A DNA stretch of 64,000 nt, taken from Bradyrhizobium sp. CCGUVB1N3 (GTDB lineage Bacteria; Pseudomonadota; Alphaproteobacteria; Rhizobiales; Xanthobacteraceae). The stretch covers positions 8,993,501-9,057,500 of the forward strand of contig NZ_JANADR010000001.1 in the NCBI RefSeq assembly GCF_024199925.1, written 5' to 3'. The notes beneath the pieces are model-generated. The model searched no databases and was not told the origin of the DNA. It was given only the letters and a program-made list of their open reading frames with translations. The translations under genes were made by a program, and so were the position numbers. Shown here one piece after another: positions 1-64,000 of this stretch; the first letter of the stretch is position 1, and each line of letters begins with the position of its first letter.

Positions 1-669
1 GCCGCCGTGCGTGACGAGAACAATCGAAGGACCCGATGCAAACCAGCCGGCGACGACCTCGTCGATGTCAGCGTCCTCGCCGTAAGCGACGGCGATATCT
101 TCCTCGCTTGCCTTGACGATATCTGCGATCGACAGGAAGGCGCCGAAGCGCCTCTTCCAATCCTCGAGGTTGGGTGTGACGGTCGGGCGCAAATTAGGGT
201 CGACCGATATCACGCGATGGGCAGCTTCGCGCCGAGCGAGTGCGAGATAGGCATCGGCAACGGGCGCCACGGCGAGCGTGTAGGATCCAAACGTGAGCGC
301 GCAAACGTCGGCCGGTAGTGACCCCGGTAGCGTGTCGATGCCGACGTCCCGGTCCGCCTTGCCTTCGCCGTGGAACGAATAGTTCGGCTGTCCCGAGGAA
401 TCGGTCGTAACGATTGAAATCGTCGTCAGGCGATCCGAGTTGATGACGTAATCGAGAACGACCCGCTCCGATTCCAGCCTTCGTCGCAGGGCCACGCCAA
501 AACGGTCGGAGGAAATCCCGCCGCAAAACGCTGCTCTTTCCTCAAGCCGCGCGAGGCCAATGGCCACATTCAGCGGGGAACCACCCAAGGTGACCCGCGC
601 AGTGAGGCCGGAATCCGGCCCTTCATCGACGAACAAGTCCGCCAGGGCTTCACCGCACACGAGGATCAT
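1..669 (-). CDS. PfkB-family carbohydrate kinase (fructokinase-like), 3' end cut by window edge
   Basis: The reading frame is open from an ATG at 669 to the first base of the window, giving 223 residues without a stop. The N-terminus (MILVCGEALADLFVD) and the following LGGSPLNVAIGLARL match the first PfkB/ribokinase signature, in which a Gly-Gly-x-Pro-x-Asn run binds the sugar. A later VISVDPNLRP also fits fructokinase-like members. The C-terminal part with the catalytic GxGD motif lies outside the window. It sits about 50 bp downstream of the ROK repressor gene on the same strand, so it is probably co-transcribed with it. It would phosphorylate fructose or a related sugar in the cytoplasm and feed the Entner-Doudoroff genes next door; the substrate is inference. 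Confidence 0.85.
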   Translation of the reverse strand, partial: MILVCGEALADLFVDEGPDSGLTARVTLGGSPLNVAIGLARLEERAAFCGGISSDRFGVALRRRLESERVVLDYVINSDRLTTISIVTTDSSGQPNYSFHGEGKADRDVGIDTLPGSLPADVCALTFGSYTLAVAPVADAYLALARREAAHRVISVDPNLRPTVTPNLEDWKRRFGAFLSIADIVKASEEDIAVAYGEDADIDEVVAGWFASGPSIVLVTHGG

Positions 670-721
670 CGGCGACAATTTCCATTGGCTGACCTGAGCA
701 AGAGACCGATTCCCCTCCGCA

Positions 722-1969
722 CTAGGTATCTCCTTTGAAGAGTACATTCTGGTCGAGGAGAAAACGGGCGAAGAAGGGTAGGCTCGCGGCGCCCATCGTA
801 CGGGCGCTGGCTCCAATCGCCCCTTCGCCAATCTCGAACGGTGCAAGCCCTTGCAGGTCGGAGGCGCCTTTTTTCTCGCGCACAAGAGTGACGAGCCGCT
901 GCCGGATGTGGGCTGGAAAGCCACCGTCGATAACGACCTGGCTGAAGTCGAGCACCGATGCCGATGCGACAATCGCTTGTGCGAGGCTATCCGATGCTTC
1001 TTCGAGCCACTCATCGAGAATCGGGCCGAGGCTTTCCCAGTCCTGCGATCTGAAGAAGGCGATGGGGTCCAGATTGGCGGCGATGAGACGTTTTTCCAGG
1101 CTGTGCAGCGACGCCGAATGAATCAGCTGCCGCCTTTCGGCAATTCCCGTGCTTGTGTTCTTGACGAGCACCGGCATTGAGCCGAGCGCGCCGGCGTTTC
1201 CCTGACGTCCCGCATAGAGCTCGCCATTGATAACGACGCCGCCGCCGGCAAAATAACCAACGAAGATATAGAGGAAATCCTCATATTCGCGGCCACTGCC
1301 GAAAGTCAGCTCGGCGCCGCAGGCGGCTGTTGCGTCATTCGAGATCGAGACGGGCAGGCCGCTGAGAGACTCGAGCTCGGCCTGCAGATTGCAGTTGCGC
1401 CAGGCTTCGAGCGAAGCATGGGGTGCGCCGACTTCGCTGCGCCAATTCCACAATTCGAAAGGGACCGCAACGCCAAGACCGACGATCCTTTGCTTCTGCT
1501 CGCCGCTTAATTTTCCGGTGAGCTCGATCAGACTGGCGGCGGTGAACGCCAGGAGATCGCCGACATCCGGGTAGGCGAAGGAACAATGGATCTGATCGCG
1601 AACCGATCCGGCGAAGTCCATCAGCATGAGGCTCGCGGTGCGCCGGCCGATATGCAGGCCGAGCGCATAGGCGCCGTCGGGGTTGAGCTTCAAGGGAACG
1701 GAGGGCTGCCCGACGCGACCGCGATTGGGCTCCATGCGAAGCAGCAATCCGTCGGATTCCAGCGCCCTGACGATGACGGAGGCGGTCTGGGCCGAAAGGC
1801 CGGTCAACCTTGCGATCTCGGCCTTCGGTAAACTGGAAAACCGGCGGACGAGGGAAAGAACAAGCCGCTCGTTGTAAGCGCGAACGCCAACCAGATTTGT
1901 GCCGCGAGATCTCTCCCCGGCCAGCGGGGCCACGGCTCCTTCAGGGGTCATCGGGTCAGTCGAAGACAT
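722..1969 (-). CDS. ROK-family transcriptional repressor (NagC/Mlc/XylR type)
   Basis: The frame extends to 2041, but I prefer the ATG at 1969 (MSSTDPMTPEG), giving 415 residues, the usual size of ROK repressors. The N-terminus has a MarR-like winged helix-turn-helix (SLPKAEIARLTGLSAQTASV). The ROK fold follows, with the GLGVAVP and DATAACGAELTFG segments. The usual ROK zinc-binding cysteine cluster (GxCxCGxxGC) is not evident where expected; the matching place reads GNAGALGSMPVLV, so this is a metal-poor ROK variant. It lies directly upstream of a sugar kinase on the same strand and diverges from zwf-edd-eda. It very likely binds the palindrome at 2056-2090 and senses a sugar or sugar phosphate. 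Confidence 0.9.
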   Translation of the reverse strand: MSSTDPMTPEGAVAPLAGERSRGTNLVGVRAYNERLVLSLVRRFSSLPKAEIARLTGLSAQTASVIVRALESDGLLLRMEPNRGRVGQPSVPLKLNPDGAYALGLHIGRRTASLMLMDFAGSVRDQIHCSFAYPDVGDLLAFTAASLIELTGKLSGEQKQRIVGLGVAVPFELWNWRSEVGAPHASLEAWRNCNLQAELESLSGLPVSISNDATAACGAELTFGSGREYEDFLYIFVGYFAGGGVVINGELYAGRQGNAGALGSMPVLVKNTSTGIAERRQLIHSASLHSLEKRLIAANLDPIAFFRSQDWESLGPILDEWLEEASDSLAQAIVASASVLDFSQVVIDGGFPAHIRQRLVTLVREKKGASDLQGLAPFEIGEGAIGASARTMGAASLPFFARFLLDQNVLFKGDT

Positions 1970-2055
1970 GCGCAAATTCTCGAATTCGGCTCTGAGGGAG
2001 ACGCAAATGTCTCTTCTGGGGCCTGCCCCGGCGCTTAACACGGGGCAAGGGGTGC

Positions 2056-2090
2056 GTCAATTAATAAACCAAAATGATTTATTTATTGAC
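2056..2090. promoter_or_regulatory. Probable ROK repressor operator between the ROK gene and zwf
   Basis: Two 13-bp arms, GTCAATTAATAAA (2056-2068) and its inverted partner (2078-2090), match at 12 of 13 positions around a 9-bp centre. The inner AATAAA-N9-TTTATT core looks like Mlc/NagC-type ROK operators. A TTGACA hexamer (2086-2091) overlaps the right arm and could be a -35 box for zwf. Position, symmetry and core favour repression of both the ROK/kinase genes and zwf-edd-eda by the neighbouring ROK protein; binding is inferred. Confidence 0.65.
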
Positions 2091-2258
2091 AAAGCGGCGG
2101 GAGGATGGGAAGGTCGGCCCACGGACTTGGGCCATTTCGGCGACGTGTTTGCGAGGAGGGCGAGTCCGGGCAGATCGCGGCAGCTCCGCGATGTCGAGCC
2201 GACCCTACGGATGACGGCACAGTCCGATCGCCGCGAACATGGGACAGCTGTCTTGAAA

Positions 2259-3743
2259 ATGATCACGCAAGCTCTTCAAGTCGAACCTTTCGATCTGGTG
2301 GTTTTCGGCGGGACTGGCGATCTGTCTTATCGCAAGCTCTATCCGGCGCTGTTTCGTCGTCAGCATGAAGGTCAGCTTTCACCGGGAACGCGCGTCATCG
2401 CCGTATCGCGGCAGCGGATGAGCAGGCAGGAATTCGCCGTCGCCGTCGGCGATGCCCTGAAACGCTTCGATCCAGCCCGCGCTTCCAATCCTGACGCGCT
2501 CGCAAGCTTTGTCGACCTGCTGGATTACGTCATCGTGGACGCGGGCGGCGATCTCGGTTGGGCGGACCTCAAAGCGAACCTTGGCGACGATCCGGCGCGC
2601 GTTCGGGCGTTCTATTTGGCCACGTCGCCGGACTTGTTCGGAAAGATTGCCGATCGGCTTTCGGCCCATCAATTGATCACGAGCGCGACGCGCGTGATCG
2701 TCGAGAAACCCATCGGCAAGGATGGCGCGTCGGCCGCCGAAATCAACGACGCGCTCGGCGCGGTGTTTGGCGAAAACCAGATTTTCCGCATCGATCACTA
2801 TCTCGGCAAGGAGACGGTGCAGAATCTCATGGCGTTGCGTTTCGCCAACGCCTTGTTCGAGCCTCTATGGAACTCCGGTCATATCGATCACATCCAGATA
2901 ACGGTGTCCGAAAGCATCGGCGTCGAGAGCCGCGCCGGCTATTACGACAAGTCGGGAGCGTTGCGCGACATGGTGCAGAACCATCTCCTGCAACTGCTTT
3001 GTCTCGTGGCGATGGAGCCGCCGGCCTCGCTCACGGCCGACGCGGTGCGCGATGAAAAGCGCAAGGTGCTCCAGTCGCTGCTGAAGATCGACGCGAGCAA
3101 TGCTTCGGAACGGACCGTGCGGGGGCAATATCGTGCGGGCGCGGCGTTTGGCGAAGCGGTGCGCGGTTATGCCGAGGAAGTTGGGGACTCCGAGAGCGTC
3201 ACCGAGACCTTCGTGGCGCTGAAGCTCGAAATCGAGAACTGGCGCTGGGCGGGGGTGCCGTTCTATCTGCGTACCGGCAAGAGACTGCCCGAACGCATCT
3301 CCGAGATCGTCGTCACCTTCCGGAAGGCCCCGCATGCGCTATTCGCGGCCGACGCGGGCAGGGTTCATCAGACCAAGCTCGTCATCCGGCTTCAACCCGA
3401 TGAAGGCATCAAGCTCTGGCTGATGATCAAGGAACCGGGACCAGGTGGATTCCGACTTCAGCATGTATCGCTCGACATGAGCTTCTCGAAAGCCTTTGGG
3501 GGCCATGCGCCCGAGGCCTATGAGCGGTTGCTGATGGACGTGATCCGCGGCAACGCCACCCTGTTCATGCGACGCGATGAAGTCGAAGCAGCCTGGGCAT
3601 TCATCGATCCAATCCGTCAAGCCTGGTCGGACTCGAAAGAGCCGCCGCGCCCCTATGTCGCCGGCAGTTGGGGACCCTCGGCCGCGATTGCGCTTATCGA
3701 GCGCGATGGTCGGACGTGGGTCGAGGACGGTGAATGGGCGTAA
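2259..3743 (+). CDS. zwf: Glucose-6-phosphate 1-dehydrogenase
   Basis: This enzyme oxidises glucose 6-phosphate to 6-phosphogluconolactone with NAD(P)+, the entry to the Entner-Doudoroff and pentose phosphate routes. The chosen ATG gives 494 residues, normal for the family; the frame is open further upstream but that part runs through the operator region. The N-terminus has the dinucleotide-binding VFGGTGDLSYRKLYPAL, and the active-site signature RIDHYLGKE is intact. A C-terminal FYLRTGKRL block is also typical. It is first in a same-strand run with edd and eda. No 6-phosphogluconolactonase gene is present between them, so that step must be encoded elsewhere. Confidence 0.96.
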   Translation: MITQALQVEPFDLVVFGGTGDLSYRKLYPALFRRQHEGQLSPGTRVIAVSRQRMSRQEFAVAVGDALKRFDPARASNPDALASFVDLLDYVIVDAGGDLGWADLKANLGDDPARVRAFYLATSPDLFGKIADRLSAHQLITSATRVIVEKPIGKDGASAAEINDALGAVFGENQIFRIDHYLGKETVQNLMALRFANALFEPLWNSGHIDHIQITVSESIGVESRAGYYDKSGALRDMVQNHLLQLLCLVAMEPPASLTADAVRDEKRKVLQSLLKIDASNASERTVRGQYRAGAAFGEAVRGYAEEVGDSESVTETFVALKLEIENWRWAGVPFYLRTGKRLPERISEIVVTFRKAPHALFAADAGRVHQTKLVIRLQPDEGIKLWLMIKEPGPGGFRLQHVSLDMSFSKAFGGHAPEAYERLLMDVIRGNATLFMRRDEVEAAWAFIDPIRQAWSDSKEPPRPYVAGSWGPSAAIALIERDGRTWVEDGEWA

Positions 3744-3832
3744 CGAGCCAGAAGGAATTGCTGGCGCCGAGAGCCTTCTAAACAAGTGAGCGCTGAACCC
3801 AAGCAGTTCACCCAAGAGATTGAGGATAAGGC

Positions 3833-5665
3833 ATGGCCATCTTGAACGAGAGAATTGGCGAGGTCACCGAGGCGATTGCCAGGCGCAGCCGGGACGCGCG
3901 GTCGCGCTATCTCGATCGCATCGCCAGCGCAGCATCCGCCGCGCCTCAGCGGCGACGCTTGGGGTGCGCCAATCAAGCGCATGGTTTCGCGGCTTGCGCG
4001 GCAAGCGACAAGGATGCGTTGCGCCAGGGCGGCACTCCGAATTTGGGTATTGTGACCGCCTACAATGACATGCTCTCCGCTCACAAACCCTATGAGCATT
4101 ATCCCGAACTGATCCGGTCGGAGGCGCGCGCGATCGGCGCGACCGCCCAGGTTGCGGGCGGCGTTCCCGCAATGTGCGACGGGATTACTCAGGGCGAGGC
4201 CGGAATGGAGCTTTCCCTGTTTTCACGCGACGTTATTGCGCTGTCGGTCGCGGTCGCCTTGTCGCACCAAACATTCGATGCGGTTGCGCTCCTTGGCGTT
4301 TGCGACAAGATTGTGCCTGGCCTCGTGATTGGCGCGCTGTCGTTTGGGCATTTGCCGGCGATTTTCATTCCCTCGGGACCGATGCCATCGGGCATTCCGA
4401 ACGCCGAAAAGAACCGTGTTCGCCAGCTTTTCGCCGAGGGCAAGGTCGATCGAGCTGCTCTGTTGGAAGTCGAGGCGCGATCCTATCATGCGCCGGGCAC
4501 CTGCACGTTCTACGGCACGGCCAACACCAATCAGATGCTCCTGGAATTCATGGGCCTGCAGATGCCAGGCGCATCCTTCGTCAACCCGGACACGCTCCTG
4601 CGCGACGCACTGACCCGAGCGGCCGTCCGACAAGTCATCGGCCTCAGCGCATTGGGCTCGCAGTTCTTGCCTGTCGGCCGCATGATCGACGAGCGTTCCT
4701 TCGTCAATGCGATGGTGGGCCTCGCCGCGACGGGCGGGTCGACGAACGCTGTGATACATCTTGTTGTGATGGCGGCGGCGGCGGGATTGACATTGGACCT
4801 GCGCGATTTCGAACGGGTTGCTGAAGTCGCCCCGTTGCTGGCGCGGGTCTATCCAAATGGCCCCGCAGACGTGAATCAATTTCATGCCGCCGGCGGCACG
4901 ATCTTTGTCATCCGCGAATTGCTCGATGCAGGGCTGCTGCATGCGGACGCCGCAACTGCCTTTGCCGGGACATTGGCCTCGTACCGCCAGGAGCCGATTC
5001 TCAGCAACGCTGGCGCAGTTGTCTGGCGAGAAGGGCCGTCCACCAGCGCCGATGATGCGATTCTGCGCGGCGTCGAGAGGCCCTTCAGCCCCACCGGCGG
5101 CTTGAGGATTCTCGAAGGTGATGTTGGCAGGGCGGTCATCAAGACCTCCGCTGTCGCGCCTGAAAGGCATGTTATCGAGGCGCCAGCGCTGGTGTTCCAT
5201 TCGCAGGAGGAGTTGCAGGCGGCCTTCAAGGCCGGAAAACTCGAGCGTGATTTCATCGCCGTGATCCGCTTTCAGGGCCCGCGCGCGATCGGCATGCCGG
5301 AACTCCACAAGCTGATGCCACCGCTTGGCGTCCTGCAGGATCGCGGCTTCAAGGTTGCGCTGGTCACCGACGGCCGGATGTCGGGCGCCTCAGGCAAAGT
5401 GCCCGCTGCGATCCATCTCACACCGGAAGCGCTCGACGGAGGCCCGATCGCCAAAATTCGTGACGGTGACTTCATGCGCCTGGATGCAGTCGCGGGAACG
5501 TTGACCGTTCGGGTGCCTGCCGACGAATGGGCGGCCCGTCCGCTTGCCAGCGAAGATCTGTCGGCCTCTCATGTCGGAATCGGCCGCGAACTCTTCTCCC
5601 AATTGCGCGCGTCCGCCGGCCCTGCAGATCGTGGTGCCAGCATTTTCCGGGGATTGAATGCATGA
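3833..5665 (+). CDS. edd: Phosphogluconate dehydratase
   Basis: Edd dehydrates 6-phosphogluconate to 2-keto-3-deoxy-6-phosphogluconate. The 610-residue product has the expected length for the IlvD/Edd family. It keeps the iron-sulfur cluster cysteines of that family, seen in [24 protein letters not shown] and the earlier CDGITQGE, and the C-terminal [17 protein letters not shown] signature. A purine-rich AGGATAAGG precedes the ATG. It lies 89 bp after zwf and overlaps eda by the ATGA at its end, indicating translational coupling. Confidence 0.96.
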
Positions 5666-6336
5666 CGTCTTTTCTTCCGCAGAGCAGGCTCAAGGACATT
5701 TTGTGCCGCGCGCCGGTCGTTCCGGTCGTGGTGATCGAAAAGCTGGTCGACGCCACTTCATTGGCGCGTGCCCTTGTCGCTGGTGGCCTGTCCGCCATCG
5801 AAGTGACCCTGCGTACGGAGGCCGCACTCGAAGCGATCCGCATCATTGCCGCTGAGGTCGAGGGCGCGGTTGTCGGCGCTGGTACGGTGCTCAGCCCTCG
5901 CCAGTTGGAGGCGGCGCGTGAAGCCGGCGCGCGCTTTGCGGTGTCGCCCGGTGCGACAGAGGCCTTGCTCAACGCGGCGGGCGCCTTGGAAATGCCGCTT
6001 CTGCCCGGAGCCGCCAGTGCTTCAGAGGCCATGGCACTGATCGCACGCGGTTATCAATTTGCAAAATTCTTTCCGGCCGAGCCCGCCGGCGGGATTCCCT
6101 ATCTGAAGGCGCTGGCATCGCCGTTACCTCAACTGCAGTTTTGCCCGACTGGCGGGCTGACGCCGGAAACCGCCCCGAATTACCTCGCACTCCCTAACGT
6201 GATCTGCGTCGGCGGCTCCTGGATGCTCAGGCCCCAAGCGATCGCTGCACGCGACTGGGAGGCTGTGACTGCAGCCAGCAAGCAAGCGGCAGGATTGCAC
6301 AAAATAAAACGACAAGCAGGGCCGCTGCCGATTTGA
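5662..6336 (+). CDS. eda: 2-dehydro-3-deoxy-phosphogluconate aldolase (KDPG aldolase)
   Basis: Eda splits 2-keto-3-deoxy-6-phosphogluconate into pyruvate and glyceraldehyde 3-phosphate, completing the Entner-Doudoroff pathway. The start at 5662 overlaps the edd stop codon (ATGA) and yields 224 residues. The catalytic glutamate is in AIEVTLRT, and the Schiff-base lysine is in QFAKFFPAE; both are standard for class I KDPG/KHG aldolases. The GGSWML segment is the usual phosphate-binding end of the barrel. It is the third gene of the zwf-edd-eda operon. Confidence 0.96.
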   Translation: MTSFLPQSRLKDILCRAPVVPVVVIEKLVDATSLARALVAGGLSAIEVTLRTEAALEAIRIIAAEVEGAVVGAGTVLSPRQLEAAREAGARFAVSPGATEALLNAAGALEMPLLPGAASASEAMALIARGYQFAKFFPAEPAGGIPYLKALASPLPQLQFCPTGGLTPETAPNYLALPNVICVGGSWMLRPQAIAARDWEAVTAASKQAAGLHKIKRQAGPLPI

Positions 6337-6346
6337 CGCGTAGTCT

Positions 6347-6370
6347 GCCGGTTACATCAACCGGCGATTT
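6347..6370. terminator. Weak hairpin terminator after eda
   Basis: A 7-bp perfect stem GCCGGTT/AACCGGC with a 5-nt loop is followed by GATTTT on the plus strand. It lies between convergent genes (eda and the minus-strand gene ending at 6404), so it may act on the zwf-edd-eda transcript. The T-tract is short, hence modest confidence. Confidence 0.4.
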
Positions 6371-6403
6371 TGCGCTTCAAACGACGATTTCCTGCAATGG
6401 CGT

Positions 6404-7594
6404 TCACCCGGCGGGTGGCCCTTCGAGCGTCCGGCCGATCCAGTCCAGCCGAGACGCTGGGACGAGACCGTAGTTGTAGAAGTTCAGCCCTTTGGCGCCT
6501 GCCTTTACGCAGGCGTCGGCTTGGCGTCTCAGGCCTTCGACGCCGGTGACGTCATGCGGGAACACGCGGAGCCCGGCGCCAAGAAACTTTTCGTTCCCAA
6601 GCGCGACTTTGCCCTGCGTCAAGGTCGCAGCGCATTCATCCGGCGAACGTCCATAGACGCAAAGAATCGCCCCGTCGCAGACCTTGCCTATCGCTTCGAG
6701 ATCGCAGCCTCCGAGCCAGCCGTTGGCAACATCAATCAAGACGATGCGACTGTCCGCGTGTGCACGAGCTTTCATCTCGGCGATGAGACTCGTCACCGGC
6801 TCCGTTCGCCAAAGGAGATACTCATAGAGCGCTGGAAATTGGCGAAAGCTGTCGAGACCGCTGCCGGGAAATTCCGGAAAGCGCGGTTGCGGCGTCTCGC
6901 GCTCGCACGCCTCGACGATCCATTGTGCGACCAGACGGCGCGCCGCCTCGACGTCGACGCCGGCTGCCCCGGCGCGGACGCGACAGCTTTCGCAGAAGCA
7001 GAGCGATAAAGCGAAATCGTCCTCGGCCGTCAGGCCGACGCCGTCTTTCTCGTGATGGAACTCATGAGCGAAGCCCATGAAGGACGGACTCTCGAGTTCG
7101 ACGATGTCCGGGCGGTAGGCGTGAGTGACGTCCTCGACCAGGGCGCAGACATAGGCGCGTGCGTCGGGATGGGACGGGCAGAGACTATAATAGTTCGGAT
7201 CGCCGAACGCATTGCGCGTCGTGATCCCGGGGTAGAGAAGTCCAAGGCGTGTATTGTGTAGGCACACCGTCCAGCAACAGACTTTCAGGCCACCGGCGTC
7301 GCGACGACGCACGAGTTCACGCAAGACGTCCCCGCCTTGTGCGATGACATCGGCGACCTTCGGTCGGATCGTCACTCCATCCCAACGTGACGGCGTCGGA
7401 TGAAAGTAGATCGTCCCGTCTTCGGGAAAATAGGCCTTGCGGACCGGGCTGCGCGGTTGAAGGAAGCGGCCCGCGTGGTAGGACGTCGCGAAACTCACGC
7501 TGTTCAAGCCGGCGCGGTCGCGCAGTTCGTCGATAACTTGATCGGCGCCAATATCCAGTATGTCCCAGGCGTAAGTCCACATTGAGCGATGCAT
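6404..7594 (-). CDS. Unrecognised 396-residue TIM-barrel-like protein (glycosidase-like)
   Basis: I do not recognise a named family. The 396-residue soluble product begins MHRSMWTYAWDILDIG and has no signal peptide or membrane segment. Features that suggest a barrel-type glycosidase or related enzyme are GTIYFHPTPSRW, WTVCLHNTRLG, ELESPSFMGFAHE and a CFCESC cysteine cluster like those in uncharacterised glycoside-hydrolase-like proteins. The C-terminal KGLNFYNYGL resembles the last strand of a TIM barrel. It is followed on the same strand by a sugar-type ABC transporter region and near RidA and an amidohydrolase, so a role in sugar or sugar-acid breakdown is a reasonable guess, not shown. Confidence 0.6.
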   Translation of the reverse strand: MHRSMWTYAWDILDIGADQVIDELRDRAGLNSVSFATSYHAGRFLQPRSPVRKAYFPEDGTIYFHPTPSRWDGVTIRPKVADVIAQGGDVLRELVRRRDAGGLKVCCWTVCLHNTRLGLLYPGITTRNAFGDPNYYSLCPSHPDARAYVCALVEDVTHAYRPDIVELESPSFMGFAHEFHHEKDGVGLTAEDDFALSLCFCESCRVRAGAAGVDVEAARRLVAQWIVEACERETPQPRFPEFPGSGLDSFRQFPALYEYLLWRTEPVTSLIAEMKARAHADSRIVLIDVANGWLGGCDLEAIGKVCDGAILCVYGRSPDECAATLTQGKVALGNEKFLGAGLRVFPHDVTGVEGLRRQADACVKAGAKGLNFYNYGLVPASRLDWIGRTLEGPPAG

Positions 7595-7745
7595 CGGTAG
7601 CCTTTCAGCGGGGAATCACTTTGTTGGCAGAGATGGAATCTGCATGCGTCGATACTATCGCCGCTGCGGGCCGGATGATCTTTCACCATCAAGCCAGAAT
7701 TGCTCGCTTTGGAATCTCAGGGACCTGAACAAGTCAAATCGCCGC

Positions 7746-8090
7746 CTACAGCGCCGCGATGGCGGTTATCTCGATGCGCAAGTCCGGGTCGGCGAGCCGT
7801 GCCTCGACGCAGGCCCGTGCCGGCGGCCTCTCCGGATCGACCCAGGCGTCATAGATGCGGTTCATCGCTTCGAAATCGGTGATATGCGGCAGGAAGACGT
7901 TCACCGCAACCAGTCTGGACTTGTTGGTTCCGGCTTCGGCCAGCAGAGCGTCGATCTTGGCGAGAACGTCTCGTGTTTGATCCTCGATGCCGGCCTTGCG
8001 ATTGTCGGCGACTTGGCCGGCGATATGAACCGCGCCATTGTACATCACCGCCTGTGCCATCCGTGGGCTGACTTTGTAGTGTTTCATCAT
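7746..8090 (-). CDS. RidA/YjgF/UK114-family protein
   Basis: The frame is open to 8156, but the ATG at 8090 (MMKHYKVSPRMAQAV) gives a 114-residue protein, close to the usual RidA length. Typical RidA segments are present: GAVHIAGQVADN, TRDVLAKIDALLAEAGT and the VNVFLPHITDFEAMN block. The segment ACVEARLADPDLRIEI near the C-terminus holds the arginine that binds substrate carboxylates in imine deaminases of this family. It probably hydrolyses reactive enamine/imine intermediates or an analogous compound made by the neighbouring catabolic enzymes. It diverges from the amidohydrolase at 8249. Confidence 0.88.
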   Translation of the reverse strand: MMKHYKVSPRMAQAVMYNGAVHIAGQVADNRKAGIEDQTRDVLAKIDALLAEAGTNKSRLVAVNVFLPHITDFEAMNRIYDAWVDPERPPARACVEARLADPDLRIEITAIAAL

Positions 8091-8248
8091 TGCAAGTCCT
8101 TGCCATGGTGGAATCGAACGATTGGTCGACCTGACCGAAAGCGGTCGGAGTCCCATCGTGCGCGACCGCCGTCATCGCTCTTGCCCTTCGCGCGCGACCG
8201 CGTAAATTCGAAGCGGGCGACGACGCCTTTCGTGGAGCCAGCGCGACG

Positions 8249-9184
8249 TTGAGGTATGACGGTCCCATCATCGACGCACATCATCACCTTTGGGACCTGA
8301 GCCTCGGCCGGCATCATTGGCTCGCGGTCAGCGCCGGTCAACGTGGCGGTCTCGGTGACCTTGCGTCTCTCCGACGCAACTATCTGCCCGAGGACTATCG
8401 CCGCGATGCGGTGCGGCAAAACGTCGTCGGCAGCGTTCACGTGGAAGCCGGTTGGGCGAGCGACGACTGCCTCGGTGAAACGCGGTGGCTCGAAACGCTC
8501 GACAAGACGAATCGCATCGCGGACCGCTATGTCGTTCACGTTCCGCTGGCGAGCGCGCAAGCGCCGGCCTTGATCGAGGCACAGGCGCGCTTTTCGCGCG
8601 TTGTTGGCGTCCGCGATATCTTGAGTTGGAGCGAGGACCCCGCGCGCCGTTTCGCCGCTCGGGGTGATTTCATCGACGATCCGCAATGGCGCTCCGGCCT
8701 CGCACGGCTTAAGTCTCACGAACTTGCCTTCGAGCTGATGGTCTTCCCCGATCAGCTTGCTCAGGCGGAAAAATTGGAACGGGACTTTCCGAACCAGCTT
8801 CTCGTTCTCAACCATTGCGGAAGCCCGATCGACCGCGATCCCGAGGGCATGCTGCGTTGGCGAAAGGCTCTCGCGAGCCTGGGCCGCGCACCCAATGTGT
8901 CGATCAAGATATCCGATCTCGTGGCCTATGATCATCACTGGACGCTCGAAAGTCTGGCCGAAGTGGTCCTCCACTGCCTCGAGTGTTTCGGTGTCGCGCG
9001 AGCGATGTTTGCCAGCGACTTCCCAGTCGCGAGGCTGCACGCTTCGTTCGATGAGGTGTACGAGGCCTTCAAGACCATCGTCTCCCAGCTTTCTGCCGAC
9101 GAGCAAACGGCTCTGTTCTTTGCCAATGCGGCGCGCTTCTATCGGTTCGACGCCTCGTCATCTTCGACGCGTCTCTCGACCTGA
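8249..9184 (+). CDS. Amidohydrolase-family lactonase-like enzyme (COG3618 type)
   Basis: The 311-residue product starts at a TTG (8249) just before the family hallmark PIIDAHHHLWD, the metal-binding HxH of amidohydrolase-2 enzymes such as L-fuconolactonase and 2-pyrone-4,6-dicarboxylate lactonase. Further conserved pieces are VHVEAGW, VLNHCGSPID and the C-terminal ASDFPV with the catalytic Asp. A lactonase step on a sugar acid fits the neighbouring sugar ABC transporter. The 3' end overlaps the convergent permease gene (9158-10132) by 27 bp. The TTG start is less certain than the rest; no in-frame ATG lies nearby. Confidence 0.85.
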   Translation: MRYDGPIIDAHHHLWDLSLGRHHWLAVSAGQRGGLGDLASLRRNYLPEDYRRDAVRQNVVGSVHVEAGWASDDCLGETRWLETLDKTNRIADRYVVHVPLASAQAPALIEAQARFSRVVGVRDILSWSEDPARRFAARGDFIDDPQWRSGLARLKSHELAFELMVFPDQLAQAEKLERDFPNQLLVLNHCGSPIDRDPEGMLRWRKALASLGRAPNVSIKISDLVAYDHHWTLESLAEVVLHCLECFGVARAMFASDFPVARLHASFDEVYEAFKTIVSQLSADEQTALFFANAARFYRFDASSSSTRLST

Positions 9185-10132
9185 GACCAGGAGCAGAGCG
9201 AGGATGAGCGATCCGAAGAGGATGCTTCGCCACCCCGGCGAGGCATTGACCACCGTGATGAGCGCTGTGATCGTCACGAGAAGAATGGCGCCGGGAATCG
9301 AGCCGGCGTATGTGCCCGAACCGCCGATGATCGAGGTGCCACCCAGAACGACCGCTGCGATCGACGAGAGAAGGTATGGATCACCGATCCCGACGTAACC
9401 CTGCCCGTTCATGCCAAGGAGGAGAAGACCCGTCATCCCGGCGGTCAGGCCGCTGATCGCGTAAGCGGCGACGGTCGTCGAGCAGACATTGACGCCGGAG
9501 AGGGTCGCTGCGAGCGAATTGGCGCCGAGCGCAAAGATGCGCGCGCCGAACGGCGTCGCGTGTAGCGCGAGAAGCGAAAGGATCGACGAGACGGTCCAGA
9601 CCAGGACGCCGGAAGGGACGCCCCCCGGTCGGGCGGAGCCGAGCCACTCGAGCAATGGACTCTGTGCTGAAACCGCGCTGCCGCCCGCAAGCAAGATCAA
9701 AAGACCTTGCAGAAAGGTCGCCATGGCCAAGGTCATGATCATGGGATGGGCGCGCAAGAAAGCGACACCGATTCCGTTGAGGGCCCCGATCACGGTCGCA
9801 GCGGCTAGGGTAATAATAGCTGCGAACGCACCACTCTCGTCGCCGGCAAATGAGACGAGAGGGACGCCGACTGCGCTGACCGTGATGATGGCGCCGACGG
9901 AAAGGTCGATGCCGCCTGCAATGACGACGAACGTCTGCCCAATAGCGGCGAGACCGACGACGGCGCCTAGCTCGACGAGATAGCGGAGATGGCCAAAGGC
10001 CCCGAAACCGGGCTTCACGAAGGACGCTGCGATCCATAGGGCGGCGACGATCAGAATCGTCAGGAAAGGCCGGCTCATCAGCAGCGCGCGCCCCTGGAAC
10101 TTTGGAAAGCGGACCGTCTCTGTTGGCCTCAT
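9158..10132 (-). CDS. Sugar ABC transporter permease (RbsC family)
   Basis: A 324-residue hydrophobic protein with eight or more membrane segments and the family hallmarks VVIAGGIDLSVGAI near the N-terminus and the GGTSIIGGSGTYAGSIPGA loop that couples to the ATPase. This is a BPD_transp_2 inner-membrane permease. It is the last gene of a four-gene minus-strand operon. Its ATG at 10132 overlaps the stop of the preceding permease (ATGA), so translation is probably coupled. Transport of a monosaccharide or sugar derivative is expected; the sugar is unknown. Confidence 0.92.
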   Translation of the reverse strand: MRPTETVRFPKFQGRALLMSRPFLTILIVAALWIAASFVKPGFGAFGHLRYLVELGAVVGLAAIGQTFVVIAGGIDLSVGAIITVSAVGVPLVSFAGDESGAFAAIITLAAATVIGALNGIGVAFLRAHPMIMTLAMATFLQGLLILLAGGSAVSAQSPLLEWLGSARPGGVPSGVLVWTVSSILSLLALHATPFGARIFALGANSLAATLSGVNVCSTTVAAYAISGLTAGMTGLLLLGMNGQGYVGIGDPYLLSSIAAVVLGGTSIIGGSGTYAGSIPGAILLVTITALITVVNASPGWRSILFGSLILALLLVSGRETRRR

Positions 10133-11091
10133 AACGAGCTCCTACGCGCCGTAAATTCCGGCAGCGCGACGGCGCCGACGATGATCAGGCCTTGCGCGAT
10201 GTAATGTGCGACCGGCGGGAAGCCGAGGAAATACATCACGTTGATCATGACGCTGAGGAGAAGGCTGCCGGCAACCGCGCCCCGCATCGCTCCGCGGCCG
10301 CCGAGAAAGCCGACGCCGCCGAGGACCGCCGCCGCAATCGAGTTGAGCGTGAATGCTTCGCCGATCACCGGATCGCCCGAACCTGTTTGTGCGGCGACGA
10401 AGAGGCCCGCGCAAGTCGAGAGCAGCCCGCTGACGGCATAGGCGGCGATCCGTGCCGCGTCGACGGGTACGCCGGCGCGGTACGCGCTGACGGAATTTTC
10501 GCCCGCCGCGTAGAGACTAAGGCCAAGGGGCGTAGCGAGATAGAGTTTCCAGAGGACGACGGCGAGGATGACGAGCAATGCCGCCACGGGCGTCTCGCCG
10601 GCAAGCGAATCCGACAACCATGCGGGGATCGCGCCGCCCGGTCTTGGCAAGATCAGCAGGGCGGCGCCGCCAACTATGAAAGAGGCAGCGAGCGTGACGA
10701 CGATGGCGGGCAGGCCAAGACGCACGACGATTATTCCGCAAGCCGCGCCGGTGACGAGGCCTGCGACAATCACCAAAGCCGCGCCACCGGCGACGCCGAG
10801 CGGCCCGGCCATCGTGGTCGCGGCGATGACCGCGCCCAGGCTGACCATCGCGCCGATCGCCAGGCTGACGCCGCCGGCAAGCATGAGAATTGCTTGTGCC
10901 ATCGAGACCAGCACGAGCGGCAGCCAGCTCTGCGAAAATTTCGCGACGCCGCTCACGCTGATGAGGCCGGGGAAGAGATAGGCGTAAAGAGCCAGAAATG
11001 CCGCCACGACGGTCAAGAGGCCTTTGACGCCACGGTTGCGCTGTCGTTGTGCCGGCCAATAGAGCCGCGGTGCACTTCCGGCCGCGCTCAT
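10129..11091 (-). CDS. Sugar ABC transporter permease (RbsC family), second subunit
   Basis: A 320-residue polytopic membrane protein of the same family as the downstream permease. It carries MLAGGVSLAIGAMVSLGAV, a variant of the usual GGIDLSVG motif, and GGVGFLGGRGAMRGAVAGS as the ATPase-contacting loop. The pair presumably forms a heterodimeric channel. Both ends overlap neighbours by ATGA (with the ATPase gene at 11088-11091 and with the next permease at 10129-10132). The first motif is Val-Ser instead of Ile-Asp, which marks it as the more diverged subunit. Confidence 0.9.
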   Translation of the reverse strand: MSAAGSAPRLYWPAQRQRNRGVKGLLTVVAAFLALYAYLFPGLISVSGVAKFSQSWLPLVLVSMAQAILMLAGGVSLAIGAMVSLGAVIAATTMAGPLGVAGGAALVIVAGLVTGAACGIIVVRLGLPAIVVTLAASFIVGGAALLILPRPGGAIPAWLSDSLAGETPVAALLVILAVVLWKLYLATPLGLSLYAAGENSVSAYRAGVPVDAARIAAYAVSGLLSTCAGLFVAAQTGSGDPVIGEAFTLNSIAAAVLGGVGFLGGRGAMRGAVAGSLLLSVMINVMYFLGFPPVAHYIAQGLIIVGAVALPEFTARRSSL

Positions 11092-12593
11092 GCCGCCGTC
11101 CTCATGAGGTTTGCGCCCATCGAGGCGGCCACGATGGCCTCTTCACTCAGGGCCTCGCGTTCAATGGTGGCGACGATCCGCCCCTCGCGCATCACGGCGA
11201 CACGGTCGCAAAGATGAACGAGCTCGGGCGTATCGGAGCTTGAAAGAACGATCGCCTTGCCTTCGCCGGCCAGACGGCGCAGCAGCGCGTAGATTTCGCG
11301 CTTTGTTTCGACGTCCACACCCCGCGTCGGGTCGTTCAGCAACAGAACTTGAGGCTCGGCTGGCGTCCATTTCGCCAGCGCCACTTTCTGCTGGTTGCCG
11401 CCGGACAATGCCTGCACTTGCCGCGTGAGATCGCCTTTGATCGTGAAGCGGTCGGCGAGCGCGCTGGCGAGCGCGCGCTCTTTCGATCGATCGCGCAACG
11501 ACAGCCCAAATGCGCGCGCGAAGCTTGGCAGCATGAGGTTCCAGCCGATGCTGTGAATGAGATGAAGACCTTCGCGTTTGCGATCAGCCGGCACATAGGC
11601 GAGGCCCAGCGCGTTAGCCTTGCGAACCGACGAGGGAAGGGTCGGCCGGCCATTGAAGTCTGCGGTCAGCGCGGAGGCGGGCAGGGCGCCATAGAGGCTG
11701 AGGAGCAAATCCTCTTGTCCTTGCCCGACCAATCCGCCGACGCCGAGAACTTCGCCGCGCCGGATCGAAATATCGATGTTGCGCAAGACGCCGGCGGAAA
11801 GACCCGAGACAGACACGATCGGATCGCGCTCTGCCGTCGGTGTCCAGGCGGGGAAGAGGTGGCCGGTGTCGCGACCGACCATCAGCCGTACCAGATCAGC
11901 GGCCTCGACGCCCTCGATCGACCGGTCCGCAGTTACGACGCCGTCCTTGAGGACGGTGACGTGTTGGCACAACCGCATGATTTCGTTGAGCCGATGCGAG
12001 ATGTAGAGAATGGCGACGCCCTTCGCGCAGAGGCGGTCGAGCAAGCCCGTCAGCGTCTCGACCTCGTGCGCGGACAAGGACGATGTCGGCTCATCGAGAA
12101 TGAGAACGCGCGGCTCTCGAAACAACGCCTTGGCGATCTCGACCATCTGGCGCCGGCCAAGCGGCAGATCGCCAACCGGGGTCGCCAAATCCTCGTCGAG
12201 TCCGACGAGGTCCATCGCCGCTCGCGCGCGCCTGGCGAGGCAGCGATAGTCTATCAGTCCATAGCGGCGCGGCAGCGCGCCAAGGCCGATGTTCTCGGCG
12301 ATGGAGAGCTGGCTGGTGAGGCCGAGCTCCTGTTGAACCACCGCGACGCCCGCACGATGCGCATCGTGGGGATTGAGCCCGCGAAACGAGCGGCCGTCGA
12401 TTTCCACGACACCCTCGTCGGGGAGCAGTGCCCCCGACAGGATATTGATCAGCGTCGACTTGCCCGCTCCGTTCTCGCCGAGCAGCGCGTGAATCCGGCC
12501 CGGCTGAAGCGCGATGGACACGTCGCGGAGCACGGCATTCCCGAAGAACGACTTCGACACGCCACGTGCGGCAAGGGTCGGAGCAGGCGTCAT
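11088..12593 (-). CDS. Sugar ABC transporter ATPase with two nucleotide-binding domains (RbsA/MglA type)
   Basis: The 501-residue product has the duplicated ATPase layout of ribose/galactose importers. The first domain has Walker A GENGAGKST, a signature block LPLGRRQMVEIAKAL and Walker B VLILDEPTSSL. The second has a degenerate Walker A (GGLVGQGQED), an intact LSGGNQQKVALAKW signature and VLLLNDPTRGVDV. That asymmetry is normal in the family. It energises uptake with the two permeases downstream and the binding protein encoded 25 bp upstream. Confidence 0.95.
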   Translation of the reverse strand: MTPAPTLAARGVSKSFFGNAVLRDVSIALQPGRIHALLGENGAGKSTLINILSGALLPDEGVVEIDGRSFRGLNPHDAHRAGVAVVQQELGLTSQLSIAENIGLGALPRRYGLIDYRCLARRARAAMDLVGLDEDLATPVGDLPLGRRQMVEIAKALFREPRVLILDEPTSSLSAHEVETLTGLLDRLCAKGVAILYISHRLNEIMRLCQHVTVLKDGVVTADRSIEGVEAADLVRLMVGRDTGHLFPAWTPTAERDPIVSVSGLSAGVLRNIDISIRRGEVLGVGGLVGQGQEDLLLSLYGALPASALTADFNGRPTLPSSVRKANALGLAYVPADRKREGLHLIHSIGWNLMLPSFARAFGLSLRDRSKERALASALADRFTIKGDLTRQVQALSGGNQQKVALAKWTPAEPQVLLLNDPTRGVDVETKREIYALLRRLAGEGKAIVLSSSDTPELVHLCDRVAVMREGRIVATIEREALSEEAIVAASMGANLMRTAA

Positions 12594-12618
12594 CTTGGTG
12601 ACCGTTTTCGGCGCTTAC

Positions 12619-13668
12619 CTACTTTTGAGCCAGAAGCTCGTCAAAGAGCTTCTGATCGTAAGGGGAGTAGATGTAGCCGTCAGCCGGGAAATCCTTCGCC
12701 TTGGCCAGATACTGGTCGAGGTTCGAATTATCGATGATCGGCAGAGGAATCTTGACGAAGGCCGGGACATCCTTGCCGGTCAAGGCCTGCACAGCCACGT
12801 AGGTCGCAAAAGCGCCAAGCCAATTTGGCTGCATCGTCGCCCAGGCCTTGAGGTTTTTTGCCTTCCACAGTTCGAGGAATTGGCGCGCGTTCTCCCCCGT
12901 GATTGGAACTTGTGTGCGGCCTTGTTTGTCAAAGGCCAGAACCGAGCCGGCCGAGAGAGCGCCGCCGAGCGACAAGATTCCCTCGATATCGGGATGGGCG
13001 AAGAGAAGATTGGTCACCGCTTCCTGGGCCGGCGCGACGTTATAGGCGGTGTTCGTCTCGGCGAGGATGGTCACATTGGGATTGGCCTTGAGCACCGGCT
13101 CGGCGCCTTTGCGGCGGTCATCGCTGACGGAGATGCCGGCCGGGCCGTTCAGCACGAGGATCTTGCCCTTGCCGCCGATCGCGTCGATGAGGAATTTCGC
13201 CGCGCTCGCGCCCCACTGCTCCGAATCCGTATTGATCTTGGCGGTGACCTGATCCGTGTCGACGAGGCTGTCGAAATTGATGACGGCGATGCCCTTGGCA
13301 CAGGCGTCGGCGATCACACGGCCCGGCGCGGAAGACGAGCCGGCAATAAGGATGATCGCATCGACATTGGAATCGATCATCGACTGGATTTGCTGGATCT
13401 GGGTGTTGGCGTCGCCTCGGGCATCAGTGACGACGAGTTTCGAGACGAGGCCCTGCTTCTTGAGCTCGTCGACCTCTTTCTCGATCGTCCCCTGCGTCTC
13501 CTTCATCCAGGTCGGCACCGAATAGATATCGGCCCAACCGATCGTGAATGGCGGCTTGCGGTCGCCCTTCATGCATTTGGCCGCGGCGGCGGCTTCGCTT
13601 GCCGTTCCGATCAAGGCGAATAGGCCAAGGCAAATGGCGCTAACCGCCGACAACGACGACTTCATCAT
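12619..13668 (-). CDS. Periplasmic sugar-binding protein (RbsB-like)
   Basis: A 349-residue protein with an N-terminal signal peptide (MMKSSLSAVSAICLGLFALIG, cleavage near AAAA). The peripla_BP_4 fold follows, with IQQIQSMIDSNVDAIILIAGSS and GKGKILVLNGPAGIS segments typical of ribose-type receptors. GGAGGGAGAAGG lies just before the ATG pair at 13668. It is the first gene of the operon with the ATPase and two permeases, and it diverges from the IclR regulator at 13870; the inverted site at 13780-13813 lies between them. Confidence 0.93.
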   Translation of the reverse strand: MMKSSLSAVSAICLGLFALIGTASEAAAAAKCMKGDRKPPFTIGWADIYSVPTWMKETQGTIEKEVDELKKQGLVSKLVVTDARGDANTQIQQIQSMIDSNVDAIILIAGSSSAPGRVIADACAKGIAVINFDSLVDTDQVTAKINTDSEQWGASAAKFLIDAIGGKGKILVLNGPAGISVSDDRRKGAEPVLKANPNVTILAETNTAYNVAPAQEAVTNLLFAHPDIEGILSLGGALSAGSVLAFDKQGRTQVPITGENARQFLELWKAKNLKAWATMQPNWLGAFATYVAVQALTGKDVPAFVKIPLPIIDNSNLDQYLAKAKDFPADGYIYSPYDQKLFDELLAQK

Positions 13669-13779
13669 CCTTCTCCCTCCAATGCGCGGCGCGCGGCGGC
13701 GCCTTCAAGGCCTGGCGCTGAGCGACGGATCGGCAGGGGCCTCCACAGGCCGATCGCAACGGCTTGCTTCCTGATCTAT

Positions 13780-13813
13780 TCCGCTATAATGGACATAATT
13801 TCAATATAGCGGA
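13780..13813. promoter_or_regulatory. Paired inverted sites, probable IclR operator of the sugar ABC operon
   Basis: TCCGCTATA (13780-13788) and its exact inverted repeat TATAGCGGA (13805-13813) flank a 16-bp centre. Each arm extends into a 14-bp half (TCC GCTATA A/T TG G/A A) so there are two similar sites facing each other. The CTATAATGG segment also contains a TATAAT-like hexamer. It lies in the divergent region between the binding-protein gene and the IclR gene, the expected place for a site controlling both. Binding is inferred. Confidence 0.55.
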
Positions 13814-13869
13814 CTTCGAAAAGCTAGCGTCGTTTTAAAAATCGCGCAATAGGCAAGAGACTGAATGGC

Positions 13870-14718
13870 ATGAGGACCGTGGGATTCGCGGTGAAGGGCG
13901 CTGAGGTGGCTTCGCAGGCAGCTGAGGACGTAGGCGTCGGCCGGCGCGCGAGGGGGCTCGATCGGTCCTTCGCGATTCTGGACTATCTGCGCGAATTGCG
14001 ACGGCCGGCTCGACCAAACGAAATCGCGGTCGGCGTCGACGCCCCGAAATCGACGACGTACGAACTCGTCAATCTGATGCTGGCGGCCGGCATTCTCGAA
14101 TATGCCGACAAGGAGGGCCGCGTTTTTCTTGGCCGCAAATTGTACTTCCTTGGCCTTGCCTATCAGTCGCAGTTCGACCTGACCCGCGAATGCCGGTCGT
14201 ATCTCGACGAACTCGCCGAGACGACGCGCGAGACGTCTCAGTTGTGCATGCTCGACGGCGACAAATACACGGTTGCGATGATGCGCGAAGGCGCCAGGCC
14301 GTTTCGCATCAGCTCAGATGTCGGCGAGAGGATTCCGATTCCCTGGACCGCGTCGGGGCGCCTGCTGGTCTCGCACATGAGCGACGAGCAGATCCTCTCG
14401 TTTATTCCAAAGGAAGACTTCGTTCTGTCGAGCGGCTTCAGGCTGGACCCGAGTGCTTTTCTCGCGGATGTTCACAAGGCCCGGGAGGACGGGTTCTTCT
14501 CGTTCGACACGCTGGCCGACAATTTCACGCATTGCTTCGCGGCGCCGGTCTTCCACCGCGACGGGATTTGCGCAGCGACTCTCTGCTTGATCGCGCCCCG
14601 CGAAGACGCAGCGCGCAACTACGCGCGCTACCGCGACGTTCTCAGTGCCGCCGCGCGGAGCCTCTCCGAAAAGACCGATTCTTCGCCGATCTCAATCGTC
14701 AAGGCGGGCGTGGCGTAG
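13870..14718 (+). CDS. IclR-family transcriptional regulator
   Basis: The 282-residue product has an N-terminal winged helix (AILDYLRELRRPARPNEIAVG and PKSTTYELVNLM) and a C-terminal effector-binding domain (IPIPWTASGRLLVSHMSDEQI, FCFAAPVFHRDG-like segment). It diverges from the sugar-binding protein gene and probably controls the ABC operon through the paired sites at 13780-13813, responding to the transported sugar or a breakdown product. The ATG at 13870 is used; an ATG a few bases upstream is in another frame. Confidence 0.92.
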   Translation: MRTVGFAVKGAEVASQAAEDVGVGRRARGLDRSFAILDYLRELRRPARPNEIAVGVDAPKSTTYELVNLMLAAGILEYADKEGRVFLGRKLYFLGLAYQSQFDLTRECRSYLDELAETTRETSQLCMLDGDKYTVAMMREGARPFRISSDVGERIPIPWTASGRLLVSHMSDEQILSFIPKEDFVLSSGFRLDPSAFLADVHKAREDGFFSFDTLADNFTHCFAAPVFHRDGICAATLCLIAPREDAARNYARYRDVLSAAARSLSEKTDSSPISIVKAGVA

Positions 14719-14919
14719 CTGTTCCGCGGCTCCTGCTCCTGTCCATCAGCGCAAGTGATGTGAAACAGCGGGAGCATGGCCGGCTCGCAGGGATTCGCTT
14801 CTCTGCGCCGGGGGGCTGCGCTTTACCGTCGGCATCGTCCCCAGGACGATCCAAGCCGTTAACAAACCACCGCTTTTCGGCCGCTGCGAGCCATGTGCGG
14901 GCTGTTAGGCCCTGGCGCC

Positions 14920-14949
14920 TTGACAACCCGTGGTCCGGCGAAATATTTT
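14920..14949 (+). promoter_or_regulatory. Candidate promoter of the salicylyl-CoA hydroxylase type operon
   Basis: TTGACA (14920-14925) is followed after 18 bp by TATTTT (14944-14949), a good match to a housekeeping promoter and about 80 bp upstream of the start at 15030. The rest of the 310-bp gap between 14719 and 15029 shows no other gene. The -10 element is inside the palindrome listed at 14944-14961. Confidence 0.5.
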
Positions 14950-14961
14950 ATACTTAAAATA
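14944..14961. promoter_or_regulatory. Palindrome overlapping the -10 box (MarR/TetR-type operator candidate)
   Basis: TATTTTA-TACT-TAAAATA is a perfect 7+7 bp inverted repeat with a 4-bp centre. It covers the putative -10 hexamer, so a bound repressor would block transcription of the hydroxylase and acyl-CoA dehydrogenase genes. No candidate regulator gene of MarR type is adjacent in the window; the nearest regulator (IclR at 13870) more likely acts on its own divergent site. Confidence 0.5.
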
Positions 14962-15029
14962 ATTTGCCTTTCGGGTTCCGAAAGAGTTTGCAGCTCTCCA
15001 CACGGCGCGGCGCGCGAAAGCGAGGGATC

Positions 15030-17360
15030 ATGCGCATAGTCTCTATCGGCGGTGGCCCGGCCGGGCTCTATCTGGGCCTCCTGATGAAGCGCCGGCACCC
15101 GGAGCACGTCGTCACCGTCGTCGAGCGCAACAAGCCCTACGACACGTTCGGCTGGGGCGTGGTGTTCTCCGATGCGATGATGCAGGCGATGCGGATTGCC
15201 GATCCCGAAAGCGCCGCTGAGATCGAGGACGCCTTCAATCATTGGGACGACATTGAGCTCGTCTTCAAGGGGACGCGCCAGCGCACGACCGGCCATGGTT
15301 TCATTGGCATCGGACGCAAGCACCTGCTCAACATCCTGCAGCGGCGTTGCGAGGCGCTGGGCGTCGAGCTCGTCTTCGAGCGCGAGGTCGAGTCCGATCT
15401 CGAATTCCCCGACGCCGACCTGATCGTCGCTTCCGACGGCGTCAATTCCAGGATCCGCACGCGCTACGCCGAGCAATTCCAGCCCGATATGGCGATCCGG
15501 CCAAACCGCTTCATCTGGCTCGGCACCAAAAAACTGTTCGACGCCTTTACGTTCGACTTCCAGAAGACCGAGCATGGCTGGTTCCAGGCGCATATCTACA
15601 AGTTCGACGGCGAGACCTCGACCTTCATCGTGGAGACGACGGAGGAGGCCTTCAAGGCTCACGGGCTCGACCAGCTCGACCAGCAGGGCTCGATCGAATT
15701 CTGCGAGAAGGTTTTTGCCGAAACGCTGGATGGGGCGAAGCTCCTCACCAACGCACGGCATCTGCGCGGCTCGGCCTGGCTCAACTTCAGCCGCCTGATC
15801 TGCGGCAAATGGAGCGTGTTCAATGGCCGGTCCCATGTCGTGCTGATGGGCGATGCCGCGCACACCGCGCATTTCGCGATCGGCTCGGGCACCAAGCTCG
15901 CGCTCGACGACGCCATCGAGCTCGCCAATCAGTTCGATCGCCATGGCCACAGCCGCGACAAGGTCGAAACTGTGCTGGAAGCCTACGAGGAGGTGCGCCG
16001 CGTCGACGTCGCGCGCATCCAGAATGCTGCCCGCAACGCCATGGAATGGTTCGAGGTGGTCGGCCGGCGCTATGCCGATACGCTCGAGCCGCCGCAGTTC
16101 TTCTATTCGATGCTGACGCGCTCGCAACGCATCAGCCACGAGAACCTTCGCCTGCGCGATCGCGCATGGCTGGAAGGTTTTGAGCGCTGGTTTGCCGCGC
16201 GCTCAGGTATCGCGGTCAAGGACGGCGAACGCGTGCCGCCGCCGATGCTGACGCCGCACCGCGTGCGTGGGCTTAGCCTTGCGAACCGCATCATGGTCTC
16301 GCCGATGGCAATGTATTCGGCGCAGGATGGGCTCATCAACGACTTCCACATCGCCCATCTCGGGGCGCGCGCCATGGGCGGTGCCGGGCTGGTCTTTGCC
16401 GAGATGACCTGCGTCTCGCCGGATGCGCGGATCACGCCGGGTTGCCTTGGTCTATGGAACGACGCCCAAGCGGCGCAGTGGCGCCGCCTGGTCGATCTCG
16501 TCCATGGCGTAGGACACGCCAAGGTCGGCATTCAGCTTGGTCACGCCGGGCGTAAGGGTGCGACCAGGGTCCCCTGGGAGGGGATCGATCAGCCGCTGGA
16601 GTCGGGAGATTGGCCGCTGATCTCCGCATCGCCGTTGTCCTATCTGCCCCATAGCCAGTTGCCGCGGGCGATGGCGCGCAGCGACATGGACCGCGTGCGC
16701 GACGATTTTGTCGCCGCAACCCGCCGTGCGGCTGCGGCCGGCGTCGAGTGGCTCGAGCTCCATTGCGCCCATGGCTATCTGCTGTCGAGCTTCCTGTCGC
16801 CGTTGACCAACCGGCGGACCGACGAATACGGCGGCAGCCACGACAACCGTGCGCGCTTTCCGCTCGAGGTGTTCAGGGCGATGCGCGCGGCGTGGCCGTC
16901 CGATCGCCCGATGTCGGTGCGCCTGTCCTGCCACGACTGGACCGAGGGCGGCAACATGCCGGCCGATGCGGCGATCTTCGCCGCAATGTTCAAGGAGGCG
17001 GGCGCCGACGTGATCGATTGTTCGTCGGGACAGGTGTGGAAGGAGGAGCGGCCGATCTATGGACGCCTGTTCCAGACGCCGTTCGCCGACCTGATCCGCA
17101 ACGAGGTGGGTGTCGAGACCATCGCGGTCGGCGCAATCTCCGAAGCCGATCACGCCAACTCGATCCTCGCCGCAGGCCGCGCGGATCTCTGCGCCATTGC
17201 GCGACCACACCTGGCGGATCCTGCCTGGACGCTGCACGAAGCGGCGCGCATCGGCATCACCGCGGTCACCTGGCCCAAGCAATATCTGTCCGCCAAGGGC
17301 CAATATGAAACCAATCTCGCCCGCGCCGCAGCAGTGGCCGCGCAGGAGATCTCAAAATGA
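15030..17360 (+). CDS. Bifunctional salicylyl-CoA 5-hydroxylase/oxidoreductase-like fusion (FAD monooxygenase + old yellow enzyme domain)
   Basis: The ATG at 15030, preceded by GCGAGGG, gives 776 residues. The N-terminal half (to about residue 400) is an aromatic-ring FAD monooxygenase: the Rossmann motif [15 protein letters not shown] starts at residue 7 and [13 protein letters not shown] is the second FAD motif. The C-terminal part (from about 403) is an NADH:flavin oxidoreductase of the old yellow enzyme type, with [23 protein letters not shown] and [16 protein letters not shown]. This two-domain layout is known in 2-aminobenzoyl-CoA monooxygenase/reductase and salicylyl-CoA 5-hydroxylases. 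It acts on an aromatic CoA thioester. It overlaps the acyl-CoA dehydrogenase gene by ATGA. Confidence 0.88.
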
Positions 17361-18535
17361 GCTCCGTTGCCAAGGTGATCAGGCGCGACTGGCTGGACTG
17401 GCCGTTCTTCGAACCGCGCCATCAGGCGATCGGCGAGGCGCTCGACCGCTTCGTGCAGTCGGGGGTCCTCGACAAGATCGACCACGCCGATGTCGACGGC
17501 GCCTGCCGCAGGCTCGTGCGCGCGATGGGCGAGGTGGGACTGCTCGATTGCGCCGTTGCCGCGCCTGATGGCGGCGCGACAACGATCGACTCCCGCTCGA
17601 TCTGCCTGTCGCGCGAGTCGCTCGCCTACGCCGATGGGCTTGCCGATTTCGCCTTTGCGATGCAGGGGCTCGGCTCCGGCGCGATCGCGCTCGGCGCCTC
17701 GGCGGAGCTGCGCAAGGCCGTGCTGCCAAAAGTTCGATCGGGCGAATGGCTGTCAGCCTTCGCGCTGTCGGAGAAGGAGGCGGGGTCGGACGTTGCGGCC
17801 ATGTCCTGCGCCGCGCGCGCCGACGGCGACGATTACGTCATCAACGGCGAGAAGACCTGGATATCGAACGGCGGTATCGCCGACGTCTACACGTTGTTCG
17901 CGCGAACCGGAGAGGCGCCGGGCGCTCGGGGCATTTCGGCCTTCGTCGTCTTCCCCAGTGATCCCGGCTTCGGCATTGCCGAGCGTATCGACGTCATCGC
18001 GCCGCATCCGCTGGCGACGTTGCGCCTTACGAACTGCCGGATCCCGGCGAGCCGTCGGCTTGGTGCGCCCGGAGGCGGCTTCAAGCTCGCCATGCAGACG
18101 CTCGACATTTTTCGCGCGTCCGTTGCGGCCGCGGCGCTCGGTTTTGCGCGGCGCGCGCTCGATGAGGCGCTGTCGCACGCGCAGAGCCGGCACATGTTCG
18201 ATGCAACGCTCGGCGATCTCCAGTTGACCCAGGCCGCGCTCGGCGACATGGCAACCGACACCGATGCCGCAGCGCTCCTGACCTACCGTGCGGCCTGGCG
18301 CCGCGACGTTCAGAGGCTTCCAACCACCCGCGAAGCTGCGATGGCGAAGCTGACGGCGACCGAGACCGCGCAGCGCGTCATCGACCGTGCCGTGCAGATG
18401 TTCGGCGGACGCGGCGTTCGCAAGGGCGAAATCGTCGAGAGCCTCTATCGCGAAATCCGCGCGCTGCGGATCTACGAGGGTGCGACCGAGGTCCAGAAAC
18501 TGATCGTCGGGCGCGAGCTATTGAAGCCGCGCTGA
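17357..18535 (+). CDS. Acyl-CoA dehydrogenase family protein
   Basis: A 392-residue flavoprotein of normal family length. Conserved parts are [16 protein letters not shown] (FAD/substrate signature 1), [12 protein letters not shown], and the second signature near the C-terminus ([23 protein letters not shown] split over two helices). The YEGATEVQ block contains the catalytic glutamate position of most family members. The start codon overlaps the stop of the preceding fusion gene, so the two are translationally coupled and probably work on the same aromatic or dearomatised CoA thioester. The exact substrate cannot be read from sequence. Confidence 0.92.
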
Positions 18536-18554
18536 GGCGGCAGGCCAGGAGAGT

Positions 18555-20564
18555 TCAGGCGCTCGCGCGCGCGGCGTCGTCGCCGAGGCGCTGGCGCTCC
18601 TCGGTGAGATAGTCAGACACCGCGTCTCTTCGCATCGGCTTTGCGAAATAGTAGCCCTGGATGTAGTCGCAGCCGAGGCGACGGAGGCTTTCGAGCTGCG
18701 CGCGTGTCTCGACGCCTTCGACGACGCACGCGATCTCCATGTCCGCGCACAGGCCCGTCAGCGACTTGATGATCTTGTGGCTCACGGGATTGTCGTTGAC
18801 GTCGGCGACGAAGCTGCGATCGATCTTGAGCTTGTCGAGCGGCAGGCGGTGCACGTGGCTGAGCGAGGAATAGCCGGTGCCGAAATCGTCCAGCGAGATG
18901 CCGCAGCCCATCGCCTTGAGCGTGGCGATCGATTGCTGCGCCCGGACGAAATCGAAGGTGACCGCAGTCTCCGTGATCTCGAAATCGATCCGCCGCGGCG
19001 GCACGCCGCTCTTCTCGATCACCGCGATCAGCGGCAGGATGCCGTCGGACGAGCAGATGTCGTGGGCCGACAGGTTGAACGACAGGCTGATATCGTCGGG
19101 CCAGGTCTTGGCTGTCGCGAGCGCGCGAACCAGCAGCGCCTGCGTCAGGCTGCGGATCAGGCCGATGCGCTCGGCGGCGGGGATAAAGTCGGCCGGCGAG
19201 ACGAGGCCGAGCCGCGGACTGTGCCAGCGCGCCAGCGCCTCGAATCCCGCCGTGCGCTCGCTCATCGCGTCGACGATCGGCTGGAAGACGAGCTCCATCT
19301 CCGCGTCGAAGTCGGCGGTGCGCAACAGGTTCTCGATGACGCCGCGGCTGCGGATCTCCGCTTCCAGCTCGCTCGAGAAGATCACGGTGCGGCCGCGCGC
19401 GTGGCGCTTGGCGTGGTAGAGCGCATAGTCGGCGCATTCGTAGAGGGCTTCCGCATCCGTCGCCGAGCGCGGATACAGCGCGAATCCGATCGAGCAGGAG
19501 AGCCCGGTATGCGCCGTGTCGAGCTGATAGGGCAGCCTGACGCGGTCACCGATCCGCGCGCCGAGTTCGGCGAGATCATCCTCACTGGGATCGCCGCTCA
19601 CCACCAGACCGAATTCGTCCCCGCCGAGTCGCGCGAACTCGACGCGATGCGGGCCAAAACCTTCGCAGACCTCGCGGATGCGGCGGCCGGCTTCGATCAG
19701 CACGCGGTCGCCGACGGTGTGGCCGTAATTGTCGTTGATCGGCTTGAAGCCGTCGAGATCGATGATCCCGACCGCGAGCCGGATCTGCCGGCGCTCAGCA
19801 TCGCCAAAGGCGCTGGCGAGCTCGGCGAAGAAGCGGCGGCGGTTCGGCAGCTCGGTCAGGGAATCGAGATTGGCGAGGCGGAAATTTTCGTCCGAGAGCG
19901 CCTGCGTCGCGGCCTGCTGCGCGAGTAGCGATTTGCGGGATGCAACGAGATCGGCGAAGTCGCGGTAGTAGATGAACAGCACTGTTATCAACGCGCCGGA
20001 CACCAGGAGGTCGTTGACCGCTATCGCCATTAGCGTCGGTTCACCCGTCGCGAAGTAGAAGATGACGTAGGGAATATCGACGAGCAGTGTGACGATTAGG
20101 GCGGCAGAGCGCAGATGCATCAGCGAGAAGATGCAGCCGATCACCGTCACCGCCATGTAGAAGGCGACATGGCTCTTGGCGAAGGGATCGCCGTATGGGT
20201 AGAGCGCGAAGGACCAGGCGGTGAATCCTACCGCGATCGGAACGGTGAGCCAGTTGGTGGCGCGCAGGTTGCGCAGGATGTCCGCATCGCTGCGCACGAG
20301 ATGGCGCTGGCGCAGCCACCAGAATGTCCGCACTGCCGCGAGCACGGTCAGCACCGAGGGCACCGCCATCGTCAGCCAGGCCGGGGCGAGCGGCACATAG
20401 GTATAGGCAACCGCGAGCGTGTTGGTGATCAGGATGAAGTAGAGCAGCGGAATCTGCTTCGAGAAAGCGTCGAACTGGGCGCGCGTCAGGTCGGGGTTGT
20501 CGGCGGGCACGCGAAACAGCCGCACCGCCGCCGCAAGGTGAGATTTCAAATCAGCAACAGGCAT
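18555..20564 (-). CDS. Membrane GGDEF-EAL protein (cyclic-di-GMP synthesis/breakdown)
   Basis: A 669-residue protein. Residues 38 to about 200 form six hydrophobic segments of an unrecognised membrane sensor. A GGDEF domain follows (NLDSLTELPNRRRF start, intact GGDEF at 314-318) and then an EAL domain (EAL at 442-444, with DDFGTGYSSLSHVHRLP and DRSFV further on). Both active-site motifs are intact, so diguanylate cyclase and phosphodiesterase activity are both possible. The sequence RxxD of the allosteric inhibitory site is not obvious. It is convergent with the acyl-CoA dehydrogenase gene and seems to be a single-gene unit. Confidence 0.93.
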   Translation of the reverse strand: MPVADLKSHLAAAVRLFRVPADNPDLTRAQFDAFSKQIPLLYFILITNTLAVAYTYVPLAPAWLTMAVPSVLTVLAAVRTFWWLRQRHLVRSDADILRNLRATNWLTVPIAVGFTAWSFALYPYGDPFAKSHVAFYMAVTVIGCIFSLMHLRSAALIVTLLVDIPYVIFYFATGEPTLMAIAVNDLLVSGALITVLFIYYRDFADLVASRKSLLAQQAATQALSDENFRLANLDSLTELPNRRRFFAELASAFGDAERRQIRLAVGIIDLDGFKPINDNYGHTVGDRVLIEAGRRIREVCEGFGPHRVEFARLGGDEFGLVVSGDPSEDDLAELGARIGDRVRLPYQLDTAHTGLSCSIGFALYPRSATDAEALYECADYALYHAKRHARGRTVIFSSELEAEIRSRGVIENLLRTADFDAEMELVFQPIVDAMSERTAGFEALARWHSPRLGLVSPADFIPAAERIGLIRSLTQALLVRALATAKTWPDDISLSFNLSAHDICSSDGILPLIAVIEKSGVPPRRIDFEITETAVTFDFVRAQQSIATLKAMGCGISLDDFGTGYSSLSHVHRLPLDKLKIDRSFVADVNDNPVSHKIIKSLTGLCADMEIACVVEGVETRAQLESLRRLGCDYIQGYYFAKPMRRDAVSDYLTEERQRLGDDAARASA

Positions 20565-20861
20565 TGAAAAACGAGCCCCAGTCCGCGAAAGTGTCCCGAG
20601 AAAGTCTTTTGAAACGCGCGCGATCTTGCATGGGACGGGTAAAGGGCGGGTTAGACTGGTTCCATGCAGGAACCTCCGGGGGGCGTCTGAAGCCCCGCAC
20701 TTCTACTGGCGTGGCGCGCGGTTGAGGTGGCGTTAAGGATAGTGACCGCAGCCGGTGGCCGTTTGCGCCGCCAATTTCGCAATATCGGCGCCGTTACGTT
20801 CTGCTAACTATGTGCATCGAGTGATGGATTGTCGTTTGTTTCGACGCATGGGCCCCGTGCC

Positions 20862-22013
20862 TCACTGCAAGCTGCGCTTCCAGTAGCCGGTGCCGAGCTT
20901 GCCGGTGATGACGGCGGTGGCATCGCGGATTTCGTAGGAGCCGGCGTCGACGTAACCCGAAAGACCCTTCAAGGCGTGCAGCGACCAACGGCCGTTCATG
21001 GCGGCAATCGTGCCCTCATGCGCCGGCGCAGCGCGCCGTCCCTCGGCGTGGAACGCATAGGTGCCATCGCCCATGATGCGCCACGTCCAGCGCGACATCC
21101 CGCGATCATTCGGCACCATGATCTCCCAGGTGCCGACCAGTGCGGGGTCGATGACTGATGCGACGGGTGCCGGCGCCGCCCCGATCGATGGTGCGGTATT
21201 CGCCTGTTTCGTGGTTGCTTGCTCGGCTGCAGATGGCGCGCCCGCGAGATAGATCGCCCGGCGCGAGAGCGAACCGTAGACGAAGGGCTGCTGCTCGTTG
21301 CGTGTTGCCTCCATGACGTCGTCACGCACGTTGCGAAACATGAAGGTGATCTCGACGCCAGGCATCTCGATGTTGTGCAGCAGCGCGGTGGTGAACGGGC
21401 TGTTGCGGCCGTCGCCGTCGAGCGCGGTCGTGCCGTCGCGCGCGGCATAGGCGACCAAGACGTTGCCGGCAGGCTCGATGCGGCCGAGGCCGTTCGTCGC
21501 CGCCGCACGCAGCGCCAGCGACCGCTGCATCTTCGCCGCGAACGGGTTGTTGCGGCAGGCATCGAGGATGACGAGGCCGAGGCTCGTGGCGCTCGCGACC
21601 TGCAACGTCACGCTGCGCAGGCTGATCGCCTCGTTGGCCGCGTCGGTGTCTTTCTTCAATTCGGCATCGACCGGGATCAGCCAGTTCTCGCCGCTGATCT
21701 CCATGCCGTGGCCGGCGAAATACACCGCCGCCATGTCGGCGTCCGCCGCGTCGCGGCCGAGCGCGATCAAGCCTCGGCGCATGTTGTCGAAGGATGCATC
21801 CCTGAGGAAAGTCACGGCGAAACCGAGACGTTTGAGCGCGGCGGCGACGTCGCCGGCATCGTTCGACGGATTGGACAGCGCCGGCGCGTTCTTGTAGGCG
21901 CCGTTGCCGATCACCAGCGCCACGCGCTTGCCGTCGGCCGACGCCGGCGCCACGGCGACCCTCGCGAGCGCAGCGGCAATGACAAATCCGAGAAAAAGCC
22001 GGCGGCGGTTCAT
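20862..22013 (-). CDS. Exported caspase-like (peptidase C14) protein with C-terminal beta domain
   Basis: The ATG at 22013 (MNRRRLFLGFVIAAA) gives 383 residues with a signal peptide ending near AAPASA. A caspase p20-like domain follows: RVALVIGNGAYKNAPAL, the catalytic His at 102 in YFAGHGME and the catalytic Cys at 153 in ILDACRNNPF. Both dyad residues are present. After a low-complexity linker (about 255-290) a C-terminal domain begins VGTWEIMVPND, a lipocalin-like or ligand-binding beta fold by appearance. The family (orthocaspases) is common in alphaproteobacteria; its role is mostly unknown. Confidence 0.88.
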   Translation of the reverse strand: MNRRRLFLGFVIAAALARVAVAPASADGKRVALVIGNGAYKNAPALSNPSNDAGDVAAALKRLGFAVTFLRDASFDNMRRGLIALGRDAADADMAAVYFAGHGMEISGENWLIPVDAELKKDTDAANEAISLRSVTLQVASATSLGLVILDACRNNPFAAKMQRSLALRAAATNGLGRIEPAGNVLVAYAARDGTTALDGDGRNSPFTTALLHNIEMPGVEITFMFRNVRDDVMEATRNEQQPFVYGSLSRRAIYLAGAPSAAEQATTKQANTAPSIGAAPAPVASVIDPALVGTWEIMVPNDRGMSRWTWRIMGDGTYAFHAEGRRAAPAHEGTIAAMNGRWSLHALKGLSGYVDAGSYEIRDATAVITGKLGTGYWKRSLQ

Positions 22014-22252
22014 GATGGCCCCGATCGGAGGTCGTAATAACACGGAGACTGAGACGGCGAGAGCAGCATTCGAAACCGATGCGAACGGGAACCGAAACCG
22101 GATCGCAACAAGCGCGGCGTCCATTCGCCCGATGGGTTAACCGAGGAGCAAAAAATAGTTCTGATTCATAATCATGATGGCTCAGATGCAGAAATAGAAA
22201 ATAAGCTAGGGAAAATACGGCAAGAAAGTAGGCCGAAAATACGGAGGTAGGA

Positions 22253-22486
22253 ATGGAAACCGTGCGCCGCTTGCGTGCCATGGCTTCGCTCTGCCGACAG
22301 AGCGCTGCATATCGTCCTGACGGAAGCTGGAAGCTGCTCGCTGAGGCGGAATACTGGGAGCACGCAGCAGACGCTGCCCTGCAGGAGCATTTCAGGGAGT
22401 GTACGGCCAGCTCGAATGAGCTGGTGCAGCCACAACAAACTGCCAATGCCAATCAGATGCGTGAGGGCAAGATTGTGGCAGCGTGA
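22253..22486 (+). CDS. Small conserved-looking hypothetical protein (77 aa)
   Basis: A short frame preceded by a strong ribosome-binding sequence GGAGGTAGGA just before the ATG. The product (METVRRLRAMASLCRQSAAY...) is soluble, with an N-terminal segment of the type seen in many small Bradyrhizobium proteins (RLRAMASLCRQSAA...SWKLLAEAEYWEH). Two cysteines and several aromatic residues are present, but no known motif. It stands alone between the divergent caspase-like gene and a convergent cyclase gene. Function unknown. Confidence 0.6.
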   Translation: METVRRLRAMASLCRQSAAYRPDGSWKLLAEAEYWEHAADAALQEHFRECTASSNELVQPQQTANANQMREGKIVAA

Positions 22487-22719
22487 ACGCTGTCAGTGCG
22501 TATGGCTGGAGTTTCTCGCTCCCCATTTTCTTTGATCCGAAGCAGACAATTCCTTTCGCGTCACGGCGTCAGCATTCCTGCGTATCCACGGCTCGCCTCC
22601 AAAATCATCGTCGTATCTGACTACGAAGGCGACGGAACGGCGGGTCGATCTGTCGCGGCCGATAGCAGCAGCCCAAGCGCGCGCGGGCGGTGCTCCGCCC
22701 GCGCGCCGATGCGTGTGTG

Positions 22720-23817
22720 TCACGTGATCGCGATCGGGCAGCCGTTGCTTCCCGTGGCGCCCTTGATGGGGGCGGGGGTGAAGCAATAGACGAACTGATA
22801 CTTCTTGTCGGCGATCAGCTCGTCGAAGATCAGGTTCTCGTGGTTGTGGATGCCGTGCTTGGTTTGCAGCTCGGCATGCACCACGAAGGCGAGCGACTTG
22901 TCGGGATTGGGCACCACTTCGACCGCCCAGGTGTCGGCCGCAGTGAGCGCGAGATCCTTTTCGATCACCCATCGCGCAGCGTCCAGCCCGATGCCCGGTT
23001 CGCCGCTATTGAAGCGATCATTGTTCTTCATCCAGAGCGAGCCCCAGCCGGTGTGGAACATGATCGCGTCGCCCGGCTTGATATCGCCCTCCGACATGTT
23101 CTGCTTGGCCAGCGCCGCCTTGATGTCAGCCGACGTGATCTCCTGGCCCGCGTCCATCATCCCGCCCTTCAGCGCGACCATGTCGATCAGATGGGCGCGG
23201 GTGAACAGCGGCTTGAGTTTCTCGACACCGAGCTTCTTCAGGCCATAGGCGTCGCTGATCTCCGCGGCGGTGTGACCGTTGTAAAACCGCATCTCGCTCT
23301 TGTCGCCGTCCTTGCCGAGTTGAATGCCGATGTGGCCGAGACCGTCGAACTGCGTGCCGGTCTGGCCGATCTCGGTGGTCAGAAACTCGTCGTGATAGAC
23401 GAGCTTGTTGTCGCCGAACGGACCGCCGGTCGGCCCGCCCGGAATACGCAGCGTGAATACGCGCGGACCGAACAGCGGCATGCCGCCTTCGTAGACGCGG
23501 CCGATCTTGTAGATCTTGCCGTCCTTGATCCATTTCGCCGCATCGAGGACTTTTTCCGGGGTGATGTGGTTGGAGGCGCCGGCCTCGTCTTCCTCGCCCC
23601 ATTTCGAGGGCCACCATGGCTTGTCTGTTCCCTTGGGCATGGAGGTGGGAGTCTGCGCCTGGGCTTCGCTGACCGGTGCGAGTGAGAATTTGCCATGCAT
23701 CGTGCCCGCGAGCGCCGCCCCTGCAGCGCCGGCGAGGCCTGCCGTGCGGAGCAAGGTCCGACGATCGGTCGTCGTCATTCCGCCTTGCTGTTCTTCGCCC
23801 TTGATTTCATTAGGCAT
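22720..23817 (-). CDS. Exported cyclase-family protein (kynurenine formamidase-like fold)
   Basis: A 365-residue protein with a twin-arginine signal (TDRRTLLRTAGLAGAAGAALA) and therefore probably exported folded. The cyclase fold is indicated by HDEFLTTEIGQTGTQFDGLGHIGIQ. This aligns with the HxGTHxD metal motif of the family but the second His is replaced, as in other long members of this group. The C-terminal GDAIMFHTGWGSLW is also typical. Substrates of these long exported forms are not known. It is divergent from the CobW-type GTPase gene 116 bp away. Confidence 0.85.
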   Translation of the reverse strand: MPNEIKGEEQQGGMTTTDRRTLLRTAGLAGAAGAALAGTMHGKFSLAPVSEAQAQTPTSMPKGTDKPWWPSKWGEEDEAGASNHITPEKVLDAAKWIKDGKIYKIGRVYEGGMPLFGPRVFTLRIPGGPTGGPFGDNKLVYHDEFLTTEIGQTGTQFDGLGHIGIQLGKDGDKSEMRFYNGHTAAEISDAYGLKKLGVEKLKPLFTRAHLIDMVALKGGMMDAGQEITSADIKAALAKQNMSEGDIKPGDAIMFHTGWGSLWMKNNDRFNSGEPGIGLDAARWVIEKDLALTAADTWAVEVVPNPDKSLAFVVHAELQTKHGIHNHENLIFDELIADKKYQFVYCFTPAPIKGATGSNGCPIAIT

Positions 23818-23933
23818 TTCACTCTCCCAGGTTGTGGCCCAGAGAAGCCGGGCTCTAAAATTGTTTTCGGCATGCTCCTCCTACGTTAGGTTGTTGTCCA
23901 GCGACAAAAATAAGACGGCAAAAGGGCACGCCG

Positions 23934-24992
23934 ATGAGCCTGTTCGAGACCGACAAATCCGCCGCGCGGCTTCCGGTGTCGTTGATCACCGGCTTTCTCG
24001 GCAGCGGGAAAACCACGCTGCTCAATCATTTGCTGCGCGACGACGCAATGAAGGACAGCGCGGTCATCATCAACGAATACGGTGAAGTCAGTCTCGATCA
24101 TCTCCTCGTCGAGCGCGTCGATGGCGAGGTGGCCGTGCTTGCGAGCGGTTGCATCTGCTGTACCGTCCGCAGCGATCTCGAGGAGACGTTGCGCGGGCTC
24201 CTGGTGCGGCGCGACCGTGGCGAGGTGCCGCCGTTCCGTCGCATCCTCATCGAGACCACGGGACTCGCCGATCCAGCGCCGATCGTGCAGCTCCTGCTGA
24301 ACAATCCGTTGGTCTCGCATTTCCTGCGGCTCGATGCCGTCGTGACCACGGTGGATGCCGTCAACGCCGCGCATCAGCTCGACCGCCAGTACGAGGCGGT
24401 GAAGCAGGTCGCGCTCGCCGACCGGCTGCTGATCACCAAGGGTGACCTAGCTAGCGACAGCGCCGCGCTGGAAGCGCGTCTGCGCCGGCTCAATCCCGGT
24501 GCCGGAATCGAACGCGTGGCGCATGGCCGGATCGATTCATCTCGGCTGTTTGGCGCTGGCCTCATCGATCCCGAGAAGAAGACCGTCGACGTCGCGCGCT
24601 GGCTCAACGAGCGGGCGTTCGTGAGGTCCCGCGAGGCAGAGCACGCGCACGCCGGCCAGGCAAACGATCACAACCATCACCATCACGACGCGTCGATCGC
24701 CAGCTTCATGCTTGCCTTCGACGAACCGCTCGACTGGATGGCGGTCTCGAACTGGCTCGCGCATCTGCGCTCCGGGCGAGGCGAGGACCTCCTGCGCGTC
24801 AAGGGGATACTCAACCTCCGCGGCGAGCCGATGCCGGTCGCGGTCCACGGTGTGCACCACGTTTTCCATCCGCCGGTGGCGCTCTCAAGATGGCCCGACG
24901 CCGACCGCCGCTCGCGCATCGTGTTCATCACCCGCAACATCGCGCGCGAAGAAGTGCTGGCGCTCTGGCATGCCGTTCGCGCGGCAGCGTGA
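23934..24992 (+). CDS. CobW/COG0523-family GTPase (metal chaperone)
   Basis: A 352-residue G3E GTPase. Walker A is GFLGSGKTT at residues 20-28. The family metal-binding CxCC is GCICC at 72-76, and the guanine-specifying motif is ITKGD near 167-171. A histidine-rich stretch occupies 237-251 and could bind zinc or another transition metal. The C-terminal CobW_C domain is present (LLRVKGILNLRG). Such proteins insert or deliver metals to client enzymes, often under zinc limitation. No client is evident beside it; the neighbouring cyclase-family protein is a metal enzyme fold and is a possible but unproved partner. Confidence 0.92.
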   Translation: MSLFETDKSAARLPVSLITGFLGSGKTTLLNHLLRDDAMKDSAVIINEYGEVSLDHLLVERVDGEVAVLASGCICCTVRSDLEETLRGLLVRRDRGEVPPFRRILIETTGLADPAPIVQLLLNNPLVSHFLRLDAVVTTVDAVNAAHQLDRQYEAVKQVALADRLLITKGDLASDSAALEARLRRLNPGAGIERVAHGRIDSSRLFGAGLIDPEKKTVDVARWLNERAFVRSREAEHAHAGQANDHNHHHHDASIASFMLAFDEPLDWMAVSNWLAHLRSGRGEDLLRVKGILNLRGEPMPVAVHGVHHVFHPPVALSRWPDADRRSRIVFITRNIAREEVLALWHAVRAAA

Positions 24993-25003
24993 GGGGACGC
25001 GAG

Positions 25004-26062
25004 CTAGCGCGTGATCAGACTGCGCAGCTCCGTAATCAGCCGGCCACACTGCGCCTCCGTGCCGATCGTGATGCGCAGGAAGTTCTCGATGCGCGGTTTT
25101 TTGAAATGCCGGACCAGGACGCCGCGTTGCCGAAGCGCAGCCGCGAGATCGGCGCCGCCGTGGCTCCGATGGCGCGCGAAGACGAAGTTGGCCTGCGACG
25201 GCAGCACCTCGAAGCCGAGCCCGGAGAGGTCACGCGTCAGCGTTTCGCGGTTCGCCATGATGTGCGTGCGCGTCTCCTGAAACCACGCCTCGTCCTCGAT
25301 GGCAGCAGTGGCGCCCGCGAGGGCAAGGCAATCGACGGGGTAGGAGTTGAAACTGTCCTTCACCCGCTCCAGCGCCTCGATCAGTGGCCGCTGCCCGATC
25401 GCAAAGCCGACCCGCAGGCCGGCGAGCGCCCGCGATTTCGAGAAGGTCTGGATGACAAGCAGATTGTCGTGGCGCGCAACGAGCGGCACGGCGCTCTCGG
25501 CGCCGAAATCGACATAGGCTTCGTCGACCACCACGAGCTGATCCGGATGCTCGATGAGCAGCTCCGTGATTGCATCGCGCGGAAGGCCGATGCCGGTCGG
25601 TGCGTTCGGATTGGAGAGAAGGATCGCGCTGCATGGCCGCCGGTAGTCGGCAATCTGCACCCGCATCGCGGCATCGAGCGGCACCTCCTCGTGAGCGACA
25701 CCATAGAGGCCGCAATAGACGGGGTAGAAGCTGTAGGTGACGTCGGGAAACAGGAGCGGCGCGTCGTGCTTCAATAGCGCCTGGAAGGTATGGGCCAACA
25801 CCTCATCCGAGCCGTTGCCGACGAACACCTCCTCGGGCGCGACTTTGTGGTGGGCGGCGATCGCCTCGCGCAGGCGCGATGCGCGCGGATCGGGATAGAG
25901 GCGGAGCCGCTCCGCAGCCGATGCGATCGCCGCGAGCACGCGCGGCGAGGGCGGATAGGGATTCTCGTTGGTGTTGAGCTTGACGACGCCATCCTGCTTG
26001 GGCTGCTCGCCCGGCACGTAGGGCGACAAGTTGTGGACGACGGGACTCCAGAAGCGGCTCAT
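25004..26062 (-). CDS. hisC: Histidinol-phosphate aminotransferase (HisC family)
   Basis: The ATG at 26062 ([20 protein letters not shown]) gives 352 residues, the normal HisC size; the frame is open much further upstream without sign of coding relevance. Class I/II PLP aminotransferase marks are [32 protein letters not shown] and the PLP-lysine in [15 protein letters not shown]. HisC converts imidazole-acetol phosphate to histidinol phosphate, but paralogues in this family act on aromatic amino acids, and the gene is not in a his operon here. The 12-bp gap to cobW is convergent. Confidence 0.87.
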
Positions 26063-26130
26063 GATCTCGGACCTGGGGAATGATCCGATCACAGTAGGGT
26101 AAGCCGGTCGTGGGCGGAAGCCCCGCTCGT

Positions 26131-26145
26131 GTTCGAGGCTCGAAC
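26131..26145. promoter_or_regulatory. 15-bp palindrome in the hisC/FAD-dehydrogenase divergent region
   Basis: GTTCGAG-G-CTCGAAC is a perfect inverted repeat with one central base. It lies 69 bp upstream of the hisC-like gene and 136 bp upstream of the gene at 26282. It could be an operator for either. No regulator is adjacent. Confidence 0.35.
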
Positions 26146-26281
26146 CTGATCTGCGCAAACATCGGCGGTCGGCACGTTCCTGCAAGCGAAGGCTTCGTGC
26201 TAGGGTCAGCGTCCAAGGTCGAAAACGACTGACAACAACGAAGGCCGGCGCGTTCAAGCCAGGCTCTAAAGAGAGGAACAC

Positions 26282-27757
26282 ATGCCGGGTGCAGCCCTTC
26301 CCACCGATCCCTCCGTTCCAGGCGCATCGGTAACGGCGGCCATCCTCGACGCCTTGCGGGAAATCGTGGGTGACAAGGGCCTGATCCTCGACGAGCGCGA
26401 CAAGCAGCCCTTCGTGACCGAGTGGCGCGGGACGCTGGCCGGGCAGGCCGCAGCGGTCGTGCGTCCGGCCAATACGGCCGAGGTCTCCAAGGTCGTAAAG
26501 CTCTGCTACGACAACGGCATCGCCATCGTGCCGCAGGGCGGCAACACCGGCTTGATGGGCGGTGCCACCCCGTGGCCAACGCATCGCGGCATCCTGCTGT
26601 CGCTCGGCCGGATGAATCATGTGCTGAACGTCGATCCGGTCGGTTACTCCATGACCGTGGAAGCCGGCTGCATCCTCGAGACGCTCCAGGAGACGGCGGC
26701 GCGCCACGACCGCTTCTTTCCGCTGAGCCTCGGGTCTCAGGGCTCATGCATGATCGGGGGTAATCTGTCCACCAATGCCGGCGGCGTGCAGGTGCTGCGC
26801 TATGGCAATGCGCGCAACCTGGTTTTGGGCCTCGAGGTCGTGCTGCCGAACGGCGACGTCTGGGATGGGCTGCGCGCGCTCAAGAAGGACAATACCGGCT
26901 ACGACCTCAAGCATCTCTTCATGGGCGCCGAGGGCACGCTCGGCATCATCACTAAAACGGTGCTGAAGCTGTGGCCGGCGCCGAAGGACGTGTGCACGGC
27001 GTGGCTGGCGATCCGCGATCCGCAGGCCGCCATCGAGATCCTCTCGGAAGCATACGTCGCCTCCGACGACAATGTCGGCTCCTGCGAGCTCATGAGCCGC
27101 GCCTGCATCGACATGGTGCTGCGCCACATCCCCGGCACGCAGGATCCGCTCAAGGCGGAGACGGAATGGTACCTCCTGCTCGAATGGTCGTCATCCCGGC
27201 CGCGGCTGGACGGCAGCGCCGGCATGTCGGAGAAGATGGAGCAGTTTCTGGCCGATCAGTTGGAAGCGGGCCGCCTGCTCGACGCGGTGATCGCCCAGAC
27301 AGAGGCGCAGTCGCGCAACATGTGGCGTATTCGTGAAAGCGTGGCCGAGGCCGCACGTGCCGAAGGGCCCGGCCTCAGCTGCGACGTGTCGGTCGCGATC
27401 TCCAGAATCCCTGAATTCATCGACAAGGGCCTCAAGGCCGTCCTCGACATCCTTCCGACGATCCGCCCCTATCCGCTCGGCCATATCGGGGACGGCAATC
27501 TGCACTTCTCCTTCATGGGTCCGAAGGGCATGAACCGCGAGACGCTCACGCTATATTCCCCCGCGATCACGAGGAGCGTGAACGACATCATCGCCTCCAT
27601 GGCCGGCTCGATCTCCGCGGAACACGGCATCGGCATCGAGAAGATCGACCAGCTCGCGCACTACCGCTCGAAGACCGAGCTCGACGTCATGCGCACGATC
27701 AAGCGGGCGCTCGATCCGAAGAACATCATGAACCCGGGCAAGATCCTGCGGCTCTGA
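26282..27757 (+). CDS. FAD-binding oxidase/dehydrogenase (GlcD / D-2-hydroxyacid type)
   Basis: A 491-residue member of the PCMH-type FAD family. It has the FAD-binding block [15 protein letters not shown], the [10 protein letters not shown] segment and [12 protein letters not shown] at the C-terminal part, which in D-lactate, glycolate and D-2-hydroxyglutarate dehydrogenases holds active-site histidines. A good ribosome-binding sequence (AGAGAGGAAC) precedes the ATG at 26282. It probably oxidises a D-2-hydroxyacid to the 2-oxoacid and passes electrons to an electron carrier. The exact substrate cannot be set from sequence. It is transcribed alone, with a TetR gene 131 bp downstream. Confidence 0.9.
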
Positions 27758-27853
27758 TGCGCGCCTGGCGAACCGGAGGTTGCCGAAACCGCGAGGAAGA
27801 CCGTGCCTCTCGCCCGACGGCAACGGTGCGCCGCGGCACTCACCAAGTCGCGA

Positions 27854-27888
27854 TTTGACAATTTGTCATATTTTGTCAAAATCGACAA
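27854..27888. promoter_or_regulatory. Clustered TTGTCA/TGACAA half-sites at the TetR gene start (probable autoregulatory operator)
   Basis: TTTGACAA (27854-27861) and TTGTCAAA (27873-27880) form an 8-bp perfect inverted repeat with an 11-bp centre. The centre holds a further TTGTCA (27863-27868), and a CGACAA half-site (27883-27888) follows up to the ATG. There is no purine-rich ribosome-binding sequence before the ATG at 27889. The sites therefore fit repression of the TetR-molybdenum hydroxylase operon by its own first gene product, perhaps with a leaderless message. Confidence 0.55.
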
Positions 27889-28551
27889 ATGGGACCGAAA
27901 ACGCGCATTCTCGACGCGACCATGCTGGTGTTTCGCCGCCACGGCTTTCGCCGCTCCTCGATCGAGCAGGTGGCCGAGGCCGCCGGCCTGACGCGGCAGG
28001 CGCTCTATCATCATTTCGAATCCAAGGAAGCGCTGTTCCGCGCCGTCATCGCGCGCGTGCACGAGACCGCCATTGCGGCCGAGGAGGCCGCAATCGGCGG
28101 GGCTGAAAAGGCGGGTCACGGCTTCGCCGACATTCTCGTCGCCGGCATGACGGCACGGATGCAGGCCATGATCGCGTCCTTCGACGGCTCGCCGCATATC
28201 GAGGAGCTGTATTCCGAGCACCTCGTGCATGGGCGTGACCTCTACCAGAAATATGCAGTGCTCTATGCGGAGCGGCTGGTCGCGACGATCGCGCGGGTTG
28301 CGCGCAAGCAGAAGCTTGCGCTTCCGCAGGGGCTGTCGGCGGCCGAGTTCGCGCGGCTCGTCGAAATGGCCGTGCATGGATCGAAGTCGCAGCATCCGGC
28401 GATGCAGCCGGCGGATGCCTTCCTGAAAGACATGGCGGTGATGGTGCGGACGCTCTGCGCCGGCGCCGTCCCGAAATCGCAGGAGCAGCCCGCGAGCAAG
28501 GCCGGGACCAGAGCGCGATCCTCACGCAGCAAAGCCGGAGCACGTCCATGA
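27889..28551 (+). CDS. TetR-family transcriptional regulator
   Basis: A 220-residue protein with the TetR helix-turn-helix at residues 5-50 (ATMLVFRRHGFRRSSIEQVAEAAG then LTRQALYHHFESKEALF). The C-terminal tail (from about 195) is rich in Ser/Arg/Lys. The stop overlaps the start of the molybdenum hydroxylase gene (ATGA), so regulator and enzyme are coupled in one operon. It probably represses its own operon through the half-site cluster ahead of it. The inducer is presumably the substrate of the hydroxylase, unknown. Confidence 0.92.
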   Translation: MGPKTRILDATMLVFRRHGFRRSSIEQVAEAAGLTRQALYHHFESKEALFRAVIARVHETAIAAEEAAIGGAEKAGHGFADILVAGMTARMQAMIASFDGSPHIEELYSEHLVHGRDLYQKYAVLYAERLVATIARVARKQKLALPQGLSAAEFARLVEMAVHGSKSQHPAMQPADAFLKDMAVMVRTLCAGAVPKSQEQPASKAGTRARSSRSKAGARP

Positions 28552-31229
28552 ATACGATGACCATCAATGGCCGCATCGAGCCCCTGCCTGAAGATCCCGA
28601 TGCGCTGCTTATCGATGTCGTGCGCGATCAGCTCGGTCTCACCGGCACCAAGCTCGTCTGCGGTGGTGGTGTCTGCGGCGCCTGCACGGTGCTCGTCGAC
28701 GGCGTGCCGGTCACGAGCTGCCTGATGCCGGCGCGTGCCGCCGCTGGAAAATCCGTGACGACTGTGGAAGGCATTGGCGCACAGGAGCTGCACCCGGTGC
28801 AGAAGGCGTTCATGGCGCATGACGCCTTGCAATGCGGCTTCTGCACGCCCGGCTTCATCGTGGAGGCGGCTGCGTTCTGCGATCGCTGGCGCGCCGTAAA
28901 GGGGGCGGCCGTGCCTTCGCGTGAGGAGATCGGCGCCGCGCTGTCGGGCCATCTCTGCCGCTGCGGCGCCTATGACGCGATCTTTCACGCGGTGGCGGAT
29001 ACCTGTGCCGGCCGTTTCGACGGCGATCATTTCGCAAGTCCACGCATCGAGGCGCGCGACAAGGTGACGGGCGCAGCAAAATACACCGTAGATATCAGGC
29101 ATGACGGCCAGCTCGAGGGCGTGATCCTGCGCTCCCGCGACGCGCATGCGCGCATCACCGCGCTCGACCTCGCCCCGGCGCGCGCTCTAGGCGGCGTCAC
29201 TGCAGTGTCGCTGCTGTCCGACGATCGCATCGTGCGCTATGTCGGCGAGCCGATCGCGGCGGTCGCGGCGAAGGACCGCAGGACTGCGCTCGCCGCGCTT
29301 GCTGCGATCAAGCCGACCAGCGAACCGCTGCCCGCGGTGATCGGGCTCGACGCGGCGCGGAAAGATGATGCGCCCCTGGTGTTCGACCGAGCTAGCCGCA
29401 AGAGAGCGGGCAATGTCTCGGAAGCGGCGGGCGGGCCTGCGCCATGGAAGCAGAACGTTCGCGGGCCGACGTCGGTGTTTGCCAAGCGCGCCAAGAGAGC
29501 GCGCAACTGGGTGAACGAGGCGCGCCAGGCCAACAACCGTCTTCTCGTCGAGGGGACATTCCGCACCGGCACGCAGCAGCATGCCTGTCTCGAGCCGCAT
29601 GCCGCGGTTGCGCGTTTCGATGGCGAGGAGTTGACGGTGCATGCCTCGTCCCAGTGGGTGGTCCATCTGAAGGAGCAGATCGCAAAGCGCTTCAAGCTCG
29701 ATCCTGCGCGCATCCGCGTGATCGCCGATCATGTCGGCGGCGGTTTCGGCTCGAAGGCGAGCATCGGCGCCGAGACGATTGCCGCGGTCGAGCTCGCACG
29801 CGCGGCGAATGCGCCGGTAAGGGTTACCTACGACCGGCATGAAGAATTGTCGGTCGCCGGCTATCGTCCGGCCGCGGAGGTGAAGGTCGCCCTGTTGCCC
29901 TCCGATCGGGGCGAGTTGAAAGCGCTCTCCGTCACGGCGCATGCTGATACGGGCGCTGCGATCAACTCGACGATCGCGGGTCTCGCACGGCTGATGTATC
30001 CGGCCGAGGCCAAGGATCTGTCGGATTTCGACGTCATCAGCAATCTGCCGCCGGGTGCGGCGTTCCGTGGGCCCGGCGGTCCGCCGATGGCATTTGCGGT
30101 GGAGCAGGCGGTCGACGAGGCCGCCCTGCGGCTCGCCGTCGATCCGATTGCCTTGCGCAAGCGCTGGGATCCGGATCCCAATCGGCAAAGGCTCTATGAC
30201 TGGGCCTTGAGCCTCGACGTCTGGCGCAATCGGAGCTCGGCCGGGAGCGGTCGCTATCGCCGCGGCGTTGGCGTGGCGACCGGCTACTGGTTCTATCTCT
30301 GGCAGCCCAAGGTCAAGGTCGAGATCGCGGTCAAGGGCGGCCGCATCGTTGCATCGACTGCGACGCAGGATATCGGGACCGGCACCCGCAGCGTTCTGGC
30401 CGATACGGTCGCTCGCGAATTCGATCTCGAGGCGAGCGAGGTCGAGGTGCGCATCGGCGACTCGTCGCTCCCCGAAGGCCCCGGCTCCGGTGGCAGTCGC
30501 GTCACCGCCTCGGTGCTGCCGCCGACGCTTACGGCGATCCAGAAGTTGAAAGCCGCGCTCCTGGAGCAAGCCACGCGCAAGCCCGCACCGGGCTCGAATG
30601 CGCCATGGCGTGAGCTGATCGCGCGCTCGGGAGATATCGCTATCTCGGAGACGCGTGGCGAGGACGGGAAGAACACGGCGCCTGGCATCCGATCGCCGCT
30701 CAAGGACCTCGGGCTTCTCGGCGTGGTGTTCGGCTGGATGATGCGCCGCAACTCGAACCTCGTCATCGGCGCGGGCGTGCCGAGCTCGGTGCAGGTGATC
30801 GAAGTCGAGGTCGATACCTGGCTCGGTCACGTGCGCGTGCTCAAGGTGCACACGGGGATAGCGGTCGGGAAGATCGCGGCGCCTCGGCTCGCGCACAGCC
30901 AGGCCTGCGGTGCGGTGATCCAGGGGCTCGGCTACGCGCTTTACGAGGCGCGCGAGGTCGATCCGCTCAGCGGCGACGTCCTGACCGCCGGCATGGAGGA
31001 TTATCGCATCCCCGGCATTGCGGATACGCCCGAGATCGACGTGCATTTCGACGAGGGCGGTTTTGATCACGTGCTTGGCAACAGCGTCGGCATCGGTGAG
31101 GTGGCGACGGTACCGACGTCGCCTGCAGTCGCGAACGCGATTTTCAATGCGATTGGCGTTCGCCTAGCCGAAATTCCGATCCGGCCCGACCGTATCGTCG
31201 CCGCCTTGAAGGGGAGAACTGCGGCATGA
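28548..31229 (+). CDS. Fused molybdenum hydroxylase: [2Fe-2S] domain plus molybdopterin-binding domain (xanthine dehydrogenase family)
   Basis: An 893-residue fusion. Residues 1 to about 155 are the two-cluster iron-sulfur subunit (CGGGVCGACTVLVDG; CGFCTPGFIV; CRCGAYDAI). The rest is the molybdopterin-cytosine-dinucleotide subunit, with GGGFGSKASIGAE, GAAFRGPGG and the catalytic Glu near 851 in GIGEVATVP. No signal peptide is seen, so the enzyme is cytoplasmic. The FAD subunit follows with a 4-bp overlap. Fusion of the small and large subunits in this order, with FAD separate, is less common than three separate genes. Substrate unknown; it hydroxylates an aldehyde or aromatic heterocycle. Confidence 0.9.
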   Translation: MNTMTINGRIEPLPEDPDALLIDVVRDQLGLTGTKLVCGGGVCGACTVLVDGVPVTSCLMPARAAAGKSVTTVEGIGAQELHPVQKAFMAHDALQCGFCTPGFIVEAAAFCDRWRAVKGAAVPSREEIGAALSGHLCRCGAYDAIFHAVADTCAGRFDGDHFASPRIEARDKVTGAAKYTVDIRHDGQLEGVILRSRDAHARITALDLAPARALGGVTAVSLLSDDRIVRYVGEPIAAVAAKDRRTALAALAAIKPTSEPLPAVIGLDAARKDDAPLVFDRASRKRAGNVSEAAGGPAPWKQNVRGPTSVFAKRAKRARNWVNEARQANNRLLVEGTFRTGTQQHACLEPHAAVARFDGEELTVHASSQWVVHLKEQIAKRFKLDPARIRVIADHVGGGFGSKASIGAETIAAVELARAANAPVRVTYDRHEELSVAGYRPAAEVKVALLPSDRGELKALSVTAHADTGAAINSTIAGLARLMYPAEAKDLSDFDVISNLPPGAAFRGPGGPPMAFAVEQAVDEAALRLAVDPIALRKRWDPDPNRQRLYDWALSLDVWRNRSSAGSGRYRRGVGVATGYWFYLWQPKVKVEIAVKGGRIVASTATQDIGTGTRSVLADTVAREFDLEASEVEVRIGDSSLPEGPGSGGSRVTASVLPPTLTAIQKLKAALLEQATRKPAPGSNAPWRELIARSGDIAISETRGEDGKNTAPGIRSPLKDLGLLGVVFGWMMRRNSNLVIGAGVPSSVQVIEVEVDTWLGHVRVLKVHTGIAVGKIAAPRLAHSQACGAVIQGLGYALYEAREVDPLSGDVLTAGMEDYRIPGIADTPEIDVHFDEGGFDHVLGNSVGIGEVATVPTSPAVANAIFNAIGVRLAEIPIRPDRIVAALKGRTAA

Positions 31230-32152
31230 ACGCCTCGTCAGCAGAGATCGCGGGTATCGCACCCGAATTCCGCGCCGCCGGCACGGATCTGTCCGAGCGC
31301 CGCCGCAGCGGGGTGTCCCGTGGGCCCATCGTCGATCTCTCCGCGACATCAGGCACGATCGGGATCGACTGGGCTGCGGACGGCTCGGCCCGCATCGGCG
31401 CATTCACCACGATCGCGGCGATCGCGTCCGATGAGCGCATCCGGGATGCCTATCCCGGCATCGCCGCCGCCGCGCAAGGCCTCGCCACGCCGCAGATCCG
31501 GCATCTGGCAACGCTCGGCGGCAACCTCGCTCAGCGTTCGCGTTGCTGGTATTTCCGCAATCCGCAGATCGGCTGTCTCAAGAAGGGCGGCTCCGACTGC
31601 CCGGCGCGATCGGGTAATCATCTCTATCACGCGGCATTCGATCTCGGGCCTTGCGTGGCCCCGCATCCGTCGACCATGGCCATGGCGCTGCTCGCCTATG
31701 ATGCGACGATCACGACAGACCGGCGCATCCGATTGTCGCTGCCTGAACTCATCGGCGACGGCACCAACGGCGCCGCAGATAATGCGCTCGAGCCGGGCGA
31801 AAGGATCGTGGCCATCTCGCTTCCGGCACCGCTCGCCTCCGAGCGCGCCCACTACAAGCGCGCCATCAGCCGCAGTTATGCGGAATGGCCGCTGGTCGAA
31901 GTTTGCGCGCGCGTCGTGGTATCTGGCGGTATCTTCCAGCATGTCCGCATCGCCGCCGGTGGGGTCGCCCCGGTGCCGCTGCGGCTGACGGCGTGCCAGG
32001 CGGCGTTGGAGGGAAAGCCGACAAACGCAGAAATCATCGCACAAGCCGCGCAGCTCGCAACATCAGGGGCAAAGCCGCTGCCGATGACCGGCTATAAGCT
32101 CGACCTGTTGGTTGGCCTGGTGCGGGACGTGGTGGAGCGGATTGCGAAGTAG
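31226..32152 (+). CDS. FAD-binding subunit of the molybdenum hydroxylase, with a four-Cys insert
   Basis: A 308-residue CoxM/XdhA-type FAD subunit, with ATLGGNLAQRSRCWYFR and the C-terminal CO_deh_flav_C domain. The segment between NLAQRS and HPSTMAMAL contains four cysteines (RCWYF, GCLKKG, DCPARS, PCVAPHPS). A comparable insert in PaoB and 4-hydroxybenzoyl-CoA reductase beta subunits binds a [4Fe-4S] cluster, so an extra cluster is likely here. The start lies in the ATGA overlap with the previous gene, with GGGGAGA upstream. It completes the enzyme encoded by the operon that starts with the TetR gene. Confidence 0.9.
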   Translation: MNASSAEIAGIAPEFRAAGTDLSERRRSGVSRGPIVDLSATSGTIGIDWAADGSARIGAFTTIAAIASDERIRDAYPGIAAAAQGLATPQIRHLATLGGNLAQRSRCWYFRNPQIGCLKKGGSDCPARSGNHLYHAAFDLGPCVAPHPSTMAMALLAYDATITTDRRIRLSLPELIGDGTNGAADNALEPGERIVAISLPAPLASERAHYKRAISRSYAEWPLVEVCARVVVSGGIFQHVRIAAGGVAPVPLRLTACQAALEGKPTNAEIIAQAAQLATSGAKPLPMTGYKLDLLVGLVRDVVERIAK

Positions 32153-32170
32153 GTTGGCCGACCCTCGCGC

Positions 32171-32953
32171 TCATCCACCGTCGTCATCGTCCTGCAGGAT
32201 CGTGTCCGACAGGAGCGCGGCGGCCTTCTGAAGCGGGCCGATGAAACGGTCGAGTTCGGCGAAGCTCACGCGCGCTGCCGGGACCGAGACGCCCAGGCAC
32301 GCGATCAGCTCACGGTCCGGCGACAGGATGGGGACGGCACATCCAACCACGCCCTTGACGTACTCCTCGTTGGTCTTGGCCCAGCCGCGAGCGCGCGTCT
32401 CCTCGAGCACCTTCATCAATGCGTCGTAGTCTGCGATCGTCGTATCCGTAAATTTCGTCAGCGCGAGCGCGCGGCACAGCTTCTCGCGCGCTTTCTCCGG
32501 CAAGCGGCTCATGTAGATCTTGCCTGTCGACGTACAGTGCAGCGGCGCCGCTTCGCCCGGATTGAATTGCAGTCCCTGCGGTTGCGAGACGCGGACGCTG
32601 TCGACATAGGCCACCATGTTGTCGCGCACGACGCCGATCTCGCATTGCTCGCCGATTTCGCCGGCGACCGCGCGCAGCACGGCATGCCGGCGCGCGGTGC
32701 GGAATGCAGCGCCGATGACCTTCGCGGACAGGGTGACGAGCTGATTGCCGACCACATAGCGCTTGGTCCCGAGCGCCTTCTGGAGAAGGCCGCGTTCCTC
32801 AAGGTTTCCGATCAACCGGTGCGCGGTCGGAAGCGGTAGGGCGAGCGCCTGGGCGATCTCCGCGACTGACGCGGCTTTGGTTTGACCGGCGACGTGCCCG
32901 ACGATGGCAAAGGCGCGATCGAGTGGTCCGTCGGTCTTGGCTGGCTCCGCCAT
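32171..32953 (-). CDS. IclR-family transcriptional regulator
   Basis: The ATG at 32953 (MAEPAKTDGPLDRAFA) follows a strong AAGGAGG and gives 260 residues. A winged helix is seen in AASVAEIAQALALPLPTAHRLIGNLEERG. The effector domain has CTSTGKIYMSRLP and GVVGCAVPILS, typical of IclR. It diverges from the aminotransferase-ABC transporter operon that starts at 33135 and most likely controls it. It is convergent with the FAD subunit gene. Confidence 0.92.
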   Translation of the reverse strand: MAEPAKTDGPLDRAFAIVGHVAGQTKAASVAEIAQALALPLPTAHRLIGNLEERGLLQKALGTKRYVVGNQLVTLSAKVIGAAFRTARRHAVLRAVAGEIGEQCEIGVVRDNMVAYVDSVRVSQPQGLQFNPGEAAPLHCTSTGKIYMSRLPEKAREKLCRALALTKFTDTTIADYDALMKVLEETRARGWAKTNEEYVKGVVGCAVPILSPDRELIACLGVSVPAARVSFAELDRFIGPLQKAAALLSDTILQDDDDGG

Positions 32954-32986
32954 GGGCGCCTCCTTTAGTCGAGGCAATAAATTATC

Positions 32987-33022
32987 ATTTTTCGGAATAA
33001 AAACTATTGAAATATGAAAAAT
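32987..33022. promoter_or_regulatory. AT-rich inverted repeat between the IclR gene and the aminotransferase operon
   Basis: ATTTTTC (32987-32993) and GAAAAAT (33016-33022) are perfect inverted arms around 22 bp of AT-rich sequence. This 180-bp divergent region is much richer in A and T than the genes around it. It is the expected position of the IclR operator and the two promoters. The repeat is short and low in complexity, so it is a weak call. Confidence 0.35.
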
Positions 33023-33134
33023 ACATTAGACGATTTCCCCTCGCTGCTCATATCGTTGGCTTCGCCGGCCGGTGACCAGGATTTGTGCAGTGCGAACTGG
33101 GTCCCCGTGGCGGCGCGCCGAACAGGAGAGTGAG

Positions 33135-34295
33135 ATGTCAGGTCATTACGACGTCGATGCCGTGCGGAAGGAATTCCCGGCTGCCGAGCGGATGACCTAT
33201 CTCGACTCTGGATTCCAGGCGCCGCTCGCGCGCCCCGTGAAGGCGGCGATCGACCTCTATCTCCGCGAAGGCCTCGAGACGGCCGGCCCGAAGAGCGTGT
33301 GGCTCGACCGCGTCGAGCAGACGCGGACCAAGGTCGCGCACTTCCTCGGCGTGTCCGCCGACGAGATCGCCTTCACCAAGAACACGTCGGAAAGCATGAA
33401 CATTGCCGCGAACGCCCTGCAGCTGCGGGCGGGCGACAATGTCCTGATGGTTCACGGTGATCACCCGAACAATGCATACGCCTTTCTCAACCTGCAACGG
33501 AAGGGCGTCGAAGTGCGGTTCGTGCCGATGACCGATGTCGTCGATGCCGCGAGCTTTCATCCCCATATCGATGCGAACACCCGCGCGATCTCGATGTCGC
33601 ATGTGACCTTTCACGCCGGCCACCGCTTCGATATCGAGAGTGTCGGTGCCTTGTGCGCGGAGAAGGGCCTCCATTTCATCGTCGACGTGATGCAGGCGAT
33701 TGGCGTGGTGCCGATCGATGCAAAAGCCATTCGCGCGAGCTTCATCGGGTCGGGCAGTCACAAGGGCCTGCTCGTTCCCCAGGGGCTCGGGCTTCTTTAT
33801 TGGGACAGCGCCAATGCGGAGCTCGAGCCCGCTTATCTCGCTGCCGCAAGCCTTGCGGAGATCCCGGCCGATCTCATTGCCCGCCCGGACAAGCTCACGC
33901 CGGCTCCGAGCGCCCGCCGCTTCGAGCTCGGCAATTTCAATCTTCCGGCGATCCATGCGCTTGGCGCCTCGCTCGACCTGATCGCGCAGATCGGCGTCGA
34001 GAACATCCAGAGCCACTGCTTCGATCTCGGCGATCATCTCATCGCCGAGCTCGATGCGCTCGATATCCGGCTCGTCGGTCCGCGCGACCGGAAGCACCGT
34101 GCGCCGCACATCTACGTCATCGCGCTGCCTGCGGCCGAATGGCTCGGCTACTTCGAAGAAAATGGCGTGCGCGTGTCGCCGGAACGGGACGGCATTCGCG
34201 TGTCGTTCGGCATGTTCAACAAATCAGCGGATGTCGATCGCCTGATCGAGCTCATCCGCCGGCGCGGTGTGAAGACATCATCCAAGGCTGCCTAG
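33135..34295 (+). CDS. Class V aminotransferase (cysteine desulfurase / isopenicillin N epimerase-like)
   Basis: The ATG at 33135 follows AGGAGAG and gives 386 residues. PLP-dependent class V marks are TYLDSGFQAPL, FTKNTSESMNIAAN, HVTFHAG, and the PLP lysine in GSGSHKGLLVPQGLG. The active-site Cys of true cysteine desulfurases is not obvious at the C-terminal loop, so sulfur delivery is unlikely. It heads a same-strand group with a polar amino acid ABC transporter, which suggests that it acts on the imported amino acid or amine (for example an elimination, racemisation or transamination). Specific reaction unknown. Confidence 0.87.
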   Translation: MSGHYDVDAVRKEFPAAERMTYLDSGFQAPLARPVKAAIDLYLREGLETAGPKSVWLDRVEQTRTKVAHFLGVSADEIAFTKNTSESMNIAANALQLRAGDNVLMVHGDHPNNAYAFLNLQRKGVEVRFVPMTDVVDAASFHPHIDANTRAISMSHVTFHAGHRFDIESVGALCAEKGLHFIVDVMQAIGVVPIDAKAIRASFIGSGSHKGLLVPQGLGLLYWDSANAELEPAYLAAASLAEIPADLIARPDKLTPAPSARRFELGNFNLPAIHALGASLDLIAQIGVENIQSHCFDLGDHLIAELDALDIRLVGPRDRKHRAPHIYVIALPAAEWLGYFEENGVRVSPERDGIRVSFGMFNKSADVDRLIELIRRRGVKTSSKAA

Positions 34296-34336
34296 AAGGC
34301 CGCCAAGGCCAGAGATATGAGAGGAGGGTGCAGGAC

Positions 34337-35239
34337 ATGAGGAATTTTGCACGGATGCTGGGGGCCCTGTCGGGCCTTGTGGCTGTCACCGCGATGGTCG
34401 AGCCGTCGGCCGCCGCCGATAGTCCGACGTTGACCAAGATCAAGTCCAGCGGCGCGATCACGATCGGCTACCGCGAGGCGTCGATCCCGTTCTCCTACCT
34501 CGGCCCCGATCAAAAGCCGATCGGCTTCTCGCTCGATCTCTGCGCCGCCATCGTCGAGCGCATCAAGACGGAGCTCAACCTGCCCAATCTCACCGTCAAC
34601 TACACGCCGGTGAACTCGTCCAACCGGATTCCGCTGATTCAGAGCGGCACCGTCGATATCGAATGCGGCGGAACGGCCAACGACAAGAAGCGGCAGGAGC
34701 AGGTGTCGTTTTCGGTGACGACCTTCGTCAGCCAGCCGCGCTGGCTGGTCAAGGCCGACAGCGGCCTGAAGACCGCCGGCGATCTCAAGGGCAAGACCAT
34801 CGTCGTCACGCAGGGCTCCAACGCGATCGGCTTCGCGCAAGGCGTGAACGCCAAGGAGCAGCTCGGCCTCAACATCGTCCAGGCGAAGGATCACGCCGAG
34901 TCGTTCCTGATGCTGAATACGGGGCGCGCCGCGGCCTTCATGGAAGACGACATCCTTCTCGCAGGCCTCAAGGCTGCAGCACCGAAGCCGGACGCGCTGA
35001 TCTTCCTTCCCGAAGGTTATGCGAGGGTCTATTACGGGCTGATGTTCACGAAAGGCGATGCCGGCTTCAAGGCGCTCGTCGATGACGTTCTGTCCAAACA
35101 GATGGCCTCGGGCCAGTTCGAGAAGACCTACACGAAATGGTTCACCAGGCCGATCCCGCCCAAGGGTGAGAATCTCGCATTTCCGCTCACCGATACGCTG
35201 ATGGAGCGGATCGCGCAGCCCAGCGACGCGGTCGACTGA
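34337..35239 (+). CDS. Periplasmic amino acid-binding protein of an ABC transporter (GltI-like)
   Basis: The ATG at 34337, after GGAGGGTGCAGG, gives 300 residues with a signal peptide (MRNFARMLGALSGLVAVTAM, cleavage near SAAA). The SBP_bac_3 fold is marked by ITIGYREASIPFSY, IGFSLDLCAAIVERI, and VDIECGGTANDKKR, all near the GltI/glutamate-aspartate receptor type. It lies 41 bp after the aminotransferase and 64 bp before the first permease. Confidence 0.92.
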   Translation: MRNFARMLGALSGLVAVTAMVEPSAAADSPTLTKIKSSGAITIGYREASIPFSYLGPDQKPIGFSLDLCAAIVERIKTELNLPNLTVNYTPVNSSNRIPLIQSGTVDIECGGTANDKKRQEQVSFSVTTFVSQPRWLVKADSGLKTAGDLKGKTIVVTQGSNAIGFAQGVNAKEQLGLNIVQAKDHAESFLMLNTGRAAAFMEDDILLAGLKAAAPKPDALIFLPEGYARVYYGLMFTKGDAGFKALVDDVLSKQMASGQFEKTYTKWFTRPIPPKGENLAFPLTDTLMERIAQPSDAVD

Positions 35240-35303
35240 CCGGAAACGCCGCGGGACCCGATCAAGGTCGCCTTCGCTCGCACCGATAACTCTGAGGTTT
35301 GCG

Positions 35304-36098
35304 ATGTTCGGAGTGCTTTTTGAACAGGCGGCGGACGGCCAGCGCTATATCGACTGGCTTCTCGCGGGCCTCGGCTGGACGCTCGCGCTGGCTTTCTGTG
35401 GCTGGTGGATCGCCTTCGCCGTCGGCGTCATCGTCGGGATCGGCCGTACCGTGCCGAACCGGCTCGTGGCGGGGCTCGCACGGCTGTATGTCGAGATATT
35501 CCGGAACATCCCGGTGCTGGTGCAGATGTTTCTCTGGTACTTCGTGTTGCCGGAGATACTCCCGAGCCGCCTCGGTGACGCCATCAAGCAGATCCCGCCA
35601 CCTTGGGGATCGTTCTTCCCGGCGCTGGTGTGCCTCGGTCTCTACACCGCGGCGCGCATTGCCGAGCAGGTGCGCGCGGGCATCGAGGCCTTGCCGAAGG
35701 GCCAGGCCGAGGCAGCCAATGCGCTGGGCCTCACTCCCTATCTGACCTATCGCCACGTCATCGTCCCGCAGGCGCTGCGGCTGATCGTGCCGAGCCTGAC
35801 CAGCGAGGTCATGGGCATCTACAAGAACACCTCGGTGGCGCTCACGATCGGCCTGATGGAGCTGACTGCGCAGGCGCGGCAGATCAGTGAAGCGACCTTC
35901 CAGACCTTCACCGCCTTCGGTGCGGCGACGCTGATCTATCTCGTGCTAGCGCTCATCGCCTATCAATCGATGATGCTCATCGACAAGGCCGTGCGCATCC
36001 CGGGCTCCACGCCGGCGAAGGATGCGATCGAACCGGCCCTGGCGGACGACGTGCAGCCGGGCACCGCCTTGCCCCACGGAATGGAGGTCGTGAAATGA
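35304..36098 (+). CDS. Amino acid ABC transporter permease (GltJ-like)
   Basis: A 264-residue inner-membrane permease of the His/Glu/Gln/Arg family. It carries IFRNIPVLVQMFLWYF and the EAA-loop EQVRAGIEALPKGQAEAANAL that contacts the ATPase. The C-terminal tail is hydrophilic. The next permease gene starts within its stop region (ATGA at 36095-36098), so the two are coupled. Substrate is a polar amino acid by homology of the set. Confidence 0.92.
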   Translation: MFGVLFEQAADGQRYIDWLLAGLGWTLALAFCGWWIAFAVGVIVGIGRTVPNRLVAGLARLYVEIFRNIPVLVQMFLWYFVLPEILPSRLGDAIKQIPPPWGSFFPALVCLGLYTAARIAEQVRAGIEALPKGQAEAANALGLTPYLTYRHVIVPQALRLIVPSLTSEVMGIYKNTSVALTIGLMELTAQARQISEATFQTFTAFGAATLIYLVLALIAYQSMMLIDKAVRIPGSTPAKDAIEPALADDVQPGTALPHGMEVVK

Positions 36099-36790
36099 AC
36101 AGCCTCGATTTCTCGATCCTCCTTCAGGCCTGGCCTTATCTCTGGTCGGGACTGCTATTCTCCCTCGCGCTGACCGCCGCTGCCTTCGTCATCGGCATGA
36201 TGCTGGGGACCTGCTTCGCCCTCGTGCAGCATTTCGAGGTTCCCGTCGTCAGCCAGATCGTGCGCAGCTATATCGCATTGGTCCGCTCGATCCCGTTGAT
36301 CCTCGTGCTGTTCTGGTTCTTCTTCCTGGTGCCGATCGTGCTTGGGCACCTCTCAGGCAACGGCCGTCCGATCCCGATCGGCGCCACCTGGACTGCCTTC
36401 ATCACCTTCGGCCTGTTCGAGGCGGCCTATTATTCCGAGATCATCCGCGTCGGATTGCGCGCGGTGAACCGGGGGCAGTTCGAAGCCTGCCAGGCGCTCG
36501 CGCTGTCCACCTTCGATACCTATCGATGCGTGATCCTGCCGCAGGTGATCCGGGTCGCGAGCCCGATCATCCTGAGCCAGACCATCATCCTGTTCCAGGA
36601 CACTTCGCTCGTTTACGTGCTCTCGCTGACCGATCTCCTTGGCGCGGCGTCGAAGCTCGCGCAGCTCAACGGCCGGCTCGTCGAGATGTATCTCGTGGTG
36701 GCAGTGGTCTATCTCGCCATCAGTTCGGCAGCGTCGCAGTGTGTCGCATCGCTCCGGCGGCGATATGCGCTCGGCGGGGCGCTCCGCTAG
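36095..36790 (+). CDS. Amino acid ABC transporter permease (GltK-like)
   Basis: A 231-residue permease, the second membrane subunit of the transporter. It has YIALVRSIPLILVLFWFFFL and the coupling loop EIIRVGLRAVNRGQFEACQAL. It overlaps the previous permease gene by four bases and is followed after 34 bp by the interrupted ATPase gene. Confidence 0.92.
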   Translation: MNSLDFSILLQAWPYLWSGLLFSLALTAAAFVIGMMLGTCFALVQHFEVPVVSQIVRSYIALVRSIPLILVLFWFFFLVPIVLGHLSGNGRPIPIGATWTAFITFGLFEAAYYSEIIRVGLRAVNRGQFEACQALALSTFDTYRCVILPQVIRVASPIILSQTIILFQDTSLVYVLSLTDLLGAASKLAQLNGRLVEMYLVVAVVYLAISSAASQCVASLRRRYALGGALR

Positions 36791-36824
36791 CAAACCTGCT
36801 CGGAAACCAGAGAGGGAGACCAAA

Positions 36825-37595
36825 ATGCGACAGGAAGGCGTAGTGAGCCTGGGCGATCATTCTCCCGCGATCGTCGTCGTGGAGAATCTGATGTAGCGGT
36901 TCGGGCGCTTTACGGCCCTGAATGATGTCAACCTGACCGTCGCGAAGGGCGAGAAGATCGTTCTGTGCGGCCCGTCCGGTTCGGGCAAGTCGACCCTGAT
37001 CCGCTGTATCAACCACATCGAGAGGCACGACGGCGGCCGGATCGTGGTCGACGGCGTGGAGCTGATGGACCGCATGGCCGACATCAACAGCGTTCGCTGC
37101 GAGGTCGGCATGGTGTTCCAGAGTTTTAACCTGTTCCCACACCTCTCGGTCGTCGAGAACTGCATGTTGGCACCGATGAAGGTTCGAGGGCTCTCGCGTC
37201 CTGAAGCGCACGAGCGTGCGATGGGTCTGCTCAGGAAGGTCCGCATTCACGGTCAGGCGGACAAATATCCCGCGCAGCTCTCGGGTGGCCAGCAGCAGCG
37301 CGTTGCCATCGCGCGCGCGCTGTGCATGCAGCCGAAGATCATGCTGTTCGACGAGCCGACCTCCGCGCTCGATCCGGAGATGGTCAAGGAGGTGCTGGAC
37401 ACCATGGTCCAGCTCGCAGGCGAAGGCATGACCATGGTGTGCGTGACCCATGAAATGGGCTTTGCCCGCGAGGTCGCCGACCGCGTCGTGTTCATGGACC
37501 AGGGCAGCATCGTCGAGGAGGGGGAGCCGGCGAGTTTCTTCCGCTCGCCGCGCACGGAACGTGCGAAGGGTTTTCTCAACCAGATCATCCACTAG
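36825..37595 (+). pseudogene. Amino acid ABC transporter ATPase interrupted by an in-frame amber codon
   Basis: Reading from the ATG at 36825 (after GAGGGAGAC), the frame runs 23 codons (ending ENLM) to TAG at 36894-36896 and then continues in the same frame to 37595. The whole would be 256 residues, the usual GlnQ/GltL length. All ATPase motifs lie after the stop: Walker [10 protein letters not shown], signature LSGGQQQR, Walker [13 protein letters not shown]. The stop occupies the place of the conserved Lys in the family pattern (K-x-Y/F-G), so a single AAG to TAG change explains it. No ATG, GTG or TTG lies in frame between the stop and Walker A. The first later ATG or GTG starts would remove Walker A. 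Either the gene is dead, the stop is read through, or the base is a sequencing error. Confidence 0.85.
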
Positions 37596-37984
37596 GCAAG
37601 AGCAGGAATTCGCTCAAGGGCCCGCATTGTCCACGAGGCATCATCGCGTGCCCGATTGAGCCGACGTATTCGGCCCTACTTCATGCTAGTCCCAATGAAC
37701 TAAGCGCAGAGCTGGCGGCTCAACGTCTCGTTGCGGGAAAACGTCGCCTTTTGCGCACCCGCACTTCCGGGGGGACAAGGCGCATAGCTTGGCCAAACAG
37801 GCCGCGAGAGCGTCAAATTGCGCCTTACGCAACGCAAGAGGCGGCTTTATTCCCGCCATGGATGCTTTAAGGAAGGGCCTATCAGGATCAGGTCGCCGCC
37901 CGGGGGCCGGCGGTGCAAGACCCTGGTTGAGACAATAGGGGCGGGCCCGTGGCGTGCCCGCAGAGATGAGAAGGATTTTTAGCA
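37596..37984. other. 389-bp gap without a recognisable gene
   Basis: Between the ATPase pseudogene and hbd I see no frame with a credible start, no tRNA and no clear terminator. The composition is similar to that of the flanking genes. It contains the promoter and leader of hbd; GAGAAGG occurs 10 bp before its ATG. Confidence 0.5.
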
Positions 37985-38836
37985 ATGATCCAAATCGTTG
38001 GTATCATCGGGGCCGGCACCATGGGGAACGGCATCGCCCAGATTTGTGCCGCGGCCGGACTTTCGGTCGTGATGGTCGATATCTCCGACGCGGCGGTGGG
38101 TCGCGGGATTGCGACCGTCGGCGGCAGCCTGGAGCGCCTGGTCAAGAAGGAGAAAATGTCGGCGGCCGATCGTGAGGCGACGCTCAAGCGCATCACCGGT
38201 ACGACCGACCGCGCCAAGCTCGCCGACTGCGACCTCGTCATCGAGGCCGCGACCGAGAACGAGGAGCTCAAGGTCAAGATCCTCAAAGACCTCTGCGCGA
38301 CGCTATCGCCGCGCACGCTGATCGCCACCAACACCTCGTCGATCTCGATCACCAAGCTCGCCGCCGCGACCGATCGCCCCGATCGCTTCATCGGCATGCA
38401 TTTCTTCAACCCCGTGCCGGTGATGCAACTGCTGGAGTTGATCCGCGGTTTGCAAACCTCCGACGACACCCACGCCAAGGCGCTCGATTTTGCCCAGCGC
38501 GTCGGCAAGGTCGCGATCACCGCCAAGAACAGCCCGGGCTTCGCAGTCAACCGCATCCTGTGCCCGATGATCAACGAGGCGATCTTCGCGCTTCAGGAGG
38601 GGATCGCGACGGCCGAGGAAATCGACGCCGGCATGAAGCTCGGCTGCAACCATCCGATCGGGCCGCTGGCGCTCGCCGATCTCGTCGGGCTCGACACCAT
38701 GCTGTCGGTGATGGAGGTCTTCTACAAAGGTTTCAACGACCCGAAATACCGTCCGGCGCCCCTGCTCAAGGAAATGGTCGATGCCGGCCATCTCGGCCGC
38801 AAGACCGGCCAGGGCTTTTACACCTACGGCGCCTGA
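37985..38836 (+). CDS. hbdA: 3-hydroxybutyryl-CoA dehydrogenase
   Basis: A 283-residue NAD-dependent 3-hydroxyacyl-CoA dehydrogenase. The Rossmann motif [12 protein letters not shown] begins at residue 8. The active site is covered by [26 protein letters not shown] (catalytic His) and [11 protein letters not shown]. It interconverts acetoacetyl-CoA and 3-hydroxybutyryl-CoA in fatty acid or polyhydroxybutyrate metabolism. In related genomes this gene often follows etfBA; here an accessory transporter operon precedes it instead. A terminator-like hairpin follows at 38863. Confidence 0.94.
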
Positions 38837-38862
38837 CGGCTCTGACAGTCCGAGGTCATATC

Positions 38863-38900
38863 GGGGGCGGCGCCTGACGGGTGTCGCCCCCGTTGTTTTG
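38863..38900 (+). terminator. Hairpin terminator after the 3-hydroxybutyryl-CoA dehydrogenase gene
   Basis: GGGGGCG (38863-38869) pairs with CGCCCCC (38885-38891), leaving a 15-nt loop, and is followed by CGTTGTTTT. Strong G-C stem and downstream T-rich tail fit an intrinsic terminator for the gene ending at 38836. Confidence 0.6.
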
Positions 38901-39147
38901 CGGTCGAGCATCGGTTCCCGCCGGTTACGAACATTTAATTCATCCGCGAGTTTGCGCCGCGTCAAATAGGACGACGTCGCCTGCCTGTAGTGGTCATGCG
39001 AAGCCTTCGCAAAAGCAGGTCACTCGGACCGAGAACGGCTCGCGCCGGGGCAGACGCTTTTTGAATCCGTCGATCATCGCGCTGGAGGTGAACAACGCGC
39101 TCGGCGCTGCCGAGGTAGGTGAAACCGGTAGTCCGAGAATCCGCGCG

Positions 39148-40605
39148 ATGACCGTCATCGAAATCGACCATTCCCGCACCCGCGCCAAGGGGGCCGTGAC
39201 TGGTGCAAACAAGCCGGCCAAGGCCCGCCTCAGGCGGGCCGGGCCGATCGTGCCGCAAGCCGTCTCAGGGCGCATGCGGCGGATCAAGTGGGCCATTCTC
39301 GTCCTGACGCTGTCGATCTATTACGTCACGCCATTCCTGCGCTGGGACCGCGGGCCGAATGCGCCTGATCAGGCGGTTCTACTCGATTTCGAGCACGGCC
39401 GGCTCTACGCATTCTTCATCGAGATCTGGCCCCAGGATCTTTATCTCGTCACCGGGCTGCTCATCCTCGCCTCGGTCATCCTGATCCTGGCGAACGCGCT
39501 CGCAGGGCGGGTGTGGTGCGGCTTTGCATGCCCGCAAACGGTTTGGACCGACCTGTTCCTTCTGGTCGAACGCCTCATTGAAGGCGACCGGCGGGAGCGG
39601 CTGAAGAATATGAATGCTCCGCTGACCGCCGCACGGGCGCTCCGGATCGGCGTCAAGCACAGCGCCTGGCTGCTGATCTCGCTGATGACGGGCGGCACGC
39701 TGATCTTCTATTTCACGGATGCACCCGGCCTCGTTCGCGCGTTTGCAGGCGGCGACGTCTCCGCGACGGCTTTGACCTGGATCGCCGTCTTCACCGGGAC
39801 GACCTATGGCCTTGCGGGATTCGCGCGCGAGCAGGTCTGCACCTTCATGTGTCCCTGGCCGCGGCTCCAGGGCGCGATCTGGGATCCGGAAGCCTTCACG
39901 GTCAACTATCGCGACTATCGGGGCGAGCAGCGCATGTCGGCCAAGAAGGCCACGGAACTTCGCGCGCGCGGCGGGGCTGCCGGCGATTGCGTCGATTGCG
40001 GCCTGTGCGTCAACGTCTGTCCGATCGGGATCGACATCCGCGAGGGACCGAATTTCGCCTGCATCAATTGCGGGCTCTGCGTCGACGCCTGCGACAGCGT
40101 GATGACCAGGCTCGATCGCCCCCGCGGCCTGATCGATTATGAAAGCTGGCGCAATATCGAGCGCGGCCATCGCGGCGAGGCACGCGTCTCACGGCTGGTG
40201 CGCCCGAAAACCATAGCGCTCGCGGTCGTTAGCGTCGGATTGGCAGCCGGCCTGGTCGGATTGTTGGCAACCAAGGCCACGGGCGCCATAGCGGTGTTGC
40301 ACGATCGCGATCCCCTGGCTGTGACCCTGTCCGACGGCTCGGTCAGAAATGCCTACACCGTCAAGCTTCTCAACAAGGCAAACGTCGCCCACCACTACAC
40401 TTTGGCGATAAAAGGCATAGATGCCAGCCTGAGCATCGTCGGTCACGACGATGGAACTCCCATCACCGTCGAGCCGGACGGTTCGGAATCGCTGCGGGTC
40501 ACCCTGACCACGGCGAATCCGAAAGATGCCGATGTGGTTTTCACCGCGAGCGACGAGACCGGAGGGTCGGTGCTGTCGACCGCCGACAAGTTCGTGGCCC
40601 GCTGA
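39148..40605 (+). CDS. ccoG: Cytochrome c oxidase accessory protein CcoG/FixG (ferredoxin-type, membrane)
   Basis: The ATG at 39148 (MTVIEIDHSRTRAKGA) gives 485 residues, the CcoG size. Five or six membrane segments surround WCGFACPQTVWTDLFLLVERL. Two [4Fe-4S] motifs follow: CVDCGLCVNVCPIGIDI and CINCGLCVDACDSVM. A C-terminal periplasmic Ig-like domain follows the last membrane segment. CcoG reduces copper for cbb3 oxidase assembly. The usual partners fixH, fixI and fixS are absent; instead a truncated haemoglobin gene follows after 34 bp. No TTGAT-N4-ATCAA FixK/FNR box was found in the upstream 300 bp. Confidence 0.93.
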   Translation: MTVIEIDHSRTRAKGAVTGANKPAKARLRRAGPIVPQAVSGRMRRIKWAILVLTLSIYYVTPFLRWDRGPNAPDQAVLLDFEHGRLYAFFIEIWPQDLYLVTGLLILASVILILANALAGRVWCGFACPQTVWTDLFLLVERLIEGDRRERLKNMNAPLTAARALRIGVKHSAWLLISLMTGGTLIFYFTDAPGLVRAFAGGDVSATALTWIAVFTGTTYGLAGFAREQVCTFMCPWPRLQGAIWDPEAFTVNYRDYRGEQRMSAKKATELRARGGAAGDCVDCGLCVNVCPIGIDIREGPNFACINCGLCVDACDSVMTRLDRPRGLIDYESWRNIERGHRGEARVSRLVRPKTIALAVVSVGLAAGLVGLLATKATGAIAVLHDRDPLAVTLSDGSVRNAYTVKLLNKANVAHHYTLAIKGIDASLSIVGHDDGTPITVEPDGSESLRVTLTTANPKDADVVFTASDETGGSVLSTADKFVAR

Positions 40606-40639
40606 GAGCTTGGGATAAGAGGACCTGGAACAACGCGAA

Positions 40640-41122
40640 ATGGATACCGAGAACGAGATGCCTGACCGGATGACGATCGATCGCAAAGCCGCGGCGGAGC
40701 GGCGCAGCCTGCTGGCCCAGGACGTCATGGAGCGAACCGGGATCAACGAGGCGATGATCGAGGAACTCGTCACGAGGTTCTATGGCCGTGTGCGCGAGGA
40801 CGCGTTGCTCGGCCCGTTGTTCGCGGTCGTGAAGAACTGGGACGAGCATCTATCCAAGCTGCGCGATTTCTGGTCGTCGGTGGTGCTGACGACCGGGCGC
40901 TATCACGGCCAGCCGATGCGGGCGCATCTGCCGCTCAGCCTGATCGGCGATCATTTCGATCGCTGGCTCGATCTGTTCGAGCAGACCGCGCGCGAGGTCT
41001 GCCCGCCCGCCGCAGCGGCCCTGTTCATCGACAGGGCGCGGCGCATTGCCGACAGCTTTGAAATGGCGGCAGCGACGCAAACCGGACGCATGTTCACACC
41101 GCGTCACATGCTGCGCTCTTGA
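40640..41122 (+). CDS. Group III truncated haemoglobin
   Basis: A 160-residue protein with the trHb fold of group III. The F8 haem-binding histidine is His96 in GQPMRAHLPLS, and the characteristic Trp at G8 is Trp109 in DHFDRWLDLF. VTRFYGRVREDALLGPLF is the conserved B helix. Such globins handle oxygen or nitric oxide under low oxygen. It lies 34 bp after ccoG, so the two are probably co-transcribed, which fits respiration at low oxygen or NO protection. Confidence 0.92.
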   Translation: MDTENEMPDRMTIDRKAAAERRSLLAQDVMERTGINEAMIEELVTRFYGRVREDALLGPLFAVVKNWDEHLSKLRDFWSSVVLTTGRYHGQPMRAHLPLSLIGDHFDRWLDLFEQTAREVCPPAAAALFIDRARRIADSFEMAAATQTGRMFTPRHMLRS

Positions 41123-41170
41123 ATACGATATGCCTGCCTGACAAACGTGCAGACATCTTGAATTGAATCT

Positions 41171-41197
41171 GCAACGCGTCACGCGATGGCGCGTTGC
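41171..41197. repeat. 8-bp perfect inverted repeat upstream of the Rieske gene
   Basis: GCAACGCG (41171-41178) and CGCGTTGC (41190-41197) flank an 11-bp centre. No T-tract follows, so it is either a weak terminator behind the haemoglobin gene or an operator. Confidence 0.35.
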
Positions 41198-41259
41198 ACC
41201 AATTCCGACATGTTCAGTCTGATCTGCAAAATGATCATGACCGATCGTGCATCTTGACG

Positions 41260-41271
41260 TTGCAATTGCAA
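41260..41271. promoter_or_regulatory. Perfect 12-bp palindrome upstream of the Rieske/PQQ-dehydrogenase genes
   Basis: TTGCAATTGCAA is a perfect palindrome 119 bp before the preferred Rieske start (41390). A TTGACG hexamer lies directly upstream. The sequence is symmetrical enough to be an operator; the regulator is unknown. Confidence 0.4.
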
Positions 41272-41389
41272 AAAACGCTTGTGAATGCGTATTTTCGTAT
41301 TCAATCAAAGCGAGTATCATGAGAATGATGCACTGCGGCGCAAATTGTTCGCCTTCTTTTTGGCAGAGTCCCAGTGCCTGCTGGCGTGC

Positions 41390-42037
41390 ATGACGCATTC
41401 AACGCACAGCACGTCATCTCCATCCTCCGACAACACTGCGCAACCTGAAGTCTGCGCGGCGCACACGCGACGAACGCTTTTGATCGGTGCACTCGCCACC
41501 ACGGCTTGCCTTGCAGGTTCAGGACGCGCGGCCGCTGGCGAAGATCCGCCGGGCGCCGACGAGCGGCCGCAGAAGGGCGATGTGCTGGTGTTCTCCGAGG
41601 GCGATCAGGAAGGCAAGCTCGTCACGCTCGCCGACCTGCCGCTTGGCGGCCCGCCGGTCCACGCCTGGCCGAAAGATCCCAAGACATCGGTGGTGCGCAG
41701 CGCTTCGCGCCTCAACGAGATCCTGATCATCCGGCTCGATCCCGCCGAACTCGACGATCAGACGCGCGCGCGTGCGCAGGACGGCATCGTCGCCTATTCG
41801 GCGATCTGCGCCCATGCGGGCTGTCCCGTCACCGCCTGGGTCAAGAGCGATGTCGGCGACAAGGAGGTGTTCAAGTGCATGTGCCACAACTCCGAATACG
41901 ACCCGCGACAGGGCGCGCAGGTCGTGTTCGGGCCGGCGCCGCGACGGCTTGCAGCGTTGCCGCTGGCACTCACCGACGGCTCGCTCACGGTGGCCGGCAA
42001 TTTCATCGGAAAGGTAGGTGGCCAGCAGCCAGGGTGA
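41390..42037 (+). CDS. Exported Rieske [2Fe-2S] protein, paired with a PQQ dehydrogenase
   Basis: The ATG at 41390 gives 215 residues; the frame is also open from an ATG at 41285 but that leader does not look like protein. A twin-arginine signal (HTRRTLLIGALATTACLAG) is at about residues 25-43. The Rieske ligands are in ICAHAGCPV (first Cys-x-His) and KCMCHNSEYD (second Cys-x2-His), so the cluster site is complete, including the two extra disulfide cysteines. The fold resembles the bc1 Rieske subunit or the small subunit of arsenite oxidase. The gene is 115 bp upstream of a PQQ dehydrogenase on the same strand, suggesting that it takes or passes electrons for that enzyme; this is inference. 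Confidence 0.85.
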   Translation: MTHSTHSTSSPSSDNTAQPEVCAAHTRRTLLIGALATTACLAGSGRAAAGEDPPGADERPQKGDVLVFSEGDQEGKLVTLADLPLGGPPVHAWPKDPKTSVVRSASRLNEILIIRLDPAELDDQTRARAQDGIVAYSAICAHAGCPVTAWVKSDVGDKEVFKCMCHNSEYDPRQGAQVVFGPAPRRLAALPLALTDGSLTVAGNFIGKVGGQQPG

Positions 42038-42152
42038 TCAGCCGCGGGTCGCACCCGCGCGCCCAGAAGAGGTCGCGCTCGCAGGCGTGCGGGCGAGGAG
42101 ACCAACAAACTTCAAGAATTCAGGCAGCAAGAATTCAAAAGGGGAAACGTCC

Positions 42153-43880
42153 ATGACCAGGAAGCAATGGTTGTTGTCCGGCTTCGTCGCCTTCACCTGC
42201 ATCGCCTCGACCTCCGCGGGCGCCGGTCCGATCGAGAGTTACACGCCAGTCACATCGCAGCGTCTTGAAGATCCGGAACCCGGCAATTGGATGCTGTATC
42301 GCCGCACTTATGACGGGCAGGGCTTCAGCCCGCTCGACCAGATCAACACCACCAACGTCAAGGATCTCACACCGGTCTGGTCCTTCGCCACCGGCGTGAT
42401 CGAAGGCCATGAGGCGCCGCCGATCGTCAACAACGGCGTGATGTTCGTGGCAACGCCGATGGGGCAGGTGATCGCGCTGAACGCCAAGACCGGCGACGAA
42501 TATTGGCGCTACAAGCGGCAGCTCCCTGATGATCTGTTCCAGCTCCATCCGACCAGCCGCGGTGTCGGCCTTTGGGACGACAAGCTTTATCTTGCCACCA
42601 CCGACGACCACGTCGTCGCGCTCGACGCCAAGACCGGCAAGGTGGTCTGGGATACGAAGGTGCAGGACTACAAAAAGGGTCAGTACATGACCCTGATGCC
42701 GCTCGTCGTCGACGGCAAGGTCATCGTCGGCGGCTCCGGCGGCGAACTCGGCGTGCGCGGTTACGTCGCCGCCTTCGATGCCAAGGATGGCAAGGAATTA
42801 TGGCGCACCTTCACCATTCCAGGCGAGGGTGAGCCCGGTCACGACACCTGGCAGGGCGATGACTGGAAGACCGGCGGTGGCTCGGCCTGGATGACCGGCA
42901 CCTACGACAAGGACTTGAAGACGATCTACTGGGGCGTCGGCAACGCTGCGCCGTGGCCCGGAGACAGCCATCCCGGCGACAATCTCTACACCTCGTCAGT
43001 GATCGCGCTCGATCCCGCCAACGGCAAGATCAAGACCTATCACCAGTACCACCAGAACGATTCCTGGGATTGGGACGAGGTCGACGCGCCGATGCTGGTC
43101 GATCTGCAACGCGGCGGCCGCAGCATCAAGAGCCTGATTCATCCGGGGCGCGATGCGATCTTCTGGGTGCTCGAGCGCACCCCCACCAAGATCAACTACG
43201 TCGCCGGCTGGCCGTTCGTCTCCACCGACGTCTGGAAGGGCATCGATGCCGAGAGCGGCCGGCCGATCGTCGATCCCGCGCATAAGCCTGTGATCGGCAA
43301 GCGCGTCGAGTTCTGCCCGTCGCTGTGGGGCGGCAAGGACTGGCCCTCGGCGGCCTACAGCCAGAAGACCGGCCTCGTCTATGTTCCCGCCAACGAGAAC
43401 TTCTGCGGCGGCTTCACCGGCGAGAAGGTGGCGCTCAAGCCTGGCGAGCTCTGGCTCGGCACCAAGCCGGAAGATATCGGCCTGAAGGCGAAGCCCGGTG
43501 CGGATCATTTCGGCGAGCTCCAGGCCTGGGATCCCGCGACCGGCAAGAAGGTGTGGCAGCACGACTTCCCGAAGTCGCAGCTGTTCGGCTCGGTGACGGT
43601 GACCGCAGGCGATCTCGTCTTCGCCGGCGGCACCAACGACCGCAACTTCCGCGCCTTCAATGCCAAGACCGGCGAGCTGCTGTGGCAGCAGAAGACCAAC
43701 TCCGGCATCATGGGCATGCCGATCTCCTACGAGATCGACGGCACGCAATATGTCGCGATCCAGTCGGGCTGGGGCGTCGACGCGCAACGCATCCAGGATG
43801 CGCTTGCGACCAATAACATCGGCATCGAGGCCAATGTGCCGCAAGGCGGCGTGGTCTGGGTCTTCGCGCTGAAGAAGTAG
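42153..43880 (+). CDS. PQQ-dependent alcohol dehydrogenase, lanthanide-type residues, no vicinal Cys pair
   Basis: The ATG at 42153, after AAGGGGAAAC, gives 575 residues with a signal peptide (cut near TSAGA). Beta-propeller W-motifs (ALNAKTGDEYWRY, ALDAKTGKVVWD) show the quinoprotein fold; there is no cytochrome domain, so an external acceptor is needed. Metal and catalytic residues can be placed as Glu198 (GGELG), Asn264 (GVGN), Asp306 and Asp308 (SWDWDE). The extra Asp308 is the mark of lanthanide-type enzymes. The adjacent cysteines that form the disulfide under PQQ in MxaF/XoxF/ExaA are replaced (HPTSRG at 132-137). It follows the Rieske gene and is convergent with the IorAB-type oxidase genes. 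Confidence 0.9.
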   Translation: MTRKQWLLSGFVAFTCIASTSAGAGPIESYTPVTSQRLEDPEPGNWMLYRRTYDGQGFSPLDQINTTNVKDLTPVWSFATGVIEGHEAPPIVNNGVMFVATPMGQVIALNAKTGDEYWRYKRQLPDDLFQLHPTSRGVGLWDDKLYLATTDDHVVALDAKTGKVVWDTKVQDYKKGQYMTLMPLVVDGKVIVGGSGGELGVRGYVAAFDAKDGKELWRTFTIPGEGEPGHDTWQGDDWKTGGGSAWMTGTYDKDLKTIYWGVGNAAPWPGDSHPGDNLYTSSVIALDPANGKIKTYHQYHQNDSWDWDEVDAPMLVDLQRGGRSIKSLIHPGRDAIFWVLERTPTKINYVAGWPFVSTDVWKGIDAESGRPIVDPAHKPVIGKRVEFCPSLWGGKDWPSAAYSQKTGLVYVPANENFCGGFTGEKVALKPGELWLGTKPEDIGLKAKPGADHFGELQAWDPATGKKVWQHDFPKSQLFGSVTVTAGDLVFAGGTNDRNFRAFNAKTGELLWQQKTNSGIMGMPISYEIDGTQYVAIQSGWGVDAQRIQDALATNNIGIEANVPQGGVVWVFALKK

Positions 43881-43941
43881 CTCGCTGAAGAAATTCCTGA
43901 AGGCGGGTCGAAGGAAGCGGCGCGGCCAGGGGGGAACAGCA

Positions 43942-43971
43942 AATGCGGCGGACGGAAACGTCCGCCGCATT
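43942..43971. terminator. Strong bidirectional hairpin terminator with GAAA tetraloop
   Basis: A 13-bp perfect stem (43942-43954 with 43959-43971) is closed by a GAAA tetraloop. It sits between two convergent genes, the PQQ dehydrogenase (ends 43880) and the IorB-like gene (ends 43984), and could stop both. T-tracts are short (TTCTGCTTT on the plus strand). Confidence 0.7.
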
Positions 43972-43983
43972 CTGCTTTGCGCT

Positions 43984-46299
43984 TCACGATTCCAACTGCT
44001 TGCCGATCGGAAGTGAGCGGATGCGCTTGCCGGTCGCGGCGAAGATCGCGTTGATCAGCGCCGGCGCGAATGGCGGCACGCCAGGCTCGCCGACGCCGCT
44101 CGGCGGCGTGTCAGGCCCGGGCGGCACGATATGGACGTTGGTCAGCAGCGGAGATTCGTCCATCCGGATCACCGGGAAGTCGTCATAGTTCCTCTGCTGG
44201 ACCTTGCCGTCCCTGAAGGTGATCTCGCCATATTTGGCGAGGCTCAGGCCCATGATTGCAGCGCCCTCGATCTGCGACTGGATGCGCTCGGGATTGACGA
44301 AGGTTCCGCAGTCGATGGCGGTATCGACCCGCGGGATCGTGAGTTTCCCCTTGTCGTCGACGGCCACTTCCACGATCGTCGCGATGTAGCTGACGAAGCT
44401 GCGGTGCGCGGCGATGCCGAGACCGTGGCCCTTCGGCACCTGGCGGCCCCATTCGCCCTTCTCGGCCACAAGCTCGACCACCTTGCGCAGGCGCGCAGTG
44501 TCGATCGGGTAGCTGTCATAGGGCTCGCCATAGTTCCAGAGGTCCTTCACCGAAGCGAGCTTGACGATGCGGGGCGAGCCGATCAGCTCGAGCAGCATGT
44601 CCTTCTGGTCGCGGCCGGTGGCTTGCGCGATCTCGCCGACCATCGACTGCACGGCGAAGGCGCGCGGGATGTTGGAGACCGAGCGGAACCAGCCGATCCG
44701 GGTATGGGCGGCCGCTTCCGGATTCTCGCAGGAGATGTTGGCGATCTCGAAGGGCATGTCGACGAGGCCCATGCCGAGCTCGAACGAGGCCTGATGCACG
44801 GTTCCCGCCGCAAAGGTCGAGACGATGCTGGGGGCGACGCTGCGGTGGCGCCAGGCGATCACCTTGCCGCTCTTGTCGAGACCCGCTTCGATGCGCTCGA
44901 CCGAGACGGTGTGCAGGAAGCCGTTGTGGATGTCGTCCTCGCGCGTCCACTGCACCTTCACGGGCGCGCCGAGCTCCTTGGAGAGCAGGGCGGCCTCGAG
45001 CGCGTAGTCGCATTTCGACTTGCGGCCAAAACCGCCGCCGAGCAGCGTGACGTTCACGGTGACGTTCTGCTCGGGGATGCCGAGCGTCTTGGCGACGTCT
45101 TCGCGGGTGCCGCCCGGGCTTTGCACCGGCGCCCAGATCTCCGCCTTGTCGCCCTTGACGTCGGCAACCGCCACCGGCGGCTCCATGCTGACATGGGCGA
45201 GGTGAGGGATGTAGTACTCGCCGACGATCACCTTGTCGGCGCTTTTGAGCGCGGCATCCGCATCGCCCTCCTTGCGCACGACGAGCCCCGGCTTGCGCGC
45301 GGCCTCCTCGAGCTCCTTGCGGTAGGCAACCGACTCGTACTTGCCGTTCGGACCGTCGTCCCAGACGATCTTCAGCGCATCGCGGCCCTTGATCGCCGCA
45401 CCCGTATTGCGGGCGATCACGGCCACGCCGCCGAGCGGCTGGAATTTCGAGGGCCACGGCCAGCCGCGCACCTGCATCACCTTCTCGACGCCCGAGACCT
45501 TCATCGCATCGGCTGGGTCGAACGAGACCAGCTTGCCGCCGGTCACCGGCGGGCGCGCGATGACGGCGTATTTCATGCCGGGCAGCCGCACGTCGGCGCC
45601 GTAGCCAGCCTTCCCCGTGGTGATGTCGTGCAGGTCGACGATGCTGATCTGGCCCTTGGTGAGATAACGGAAATCCTTGGGGTCCTTCAGCTTGAGGCTG
45701 CCAACGCTCGGCACGGATTCCTTGCCTGCGTCGGCTGCGAGCTCGCCAAAGCCGAGCTTGCGTCCGCTCGCGCTGTGAACGACCTCGTGATTGACCGCCT
45801 TCACTTCGGTCGCCGGCACGCCCCAACGCTTGGCGGCGGCCTGCTCCAGCATGATGCGCGCCGAGGCGCCGATCTGGCGCATCGGGATCAGATAGTGCCG
45901 CGTGCTGCGGGAGCCGTCGGTGTCCTGGTTGCCGAACTTGACCTCGTCGCCGTGGGCCTGCTGGACCTTGACCCTCGACCAGTCGGCCTCCATCTCCTCG
46001 GCCACGATCAGCGGCAGGCTGGTGCGCACGCCGGTGCCCATCTCGGAGCGGTGCGCGACGATGGTGACGATGCCGTCGGATGCGACCGCGACGAACACGC
46101 GCGGGTCGACCACGACACCGTGTGGCATCTTCCCGGCGCCGGTCTCGTAGGCGAATGCCTGGCGCGACATCACGGGCGCGGCGAGCACGAAGCCGCCGGT
46201 GACGCCCAGTCCCTTCAGGATGCTGCGGCGGGAAACTTTCGCGATCCTGACATGCTTCTCGAAGCCACGAAGCTTCCTTGGGTTGTCGATGAAATTCAT
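43984..46299 (-). CDS. Exported molybdopterin-binding subunit of aldehyde oxidase (IorB-like)
   Basis: The ATG at 46299 ([18 protein letters not shown]) is preferred over the GTG at 46305; the product is about 771 residues. A twin-arginine signal ([21 protein letters not shown]) sends it to the periplasm folded. Molybdopterin-subunit marks include [11 protein letters not shown] and the catalytic Glu in [11 protein letters not shown] about 33 residues from the end. It belongs to the isoquinoline 1-oxidoreductase beta / periplasmic aldehyde dehydrogenase group. With the small iron-sulfur subunit just upstream it forms a two-subunit enzyme without FAD that passes electrons to a cytochrome. Next to PQQ alcohol dehydrogenases, oxidation of the aldehyde product is a natural role. 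Confidence 0.9.
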
Positions 46300-46301
46300 G
46301 A

Positions 46302-46754
46302 TCACACCCCCGTCGATGCGAGATGGACGGCGTTCTCGATGCGCTGGTAGCAGCCGCAGCGGCAGATGTTGCCCGCCATCGCCTCGCGGATCTGGTCATG
46401 TGACGGTTTTGGATTGTCCATCAGCAGCGCCGCCGCCTGCATGATCTGGCCGGCCTGGCAGAAGCCGCATTGGGGAACGTTGACCTGGCGCCACGCCTTC
46501 TGCACGGGATGATCGCCGTTCGGATGCAGGCCTTCGATGGTCGTGACCTCGCGGCCCGCAACGTCATTGACCGAAGTGATGCAGGCGCGCACGGCTTCCT
46601 TGTCGACGATGACGGTGCAGGCGCCGCACAGCGCCTGGCCGCAGCCGAATTTGGTGCCGGTCAGCCCGACCTCGTCGCGGAGAAACCAGAGCAGCGGAAG
46701 ATCCGGGTCGCCATCCCAGCTTTGTTCCTGGCCGTTGATTTTTGTCTTGATCAT
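46302..46754 (-). CDS. [2Fe-2S] subunit of the aldehyde oxidase (IorA-like)
   Basis: A 150-residue protein with the plant-type ferredoxin cluster ([13 protein letters not shown]) and the second cluster ([10 protein letters not shown] and CRCGCYQRI). This is the usual small subunit of two-subunit periplasmic molybdenum hydroxylases. It has no signal of its own and is presumably carried through the Tat system with the large subunit. Its stop is directly adjacent to the start of the large-subunit gene. Confidence 0.93.
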
Positions 46755-47092
46755 GATCGTTTCTCGCTCTTCTTAAGCCAATGATCCGATGGGCGTGATT
46801 GATTGCTGTGGCCGGCGCCCGCATCCCCTGTTTCCGCAAGCCCAGGCAACTCCCGGGACGGAGGGAATGACGACGGGCGATGTCTGGAATGTGCGCGATA
46901 CCTCCCGGTTGATTCTTATTTGATGAATTTGGCGCGGCATCGTGACGAGCATGATGCTAGCAGAAACCGGACACCGCGGGCATCACAGCCGCTTGTGCTC
47001 GCCACCAGATTGTATCCGCGATTTGTCAAAAGCTGGGCGCGACCCGTCGCTCGCCCGTTGCGCGGCGCAGCAGAGCATCGTTGCAACTGACA

Positions 47093-47130
47093 TAAAAAAG
47101 CTTCGTCCGGCGGGACTGCGCGGACGAAGC
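47093..47130 (-). terminator. Intrinsic terminator of the xoxF-xoxG-flhA-gfa operon
   Basis: Read on the minus strand, GCTTCGTCCG and CGGACGAAGC (47121-47130 and 47100-47109) form a 10-bp stem with an 11-nt loop followed by CTTTTTTATG. This is a textbook intrinsic terminator. It lies 270 bp past the gfa stop with nothing coding between, so it is the likely end of the operon. Confidence 0.8.
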
Positions 47131-47293
47131 AGGAGACCTCAGTCGAGGGAGGGAGAACGCAGCGGCGCAGGCTTTGTGGGCTGGCGACGCTGCGGAGTGT
47201 ACAAATCTCGATGCTGAGGGAACCCGTCGCCTCATGATCGAATGAGGCGGCAATGCCCACCATCCGGTTCGCGCCCAATCCTCAAGGTACAAC

Positions 47294-47327
47294 CGGCTCG
47301 CTGGCGGTGCTTCAGACCAGCGAGCCG
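47294..47327. repeat. 11-bp perfect inverted repeat behind gfa
   Basis: CGGCTCGCTGG (47294-47304) and CCAGCGAGCCG (47317-47327) flank a 12-nt loop. No T-run follows on either strand. It could be an mRNA-stabilising hairpin at the end of the gfa message, upstream of the true terminator at 47100. Confidence 0.45.
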
Positions 47328-47399
47328 AGAGGAGCGGCAAGGATGAACGCGTTGCCTCAGGCAGCCGTCAAGCGGCCTTGTACCTAGGCAGCCTCGGCC

Positions 47400-47963
47400 T
47401 TACGCAGCCTTGGCCTTCGCGACATGTGTCGCGATCGCGTCCATCAGTGCCGGCGACAGACAGTCATAGGGCTCGAGCCCGATTTCCTTCAGCCGCGAAC
47501 GGATGCCGGCCATCTGCTCCGGCTTCACGCCCGATTCGATCACCGAGGAGACGAAGGCGGCAAATTGCGGTGCCTGCGAGCCCTGCTCCTGGAACAGCTC
47601 GGGATGGATGAAGTCGAGGCCGTAGAACGGGTGGCCCTTGTTCTCGATGCGGCCGTACATGTGCGTGCCGCAGGCCTTGCAGGCGTAGCGCTGGATCACC
47701 GCCGAGGGGTCGACGATCTGCAGCTTGTCGCCGTTCTCGAGCACGGAGACGTTCTGGCGCGGCACCACGGCGACGACGGAGAACGTCGCGCCCTGCGGCT
47801 TCCAGCACTTGGTGCAGCCGCAGGCGTGGTTGTGCGCCACGTCGCCCTTGATACCGACCTTGACCGCGTGGTCCTTGCATTTGCAGGCCAGCGTGCCGCC
47901 GGCAAAGCTGCCGCTGCCGTGTTTGAGGCCATTGTCGATCGAGGGATGGAGAGCAACAGTCAT
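47400..47963 (-). CDS. gfa: S-(hydroxymethyl)glutathione synthase (glutathione-dependent formaldehyde-activating enzyme)
   Basis: Gfa helps glutathione condense with formaldehyde to S-hydroxymethylglutathione. The 187-residue product has the expected length. The two zinc sites of the Gfa fold are visible as CKCKDH, CGCTKC and CKACGTH. It is the last gene of the xoxF-xoxG-flhA-gfa operon, 33 bp after flhA, and hands its product to FlhA. Confidence 0.95.
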
Positions 47964-47996
47964 GGGACGATCCTCCTAGTGGGTGATGGTTCTGGT

Positions 47997-49106
47997 TTAG
48001 TAGACGACGACCGAGCGGATCGATTTGCCCTCGTGCATCAGGTCGAAGCCCTTGTTGATGTCTTCGAGCTTCAGCACGTGGGTGATCATGGGATCGATCT
48101 GGATCTTTCCGTTCATGTACCAGTCGACGATCTTGGGCACGTCGGTGCGGCCGCGCGCGCCGCCGAACGCGGTGCCTCTCCAGTTGCGCCCGGTGACGAG
48201 CTGGAACGGACGTGTGGCGATCTCCTTGCCGGCTTCCGCAACACCGATGATGATCGAGGTTCCCCAGCCACGATGACAGCATTCCAGGGCCTGGCGCATC
48301 ACCGTGGTGTTGCCGGTACAGTCGAAGGTGTAGTCGGCGCCGCCATCGGTCAGCGTCACCAGATGCTGGACGATGTCGCCGGTCACCTTCTTGGGGTTGA
48401 CGAAGTGCGTCATGCCGAACCTGCGGCCCCAATCCTCCTTGGAGTCGTTGATGTCGACGCCGATGATCTTGTCGGCGCCGGCCATCTTGGCGCCCTGGAT
48501 GACGTTGAGACCGATGCCGCCGAGACCGAACACCACGACGTTGGAGCCCGGCGTGACCTTGGCGGTGTTGACGACGGCGCCGACGCCGGTCGTGACACCG
48601 CAGCCGATGTAGCAGCTCTTGTCGAAGGGGGCATCCTCGCGGATCTTGGCGACCGCGATCTCCGGCAGCACCGTGAAGTTCGAGAAGGTCGAGCAGCCCA
48701 TGTAGTGATAGATCGGCTTACCCTTGTAGGAGAAGCGGCTGGTGCCGTCCGGCATCACGCCCTTGCCTTGCGTCGCGCGGATCGCGGTACAGAGGTTGGT
48801 CTTCCCGCTCAGGCAGCTTTTGCACTGCCGGCATTCAGGCGTGTAGAGCGGGATGACGTGATCGCCAGGCTTCACCGAGGTCACGCCTGCGCCGATCTCG
48901 CGGATGATGCCGGCGCCCTCGTGGCCGAGGATGGAGGGGAAGATTCCTTCGCTGTCGAAACCGTCGAGCGTGTAGGCGTCGGTGTGGCAGATTCCGGTTG
49001 CCTTGATCTCGACCAGAACTTCGCCGGCCTTCGGTCCTTCCAGATCGACCTCGACGATTTCAAGCGGTTTTTTCGCTTCGAAAGCGACCGCGGCACGTGT
49101 CTTCAT
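47997..49106 (-). CDS. flhA: S-(hydroxymethyl)glutathione dehydrogenase / class III alcohol dehydrogenase
   Basis: A 369-residue zinc-dependent medium-chain dehydrogenase. Catalytic zinc ligands are in [14 protein letters not shown] and [13 protein letters not shown]; the structural zinc site is the four-Cys block [15 protein letters not shown]. The NAD site is [11 protein letters not shown]. It oxidises S-hydroxymethylglutathione to S-formylglutathione. Its place right after xoxG supports formaldehyde oxidation downstream of methanol dehydrogenase. Confidence 0.96.
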
Positions 49107-49169
49107 CGTAAGCTCCTCAAATTCTCTCCCGGAGACGCCAAGAAGTGATCTCGGTCGAGCTCCAAACGT

Positions 49170-49691
49170 TCATTTCCTGCCCATACAGGAGTCTTCGGCC
49201 TTGGTGTAGGCCTCCATCTTGTCCTCATGCTTGCCCGGTCGCGCGCGGCCCCAGGCTTCGTTGGAACGGGCGCGCAGATAGACATAGAGATCGTCCATGT
49301 AGCAGGCCACGTTCGGATTATCGCCGAAGGCCGGCATCACGTTCTCCTGCGCCGTCGAGATGTTTTTGCGGCCGGAGGCAACGACGCCGAGGAAGTCGGC
49401 GTAATTCATCGTCTTCAGCGAGTCCTTCAATGCCGGCGCGTAGGTGGATCCCATTCCGTCGGGGCCATGACAGACGTGGCAGTCCGAGTGATAGCGCCGG
49501 TAGCCGGAATAGGTGTACCAGTCCACGTTGCCGTCGGCCGAAATCTTGTAGGTCGGGTTTCCTTCCTTATCGAGCCACTCACCATTTTCATTTTGCTTGA
49601 CGGCAGTCGGATCGTCCGAGCCGTCTGCGAACGCAATTCCACCGGACGCGACGAAGATCATCGCAGCTATGACAGAGCAGATTCTACGCAA
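49170..49691 (-). CDS. xoxG: Cytochrome c XoxG (electron acceptor of XoxF)
   Basis: A 173-residue c-type cytochrome with signal peptide (MRRICSVIAAMIFVASGGIAF). The haem motif CHVCH is at 71-75, and the axial Met is probably in ENVMPAFGDNP. The position between xoxF and flhA and the YDW/YRRYHSDC context match XoxG, which accepts electrons from XoxF and is tuned to lanthanide enzymes. The start codon is a TTG at 49691, behind GAGGAAAA; the next in-frame ATG would remove half the signal peptide. Confidence 0.92.
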   Translation of the reverse strand: MRRICSVIAAMIFVASGGIAFADGSDDPTAVKQNENGEWLDKEGNPTYKISADGNVDWYTYSGYRRYHSDCHVCHGPDGMGSTYAPALKDSLKTMNYADFLGVVASGRKNISTAQENVMPAFGDNPNVACYMDDLYVYLRARSNEAWGRARPGKHEDKMEAYTKAEDSCMGRK

Positions 49692-49771
49692 GAGAGTTTT
49701 CCTCGACAGCGCGCGTGGAGACGAGCCGGCGCGTGGAGTTGATCCACGCGCCGGGACGATACGAGGTTGAG

Positions 49772-51574
49772 CTAGTTCGGCAGCGAGAACACGGTCAGCG
49801 TACCGCCGAGTGCCGTGTAGTTGCTGAGCGCCGCATAGCCACCGACTGCACCGAGACCGGCGGTCGGATCGGTCAGGCCTGCCGCCAGACCGATGCCGGC
49901 CCAGCCGCCCACGCCGGAGAGCACTGCGACGTACTGCTTGCCGCCGTTCTCATAGGTCGTGACGTTGCCGATGATGCCGGAAGGAGTCTTGAACTTGTAG
50001 AGCTCCTTGCCGGTCTTGGCGTCGACCGCCTTCAGGTAGCCTTCGAGCGTGCCGTAGAACACCACGCCGCCGGCGGTTGCGAGCGCACCCGACCAGACCG
50101 AGAACTGCTCCTTGTTCGACCACACGATCTTGCCGGTCTTGCCGTCCCAGGCGATGAAGTTGCCCATGTGGGTCTCGCCTTGCGGCGGATACATCGAGAG
50201 CGTCGCGCCCACATAGGGCTGGCCCGCGGTGTAGCTGACCTTGAACGGTTCGTAGTCCATGCAGACGTGGTTGGTCGGAACGTAGAACAGCTGCGTATCC
50301 GGCGAGTAGGCTGCCGGCTGCTCGTCCTTGCTGCCGAGCGCGGCCGGGCAGATACCCTTGGTGTTGTGATCCTCTCCGCCCTTCTCGGTGGAAGCAGCAT
50401 CGAGAACCTTCGGACGGCCATAGGTCGGCGAGTTCTTGTCCATGTCGACGCCGGAGGTCCAGTTCACCTTCGGATCGTACTTCTCGGCGACCAGCAGCTC
50501 GCCCGATTCACGGTCCAGCGTGTAGCCGAGACCGTTGCGGTCGAAGTGGGTGAGCAGCTTGCGCGCCTGACCATTGATCGCCTGGTCGGAGAGGATCATC
50601 TCGTTGATGCCGTCATAGTCCCACTCGTCGTGGGGCGTCATCTGGTAGACCCACTTGGCGACTCCGGTGTCGGGATTGCGGGCCCAGATCGTCATCGACC
50701 ACTTGTTGTCGCCCGGACGCTGCTTCGGGTTCCAGGTCGACGGGTTGCCGGAGCCGTAATAGACGAGGTTCAGAGCAGGATCATAGGAGATCCAGCCCCA
50801 GGTGGCTCCGCCGCCGATCTTCCATTGATCGCCTTGCCAGGTCTTGAGGCTGGAGTCCTTGCCGATCGGCTTGCCGAGAGCTGTGGTCTTGTCGTCAACC
50901 AGGATCTGATCATCCGGCCCTTCCGAGTACCCTCGCCAGGCCAGCTTGCCCGTCTTGATGTCGTAGGCGGTCATATGGGCTTGAACGCCAAACTCACCGC
51001 CGGAGATGCCGATCAGCACCTTGTCCTTGACGACCATCGGCGCCGAGGTGCCTGTCTCGCCCTTGGTGGGATCGCCGTTCTTCGCACTCCAGGCGACTTG
51101 ACCGGTCTTGGCATCGAGCGCGACGAGCGTGGTGTCGGCTTGATGAAGGAAGATCTTGCCGTCGCCGTAGGCCAAGCCGCGGTTAACCGTGTCGCAGCAC
51201 ATCACCGGGATGACGTTCGGATCCTGCTTCGGCTCGTACTTCCAGACGATCTTGTTCTCGTTCGAAAGGTCAATGGCGTAGACCTTGTTCGGGAACGGCG
51301 TGTGGACGTACATCATGTTGCCGATGACCAGCGGCCCGCCTTCATGGCCGCGCAGCACGCCGGTCGAGAAGGTCCAGGCGACCTGAAGCTTGCCGACATT
51401 TTGTGCGTTGATCTGGTTCAACTTGGAATAGCGGCTGTTGGCATAATCGCCAGTCGGCATCACCCAGTCTTTCGGGTTCTGCACCATCTTGATCAGTTCG
51501 TCGTTGGCTGAAGCGCTGCCGACGGCGAGAGCCGCCGCGGAGCCGAGAAAGGTCGCCAGTAGTGCCTTGCGCAT
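49772..51574 (-). CDS. xoxF: Lanthanide-dependent methanol dehydrogenase XoxF
   Basis: Of two ATGs after the AGGAGG, the one at 51574 has the better 7-nt spacing (600 residues; signal cut near SASA). The vicinal cysteines are Cys126-Cys127 ([10 protein letters not shown]). The metal and catalytic residues are Glu194 (GGEFG), Asn277 (GSGN), Asp319 and Asp321 (EWDYDGINE). Asp321 is the extra Ln ligand absent in calcium MxaF. It oxidises methanol to formaldehyde (or formate) in the periplasm. No mxaF, mxaI or mxaG is present in the window. It leads the operon with xoxG, flhA and gfa. Confidence 0.97.
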
Positions 51575-51766
51575 AGTCATTCCTCCTAGGTCTCGTTTAT
51601 TGTTTCCGAAGCATTGCGTATCGCTGGGCACTGGGGTCCAGCGTCTGCTCGTGCAGGGCGGTCACGATTGGGACCAGAAACGATGCTGTGCTGTTTCCTC
51701 CTCCTGGATATGAGCCACAGGTCCGCTTTCAGGTGCGGCCCGTTTCTTGTTGTTCCTGGCACAATC

Positions 51767-51786
51767 CGTAACCGGTTCGTAAACGG
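51767..51786. promoter_or_regulatory. Direct repeat CGTAAcCGG/CGTAAaCGG upstream of xoxF
   Basis: CGTAACCGG (51767-51775) and CGTAAACGG (51778-51786) differ at one base and start 11 bp apart, one helical turn. This is a common layout for response-regulator binding sites. The heptamer CGTAAAC recurs at 57322-57328 between the third PQQ dehydrogenase and lanM. Regulatory role inferred. Confidence 0.4.
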
Positions 51787-51791
51787 GAAAC

Positions 51792-51808
51792 TTGCCCAAG
51801 AGAGAAGG
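51792..51808. repeat. 17-bp motif shared with the pqqA upstream region
   Basis: TTGCCCAAGAGAGAAGG here matches 58829-58845 at 16 of 17 positions; a second copy near pqqA at 58850 matches less well. It may be part of a dispersed genome repeat or a shared regulatory site. Confidence 0.5.
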
Positions 51809-52048
51809 GCATTTGCTTGACAGCGCAAAGGCGCGAACTTTTTGATTTTGCAGTAGCGAATTCAGCAGCTTCTGTGCTGCCGGGCCACTGGCACTGGACT
51901 CAGGTTCCCCTTGACGGCGCTGCAACTAAAGCGGAGGATCATCAATTAAGGATGGCAGACGGAGCACTGGCGCTTGCTCCAAAGACCGCCCTAATTTGAG
52001 GTAAACGTCGCTTCATCGTGACAGGGGCCCTCTGGCGGCACCCATAGC

Positions 52049-52063
52049 GATTTGAATCAAATC
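52049..52063. promoter_or_regulatory. Perfect 7+1+7 palindrome just upstream of the AraC-type gene
   Basis: GATTTGA-A-TCAAATC lies 13 bp before the ATG at 52077. At this position a bound protein would block translation initiation region transcription or cover the start; autoregulation by an unknown factor is possible. It is not a FixK/FNR box (spacing is wrong). Confidence 0.45.
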
Positions 52064-52076
52064 AGTGGCTGGGATC

Positions 52077-53045
52077 ATGTCCGACACAATACATACGCTC
52101 AGCACGACCGGACTCACGCCGAAGAGGCAGATCCAGAGCTGGGTCGACGGGCTGACAAGTCTCTGTGGACATTTCGACGTCGATCCGCTGGAAGCGACCG
52201 CGCTCGAAGGCCGCATCGACTACACCACGGTATCGCGCCTGAAACTCTGCCAGATCGAGGTGAGCCAGCATCGCATCGCGCACACGCATGCGCGCGCGAA
52301 GGCCAACGAGCACCCCTACATCAAGATTCATTTCCAGACCTACGGCATCTCCTATTTCGAGCAGGAAGGCCGTCACATCGAGTTGATGCCCGGCGACATC
52401 ATCGCCTATGACGTGTCCTGTCCGCACTCGATCATCAGCCCCGCCTTCACGCGGCACGACGTGGTGATCGTGCCGAAGGCCCTGCTGCGCGATCGGGGCT
52501 TCCCGTCCCAGCGGATGCCGGCCTGCAAGCTGACCGCGCGCACCGGCACCGGGCGAATCGCCCACGACTTCGTCCACGCCACTTTCGACGAGGCCGCCAA
52601 ACTGTCGGCGAACAGCGCGGTCGGCGTCGCCGATTCGCTGATCGACCTGTTGTTGCTGCCTCTGCGCGAGGCCGACACGATGTTCGATCGGGTCGGCCCC
52701 GAGGCGATGTATGTGCGTGCCCAATTTTTCATCCGCGAGCACCTGCGTGATCCGGACTTGTGCATCGACCAGATTTCCGCCGAGCTCGGTTGCTCCAAGC
52801 GTTATCTGCACATGCTGTTCAGCGAACGCGGCACGACGGTGAGCGACTACATCTGGCAGGCACGCCTTCAGAACTGCCGCCAGGAGCTCGAGGCCCACGC
52901 CGGAAAAACCATCACCGACGTCGCCTTCTCCTGGGGCTTCTCGAGCTCGTCACATTTCAGCCGTGTGTTCCGCAAGTATTTCGGCGTCGTGCCGTCGTCG
53001 ATCCACAAGGCGCAGCAGAACGCCGTTTCCTCTGAAGAGCACTAG
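52077..53045 (+). CDS. AraC-family transcriptional regulator divergent from xoxF
   Basis: A 322-residue regulator from the ATG at 52077. The N-terminal effector half has an AraC_binding_2-like stretch (HTHARAKANEHPYIKIHFQ, PGDIIAYDVSCPHS). The C-terminal part has the two helix-turn-helix motifs of AraC/XylS (LCIDQISAELGCSKRYLHMLF and TITDVAFSWGFSSSSHFSRVFRKYFG as two helices). Divergence from xoxF makes it a candidate regulator of methanol or alcohol oxidation genes, although the known XoxF regulators are usually two-component systems. The effector is unknown. Confidence 0.9.
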   Translation: MSDTIHTLSTTGLTPKRQIQSWVDGLTSLCGHFDVDPLEATALEGRIDYTTVSRLKLCQIEVSQHRIAHTHARAKANEHPYIKIHFQTYGISYFEQEGRHIELMPGDIIAYDVSCPHSIISPAFTRHDVVIVPKALLRDRGFPSQRMPACKLTARTGTGRIAHDFVHATFDEAAKLSANSAVGVADSLIDLLLLPLREADTMFDRVGPEAMYVRAQFFIREHLRDPDLCIDQISAELGCSKRYLHMLFSERGTTVSDYIWQARLQNCRQELEAHAGKTITDVAFSWGFSSSSHFSRVFRKYFGVVPSSIHKAQQNAVSSEEH

Positions 53046-53074
53046 GCGCTTGCGCGCTTGCGACAAGCTTCATC

Positions 53075-54109
53075 TCACGACGAAGCTTGTGACGGACCGC
53101 TGCCCTTGTGCATGACGCGTCGCCAGACGATTTCCGTCAGACCCACTGCAATGAGGCCGAACGTGCCCCCCGTGATCACGTTGACCACGCGCTCCTCGGC
53201 AATTCCGCTTGCCCCGCCCGCGAACGACGCCGCAAGGGCGATGAAGAAGCAGCGCAAGCCGAAGCCCACGATATAGCGCGAGAATGCGATCAGCGTGAGC
53301 GTCGCGCCGAGAACAGCGAGCGCATAGCCGGCGCGACTCTCGGGCAGCGTGATCCCCACCAGGAGGCCGAGCGGGACACCGACGAACGCTCCGATGGCGC
53401 GCTGCTTCAGCTTCCCGGTAGACGCCGCGAGATCGCCGACGACGACGCTTGCGGCCGACCACATCACCCATTGCCCCTGAGCCAGACGCAAAGCCTCGAC
53501 CAGGGCTGCTGCAGCAAAGACAGCCATCGCCGTTGCGGCTGCCGGCAGAAGCCATTCGGCGGCAGGTCCGTAAGAGGGCGGTGCGTGGTCAGGGCGGCGC
53601 CGCTGGTCATAGATCTGGATGCCGCAGACGAGGGCGAGCGCAATCGGGGACGACGCCACGATCACGCCGGCATGACGCAGGGCCTCGGACGCGCTCACTC
53701 CCTCGCGCACCTCGCAGGCGAGATAGACCGCCGGGATGAAGACCCAATTGCCCAGCGTCCGCAAGGCGTCTCCGTAGCGCGTCACGGCCACGGCAAGGAA
53801 GCCGGCCAGCGCCGTCAGCGCTACGAACAGCGGTTTGATGGGAGCGGCGAGGAAAAGGATGACGAAGGTGACGACGATGGCGAGGTAGTGCAGCGCGACC
53901 GCCCGCGGAGCGAGATGCAGCTTCAGCGCGGGAATGAGCAGGGAAACCGCGACCAGTCCCAGATTGAGCAGCGCCGCTTCACGGAAGAGGAAATAGGCCG
54001 CCACGAGCGGGCCGACGACGACCAGCGCTCTGACGAGCTCGCCGGTCTTGATCTCCCGGAAGAGGACACCGCGCAGGCCTTCAGCGGACGGGATGGTCGG
54101 TGAGCTCAC
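53075..54109 (-). CDS. FUSC-family membrane protein (aromatic acid exporter-like)
   Basis: A 344-residue protein with two blocks of about five membrane segments each, the arrangement of half-size FUSC/YccC proteins, which are linked to export of aromatic acids. Segments such as YLAIVVTFVILFLAAPI and LALVCGIQIYDQRRRPD lie in block one; ASVVVGDLAASTGKLKQRAIGAFVGVP (split over a loop) is the conserved FUSC region. The start is a GTG at 54109. Substrate unknown; it is not clearly part of the neighbouring operons. Confidence 0.8.
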   Translation of the reverse strand: MSSPTIPSAEGLRGVLFREIKTGELVRALVVVGPLVAAYFLFREAALLNLGLVAVSLLIPALKLHLAPRAVALHYLAIVVTFVILFLAAPIKPLFVALTALAGFLAVAVTRYGDALRTLGNWVFIPAVYLACEVREGVSASEALRHAGVIVASSPIALALVCGIQIYDQRRRPDHAPPSYGPAAEWLLPAAATAMAVFAAAALVEALRLAQGQWVMWSAASVVVGDLAASTGKLKQRAIGAFVGVPLGLLVGITLPESRAGYALAVLGATLTLIAFSRYIVGFGLRCFFIALAASFAGGASGIAEERVVNVITGGTFGLIAVGLTEIVWRRVMHKGSGPSQASS

Positions 54110-54221
54110 GATGGCACCGGATCGTCAGGGGACCACGATGCATAGCACGGAAATAGCCGCGGTGCCTTTGGCGCGAAGCAGTGCGGGGCGCACGCGAGCG
54201 CCGTGCTGCACTCTCGCACTC

Positions 54222-54243
54222 ATCGCCCGGCTTGACCGGGGCA
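54222..54243. repeat. REP-like palindromic element
   Basis: CCCGG-CTTGA-CCGGG inside ATCGCCCGGCTTGACC-type sequence resembles short extragenic palindromes common in Bradyrhizobium and relatives. It lies in the 174-bp gap between the FUSC gene and the binding-protein gene. Confidence 0.4.
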
Positions 54244-54283
54244 TGACAGCGGACAACGAGCGCTGCCGTCGTAATGATGAGTC

Positions 54284-55210
54284 TCACCGCTGGATGATCT
54301 GCTTCCAGACGTCGCCGAGGATCGCCGGCTCGCGTGGCGGCAGGTAGGTGAGCCCGGCCCGCTTGCCGAGCTCGGCTATCTTACCTTCTGCCATGAGCTC
54401 GGTGAGCGCCTTGTCGACGGCGGTGATCAGGGCGGGATCGCTGGCAAGCCCGACATAGCCGCGATTGGCGCCGATCGGATAATAATAGCCGGACGCGGTG
54501 ATCGCGGTGTCGGGATGGGCGGCACGGTGGGCGTCGTAGCGGGCGAGATCGAGCAGTGTCGCATCATAGTCGCCGCGGTCGAGCGCGCCCAGGAGGTCGT
54601 CACGGCCGGGAACGAGATGCGTGATGCCGTCGATCAGCCGCCCCTTGTCGTAGGTCATCAGGATGGCATCGCCGAGCGATCCGCTTTCGATGGCGAGACG
54701 CAGACCCGCGAGATCACCGATATCGGCGATCTTGCGGTCGCGCGCCTTCGGACCGAGCACGACCGTCATCGGCGAATAGATGTAGGGCTGGCTCGGCGCG
54801 AGCACGCCGAGCGCGACGCGGCGCCTGCGGTCGTCGCGGGTCGCGCCGTCGAAATCCGGAAGCCTTGCGGTCTTCATGCCGGGGACGACGAGGGAATCGC
54901 GGGTCAGTGCGTAGCTGCCCACCAGCGCGCAGCGTCCGTCCGACAGCAGCGCGTTGGCTTCGAGCTGCGGGCTCGAATCTTCATCCAGCTTGCTTTCGAA
55001 CCACTGGATCTGGAGCGGCCGGTCGAGCCGTTGTGCGATCGCCTCCGCCAGCGTCACGTCGAACCCTGCGCCCGGCTTGCCACGGTGATGCACGGACAGC
55101 GGCGGCCGGTCCTCATCGAGGCATATTCGCAACGGATCGGCTGCATCGGCGACTGTTGCGAGAGCCGCAAGCATCGCGGCAAGGCCGAACGCCCCAAGCC
55201 GAAGTCTCAT
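54284..55210 (-). CDS. Quinoprotein-associated periplasmic binding protein (XoxJ/MoxJ-like)
   Basis: The ATG at 55210 (MRLRLGAFGLAAMLAAL) gives 308 residues with a signal peptide ending in ADAA. It is an SBP_bac_3-type protein (LRICLDEDRPPLSV, GAGFDVTLAEAIAQRL). It lacks associated permease and ATPase genes. Proteins of this type encoded with PQQ dehydrogenases (MxaJ, XoxJ and relatives) are thought to help activate or load the dehydrogenase rather than import a solute. Its start overlaps the stop of the cytochrome c gene (ATGA), linking it to the PQQ dehydrogenase-cytochrome operon. Confidence 0.88.
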   Translation of the reverse strand: MRLRLGAFGLAAMLAALATVADAADPLRICLDEDRPPLSVHHRGKPGAGFDVTLAEAIAQRLDRPLQIQWFESKLDEDSSPQLEANALLSDGRCALVGSYALTRDSLVVPGMKTARLPDFDGATRDDRRRRVALGVLAPSQPYIYSPMTVVLGPKARDRKIADIGDLAGLRLAIESGSLGDAILMTYDKGRLIDGITHLVPGRDDLLGALDRGDYDATLLDLARYDAHRAAHPDTAITASGYYYPIGANRGYVGLASDPALITAVDKALTELMAEGKIAELGKRAGLTYLPPREPAILGDVWKQIIQR

Positions 55211-55563
55211 GGCCGTCTCCGGCTCGAAATGTAGGCCCAGAGATCGGTGATCTCGTCCTCGCTGAGGATGTCGCCCCATGGCGGCATCTTGTTGTTTTTG
55301 CCGTTCTTCACCGTGGTGACGAAACGCGTCTTGTCGTCGGGGAAGGCGCGCAGGTCCGGCGTAATGGTGCCGGAGCTCATCATGCCGGGACCGTGGCAAT
55401 GCGAGCATTTTTCGGCGTAGGTCGCCTTGCCGTGGTCGACCTGCGCCTGCACGGGGTTGCCATTCGGTTCATCCGCGGCGCGGGCGGTCGCTACGGACGC
55501 AACCGCCAGCCCCGCGACGGCAGCGAATGTCGCCGCCGTCCTGATCAAAGTGTCTTTCAGCAC
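55207..55563 (-). CDS. Small exported cytochrome c
   Basis: A GTG at 55563 gives 118 residues starting with a good signal peptide (TLIRTAATFAAVAGLAVASV). The haem motif CSHCH is followed by GPGMM, and the axial Met is likely in KMPPWGDILSEDEI. It lies 13 bp after the PQQ dehydrogenase gene and shares ATGA with the binding-protein gene. It is the natural electron acceptor of that dehydrogenase, as cytochrome c550 is for ExaA. The frame is open further upstream into the dehydrogenase gene, but only this start gives a signal peptide. Confidence 0.88.
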   Translation of the reverse strand: MLKDTLIRTAATFAAVAGLAVASVATARAADEPNGNPVQAQVDHGKATYAEKCSHCHGPGMMSSGTITPDLRAFPDDKTRFVTTVKNGKNNKMPPWGDILSEDEITDLWAYISSRRRP

Positions 55564-55576
55564 ATCGAACCCGTGG

Positions 55577-57241
55577 TCATTGCTTGATCGCGAAAACCCA
55601 CAGGGAGCCGCCGGGCGGCACCTTGGCGAGCCGCTCGTCGCCGGAGAACAGCGAGTAGACGCCGCCATAGCCGCTGGCCACCGCGACATACTGCACGCCG
55701 TCCTGCTGCCAGGTCACCGGCTGTCCCTCGATGCCGGAGCCGGTCTGGAACTGCCAGAGCTTCTTGCCGGTGTCGGCGTCGAAGGCTTCGAACTCACCGG
55801 TCAGCGCGCCCGAGAACACGACGCCGCCCGCGGTCGACAAGACGCCCGAGAAGCGCGGGATGTCGCTCGCCGCTTCCCACTTCGACTTGCCGGTCAAGGG
55901 ATCGATCGCCTTGAGATGGCCGCGCGGTCCGTCGCCGAACTCCCAGGGATCGGTGAGGTCCATGCCGAGATACCATTCACCCTGCTTGAAGGTGACCGGC
56001 TCGGCCTTGTACTTGCCGCCGAAGTTGAGCGTGTTGGCATAGGCAAGGCCGGTCTGCGGATTGAACGACATCGGCTCCCAGTTCTTGCCGCCGAGAATCG
56101 ACGGATAGACCGTGACCTTCTTGCCCTCGCGCGCATCCTTCGCAACATCGGTCTCGATCGGCCTGCCGGTCTTCATGTCGACGCCGGTCGCCCAGTTGAC
56201 CTTCACGTACGGGTTGGCGGCGAGCAGCTTGCCGTTGGTGCGATCGAGCACGTAGAAGAAGCCGTTCCGGTTGGCGTCCATCAGCACCTTGGTCGGCTTG
56301 CCCTCGACGTTCATGTCGGCGAGCACCATTTCGGCGACCGAGTCGTAGTCGAACGGATTGTTCGGCGAGAACTGGTAGTGCCACTTGATCTTGCCGGTCT
56401 TGGGATCCATCGCCAGCACCGAGCAGGTGTAGAGGTTGTCGCCCGGGCGTACCGCCGAGTTGAACGGGCCTGGATTGCCGATGCCCCAATAGACCGTGTT
56501 CAGCTCCGGATCGTAGGAGCCGGTGATCCAGGTCGAGCCGCCGCCGAGCTTCCAGGTATCGCCCTTCCAGGTGTCGCCACCCGGCTCGTCCGGAGAGGGG
56601 ATCGAATGGGTGCGCCAGAGGTGCTTGCCCGTCGCGGGATCCCAGCCGTCGATGAAGCCGCGGGTGCCGAACTCGGCGCCGGAGATGCCGGTGATGACGA
56701 CGCCGTCGGCCACCAGCGGGGCCACCGTCATCGAATAGCCTTCCTTGATGTCGGCGGCCTTCTCGCGCCACAGCTCCTTGCCGGTCTTGGCATCGAGCGC
56801 AATCACATTGGCGTCGAGCGTGGTGCGGAACACCTTGCCGTCGTACAAGGCCGCGCCGCGATTGATGATGCCGCAGCAGACGATACGCGGTGTTTCCGCG
56901 GGGTACTCGACCTTGGTCTTCCAGATCTGCTTGCCGGTTTTGGCGTCGACCGCCATCGTGGCATTGTGCGAGGTCACGTAGATCACGCCCTGGTACACCA
57001 GCGGCTGCGATTCCTCGCTGCGATCGTCGTTGAAGCTGTAGTTCCAGACCGGGACGAGATTCTTGACGGTGTCCTTGTTGATCTGATTCAGCGTCGAGAA
57101 ACGCTGAAGATTGTAGCCCATGCCGTAATTGAGAACATTTGATGTGTCGGTCGCACCCTTGACGAGCTGTTCGGTCGTCTGGGCACCTGCACCCGTCGAC
57201 GCAAGCATGACGAGGCTCGCGGCCATCGCAAAGCGTTTCAT
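55577..57241 (-). CDS. PQQ-dependent methanol/ethanol dehydrogenase (ExaA/PedH-like), lanthanide-type
   Basis: The ATG at 57241 follows GGGAGGAACGG and gives 554 residues with a signal peptide (cut near GAGA). Vicinal cysteines are Cys122-Cys123 (IVCCGIINRG). Metal and active-site residues are Glu190 (GAEFG), Asn256 (GIGN), Asp298 and Asp300 (PFDYDSVAE); the second Asp marks a lanthanide-using enzyme such as PedH. The substrate is probably ethanol or another primary alcohol. It starts the operon with the cytochrome c and binding-protein genes and diverges from lanM. Confidence 0.93.
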   Translation of the reverse strand: MKRFAMAASLVMLASTGAGAQTTEQLVKGATDTSNVLNYGMGYNLQRFSTLNQINKDTVKNLVPVWNYSFNDDRSEESQPLVYQGVIYVTSHNATMAVDAKTGKQIWKTKVEYPAETPRIVCCGIINRGAALYDGKVFRTTLDANVIALDAKTGKELWREKAADIKEGYSMTVAPLVADGVVITGISGAEFGTRGFIDGWDPATGKHLWRTHSIPSPDEPGGDTWKGDTWKLGGGSTWITGSYDPELNTVYWGIGNPGPFNSAVRPGDNLYTCSVLAMDPKTGKIKWHYQFSPNNPFDYDSVAEMVLADMNVEGKPTKVLMDANRNGFFYVLDRTNGKLLAANPYVKVNWATGVDMKTGRPIETDVAKDAREGKKVTVYPSILGGKNWEPMSFNPQTGLAYANTLNFGGKYKAEPVTFKQGEWYLGMDLTDPWEFGDGPRGHLKAIDPLTGKSKWEAASDIPRFSGVLSTAGGVVFSGALTGEFEAFDADTGKKLWQFQTGSGIEGQPVTWQQDGVQYVAVASGYGGVYSLFSGDERLAKVPPGGSLWVFAIKQ

Positions 57242-57561
57242 CCGTTCCTCCCAATGTGCGCGCCTTTTGACGCTGCGATCGCAACACTCCGATGGAACGC
57301 AAAATGCGTCAATACGAAAGTCGTAAACTCGCTGCTGAATTGTTGGACGTCGGATGCCAGTTACCCCTGGTAAACTGCTCGTCGTTTCGCACTGCATGCA
57401 AGAACGCTGGCGAGAAATTCCGCGGCATGAAGATTGCCCCGCCATGCGTTGCCAGCTTTGCGTGTGCACCACGAGGCGCGTAGACTTCGAACCAGGGTCC
57501 CGGCTGGCAACTTGTTTCGATCCCATGGGCGCGCCGGGACGCCCGAGCCGGGAGGTTTTCG
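57242..57561. other. Divergent promoter region between the PQQ dehydrogenase and lanM
   Basis: A 320-bp gap with no gene. TACGA-AAG-TCGTA (57313-57325) is a small palindrome, and the overlapping CGTAAAC (57322-57328) is shared with the direct repeats upstream of xoxF. No good -35/-10 pair stands out. Confidence 0.45.
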
Positions 57562-57954
57562 ATGATATCGCGTCGCTCCATTGCATTCGCAGTTGCAGGC
57601 ACATTGCTCGGCGGTCCCGTCTGGTCGGCATCCCCAAATGCCATCAAGATGTTCGACACGGACAATGATGGCACGCTCGATCTTGCCGAGGTGAAGAAGG
57701 CCGCGACCGCGGTGTTCGCCAAGCTCGATCCAGATCATGACGGCACGCTCGACGCGCGTGAGCTGCGCGGACGGTTGACCGCAAAGGAACTCGCAGCCGC
57801 CGATCCGGATCACGATGGAACGCTGACGCTGGACGAATATCTCGCCGTCGTGGAGCAGCGTTTCAACGCGGCCAATCCTGACAAAGATGGAACGCTCGAC
57901 GCCAAGGAACTGAGGTCGCCCGCAGGACGCGCCCTGCTGCGGCTGCTCAAATGA
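57562..57954 (+). CDS. lanM: Lanmodulin-like four-EF-hand periplasmic lanthanide-binding protein
   Basis: A 130-residue protein with GGGAGG before the ATG and a signal peptide (MISRRSIAFAVAGTLLGGP, cut near WSA). Four EF-hand loops are at 32-43, 56-67, 81-92 and 105-116. Successive loops are separated by only 12-13 residues, far less than in calmodulin. Loops 2, 3 and 4 have Pro at position 2 (DPDHDG, DPDHDG, NPDKDG), the lanmodulin hallmark; loop 1 has Thr (DTDNDG). Loop 4 begins with Asn, as in Methylorubrum extorquens lanmodulin, and the C-terminal ELxSPAGxAL tail also matches. It would bind lanthanides with very high affinity in the periplasm. It diverges from a Ln-type PQQ dehydrogenase. 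Confidence 0.93.
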   Translation: MISRRSIAFAVAGTLLGGPVWSASPNAIKMFDTDNDGTLDLAEVKKAATAVFAKLDPDHDGTLDARELRGRLTAKELAAADPDHDGTLTLDEYLAVVEQRFNAANPDKDGTLDAKELRSPAGRALLRLLK

Positions 57955-57982
57955 GCGCCTGGCTGCCGCTTCGGGCTTGCGT

Positions 57983-58249
57983 CTAGTTCGTCTGCGCGTT
58001 CGGGCAGGTGATCGGACGCAGGCTCGCGCCGCGCTTGTCGGGCGGCACGTTGCAATCATCGATCCGCTGTTCATCCGTCCATTTCGGGCCGAGCCGTTCC
58101 TTGCCGGTGAGACTTGCCTTGCCGGTGAGGGTTGCCGTCGCGCCCGATCGCGGCGCGGCTCGCTCGTCGCGGCGCTCGCCGGCAATTGCCGGAAATGCAA
58201 GACCCGCAACGAGCAGTGGAGTCATGAATCGTCCGCAGAACGTGGTCAT
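57983..58249 (-). CDS. Small exported hypothetical protein convergent with lanM
   Basis: The ATG at 58249 follows GGAGAG and gives 88 residues: a signal peptide (MTTFCGRFMTPLLVAGLAFP, cut near AIAG), then a basic mature part with DDCNVPPDKRG and ITCPNAQ. Two cysteines in the mature part could form a disulfide. It resembles small exported proteins seen in Bradyrhizobium, but I know no function. Its 3' end is 28 bp from the end of lanM. Confidence 0.6.
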   Translation of the reverse strand: MTTFCGRFMTPLLVAGLAFPAIAGERRDERAAPRSGATATLTGKASLTGKERLGPKWTDEQRIDDCNVPPDKRGASLRPITCPNAQTN

Positions 58250-58396
58250 GAATCTCTCCGAGATCCCGTGCATTGGTGCGACTACATCGCAATCAATTCT
58301 GTCCCGCCACCCGGAACCTGGGACGCGTCGACCAGTTTCTCCCGCGACATCCCGCATCGCGCCGGGGCAGCGCGGCGAGGAGGAGAGGAGATCGAG

Positions 58397-58720
58397 ATGA
58401 ACACCAAACGTCTGATTTTGACCGCATGCTCCATCCTAGTCTTGAGCGTCGGCAGTGCGATGGCAGGTCCCTGCAACACCGGCAGCGCGACCACCGACAA
58501 GGATGCAGGCTCGGGTCCTGTGACCGTCGGCTCGGCGCAGTCGCACGGTTCTGCAAATGATGTGAGTCAGCATCCGCCGACCAGCACGATGAATCGCGCC
58601 AGCGGTGAGACGGCTGCGTCGTCGGAAGATGCGCAGCGGCAGATGCAGAGCCAGCCGACGGCGGCACAGCGCGCGGAAGGCGCAAAGGCCAATCCGCAAG
58701 CAGCAGACAAGGGATGTTAA
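58397..58720 (+). CDS. Small exported Ser/Thr/Gln-rich hypothetical protein
   Basis: The ATG at 58397 follows AGGAGAGGAG. The 107-residue product has a signal peptide (MNTKRLILTACSILVLSVG, cut near AMAG). The mature part is polar and low in complexity, with CNTGSATTDKDAGSG at the start and a final Cys. It is likely a disordered periplasmic or surface protein. Function unknown. It lies between the lanM region and pqqA. Confidence 0.7.
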   Translation: MNTKRLILTACSILVLSVGSAMAGPCNTGSATTDKDAGSGPVTVGSAQSHGSANDVSQHPPTSTMNRASGETAASSEDAQRQMQSQPTAAQRAEGAKANPQAADKGC

Positions 58721-58758
58721 GGTTGTTAAGGAAGTGCTGACATCAGCCGACGTCGCTG

Positions 58759-58812
58759 TCGGGAAAACCTCCCGCCGCATCGGACTCGGGAAAGTCTCCC
58801 GACGCATCGCAC
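58759..58812. repeat. Two tandem 27-bp repeats upstream of pqqA
   Basis: Units at 58759-58785 and 58786-58812 match at 23 of 27 positions. Each begins TCGGGAAA, has CTCCCG in the middle and ends with CGCATCG plus three bases. GGGA and TCCC inside each unit can pair. Confidence 0.7.
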
Positions 58813-58828
58813 AAGGCTGCGCGCGCGT

Positions 58829-58864
58829 TTGCCCAAGAGTGAAGGCGTTTTGCCCGAGAGAGAA
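58829..58864. repeat. Two TTGCCC(A/G)AGAG repeats upstream of pqqA
   Basis: TTGCCCAAGAGTGAAGG (58829) and TTGCCCGAGAGAGAA (58850) start 21 bp apart. The first is nearly identical to 51792-51808 in front of xoxF. Confidence 0.6.
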
Positions 58865-58880
58865 CTCGGTCTGCAAAGAA

Positions 58881-58899
58881 TCGAACAAGAAATGTTCGA
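58881..58899. promoter_or_regulatory. Palindrome upstream of pqqA
   Basis: TCGAACA-AGAAA-TGTTCGA is a perfect 7+7 inverted repeat, 88 bp before the pqqA start. It is a good operator candidate; the binding factor is unknown. Confidence 0.45.
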
Positions 58900-58986
58900 C
58901 GCGTGATTACAGGCTTGCGTGATCGGCGATGCAGCCCTAGGTTTTGGCTCGCGCGATGTCGCGCTCAATACCTTGGGAGACCCCGA

Positions 58987-59067
58987 ATGGCTTGGAAAGC
59001 TCCGAAGATCGTGGAAGTGTCGGTCGGCATGGAAATCAACATGTACGCCTGCGCTTCGCGCAAGTAG
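58987..59067 (+). CDS. pqqA: PqqA, precursor peptide of the PQQ cofactor
   Basis: A 26-codon gene behind TTGGGAG. The peptide begins MAWKAPKIVEVSVGMEINMY. Glu16 and Tyr20 form the E-x3-Y pair that PqqE cross-links to make PQQ, and the rest fits the family. pqqB, pqqC, pqqD and pqqE do not follow; an outer-membrane-like protein gene does. The gene is therefore a stand-alone copy here, supplying extra precursor to a PQQ pathway encoded elsewhere, in a region rich in PQQ enzymes. Confidence 0.92.
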   Translation: MAWKAPKIVEVSVGMEINMYACASRK

Positions 59068-59088
59068 GACCATCCTGACGACCTGCCG

Positions 59089-59118
59089 CGGCTTCAACGG
59101 CCAACACCGTTGAAGCCG
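59089..59118 (+). terminator. Stable hairpin directly after pqqA
   Basis: CGGCTTCAACGG and CCGTTGAAGCCG (59089-59100, 59107-59118) form a 12-bp perfect stem with a 6-nt loop, 22 bp after the pqqA stop. A strong T-tract is missing. It would end or stabilise a short, abundant pqqA message. Confidence 0.65.
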
Positions 59119-59324
59119 TGGTAGTGTCAGAGAGCCCCCGAAGTTCTCCACGCGTGTCGAATTGAACGCTCCCCTTCCTGAAGTCGTCGTGGCCTGAAGC
59201 CACACCTGAGCCGGCTTCGACGATCACGCTCCAAAATCTCGACTCAACCACCGTCGCATTGTGTTACGCTGCTCTCGGTCAGCGCTGTTGCCGCTTTTGG
59301 AGCGGCGCGCGTGCGGGAGCGGGG

Positions 59325-60194
59325 ATGCGGCAGATTGCACACGGAGTTTTGATGGTCGTCGCATGCGGTATCGCGCTCGCGCCGTTCTGCACGCATGCCG
59401 AGGAGGGTTTTGATACCGAGCACATCTTCGGCTTCTTGATCGGATCGGATGTCGGCAATCCGGGCGAGCGCGAATTCCAGAGTCAGACGACGGGGCGGTT
59501 CGGCAGGGGCGGCGGGACCTATCGCGCGGTCGGTCAGGAAGTCGAGATCGAGGTGGTGCCGCTGCCGAACTTCCGCATCGAGATCGGCAGCAGCGTCGCG
59601 CTGCACGACATCACCGGCGTCCCCGATATCGCCGACCGCCGCCAGCTCAATTTCCAGGGGTTTTCGCTCGACCTGCGCTATCGCCTGCTCGATCGCGAGA
59701 CTGCGCCATTCGGGATGACCATCGCCGCGGAAAGCCACGGCGAGCGCATCGATGAAATGACGGGCGCGAAGGCGCGCAGCTACGGTACCGACTTCACCCT
59801 CGCATTCGATCGCGAGATCATCCCGAATTTCGCGATCGGCGCGCTCAACCTGATCTATCAGCCGGAGTGGACGCGGTTCGAGATTCCCGACATGTCCGAC
59901 AAGAGCTCCACCATCGGCGCGGGGGTCGCTGGCATGGTGCGCGTGCGTCCGAACATGCTGCTCGGCGGCGAGTTGCGCTATTTCAGGCAGTATGAGGGCA
60001 TCGGGCTCGGCGACCTCGCCGGCCAGGCGCTGTTCGTCGGCCCAACGGCCTATTTCCAGCTCTCCGAGCGCTCGCGCCTGACGGCGAGCTGGAGCACCCA
60101 GGTGTGGGGACGTCCTGCGGGGGCGAGCGCCAATCTCGACCTCGTCAATTTCGAGCGCCACCAGGCCCGATTGGTGTTCGGCGTCAATTTCTAG
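59325..60194 (+). CDS. Outer-membrane beta-barrel-like hypothetical protein
   Basis: The ATG at 59325, behind GGGAGCGGGG, gives 289 residues with a signal peptide (MRQIAHGVLMVVACGIALAP, cut near HAEE). The mature part has alternating polar/hydrophobic strands (RIEIGSSVALHDI, FSLDLRYRLLDR, SYGTDFTLAFDRE, MLLGGELRYFRQY) and ends in a terminal Phe (RLVFGVNF), a mark of barrels inserted by BamA. It looks like a medium-size outer-membrane barrel, not a TonB receptor (no plug). Function unknown. It follows pqqA but the hairpin after pqqA separates them. Confidence 0.75.
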   Translation: MRQIAHGVLMVVACGIALAPFCTHAEEGFDTEHIFGFLIGSDVGNPGEREFQSQTTGRFGRGGGTYRAVGQEVEIEVVPLPNFRIEIGSSVALHDITGVPDIADRRQLNFQGFSLDLRYRLLDRETAPFGMTIAAESHGERIDEMTGAKARSYGTDFTLAFDREIIPNFAIGALNLIYQPEWTRFEIPDMSDKSSTIGAGVAGMVRVRPNMLLGGELRYFRQYEGIGLGDLAGQALFVGPTAYFQLSERSRLTASWSTQVWGRPAGASANLDLVNFERHQARLVFGVNF

Positions 60195-60294
60195 GCCTGG
60201 TTCCGCGCTGCATTCTCACGCCGGTTTGAAACTTCCCGCCGCCTGCAGCGTACCCCTTCATGCTATCTCTTGGCGACCATGAGGGATTTCAGGC

Positions 60295-60531
60295 ATGAAT
60301 CCGATTGATCTGATTGTGACTGTCTGCGCGGTGCTTTCGCCGACCACCTGCGAGGAGCAGCATCTGGTGTTCGCCTATGGCGGCTCGCCGACGCAATGCG
60401 CCATGGCGGCGCCGCCCTATATCGCGCAATGGGTCGGCGAGCATCCGAAGTGGCAGGCCGTACGGTGGCGCTGCGAATATCCGCACAGCAACGACCGGGC
60501 CGATGCGGGCGTTGCGAGGCCCGCAGCCTGA
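60295..60531 (+). CDS. Small conserved-looking hypothetical protein (78 aa)
   Basis: The product (MNPIDLIVTVCAVLSPTTCE...) has a short hydrophobic N-terminus and four cysteines spread along 78 residues (VCAV, TTCEE, TQCAMA, WRCEY), suggesting disulfides. The later AQWVGEHPKWQAVRWRC is rich in Trp. I have seen no defined function for such proteins. It is convergent with the next minus-strand genes. Confidence 0.65.
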   Translation: MNPIDLIVTVCAVLSPTTCEEQHLVFAYGGSPTQCAMAAPPYIAQWVGEHPKWQAVRWRCEYPHSNDRADAGVARPAA

Positions 60532-60540
60532 GCCGCCGCG

Positions 60541-60891
60541 CTATTTGGTGCAGTCCTTCAGGTCCTTGTCGGCGATCGAGAACACCGCGTCCGCCCTGAT
60601 CTCGATATCGCGCACGACGCAACTCCGCGCGTTGGGATAGCTGACCTTGGCGTCGTAGCGGCCGGGCTCGACGCCGGTGATGCGCAGCCGCTCGTCGTGG
60701 TCGACCTCCTTGTCCTTGTCGTTCAAGGTCTGGTTCGGTCCCCACTCGGTCTTGCCGGCGGGCGAGAGCTGGAAGCCGGAGATGGTCTCCGAGGTCAGAT
60801 TCCAGAGCCGGATGCCTTTGCCCTTGCTCTGCGCGGCAGCTTCGCCGGCACACGCCACCACCACGATCAAAGCCAGACACCAACGCATCAT
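60541..60891 (-). CDS. Small exported hypothetical protein, last gene after the pentapeptide protein
   Basis: The ATG at 60891, behind GAGGAG, gives 116 residues with a signal peptide (MMRWCLALIVVVACAGEAAA). The mature part has a single beta-sandwich look (IRLWNLTSETISGFQLSPAG, YDAKVSYPNARSCVVRDIEI) and two cysteines near the C-terminal half. It starts 20 bp after the pentapeptide-repeat gene, so the two are co-transcribed. Function unknown. Confidence 0.75.
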   Translation of the reverse strand: MMRWCLALIVVVACAGEAAAQSKGKGIRLWNLTSETISGFQLSPAGKTEWGPNQTLNDKDKEVDHDERLRITGVEPGRYDAKVSYPNARSCVVRDIEIRADAVFSIADKDLKDCTK

Positions 60892-60911
60892 CAGCCGCTC
60901 CTCCCATGCCG

Positions 60912-61706
60912 TCATTCTCTGATGACGCGCTCGACATTCCTTGCCTTGTCGAAATTTTTCGCGCGGTCAAGCCCGATCGGCGCGATCAGCCTGGTCGAGA
61001 CGAGATCGGCGCCCTCGAAATCCGTGCCAATGACGGTCGCGCCGCTGAGATCGGCGCCGCCGAGCTGGGCGCTCCTGAGCGAGGCGCCGGTGAGGTCGGC
61101 GCCCTTGAGCACGGCGAATTCGAGATCGGTGCGGGACAGGTCGGCGTTGCGCGCATTCAACCCCGAAAGCTTCGCCGAGCGCAGCACCGTCCGCATCAGG
61201 CCCATCGACTGGTTGCGCATATCGGCGCCGAGCTGCGCGTCCGCGATGGATGCGCCAACGAGGCTTGCGCCGGAAAGGTCGGCGGCGATGCGCGCGCCGG
61301 CCAGATCGGCGCCGTCCAGATGAGCCCGCGCCATCTGCGAGGCGAACAGATTGGCGCCCTTCAGGCTTGCGCCGGTAAGGTCCGCCTCCAGCAGCCAGGC
61401 CTGGTCGAGAATGGCGCGATCGAGCCGCGCGCCGGCAAGCTTCGTCTTGTTGAGCCGCGCCGCGCGGAAGATGGCGCCGGAGAGGTCCAGCCCCGAGAGG
61501 TCGAGGCCCGACAGCCGCTTGCCGGTGAAATCGGCGGGGGCGGCCGCGCTCGCTTTGGCCAGCACGGCTTCGACCTCCGGCCTCGTCATTTCGGCCGAGA
61601 TCATCGCGGGCGAGGTGAGGTCGACGTCGCGCATCATGTCCTGCGCGTTTGCCGCAGACGCGACAAGCGCGAGGCCGAACATCGTCAGGGCGACCGTTCG
61701 CTTCAT
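60912..61706 (-). CDS. Exported pentapeptide-repeat protein
   Basis: The ATG at 61706 (MKRTVALTMFGLALVASAANA) gives 264 residues with a signal peptide. The mature part is built of A(D/N)LxG-type pentapeptides (GLDLSGLDLSGAIFR, ADLTGASLKGANLF, ADLTGASLRSAQLGGADLSG) that fold into a right-handed quadrilateral helix. The repeat stretch covers about residues 70-240. Partners and role are unknown. It precedes the small exported protein gene at 60541 in one operon. Confidence 0.88.
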   Translation of the reverse strand: MKRTVALTMFGLALVASAANAQDMMRDVDLTSPAMISAEMTRPEVEAVLAKASAAAPADFTGKRLSGLDLSGLDLSGAIFRAARLNKTKLAGARLDRAILDQAWLLEADLTGASLKGANLFASQMARAHLDGADLAGARIAADLSGASLVGASIADAQLGADMRNQSMGLMRTVLRSAKLSGLNARNADLSRTDLEFAVLKGADLTGASLRSAQLGGADLSGATVIGTDFEGADLVSTRLIAPIGLDRAKNFDKARNVERVIRE

Positions 61707-61755
61707 GATCACGCTCCGCCGCTGGCGTGTTTTACCACGCTCTTGCTGCGGCCGC

Positions 61756-62514
61756 CTACGAGACATCGCGCCCGGCGCGCTCGCCTTGCGTTCGCCGCAC
61801 GAGGCCGGCCTTGATCGCGGCGATCTCGGCCTCGCCGCGCGCGCCACGGGGGATGCCGATGGGCACCTCGGCCAGAATCCGCGCTGGCCGCGGCGACAGG
61901 AAGAACAGGCGGTCGCCGAGACGCACCGCATCATCCAGGCTGTGCGTGACCAGGAGCGTCATCACCGGCCGGCTTGCGACCAGCGTTGCGATCTCCTCGC
62001 GCAAGCGGCCGGCCAGCGCATCGTCGAGCGAGGCGAGGGGTTCGTCGAGCACCAGCAGGTCGGGCTCGACCGCGAAAGCGCGGGCGAGCGCGACGCGGCG
62101 GGCAAGCCCGAGCGACAATTCGCCGGGATAGTGGCTGCGATGGGCTTCCAGCTCGAGGATCTTGAACAGCTCGGAAAGCTTGACGTCGTCGACCTCGGGC
62201 GCTGCCAGCCGCACGTTCTGTTCGACCGAGCGCCACGGCAAAAGTCGCGGCTCCTGGAACACCATGCCGATGCGTGCGCTCGGCGGGCGCCTGATGTCGC
62301 CCCGAAAATCGTGGTCGAGACCCAGGATGATGCGCAGCATCGTGCTCTTGCCGCAGCCGGACGGGCCGACGAGGACACCGACCTCGCCGGCGCCGAGCGA
62401 GAACTTGACCGGCGCGAGCACCTCGTGGGTGCCGCCGGCCGCATTCGTGAAGGTCTTGCCTAAAATGTCGACTTCAAGCCGCACGGGGCCGCCACCGGGT
62501 TGAGCGGGTTTCAA
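61756..62514 (-). CDS. ABC transporter ATPase (SsuB/TauB/NrtD type)
   Basis: A 252-residue single-domain ATPase. Walker A is GPSGCGKST and Walker B is LLVLDEPLASLDD. The signature reads LSLGLARRVALARA rather than LSGGxxQR; the second Gly is replaced by Leu, as in some thiamine/aliphatic-sulfonate type members. The start is a TTG at 62514, overlapping the permease gene by 41 bp; a GTG at 62481 is an alternative and leaves an 8-bp overlap. It belongs to an importer with the permease and binding protein upstream. Confidence 0.9.
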   Translation of the reverse strand: MKPAQPGGGPVRLEVDILGKTFTNAAGGTHEVLAPVKFSLGAGEVGVLVGPSGCGKSTMLRIILGLDHDFRGDIRRPPSARIGMVFQEPRLLPWRSVEQNVRLAAPEVDDVKLSELFKILELEAHRSHYPGELSLGLARRVALARAFAVEPDLLVLDEPLASLDDALAGRLREEIATLVASRPVMTLLVTHSLDDAVRLGDRLFFLSPRPARILAEVPIGIPRGARGEAEIAAIKAGLVRRTQGERAGRDVS

Positions 62515-63211
62515 ACGGCTGCACCAGCAGGGTTTCGATGATGAGCACGACCGCCGCGAAGGTCAGCGAATAGGCGAGCAGGCGCGGGGTGTCGAAAAGC
62601 TGGAAGGCGACGCCGATCTCGAAACCGACGCCGTTCGGCCGTCCCAAGAGTTCGGCGACCAGCACGATCTTCCAGACCAGCGACAGGCCGGAGCGCGCGG
62701 CGGCGGCGACATAGGGCGCAAGCTGCGGCAGCACGACATGGCGGAAGGTGCGCCAGCGCGACATCGCAAACACCGTCGCCATCTCGTCCAGCGAGCGGTC
62801 GAGCGCGCGGGTGCCCTCGCGCAAAGTAACCACCGCGGTCGGCAGCTTGTTGATCGCGATCGCCGCGATTGCGGCCGCTTCCGTCAGTCCGGCCCAGATA
62901 TAGGCGAGCACGATCACGACCAGTGCCGGCAGGTTGAGCAGCAGGATCAACCAGGGATCGCCGAGGCGGTCGGCGAGCCTGTTGCGGCCCATGAGATAAC
63001 CGATTGCGCTGCCGAGCGACATCGCCAGCGCGAAGGCCAGCGTGACGCGCGCCAGCGTCGCGCCGAGATGCAGGAACAGCGCGCCGGAGGCGGCTTCCGC
63101 GATCATCACGTTGAGCACCGCAGGCGGCGAGGGCAGTTTCGCTCCGCCGACGAACAGCGCGGCGATCCACCAGATCGCGAGGAACAGCGCAAACGAGACG
63201 AGACGCAGCAA
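62474..63211 (-). CDS. ABC transporter permease (SsuC/TauC type)
   Basis: A 245-residue inner-membrane permease with five or six hydrophobic segments. The cytoplasmic coupling loop EMATVFAMSRWRTFRHVVLPQLAPY is the usual EAA motif. The start is TTG at 63211, two bases after the binding-protein stop, so translation is coupled. Confidence 0.9.
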   Translation of the reverse strand: MLRLVSFALFLAIWWIAALFVGGAKLPSPPAVLNVMIAEAASGALFLHLGATLARVTLAFALAMSLGSAIGYLMGRNRLADRLGDPWLILLLNLPALVVIVLAYIWAGLTEAAAIAAIAINKLPTAVVTLREGTRALDRSLDEMATVFAMSRWRTFRHVVLPQLAPYVAAAARSGLSLVWKIVLVAELLGRPNGVGFEIGVAFQLFDTPRLLAYSLTFAAVVLIIETLLVQPFETRSTRWRPRAA

Positions 63212-63213
63212 CG

Positions 63214-64000
63214 TCAGTCTCCGCCGGGTGCGTGATAGAAGGTGCCGGGATCGAGCTCCGGTGCGGGGCCGACCAGCTCGCGGCCGCCGACCTCGGCGAG
63301 CACGCGATAGAGCACCCGCGCATCGGCCTCTTCGTCGTCGATGCTCCGGTGCGGAATGCCCTCGCGATAGCGGTTGCGATAGGCCTGGAGCAGGGCAGGG
63401 TCACTGGTGCCGGTCAGCGGCGCGATCTTCTCCCAGGCGGCGTCCGAGGTCGTCAGCAGCTCCTTGGCCTTGCGCGACATCGTGATGAAACGCGCCACGA
63501 CGTCGCGGTGGCTCGCCGCCCAGTCTTCGTCGAAGACGTAACCGACCGCAGCGACCGGTCCCTTGGCCCCGAGCTTGGGCAAAATCTCCTCGATGCCGGC
63601 GAGGCGGCGAAAGCCCTTGGCTTCCAACTGGGCGCAGAAATTCCAGAAATTCAGGCTCGCATCCATCTCGCCGTCGAGCGCCTTGGCGGCAAGCAGCGGC
63701 GGGGCGCCATAGACGATGCTGGCGTCCGACTTGAGGTCGATGCCGTCCTGCTTCATCCGCGCCTGTAGCAGCAGCCAGCTCTTGTCGATGGCGCCGCCGG
63801 CGACGCCGAGCCTGCGGCCCTTGAGGTCCGCGAGCGTCTTGATCGGCGAAGAGGCCGGCACCATCACCGCGCCGAGCGCGCTGGAATAGGGATAGAAGGT
63901 CAGCTTGGCGCCGAGCGCGCGCTCGCGCGATACCCACAGCCAGTCCGACAGCATGATGTCGGCATTGCCCGCGCGCATCGCGATCTTGCCGGCTTCGGTG
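63214..64000 (-). CDS. ABC transporter substrate-binding protein (SsuA/TauA/THI5-like), 5' end beyond the window
   Basis: The frame is open past the window edge (the last codons read TEAGKIAM), so the N-terminus and signal peptide are missing. The visible 262 residues have the NMT1/SsuA type II binding fold: IMLSDWLWVSRERALG, TLADLKGRRLGVAGGAIDKSW and LDGEMDASLNFWNF. Such proteins bind taurine, sulfonates, nitrate or pyrimidine precursors; here the ligand is unknown. Given the neighbouring lanthanide-PQQ island, uptake of a metal-binding small molecule is a possible but unproved role. Confidence 0.88.
   Translation of the reverse strand, partial: TEAGKIAMRAGNADIMLSDWLWVSRERALGAKLTFYPYSSALGAVMVPASSPIKTLADLKGRRLGVAGGAIDKSWLLLQARMKQDGIDLKSDASIVYGAPPLLAAKALDGEMDASLNFWNFCAQLEAKGFRRLAGIEEILPKLGAKGPVAAVGYVFDEDWAASHRDVVARFITMSRKAKELLTTSDAAWEKIAPLTGTSDPALLQAYRNRYREGIPHRSIDDEEADARVLYRVLAEVGGRELVGPAPELDPGTFYHAPGGD

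Follow-up and report, generated by a model that had tools for sequence, protein, structure and literature searches.

The window, by which we mean the whole analysed stretch of 64,000 nucleotides from Bradyrhizobium sp. CCGUVB1N3, carries a putative lanmodulin gene (lanM) together with genes for two PQQ-dependent dehydrogenases, c-type cytochromes and the PQQ precursor peptide (Table 1). The original prediction had claimed a 130-residue ORF, its divergence from a PQQ dehydrogenase with lanthanide ligands and the vicinity of xoxF, xoxG and pqqA. All of this is found at the locus: the ORF starts with ATG on the plus strand, the dehydrogenase gene with its FDYD motif runs in the opposite direction at a distance of 320 bp, and the other three genes are recognized by the 6oc5 match, by TIGR03874 (XoxG by position) and by TIGR02107, respectively.

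Table 1. Genes and features of the lanM locus (positions within the window)
Feature	Position	Strand	Basis or remark
gfa, S-(hydroxymethyl)glutathione synthase	47400..47963	-	TIGR02820 346 bits, cut-off 234.55
S-(hydroxymethyl)glutathione dehydrogenase	47997..49106	-	TIGR02818 620 bits, cut-off 544
Methanol-metabolism c-type cytochrome, XoxG by position	49170..49691	-	TIGR03874 263 bits, cut-off 161.75
xoxF, lanthanide-dependent methanol dehydrogenase, WDYDG	49772..51580	-	6oc5 XoxF 1076 bits, best PDB match; start chosen inside a longer ORF
AraC/FeaR-like regulator divergent from xoxF	52065..53045	+	NF007243 179 bits, below cut-off 199
Family 3 solute-binding protein, XoxJ-like by position	54284..55408	-	PF00497; ORF as listed
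c-type cytochrome, CSHCH, true start probably internal	55207..55689	-	PF13442; ORF as listed
PedH-like PQQ alcohol dehydrogenase, 554 aa, FDYDS	55577..57241	-	TIGR03075 713 bits
Divergent intergenic region lanM/PQQ dehydrogenase, 320 bp	57242..57561		sequence
lanM, putative lanmodulin precursor, 130 aa plus stop, ATG	57562..57954	+	four EF-hands in the mature part
EF1 loop DTDNDGTLDLAE, Thr at position 2	57655..57690	+	loop start = residue 32
EF2 loop DPDHDGTLDARE	57727..57762	+	loop start = residue 56
EF3 loop DPDHDGTLTLDE, Thr at position 9	57802..57837	+	loop start = residue 81
EF4 loop NPDKDGTLDAKE	57874..57909	+	loop start = residue 105
pqqA, PQQ precursor peptide	58987..59067	+	TIGR02107 44.6 bits, cut-off 20

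With 181.4 bits to the LanM equivalog NF053806 of NCBIfam (cut-off 135), the resemblance of the protein to lanmodulins is far beyond chance. In the accessible text of PMC10232371 lanmodulins are defined by four EF-hands in fewer than 200 residues, a spacing of 12-13 residues between adjacent EF-hands and Pro2 in one or more of these. The protein has four loops within 130 residues, separated by spacers of 12, 13 and 12 residues, and Pro2 in three of them; spacing and prolines, as well as Asn1 in loop 4, are as originally predicted. Its predicted fold is the compact LanM fold. In the PDB sequence search Mex-LanM scores 121.5 bits versus 28.2 for the best centrin and 26.6 for calmodulin, and the closest similarity is therefore not to calmodulin-like calcium EF-hand proteins. 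An ordinary calcium-binding EF-hand protein which only resembles LanM might be suspected from the matches to generic EF-hand Pfam families and from an EF3 loop without Asp9, but bit scores and predicted fold led us to reject this identity, and we regard it as extremely improbable. The original prediction had proposed the profile comparison and had named a greater nearness to calcium EF-hand proteins as evidence against itself; neither profile, PDB search nor predicted fold gave such evidence. Sequence and modelled fold support the view that 57562..57954 encodes a genuine lanmodulin and not a calcium EF-hand protein.

The protein is an ordinary new member of a known family, common in Bradyrhizobium. 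The LanM profile finds a single match in the whole 10.4 Mb genome, with no second lanM found at E 0.001. Within the genus, the profile matches 217 of 265 genomes with E-values of at most 0.001, and in 200 of 265 the match exceeds the cut-off; the corresponding numbers over the cut-off are 52 of 296 and 29 of 397 genomes in the family and order samples, each of which includes some Bradyrhizobium genomes. The nearest named relatives are Bradyrhizobium proteins with up to 97% identity, the nearest with identical loops, and no notable difference from them was seen. Plasmid-borne LanMs of Bradyrhizobium are already in print, as far as the accessible part of PMC12482762 goes. Lanmodulin being well known, this single protein adds little, and the remaining interest lies in the Thr9 of EF3 and in the PedH-like partner.

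Mex-LanM from Methylorubrum extorquens AM1 (PDB 6mi5, 8fns) has Pro2 in all four loops, whereas EF1 has Thr2 here, and in the alignment its EF3 has Asp9 instead of the Thr9 found here. The LanM of Methylobacterium aquaticum 22A, described as changing its conformation on La binding, shares Thr2 in the first loop, but unlike the protein here has Lys2 in the second. Hans-LanM (8dq2, 8fnr) and the Ancylobacter chain 9pi2 match the protein with only 81.6 and 84.2 bits, and the pattern of Asn1 and Glu9 in EF1-3 of Hans-LanM does not occur here. 9pi2, matched by sequence, is in neither of the fold-match lists, and its absence there excludes nothing.

Thr2 in EF1 and Thr9 in EF3 are both present as originally claimed, but they are not peculiar to this LanM, as 89 and 121 of 122 distinct congeneric sequences, respectively, have them. 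The congeneric alignments mark them as lineage traits and rule out a peculiarity of this protein; likewise, the published 22A sequence, as far as the source is accessible, rules out that Thr2 in EF1 is new. Two sets of congeneric loci were counted. From 195 confirmed relatives, the best 80 make up the named loci, among which Thr2 is over-represented because one search word held the EF1 Thr2 motif. The 89 whole-genome loci (own locus included) come from lists headed by the best E-values and are not a random sample. Since both sets overlap in species, the pooled 169 loci were reduced to the 122 distinct mature sequences, in which position 2 of EF1 is T in 89, P in 29, S in 3 and L in 1, and position 9 of EF3 is T in 121 and S in 1. 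Counted separately, the whole-genome loci have T 58, P 28, S 2 and L 1 at the former position and T in 89/89 at the latter; for the 77 of 80 named loci passing a strict motif the numbers are T 64, P 12 and S 1, and T 76 and S 1. The strict motif left out three of 111 loci (L049, L076, L081), and the alignment-based counts keep every row. Outside the genus (51 loci) position 9 of EF3 is D in 36, T in 7, E in 6, N in 1 and S in 1, and position 2 of EF1 is P in 32, T in 12, K in 5, G in 1 and S in 1. Seven of these loci (L160, L211-L213, L218-L220) lie below the LanM cut-off; the 44 over it have D 35, T 7, N 1 and S 1 at position 9 of EF3, counted by eye. Judged from these sequences, Thr2 in EF1 is a common LanM variant and Thr9 in EF3 is close to fixed in the examined part of Bradyrhizobium. 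The Thr9 codon varies among the 169 congeneric loci (ACG 152, ACC 9, ACT 4, ACA 3, with one TCG), and the use of four Thr codons speaks for selection keeping Thr.

A paper on engineering the selectivity of LanM reportedly concerns position 9. Because D9 of Mex-LanM hydrogen-bonds metal-bound solvent (PMC10232371, accessible text), Thr9 could alter the EF3 site, which may be weaker or different without Asp9. We tentatively propose, while considering it rather unlikely, that the LanMs of Bradyrhizobium form a natural variant class in which the conserved Thr9 for Asp9 in EF3 changes the selectivity among rare earths or the rate of their release, in a way that suits the supply of the adjacent PedH-like enzyme, either in place of XoxF or alongside it. 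In the literature listings and text passages covered, which give weak evidence of absence, we found no report of Thr9 in EF3 of Bradyrhizobium and no study on the biochemistry of a Bradyrhizobium LanM. These proteins are a ready natural set for asking how the residue at position 9 influences the binding of rare earths and their separation.

The best PDB match of the PedH-like dehydrogenase is 6zcv (467 bits), which we take to be the lanthanide-dependent PedH of P. putida, and 1flg (440 bits), presumably a calcium enzyme, scores little less. Because this gap is small, the lanthanide label of the enzyme rests on the second Asp two residues past the catalytic Asp: where the enzyme has FDYDS (residue 297), the aligned sequences read WDFD in 6zcv and WDFS in 1flg. 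FDYD is kept in 72/72 aligned PedH-like orthologues, and WDYD in 65/65 XoxF proteins. The PedH-like gene is divergent from lanM at a distance of at most 2.5 kb in 72 of the 80 named loci, and xoxF lies within about 10 kb in 65 of 80, where some loci end early. A relative of the cytochrome at 55207..55689 is found in 72/80 and the gene for the family 3 solute-binding protein within 4 kb of lanM in 72/80; pqqA follows downstream of lanM both in the window and in 78/80, and the ORF at 58397 has a relative in 27/80. The genes of LanM and the PedH-like dehydrogenase may share regulation across the divergent intergenic region. Mex lanM, by the accessible description, sits in the lut cluster instead of beside a PedH-like dehydrogenase and pqqA, and for 22A the context of lanM is called functionally unrelated to lanthanide transport, unlike here.

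Among the matches listed, a PedH-like orthologue occurs in 57 of 64 lanM-containing versus 12 of 64 lanM-less genomes, and XoxF in 64 of 64 versus 48 of 64. PedH-like orthologues were counted at 86% identity or more (next best 46% or less) and XoxF at 77% or more; of the 48 lanM-less genomes with XoxF, two (G236, G174) have a partial match. The match lists are cut but sorted by E-value, and the orthologues occupy their top rows. The lanM-containing genomes were hand-picked, about every second of G001-G151, out of 200, while the lanM-less ones are all those without a LanM over the cut-off, minus G127; 28 of the latter were deduced from gaps in the numbering of the match list, and 53 of the 64 reach a completeness of 90% or more with no more than 5% contamination. 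Fisher tests on this co-occurrence ignore shared ancestry and physical linkage. In all 12 genomes with a PedH-like gene and no LanM over the cut-off, no lanM was found in the stretch fetched. In seven of them the PedH-like gene is more divergent (87-89%) and lacks the outer-membrane-type neighbour. In the other five (G028, G206, G243, G051, G152; L221-L225) the PedH-like gene and this neighbour are arranged as usual with no lanM between, apparently natural losses of lanM alone. Conversely, four of the seven lanM-containing genomes without a PedH-like orthologue were fetched, and in all four the distance from lanM to xoxF and the AraC-type gene is no more than about 6 kb; in three of them these genes are directly beside lanM. 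In two further lanM-containing genomes (G026, G100) the PedH-like gene and xoxF lie together and lanM elsewhere. These two and the 12 lanM-less genomes argue that a handover of metal is not obligatory and that adjacency is not general. Thus lanM is part of a lanthanide alcohol-oxidation locus and tied most to the PedH-like enzyme, without being bound to it and without being indispensable. As to the question which enzyme is the physiological client of LanM, this distribution points more sharply to the PedH-like dehydrogenase than to XoxF, and the lanM-less relatives are a comparison set for it.

In the same genome beyond the window, about 11-15 kb from lanM, four genes over the cut-offs of TIGR03861, 03863, 03864 and 03866 belong to a PQQ-alcohol-dehydrogenase ABC system, which by family names and the accessible published descriptions is probably related to lutA, B, E, F and pedA1A2BC. 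A TonB-dependent receptor gene is about 21 kb from lanM. This lut/ped-type ABC cluster lies at L240:5452-9342, with a gene for a MoxJ-like binding protein (TIGR03871) close by (L240:2879-3763).

Starting from the family, the gene order, the co-occurrence and the predicted fold, we favour, with a probability of roughly 0.85, a genuine lanmodulin which would be exported to the periplasm and would bind trivalent lanthanides in EF-hands 1-3, with EF4 weaker, folding into the compact LanM fold on binding. There it would act as a lanthanide buffer or shuttle and probably hand over metal to the PedH-like enzyme encoded next to it, a lanthanide-type PQQ alcohol dehydrogenase and in this genus its closest partner, XoxF and the lut/ped-type transporter presumably belonging to the same system. 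It is possible, though clearly less probable, that metal supply to the dehydrogenase is not the main role of the lanmodulin; as a sink, a store or a partner in uptake, it would instead protect the periplasm or feed the ABC transporter of the lut/ped type. This would agree with the ABC transporter and the TonB receptor within about 25 kb, and with the accessible text on M. aquaticum 22A, according to which lanM is dispensable for XoxF expression or metalation, its deletion causes no methanol growth defect and there is a response of a LutE-like protein when lanM is missing. It does not explain why lanM is tied tightest to the PedH-like gene, both physically (72/80 named loci) and in distribution. 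The 22A results also count against the favoured reading, as do the lanM-less relatives, the lack of Asp9 in EF3 and the statement, in the part of the report available, that LanM was not confidently detected in Methylosinus grown with cerium or ore.

Regarding export, the N-terminus of about residues 1-23 (57562-57630), judged by eye, resembles a signal peptide, with SRRS at residues 3-6, a motif shared by 131 of 169 congeneric loci. This motif, together with TRR or SRR in the more Tat-like LanM signals of several other genera of the family and with the lack of RR from the signals in the listed rows of f42, a group we guess to be Methylobacterium-like, could suggest that lanmodulin leaves the cytoplasm through the twin-arginine system already folded and loaded with metal, so carrying lanthanide to the periplasm. 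However, one Arg is lost in several congeners (SARS in 7, SRHS in 4, SCRS in 2 and others among the 169 loci), and the Tat motif also sets a rule for the residues following RR, by which those found here are weak. For P. putida PedH, with two adjacent arginines in its signal, the accessible text reports that Tat interference did not impair lanthanide-dependent growth. We therefore consider export of a metal-loaded LanM by this route very unlikely.

Several further genes accompany lanM. An exported-looking protein of 115 aa (60541-60888, minus strand), which matches no Pfam or NCBIfam family, is encoded near lanM in 75 of the 80 named loci and is a candidate for an unstudied part of the lanthanide locus. 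The genes of a sulfonate/taurine-type ABC transporter (ATPase, permease and binding protein; 61756-63978, minus strand), all below curated cut-offs, are near lanM in 74-75 of 80 loci, and a 311-aa protein (59259-60194, plus strand), by eye possibly an outer-membrane barrel and likewise matching no Pfam or NCBIfam family, is encoded there in 64 of 80. At 43984-46754 (minus strand) lie the genes of a two-subunit molybdopterin/iron-sulfur oxidoreductase of the aldehyde/xanthine dehydrogenase type, below all curated cut-offs listed. Bradyrhizobium mercantei has two different LanMs in one genome (L106, L107), and the lanM of L106 is found off the PedH-like locus, beside a same-direction PQQ dehydrogenase gene whose product is 40% identical to the PedH-like one.
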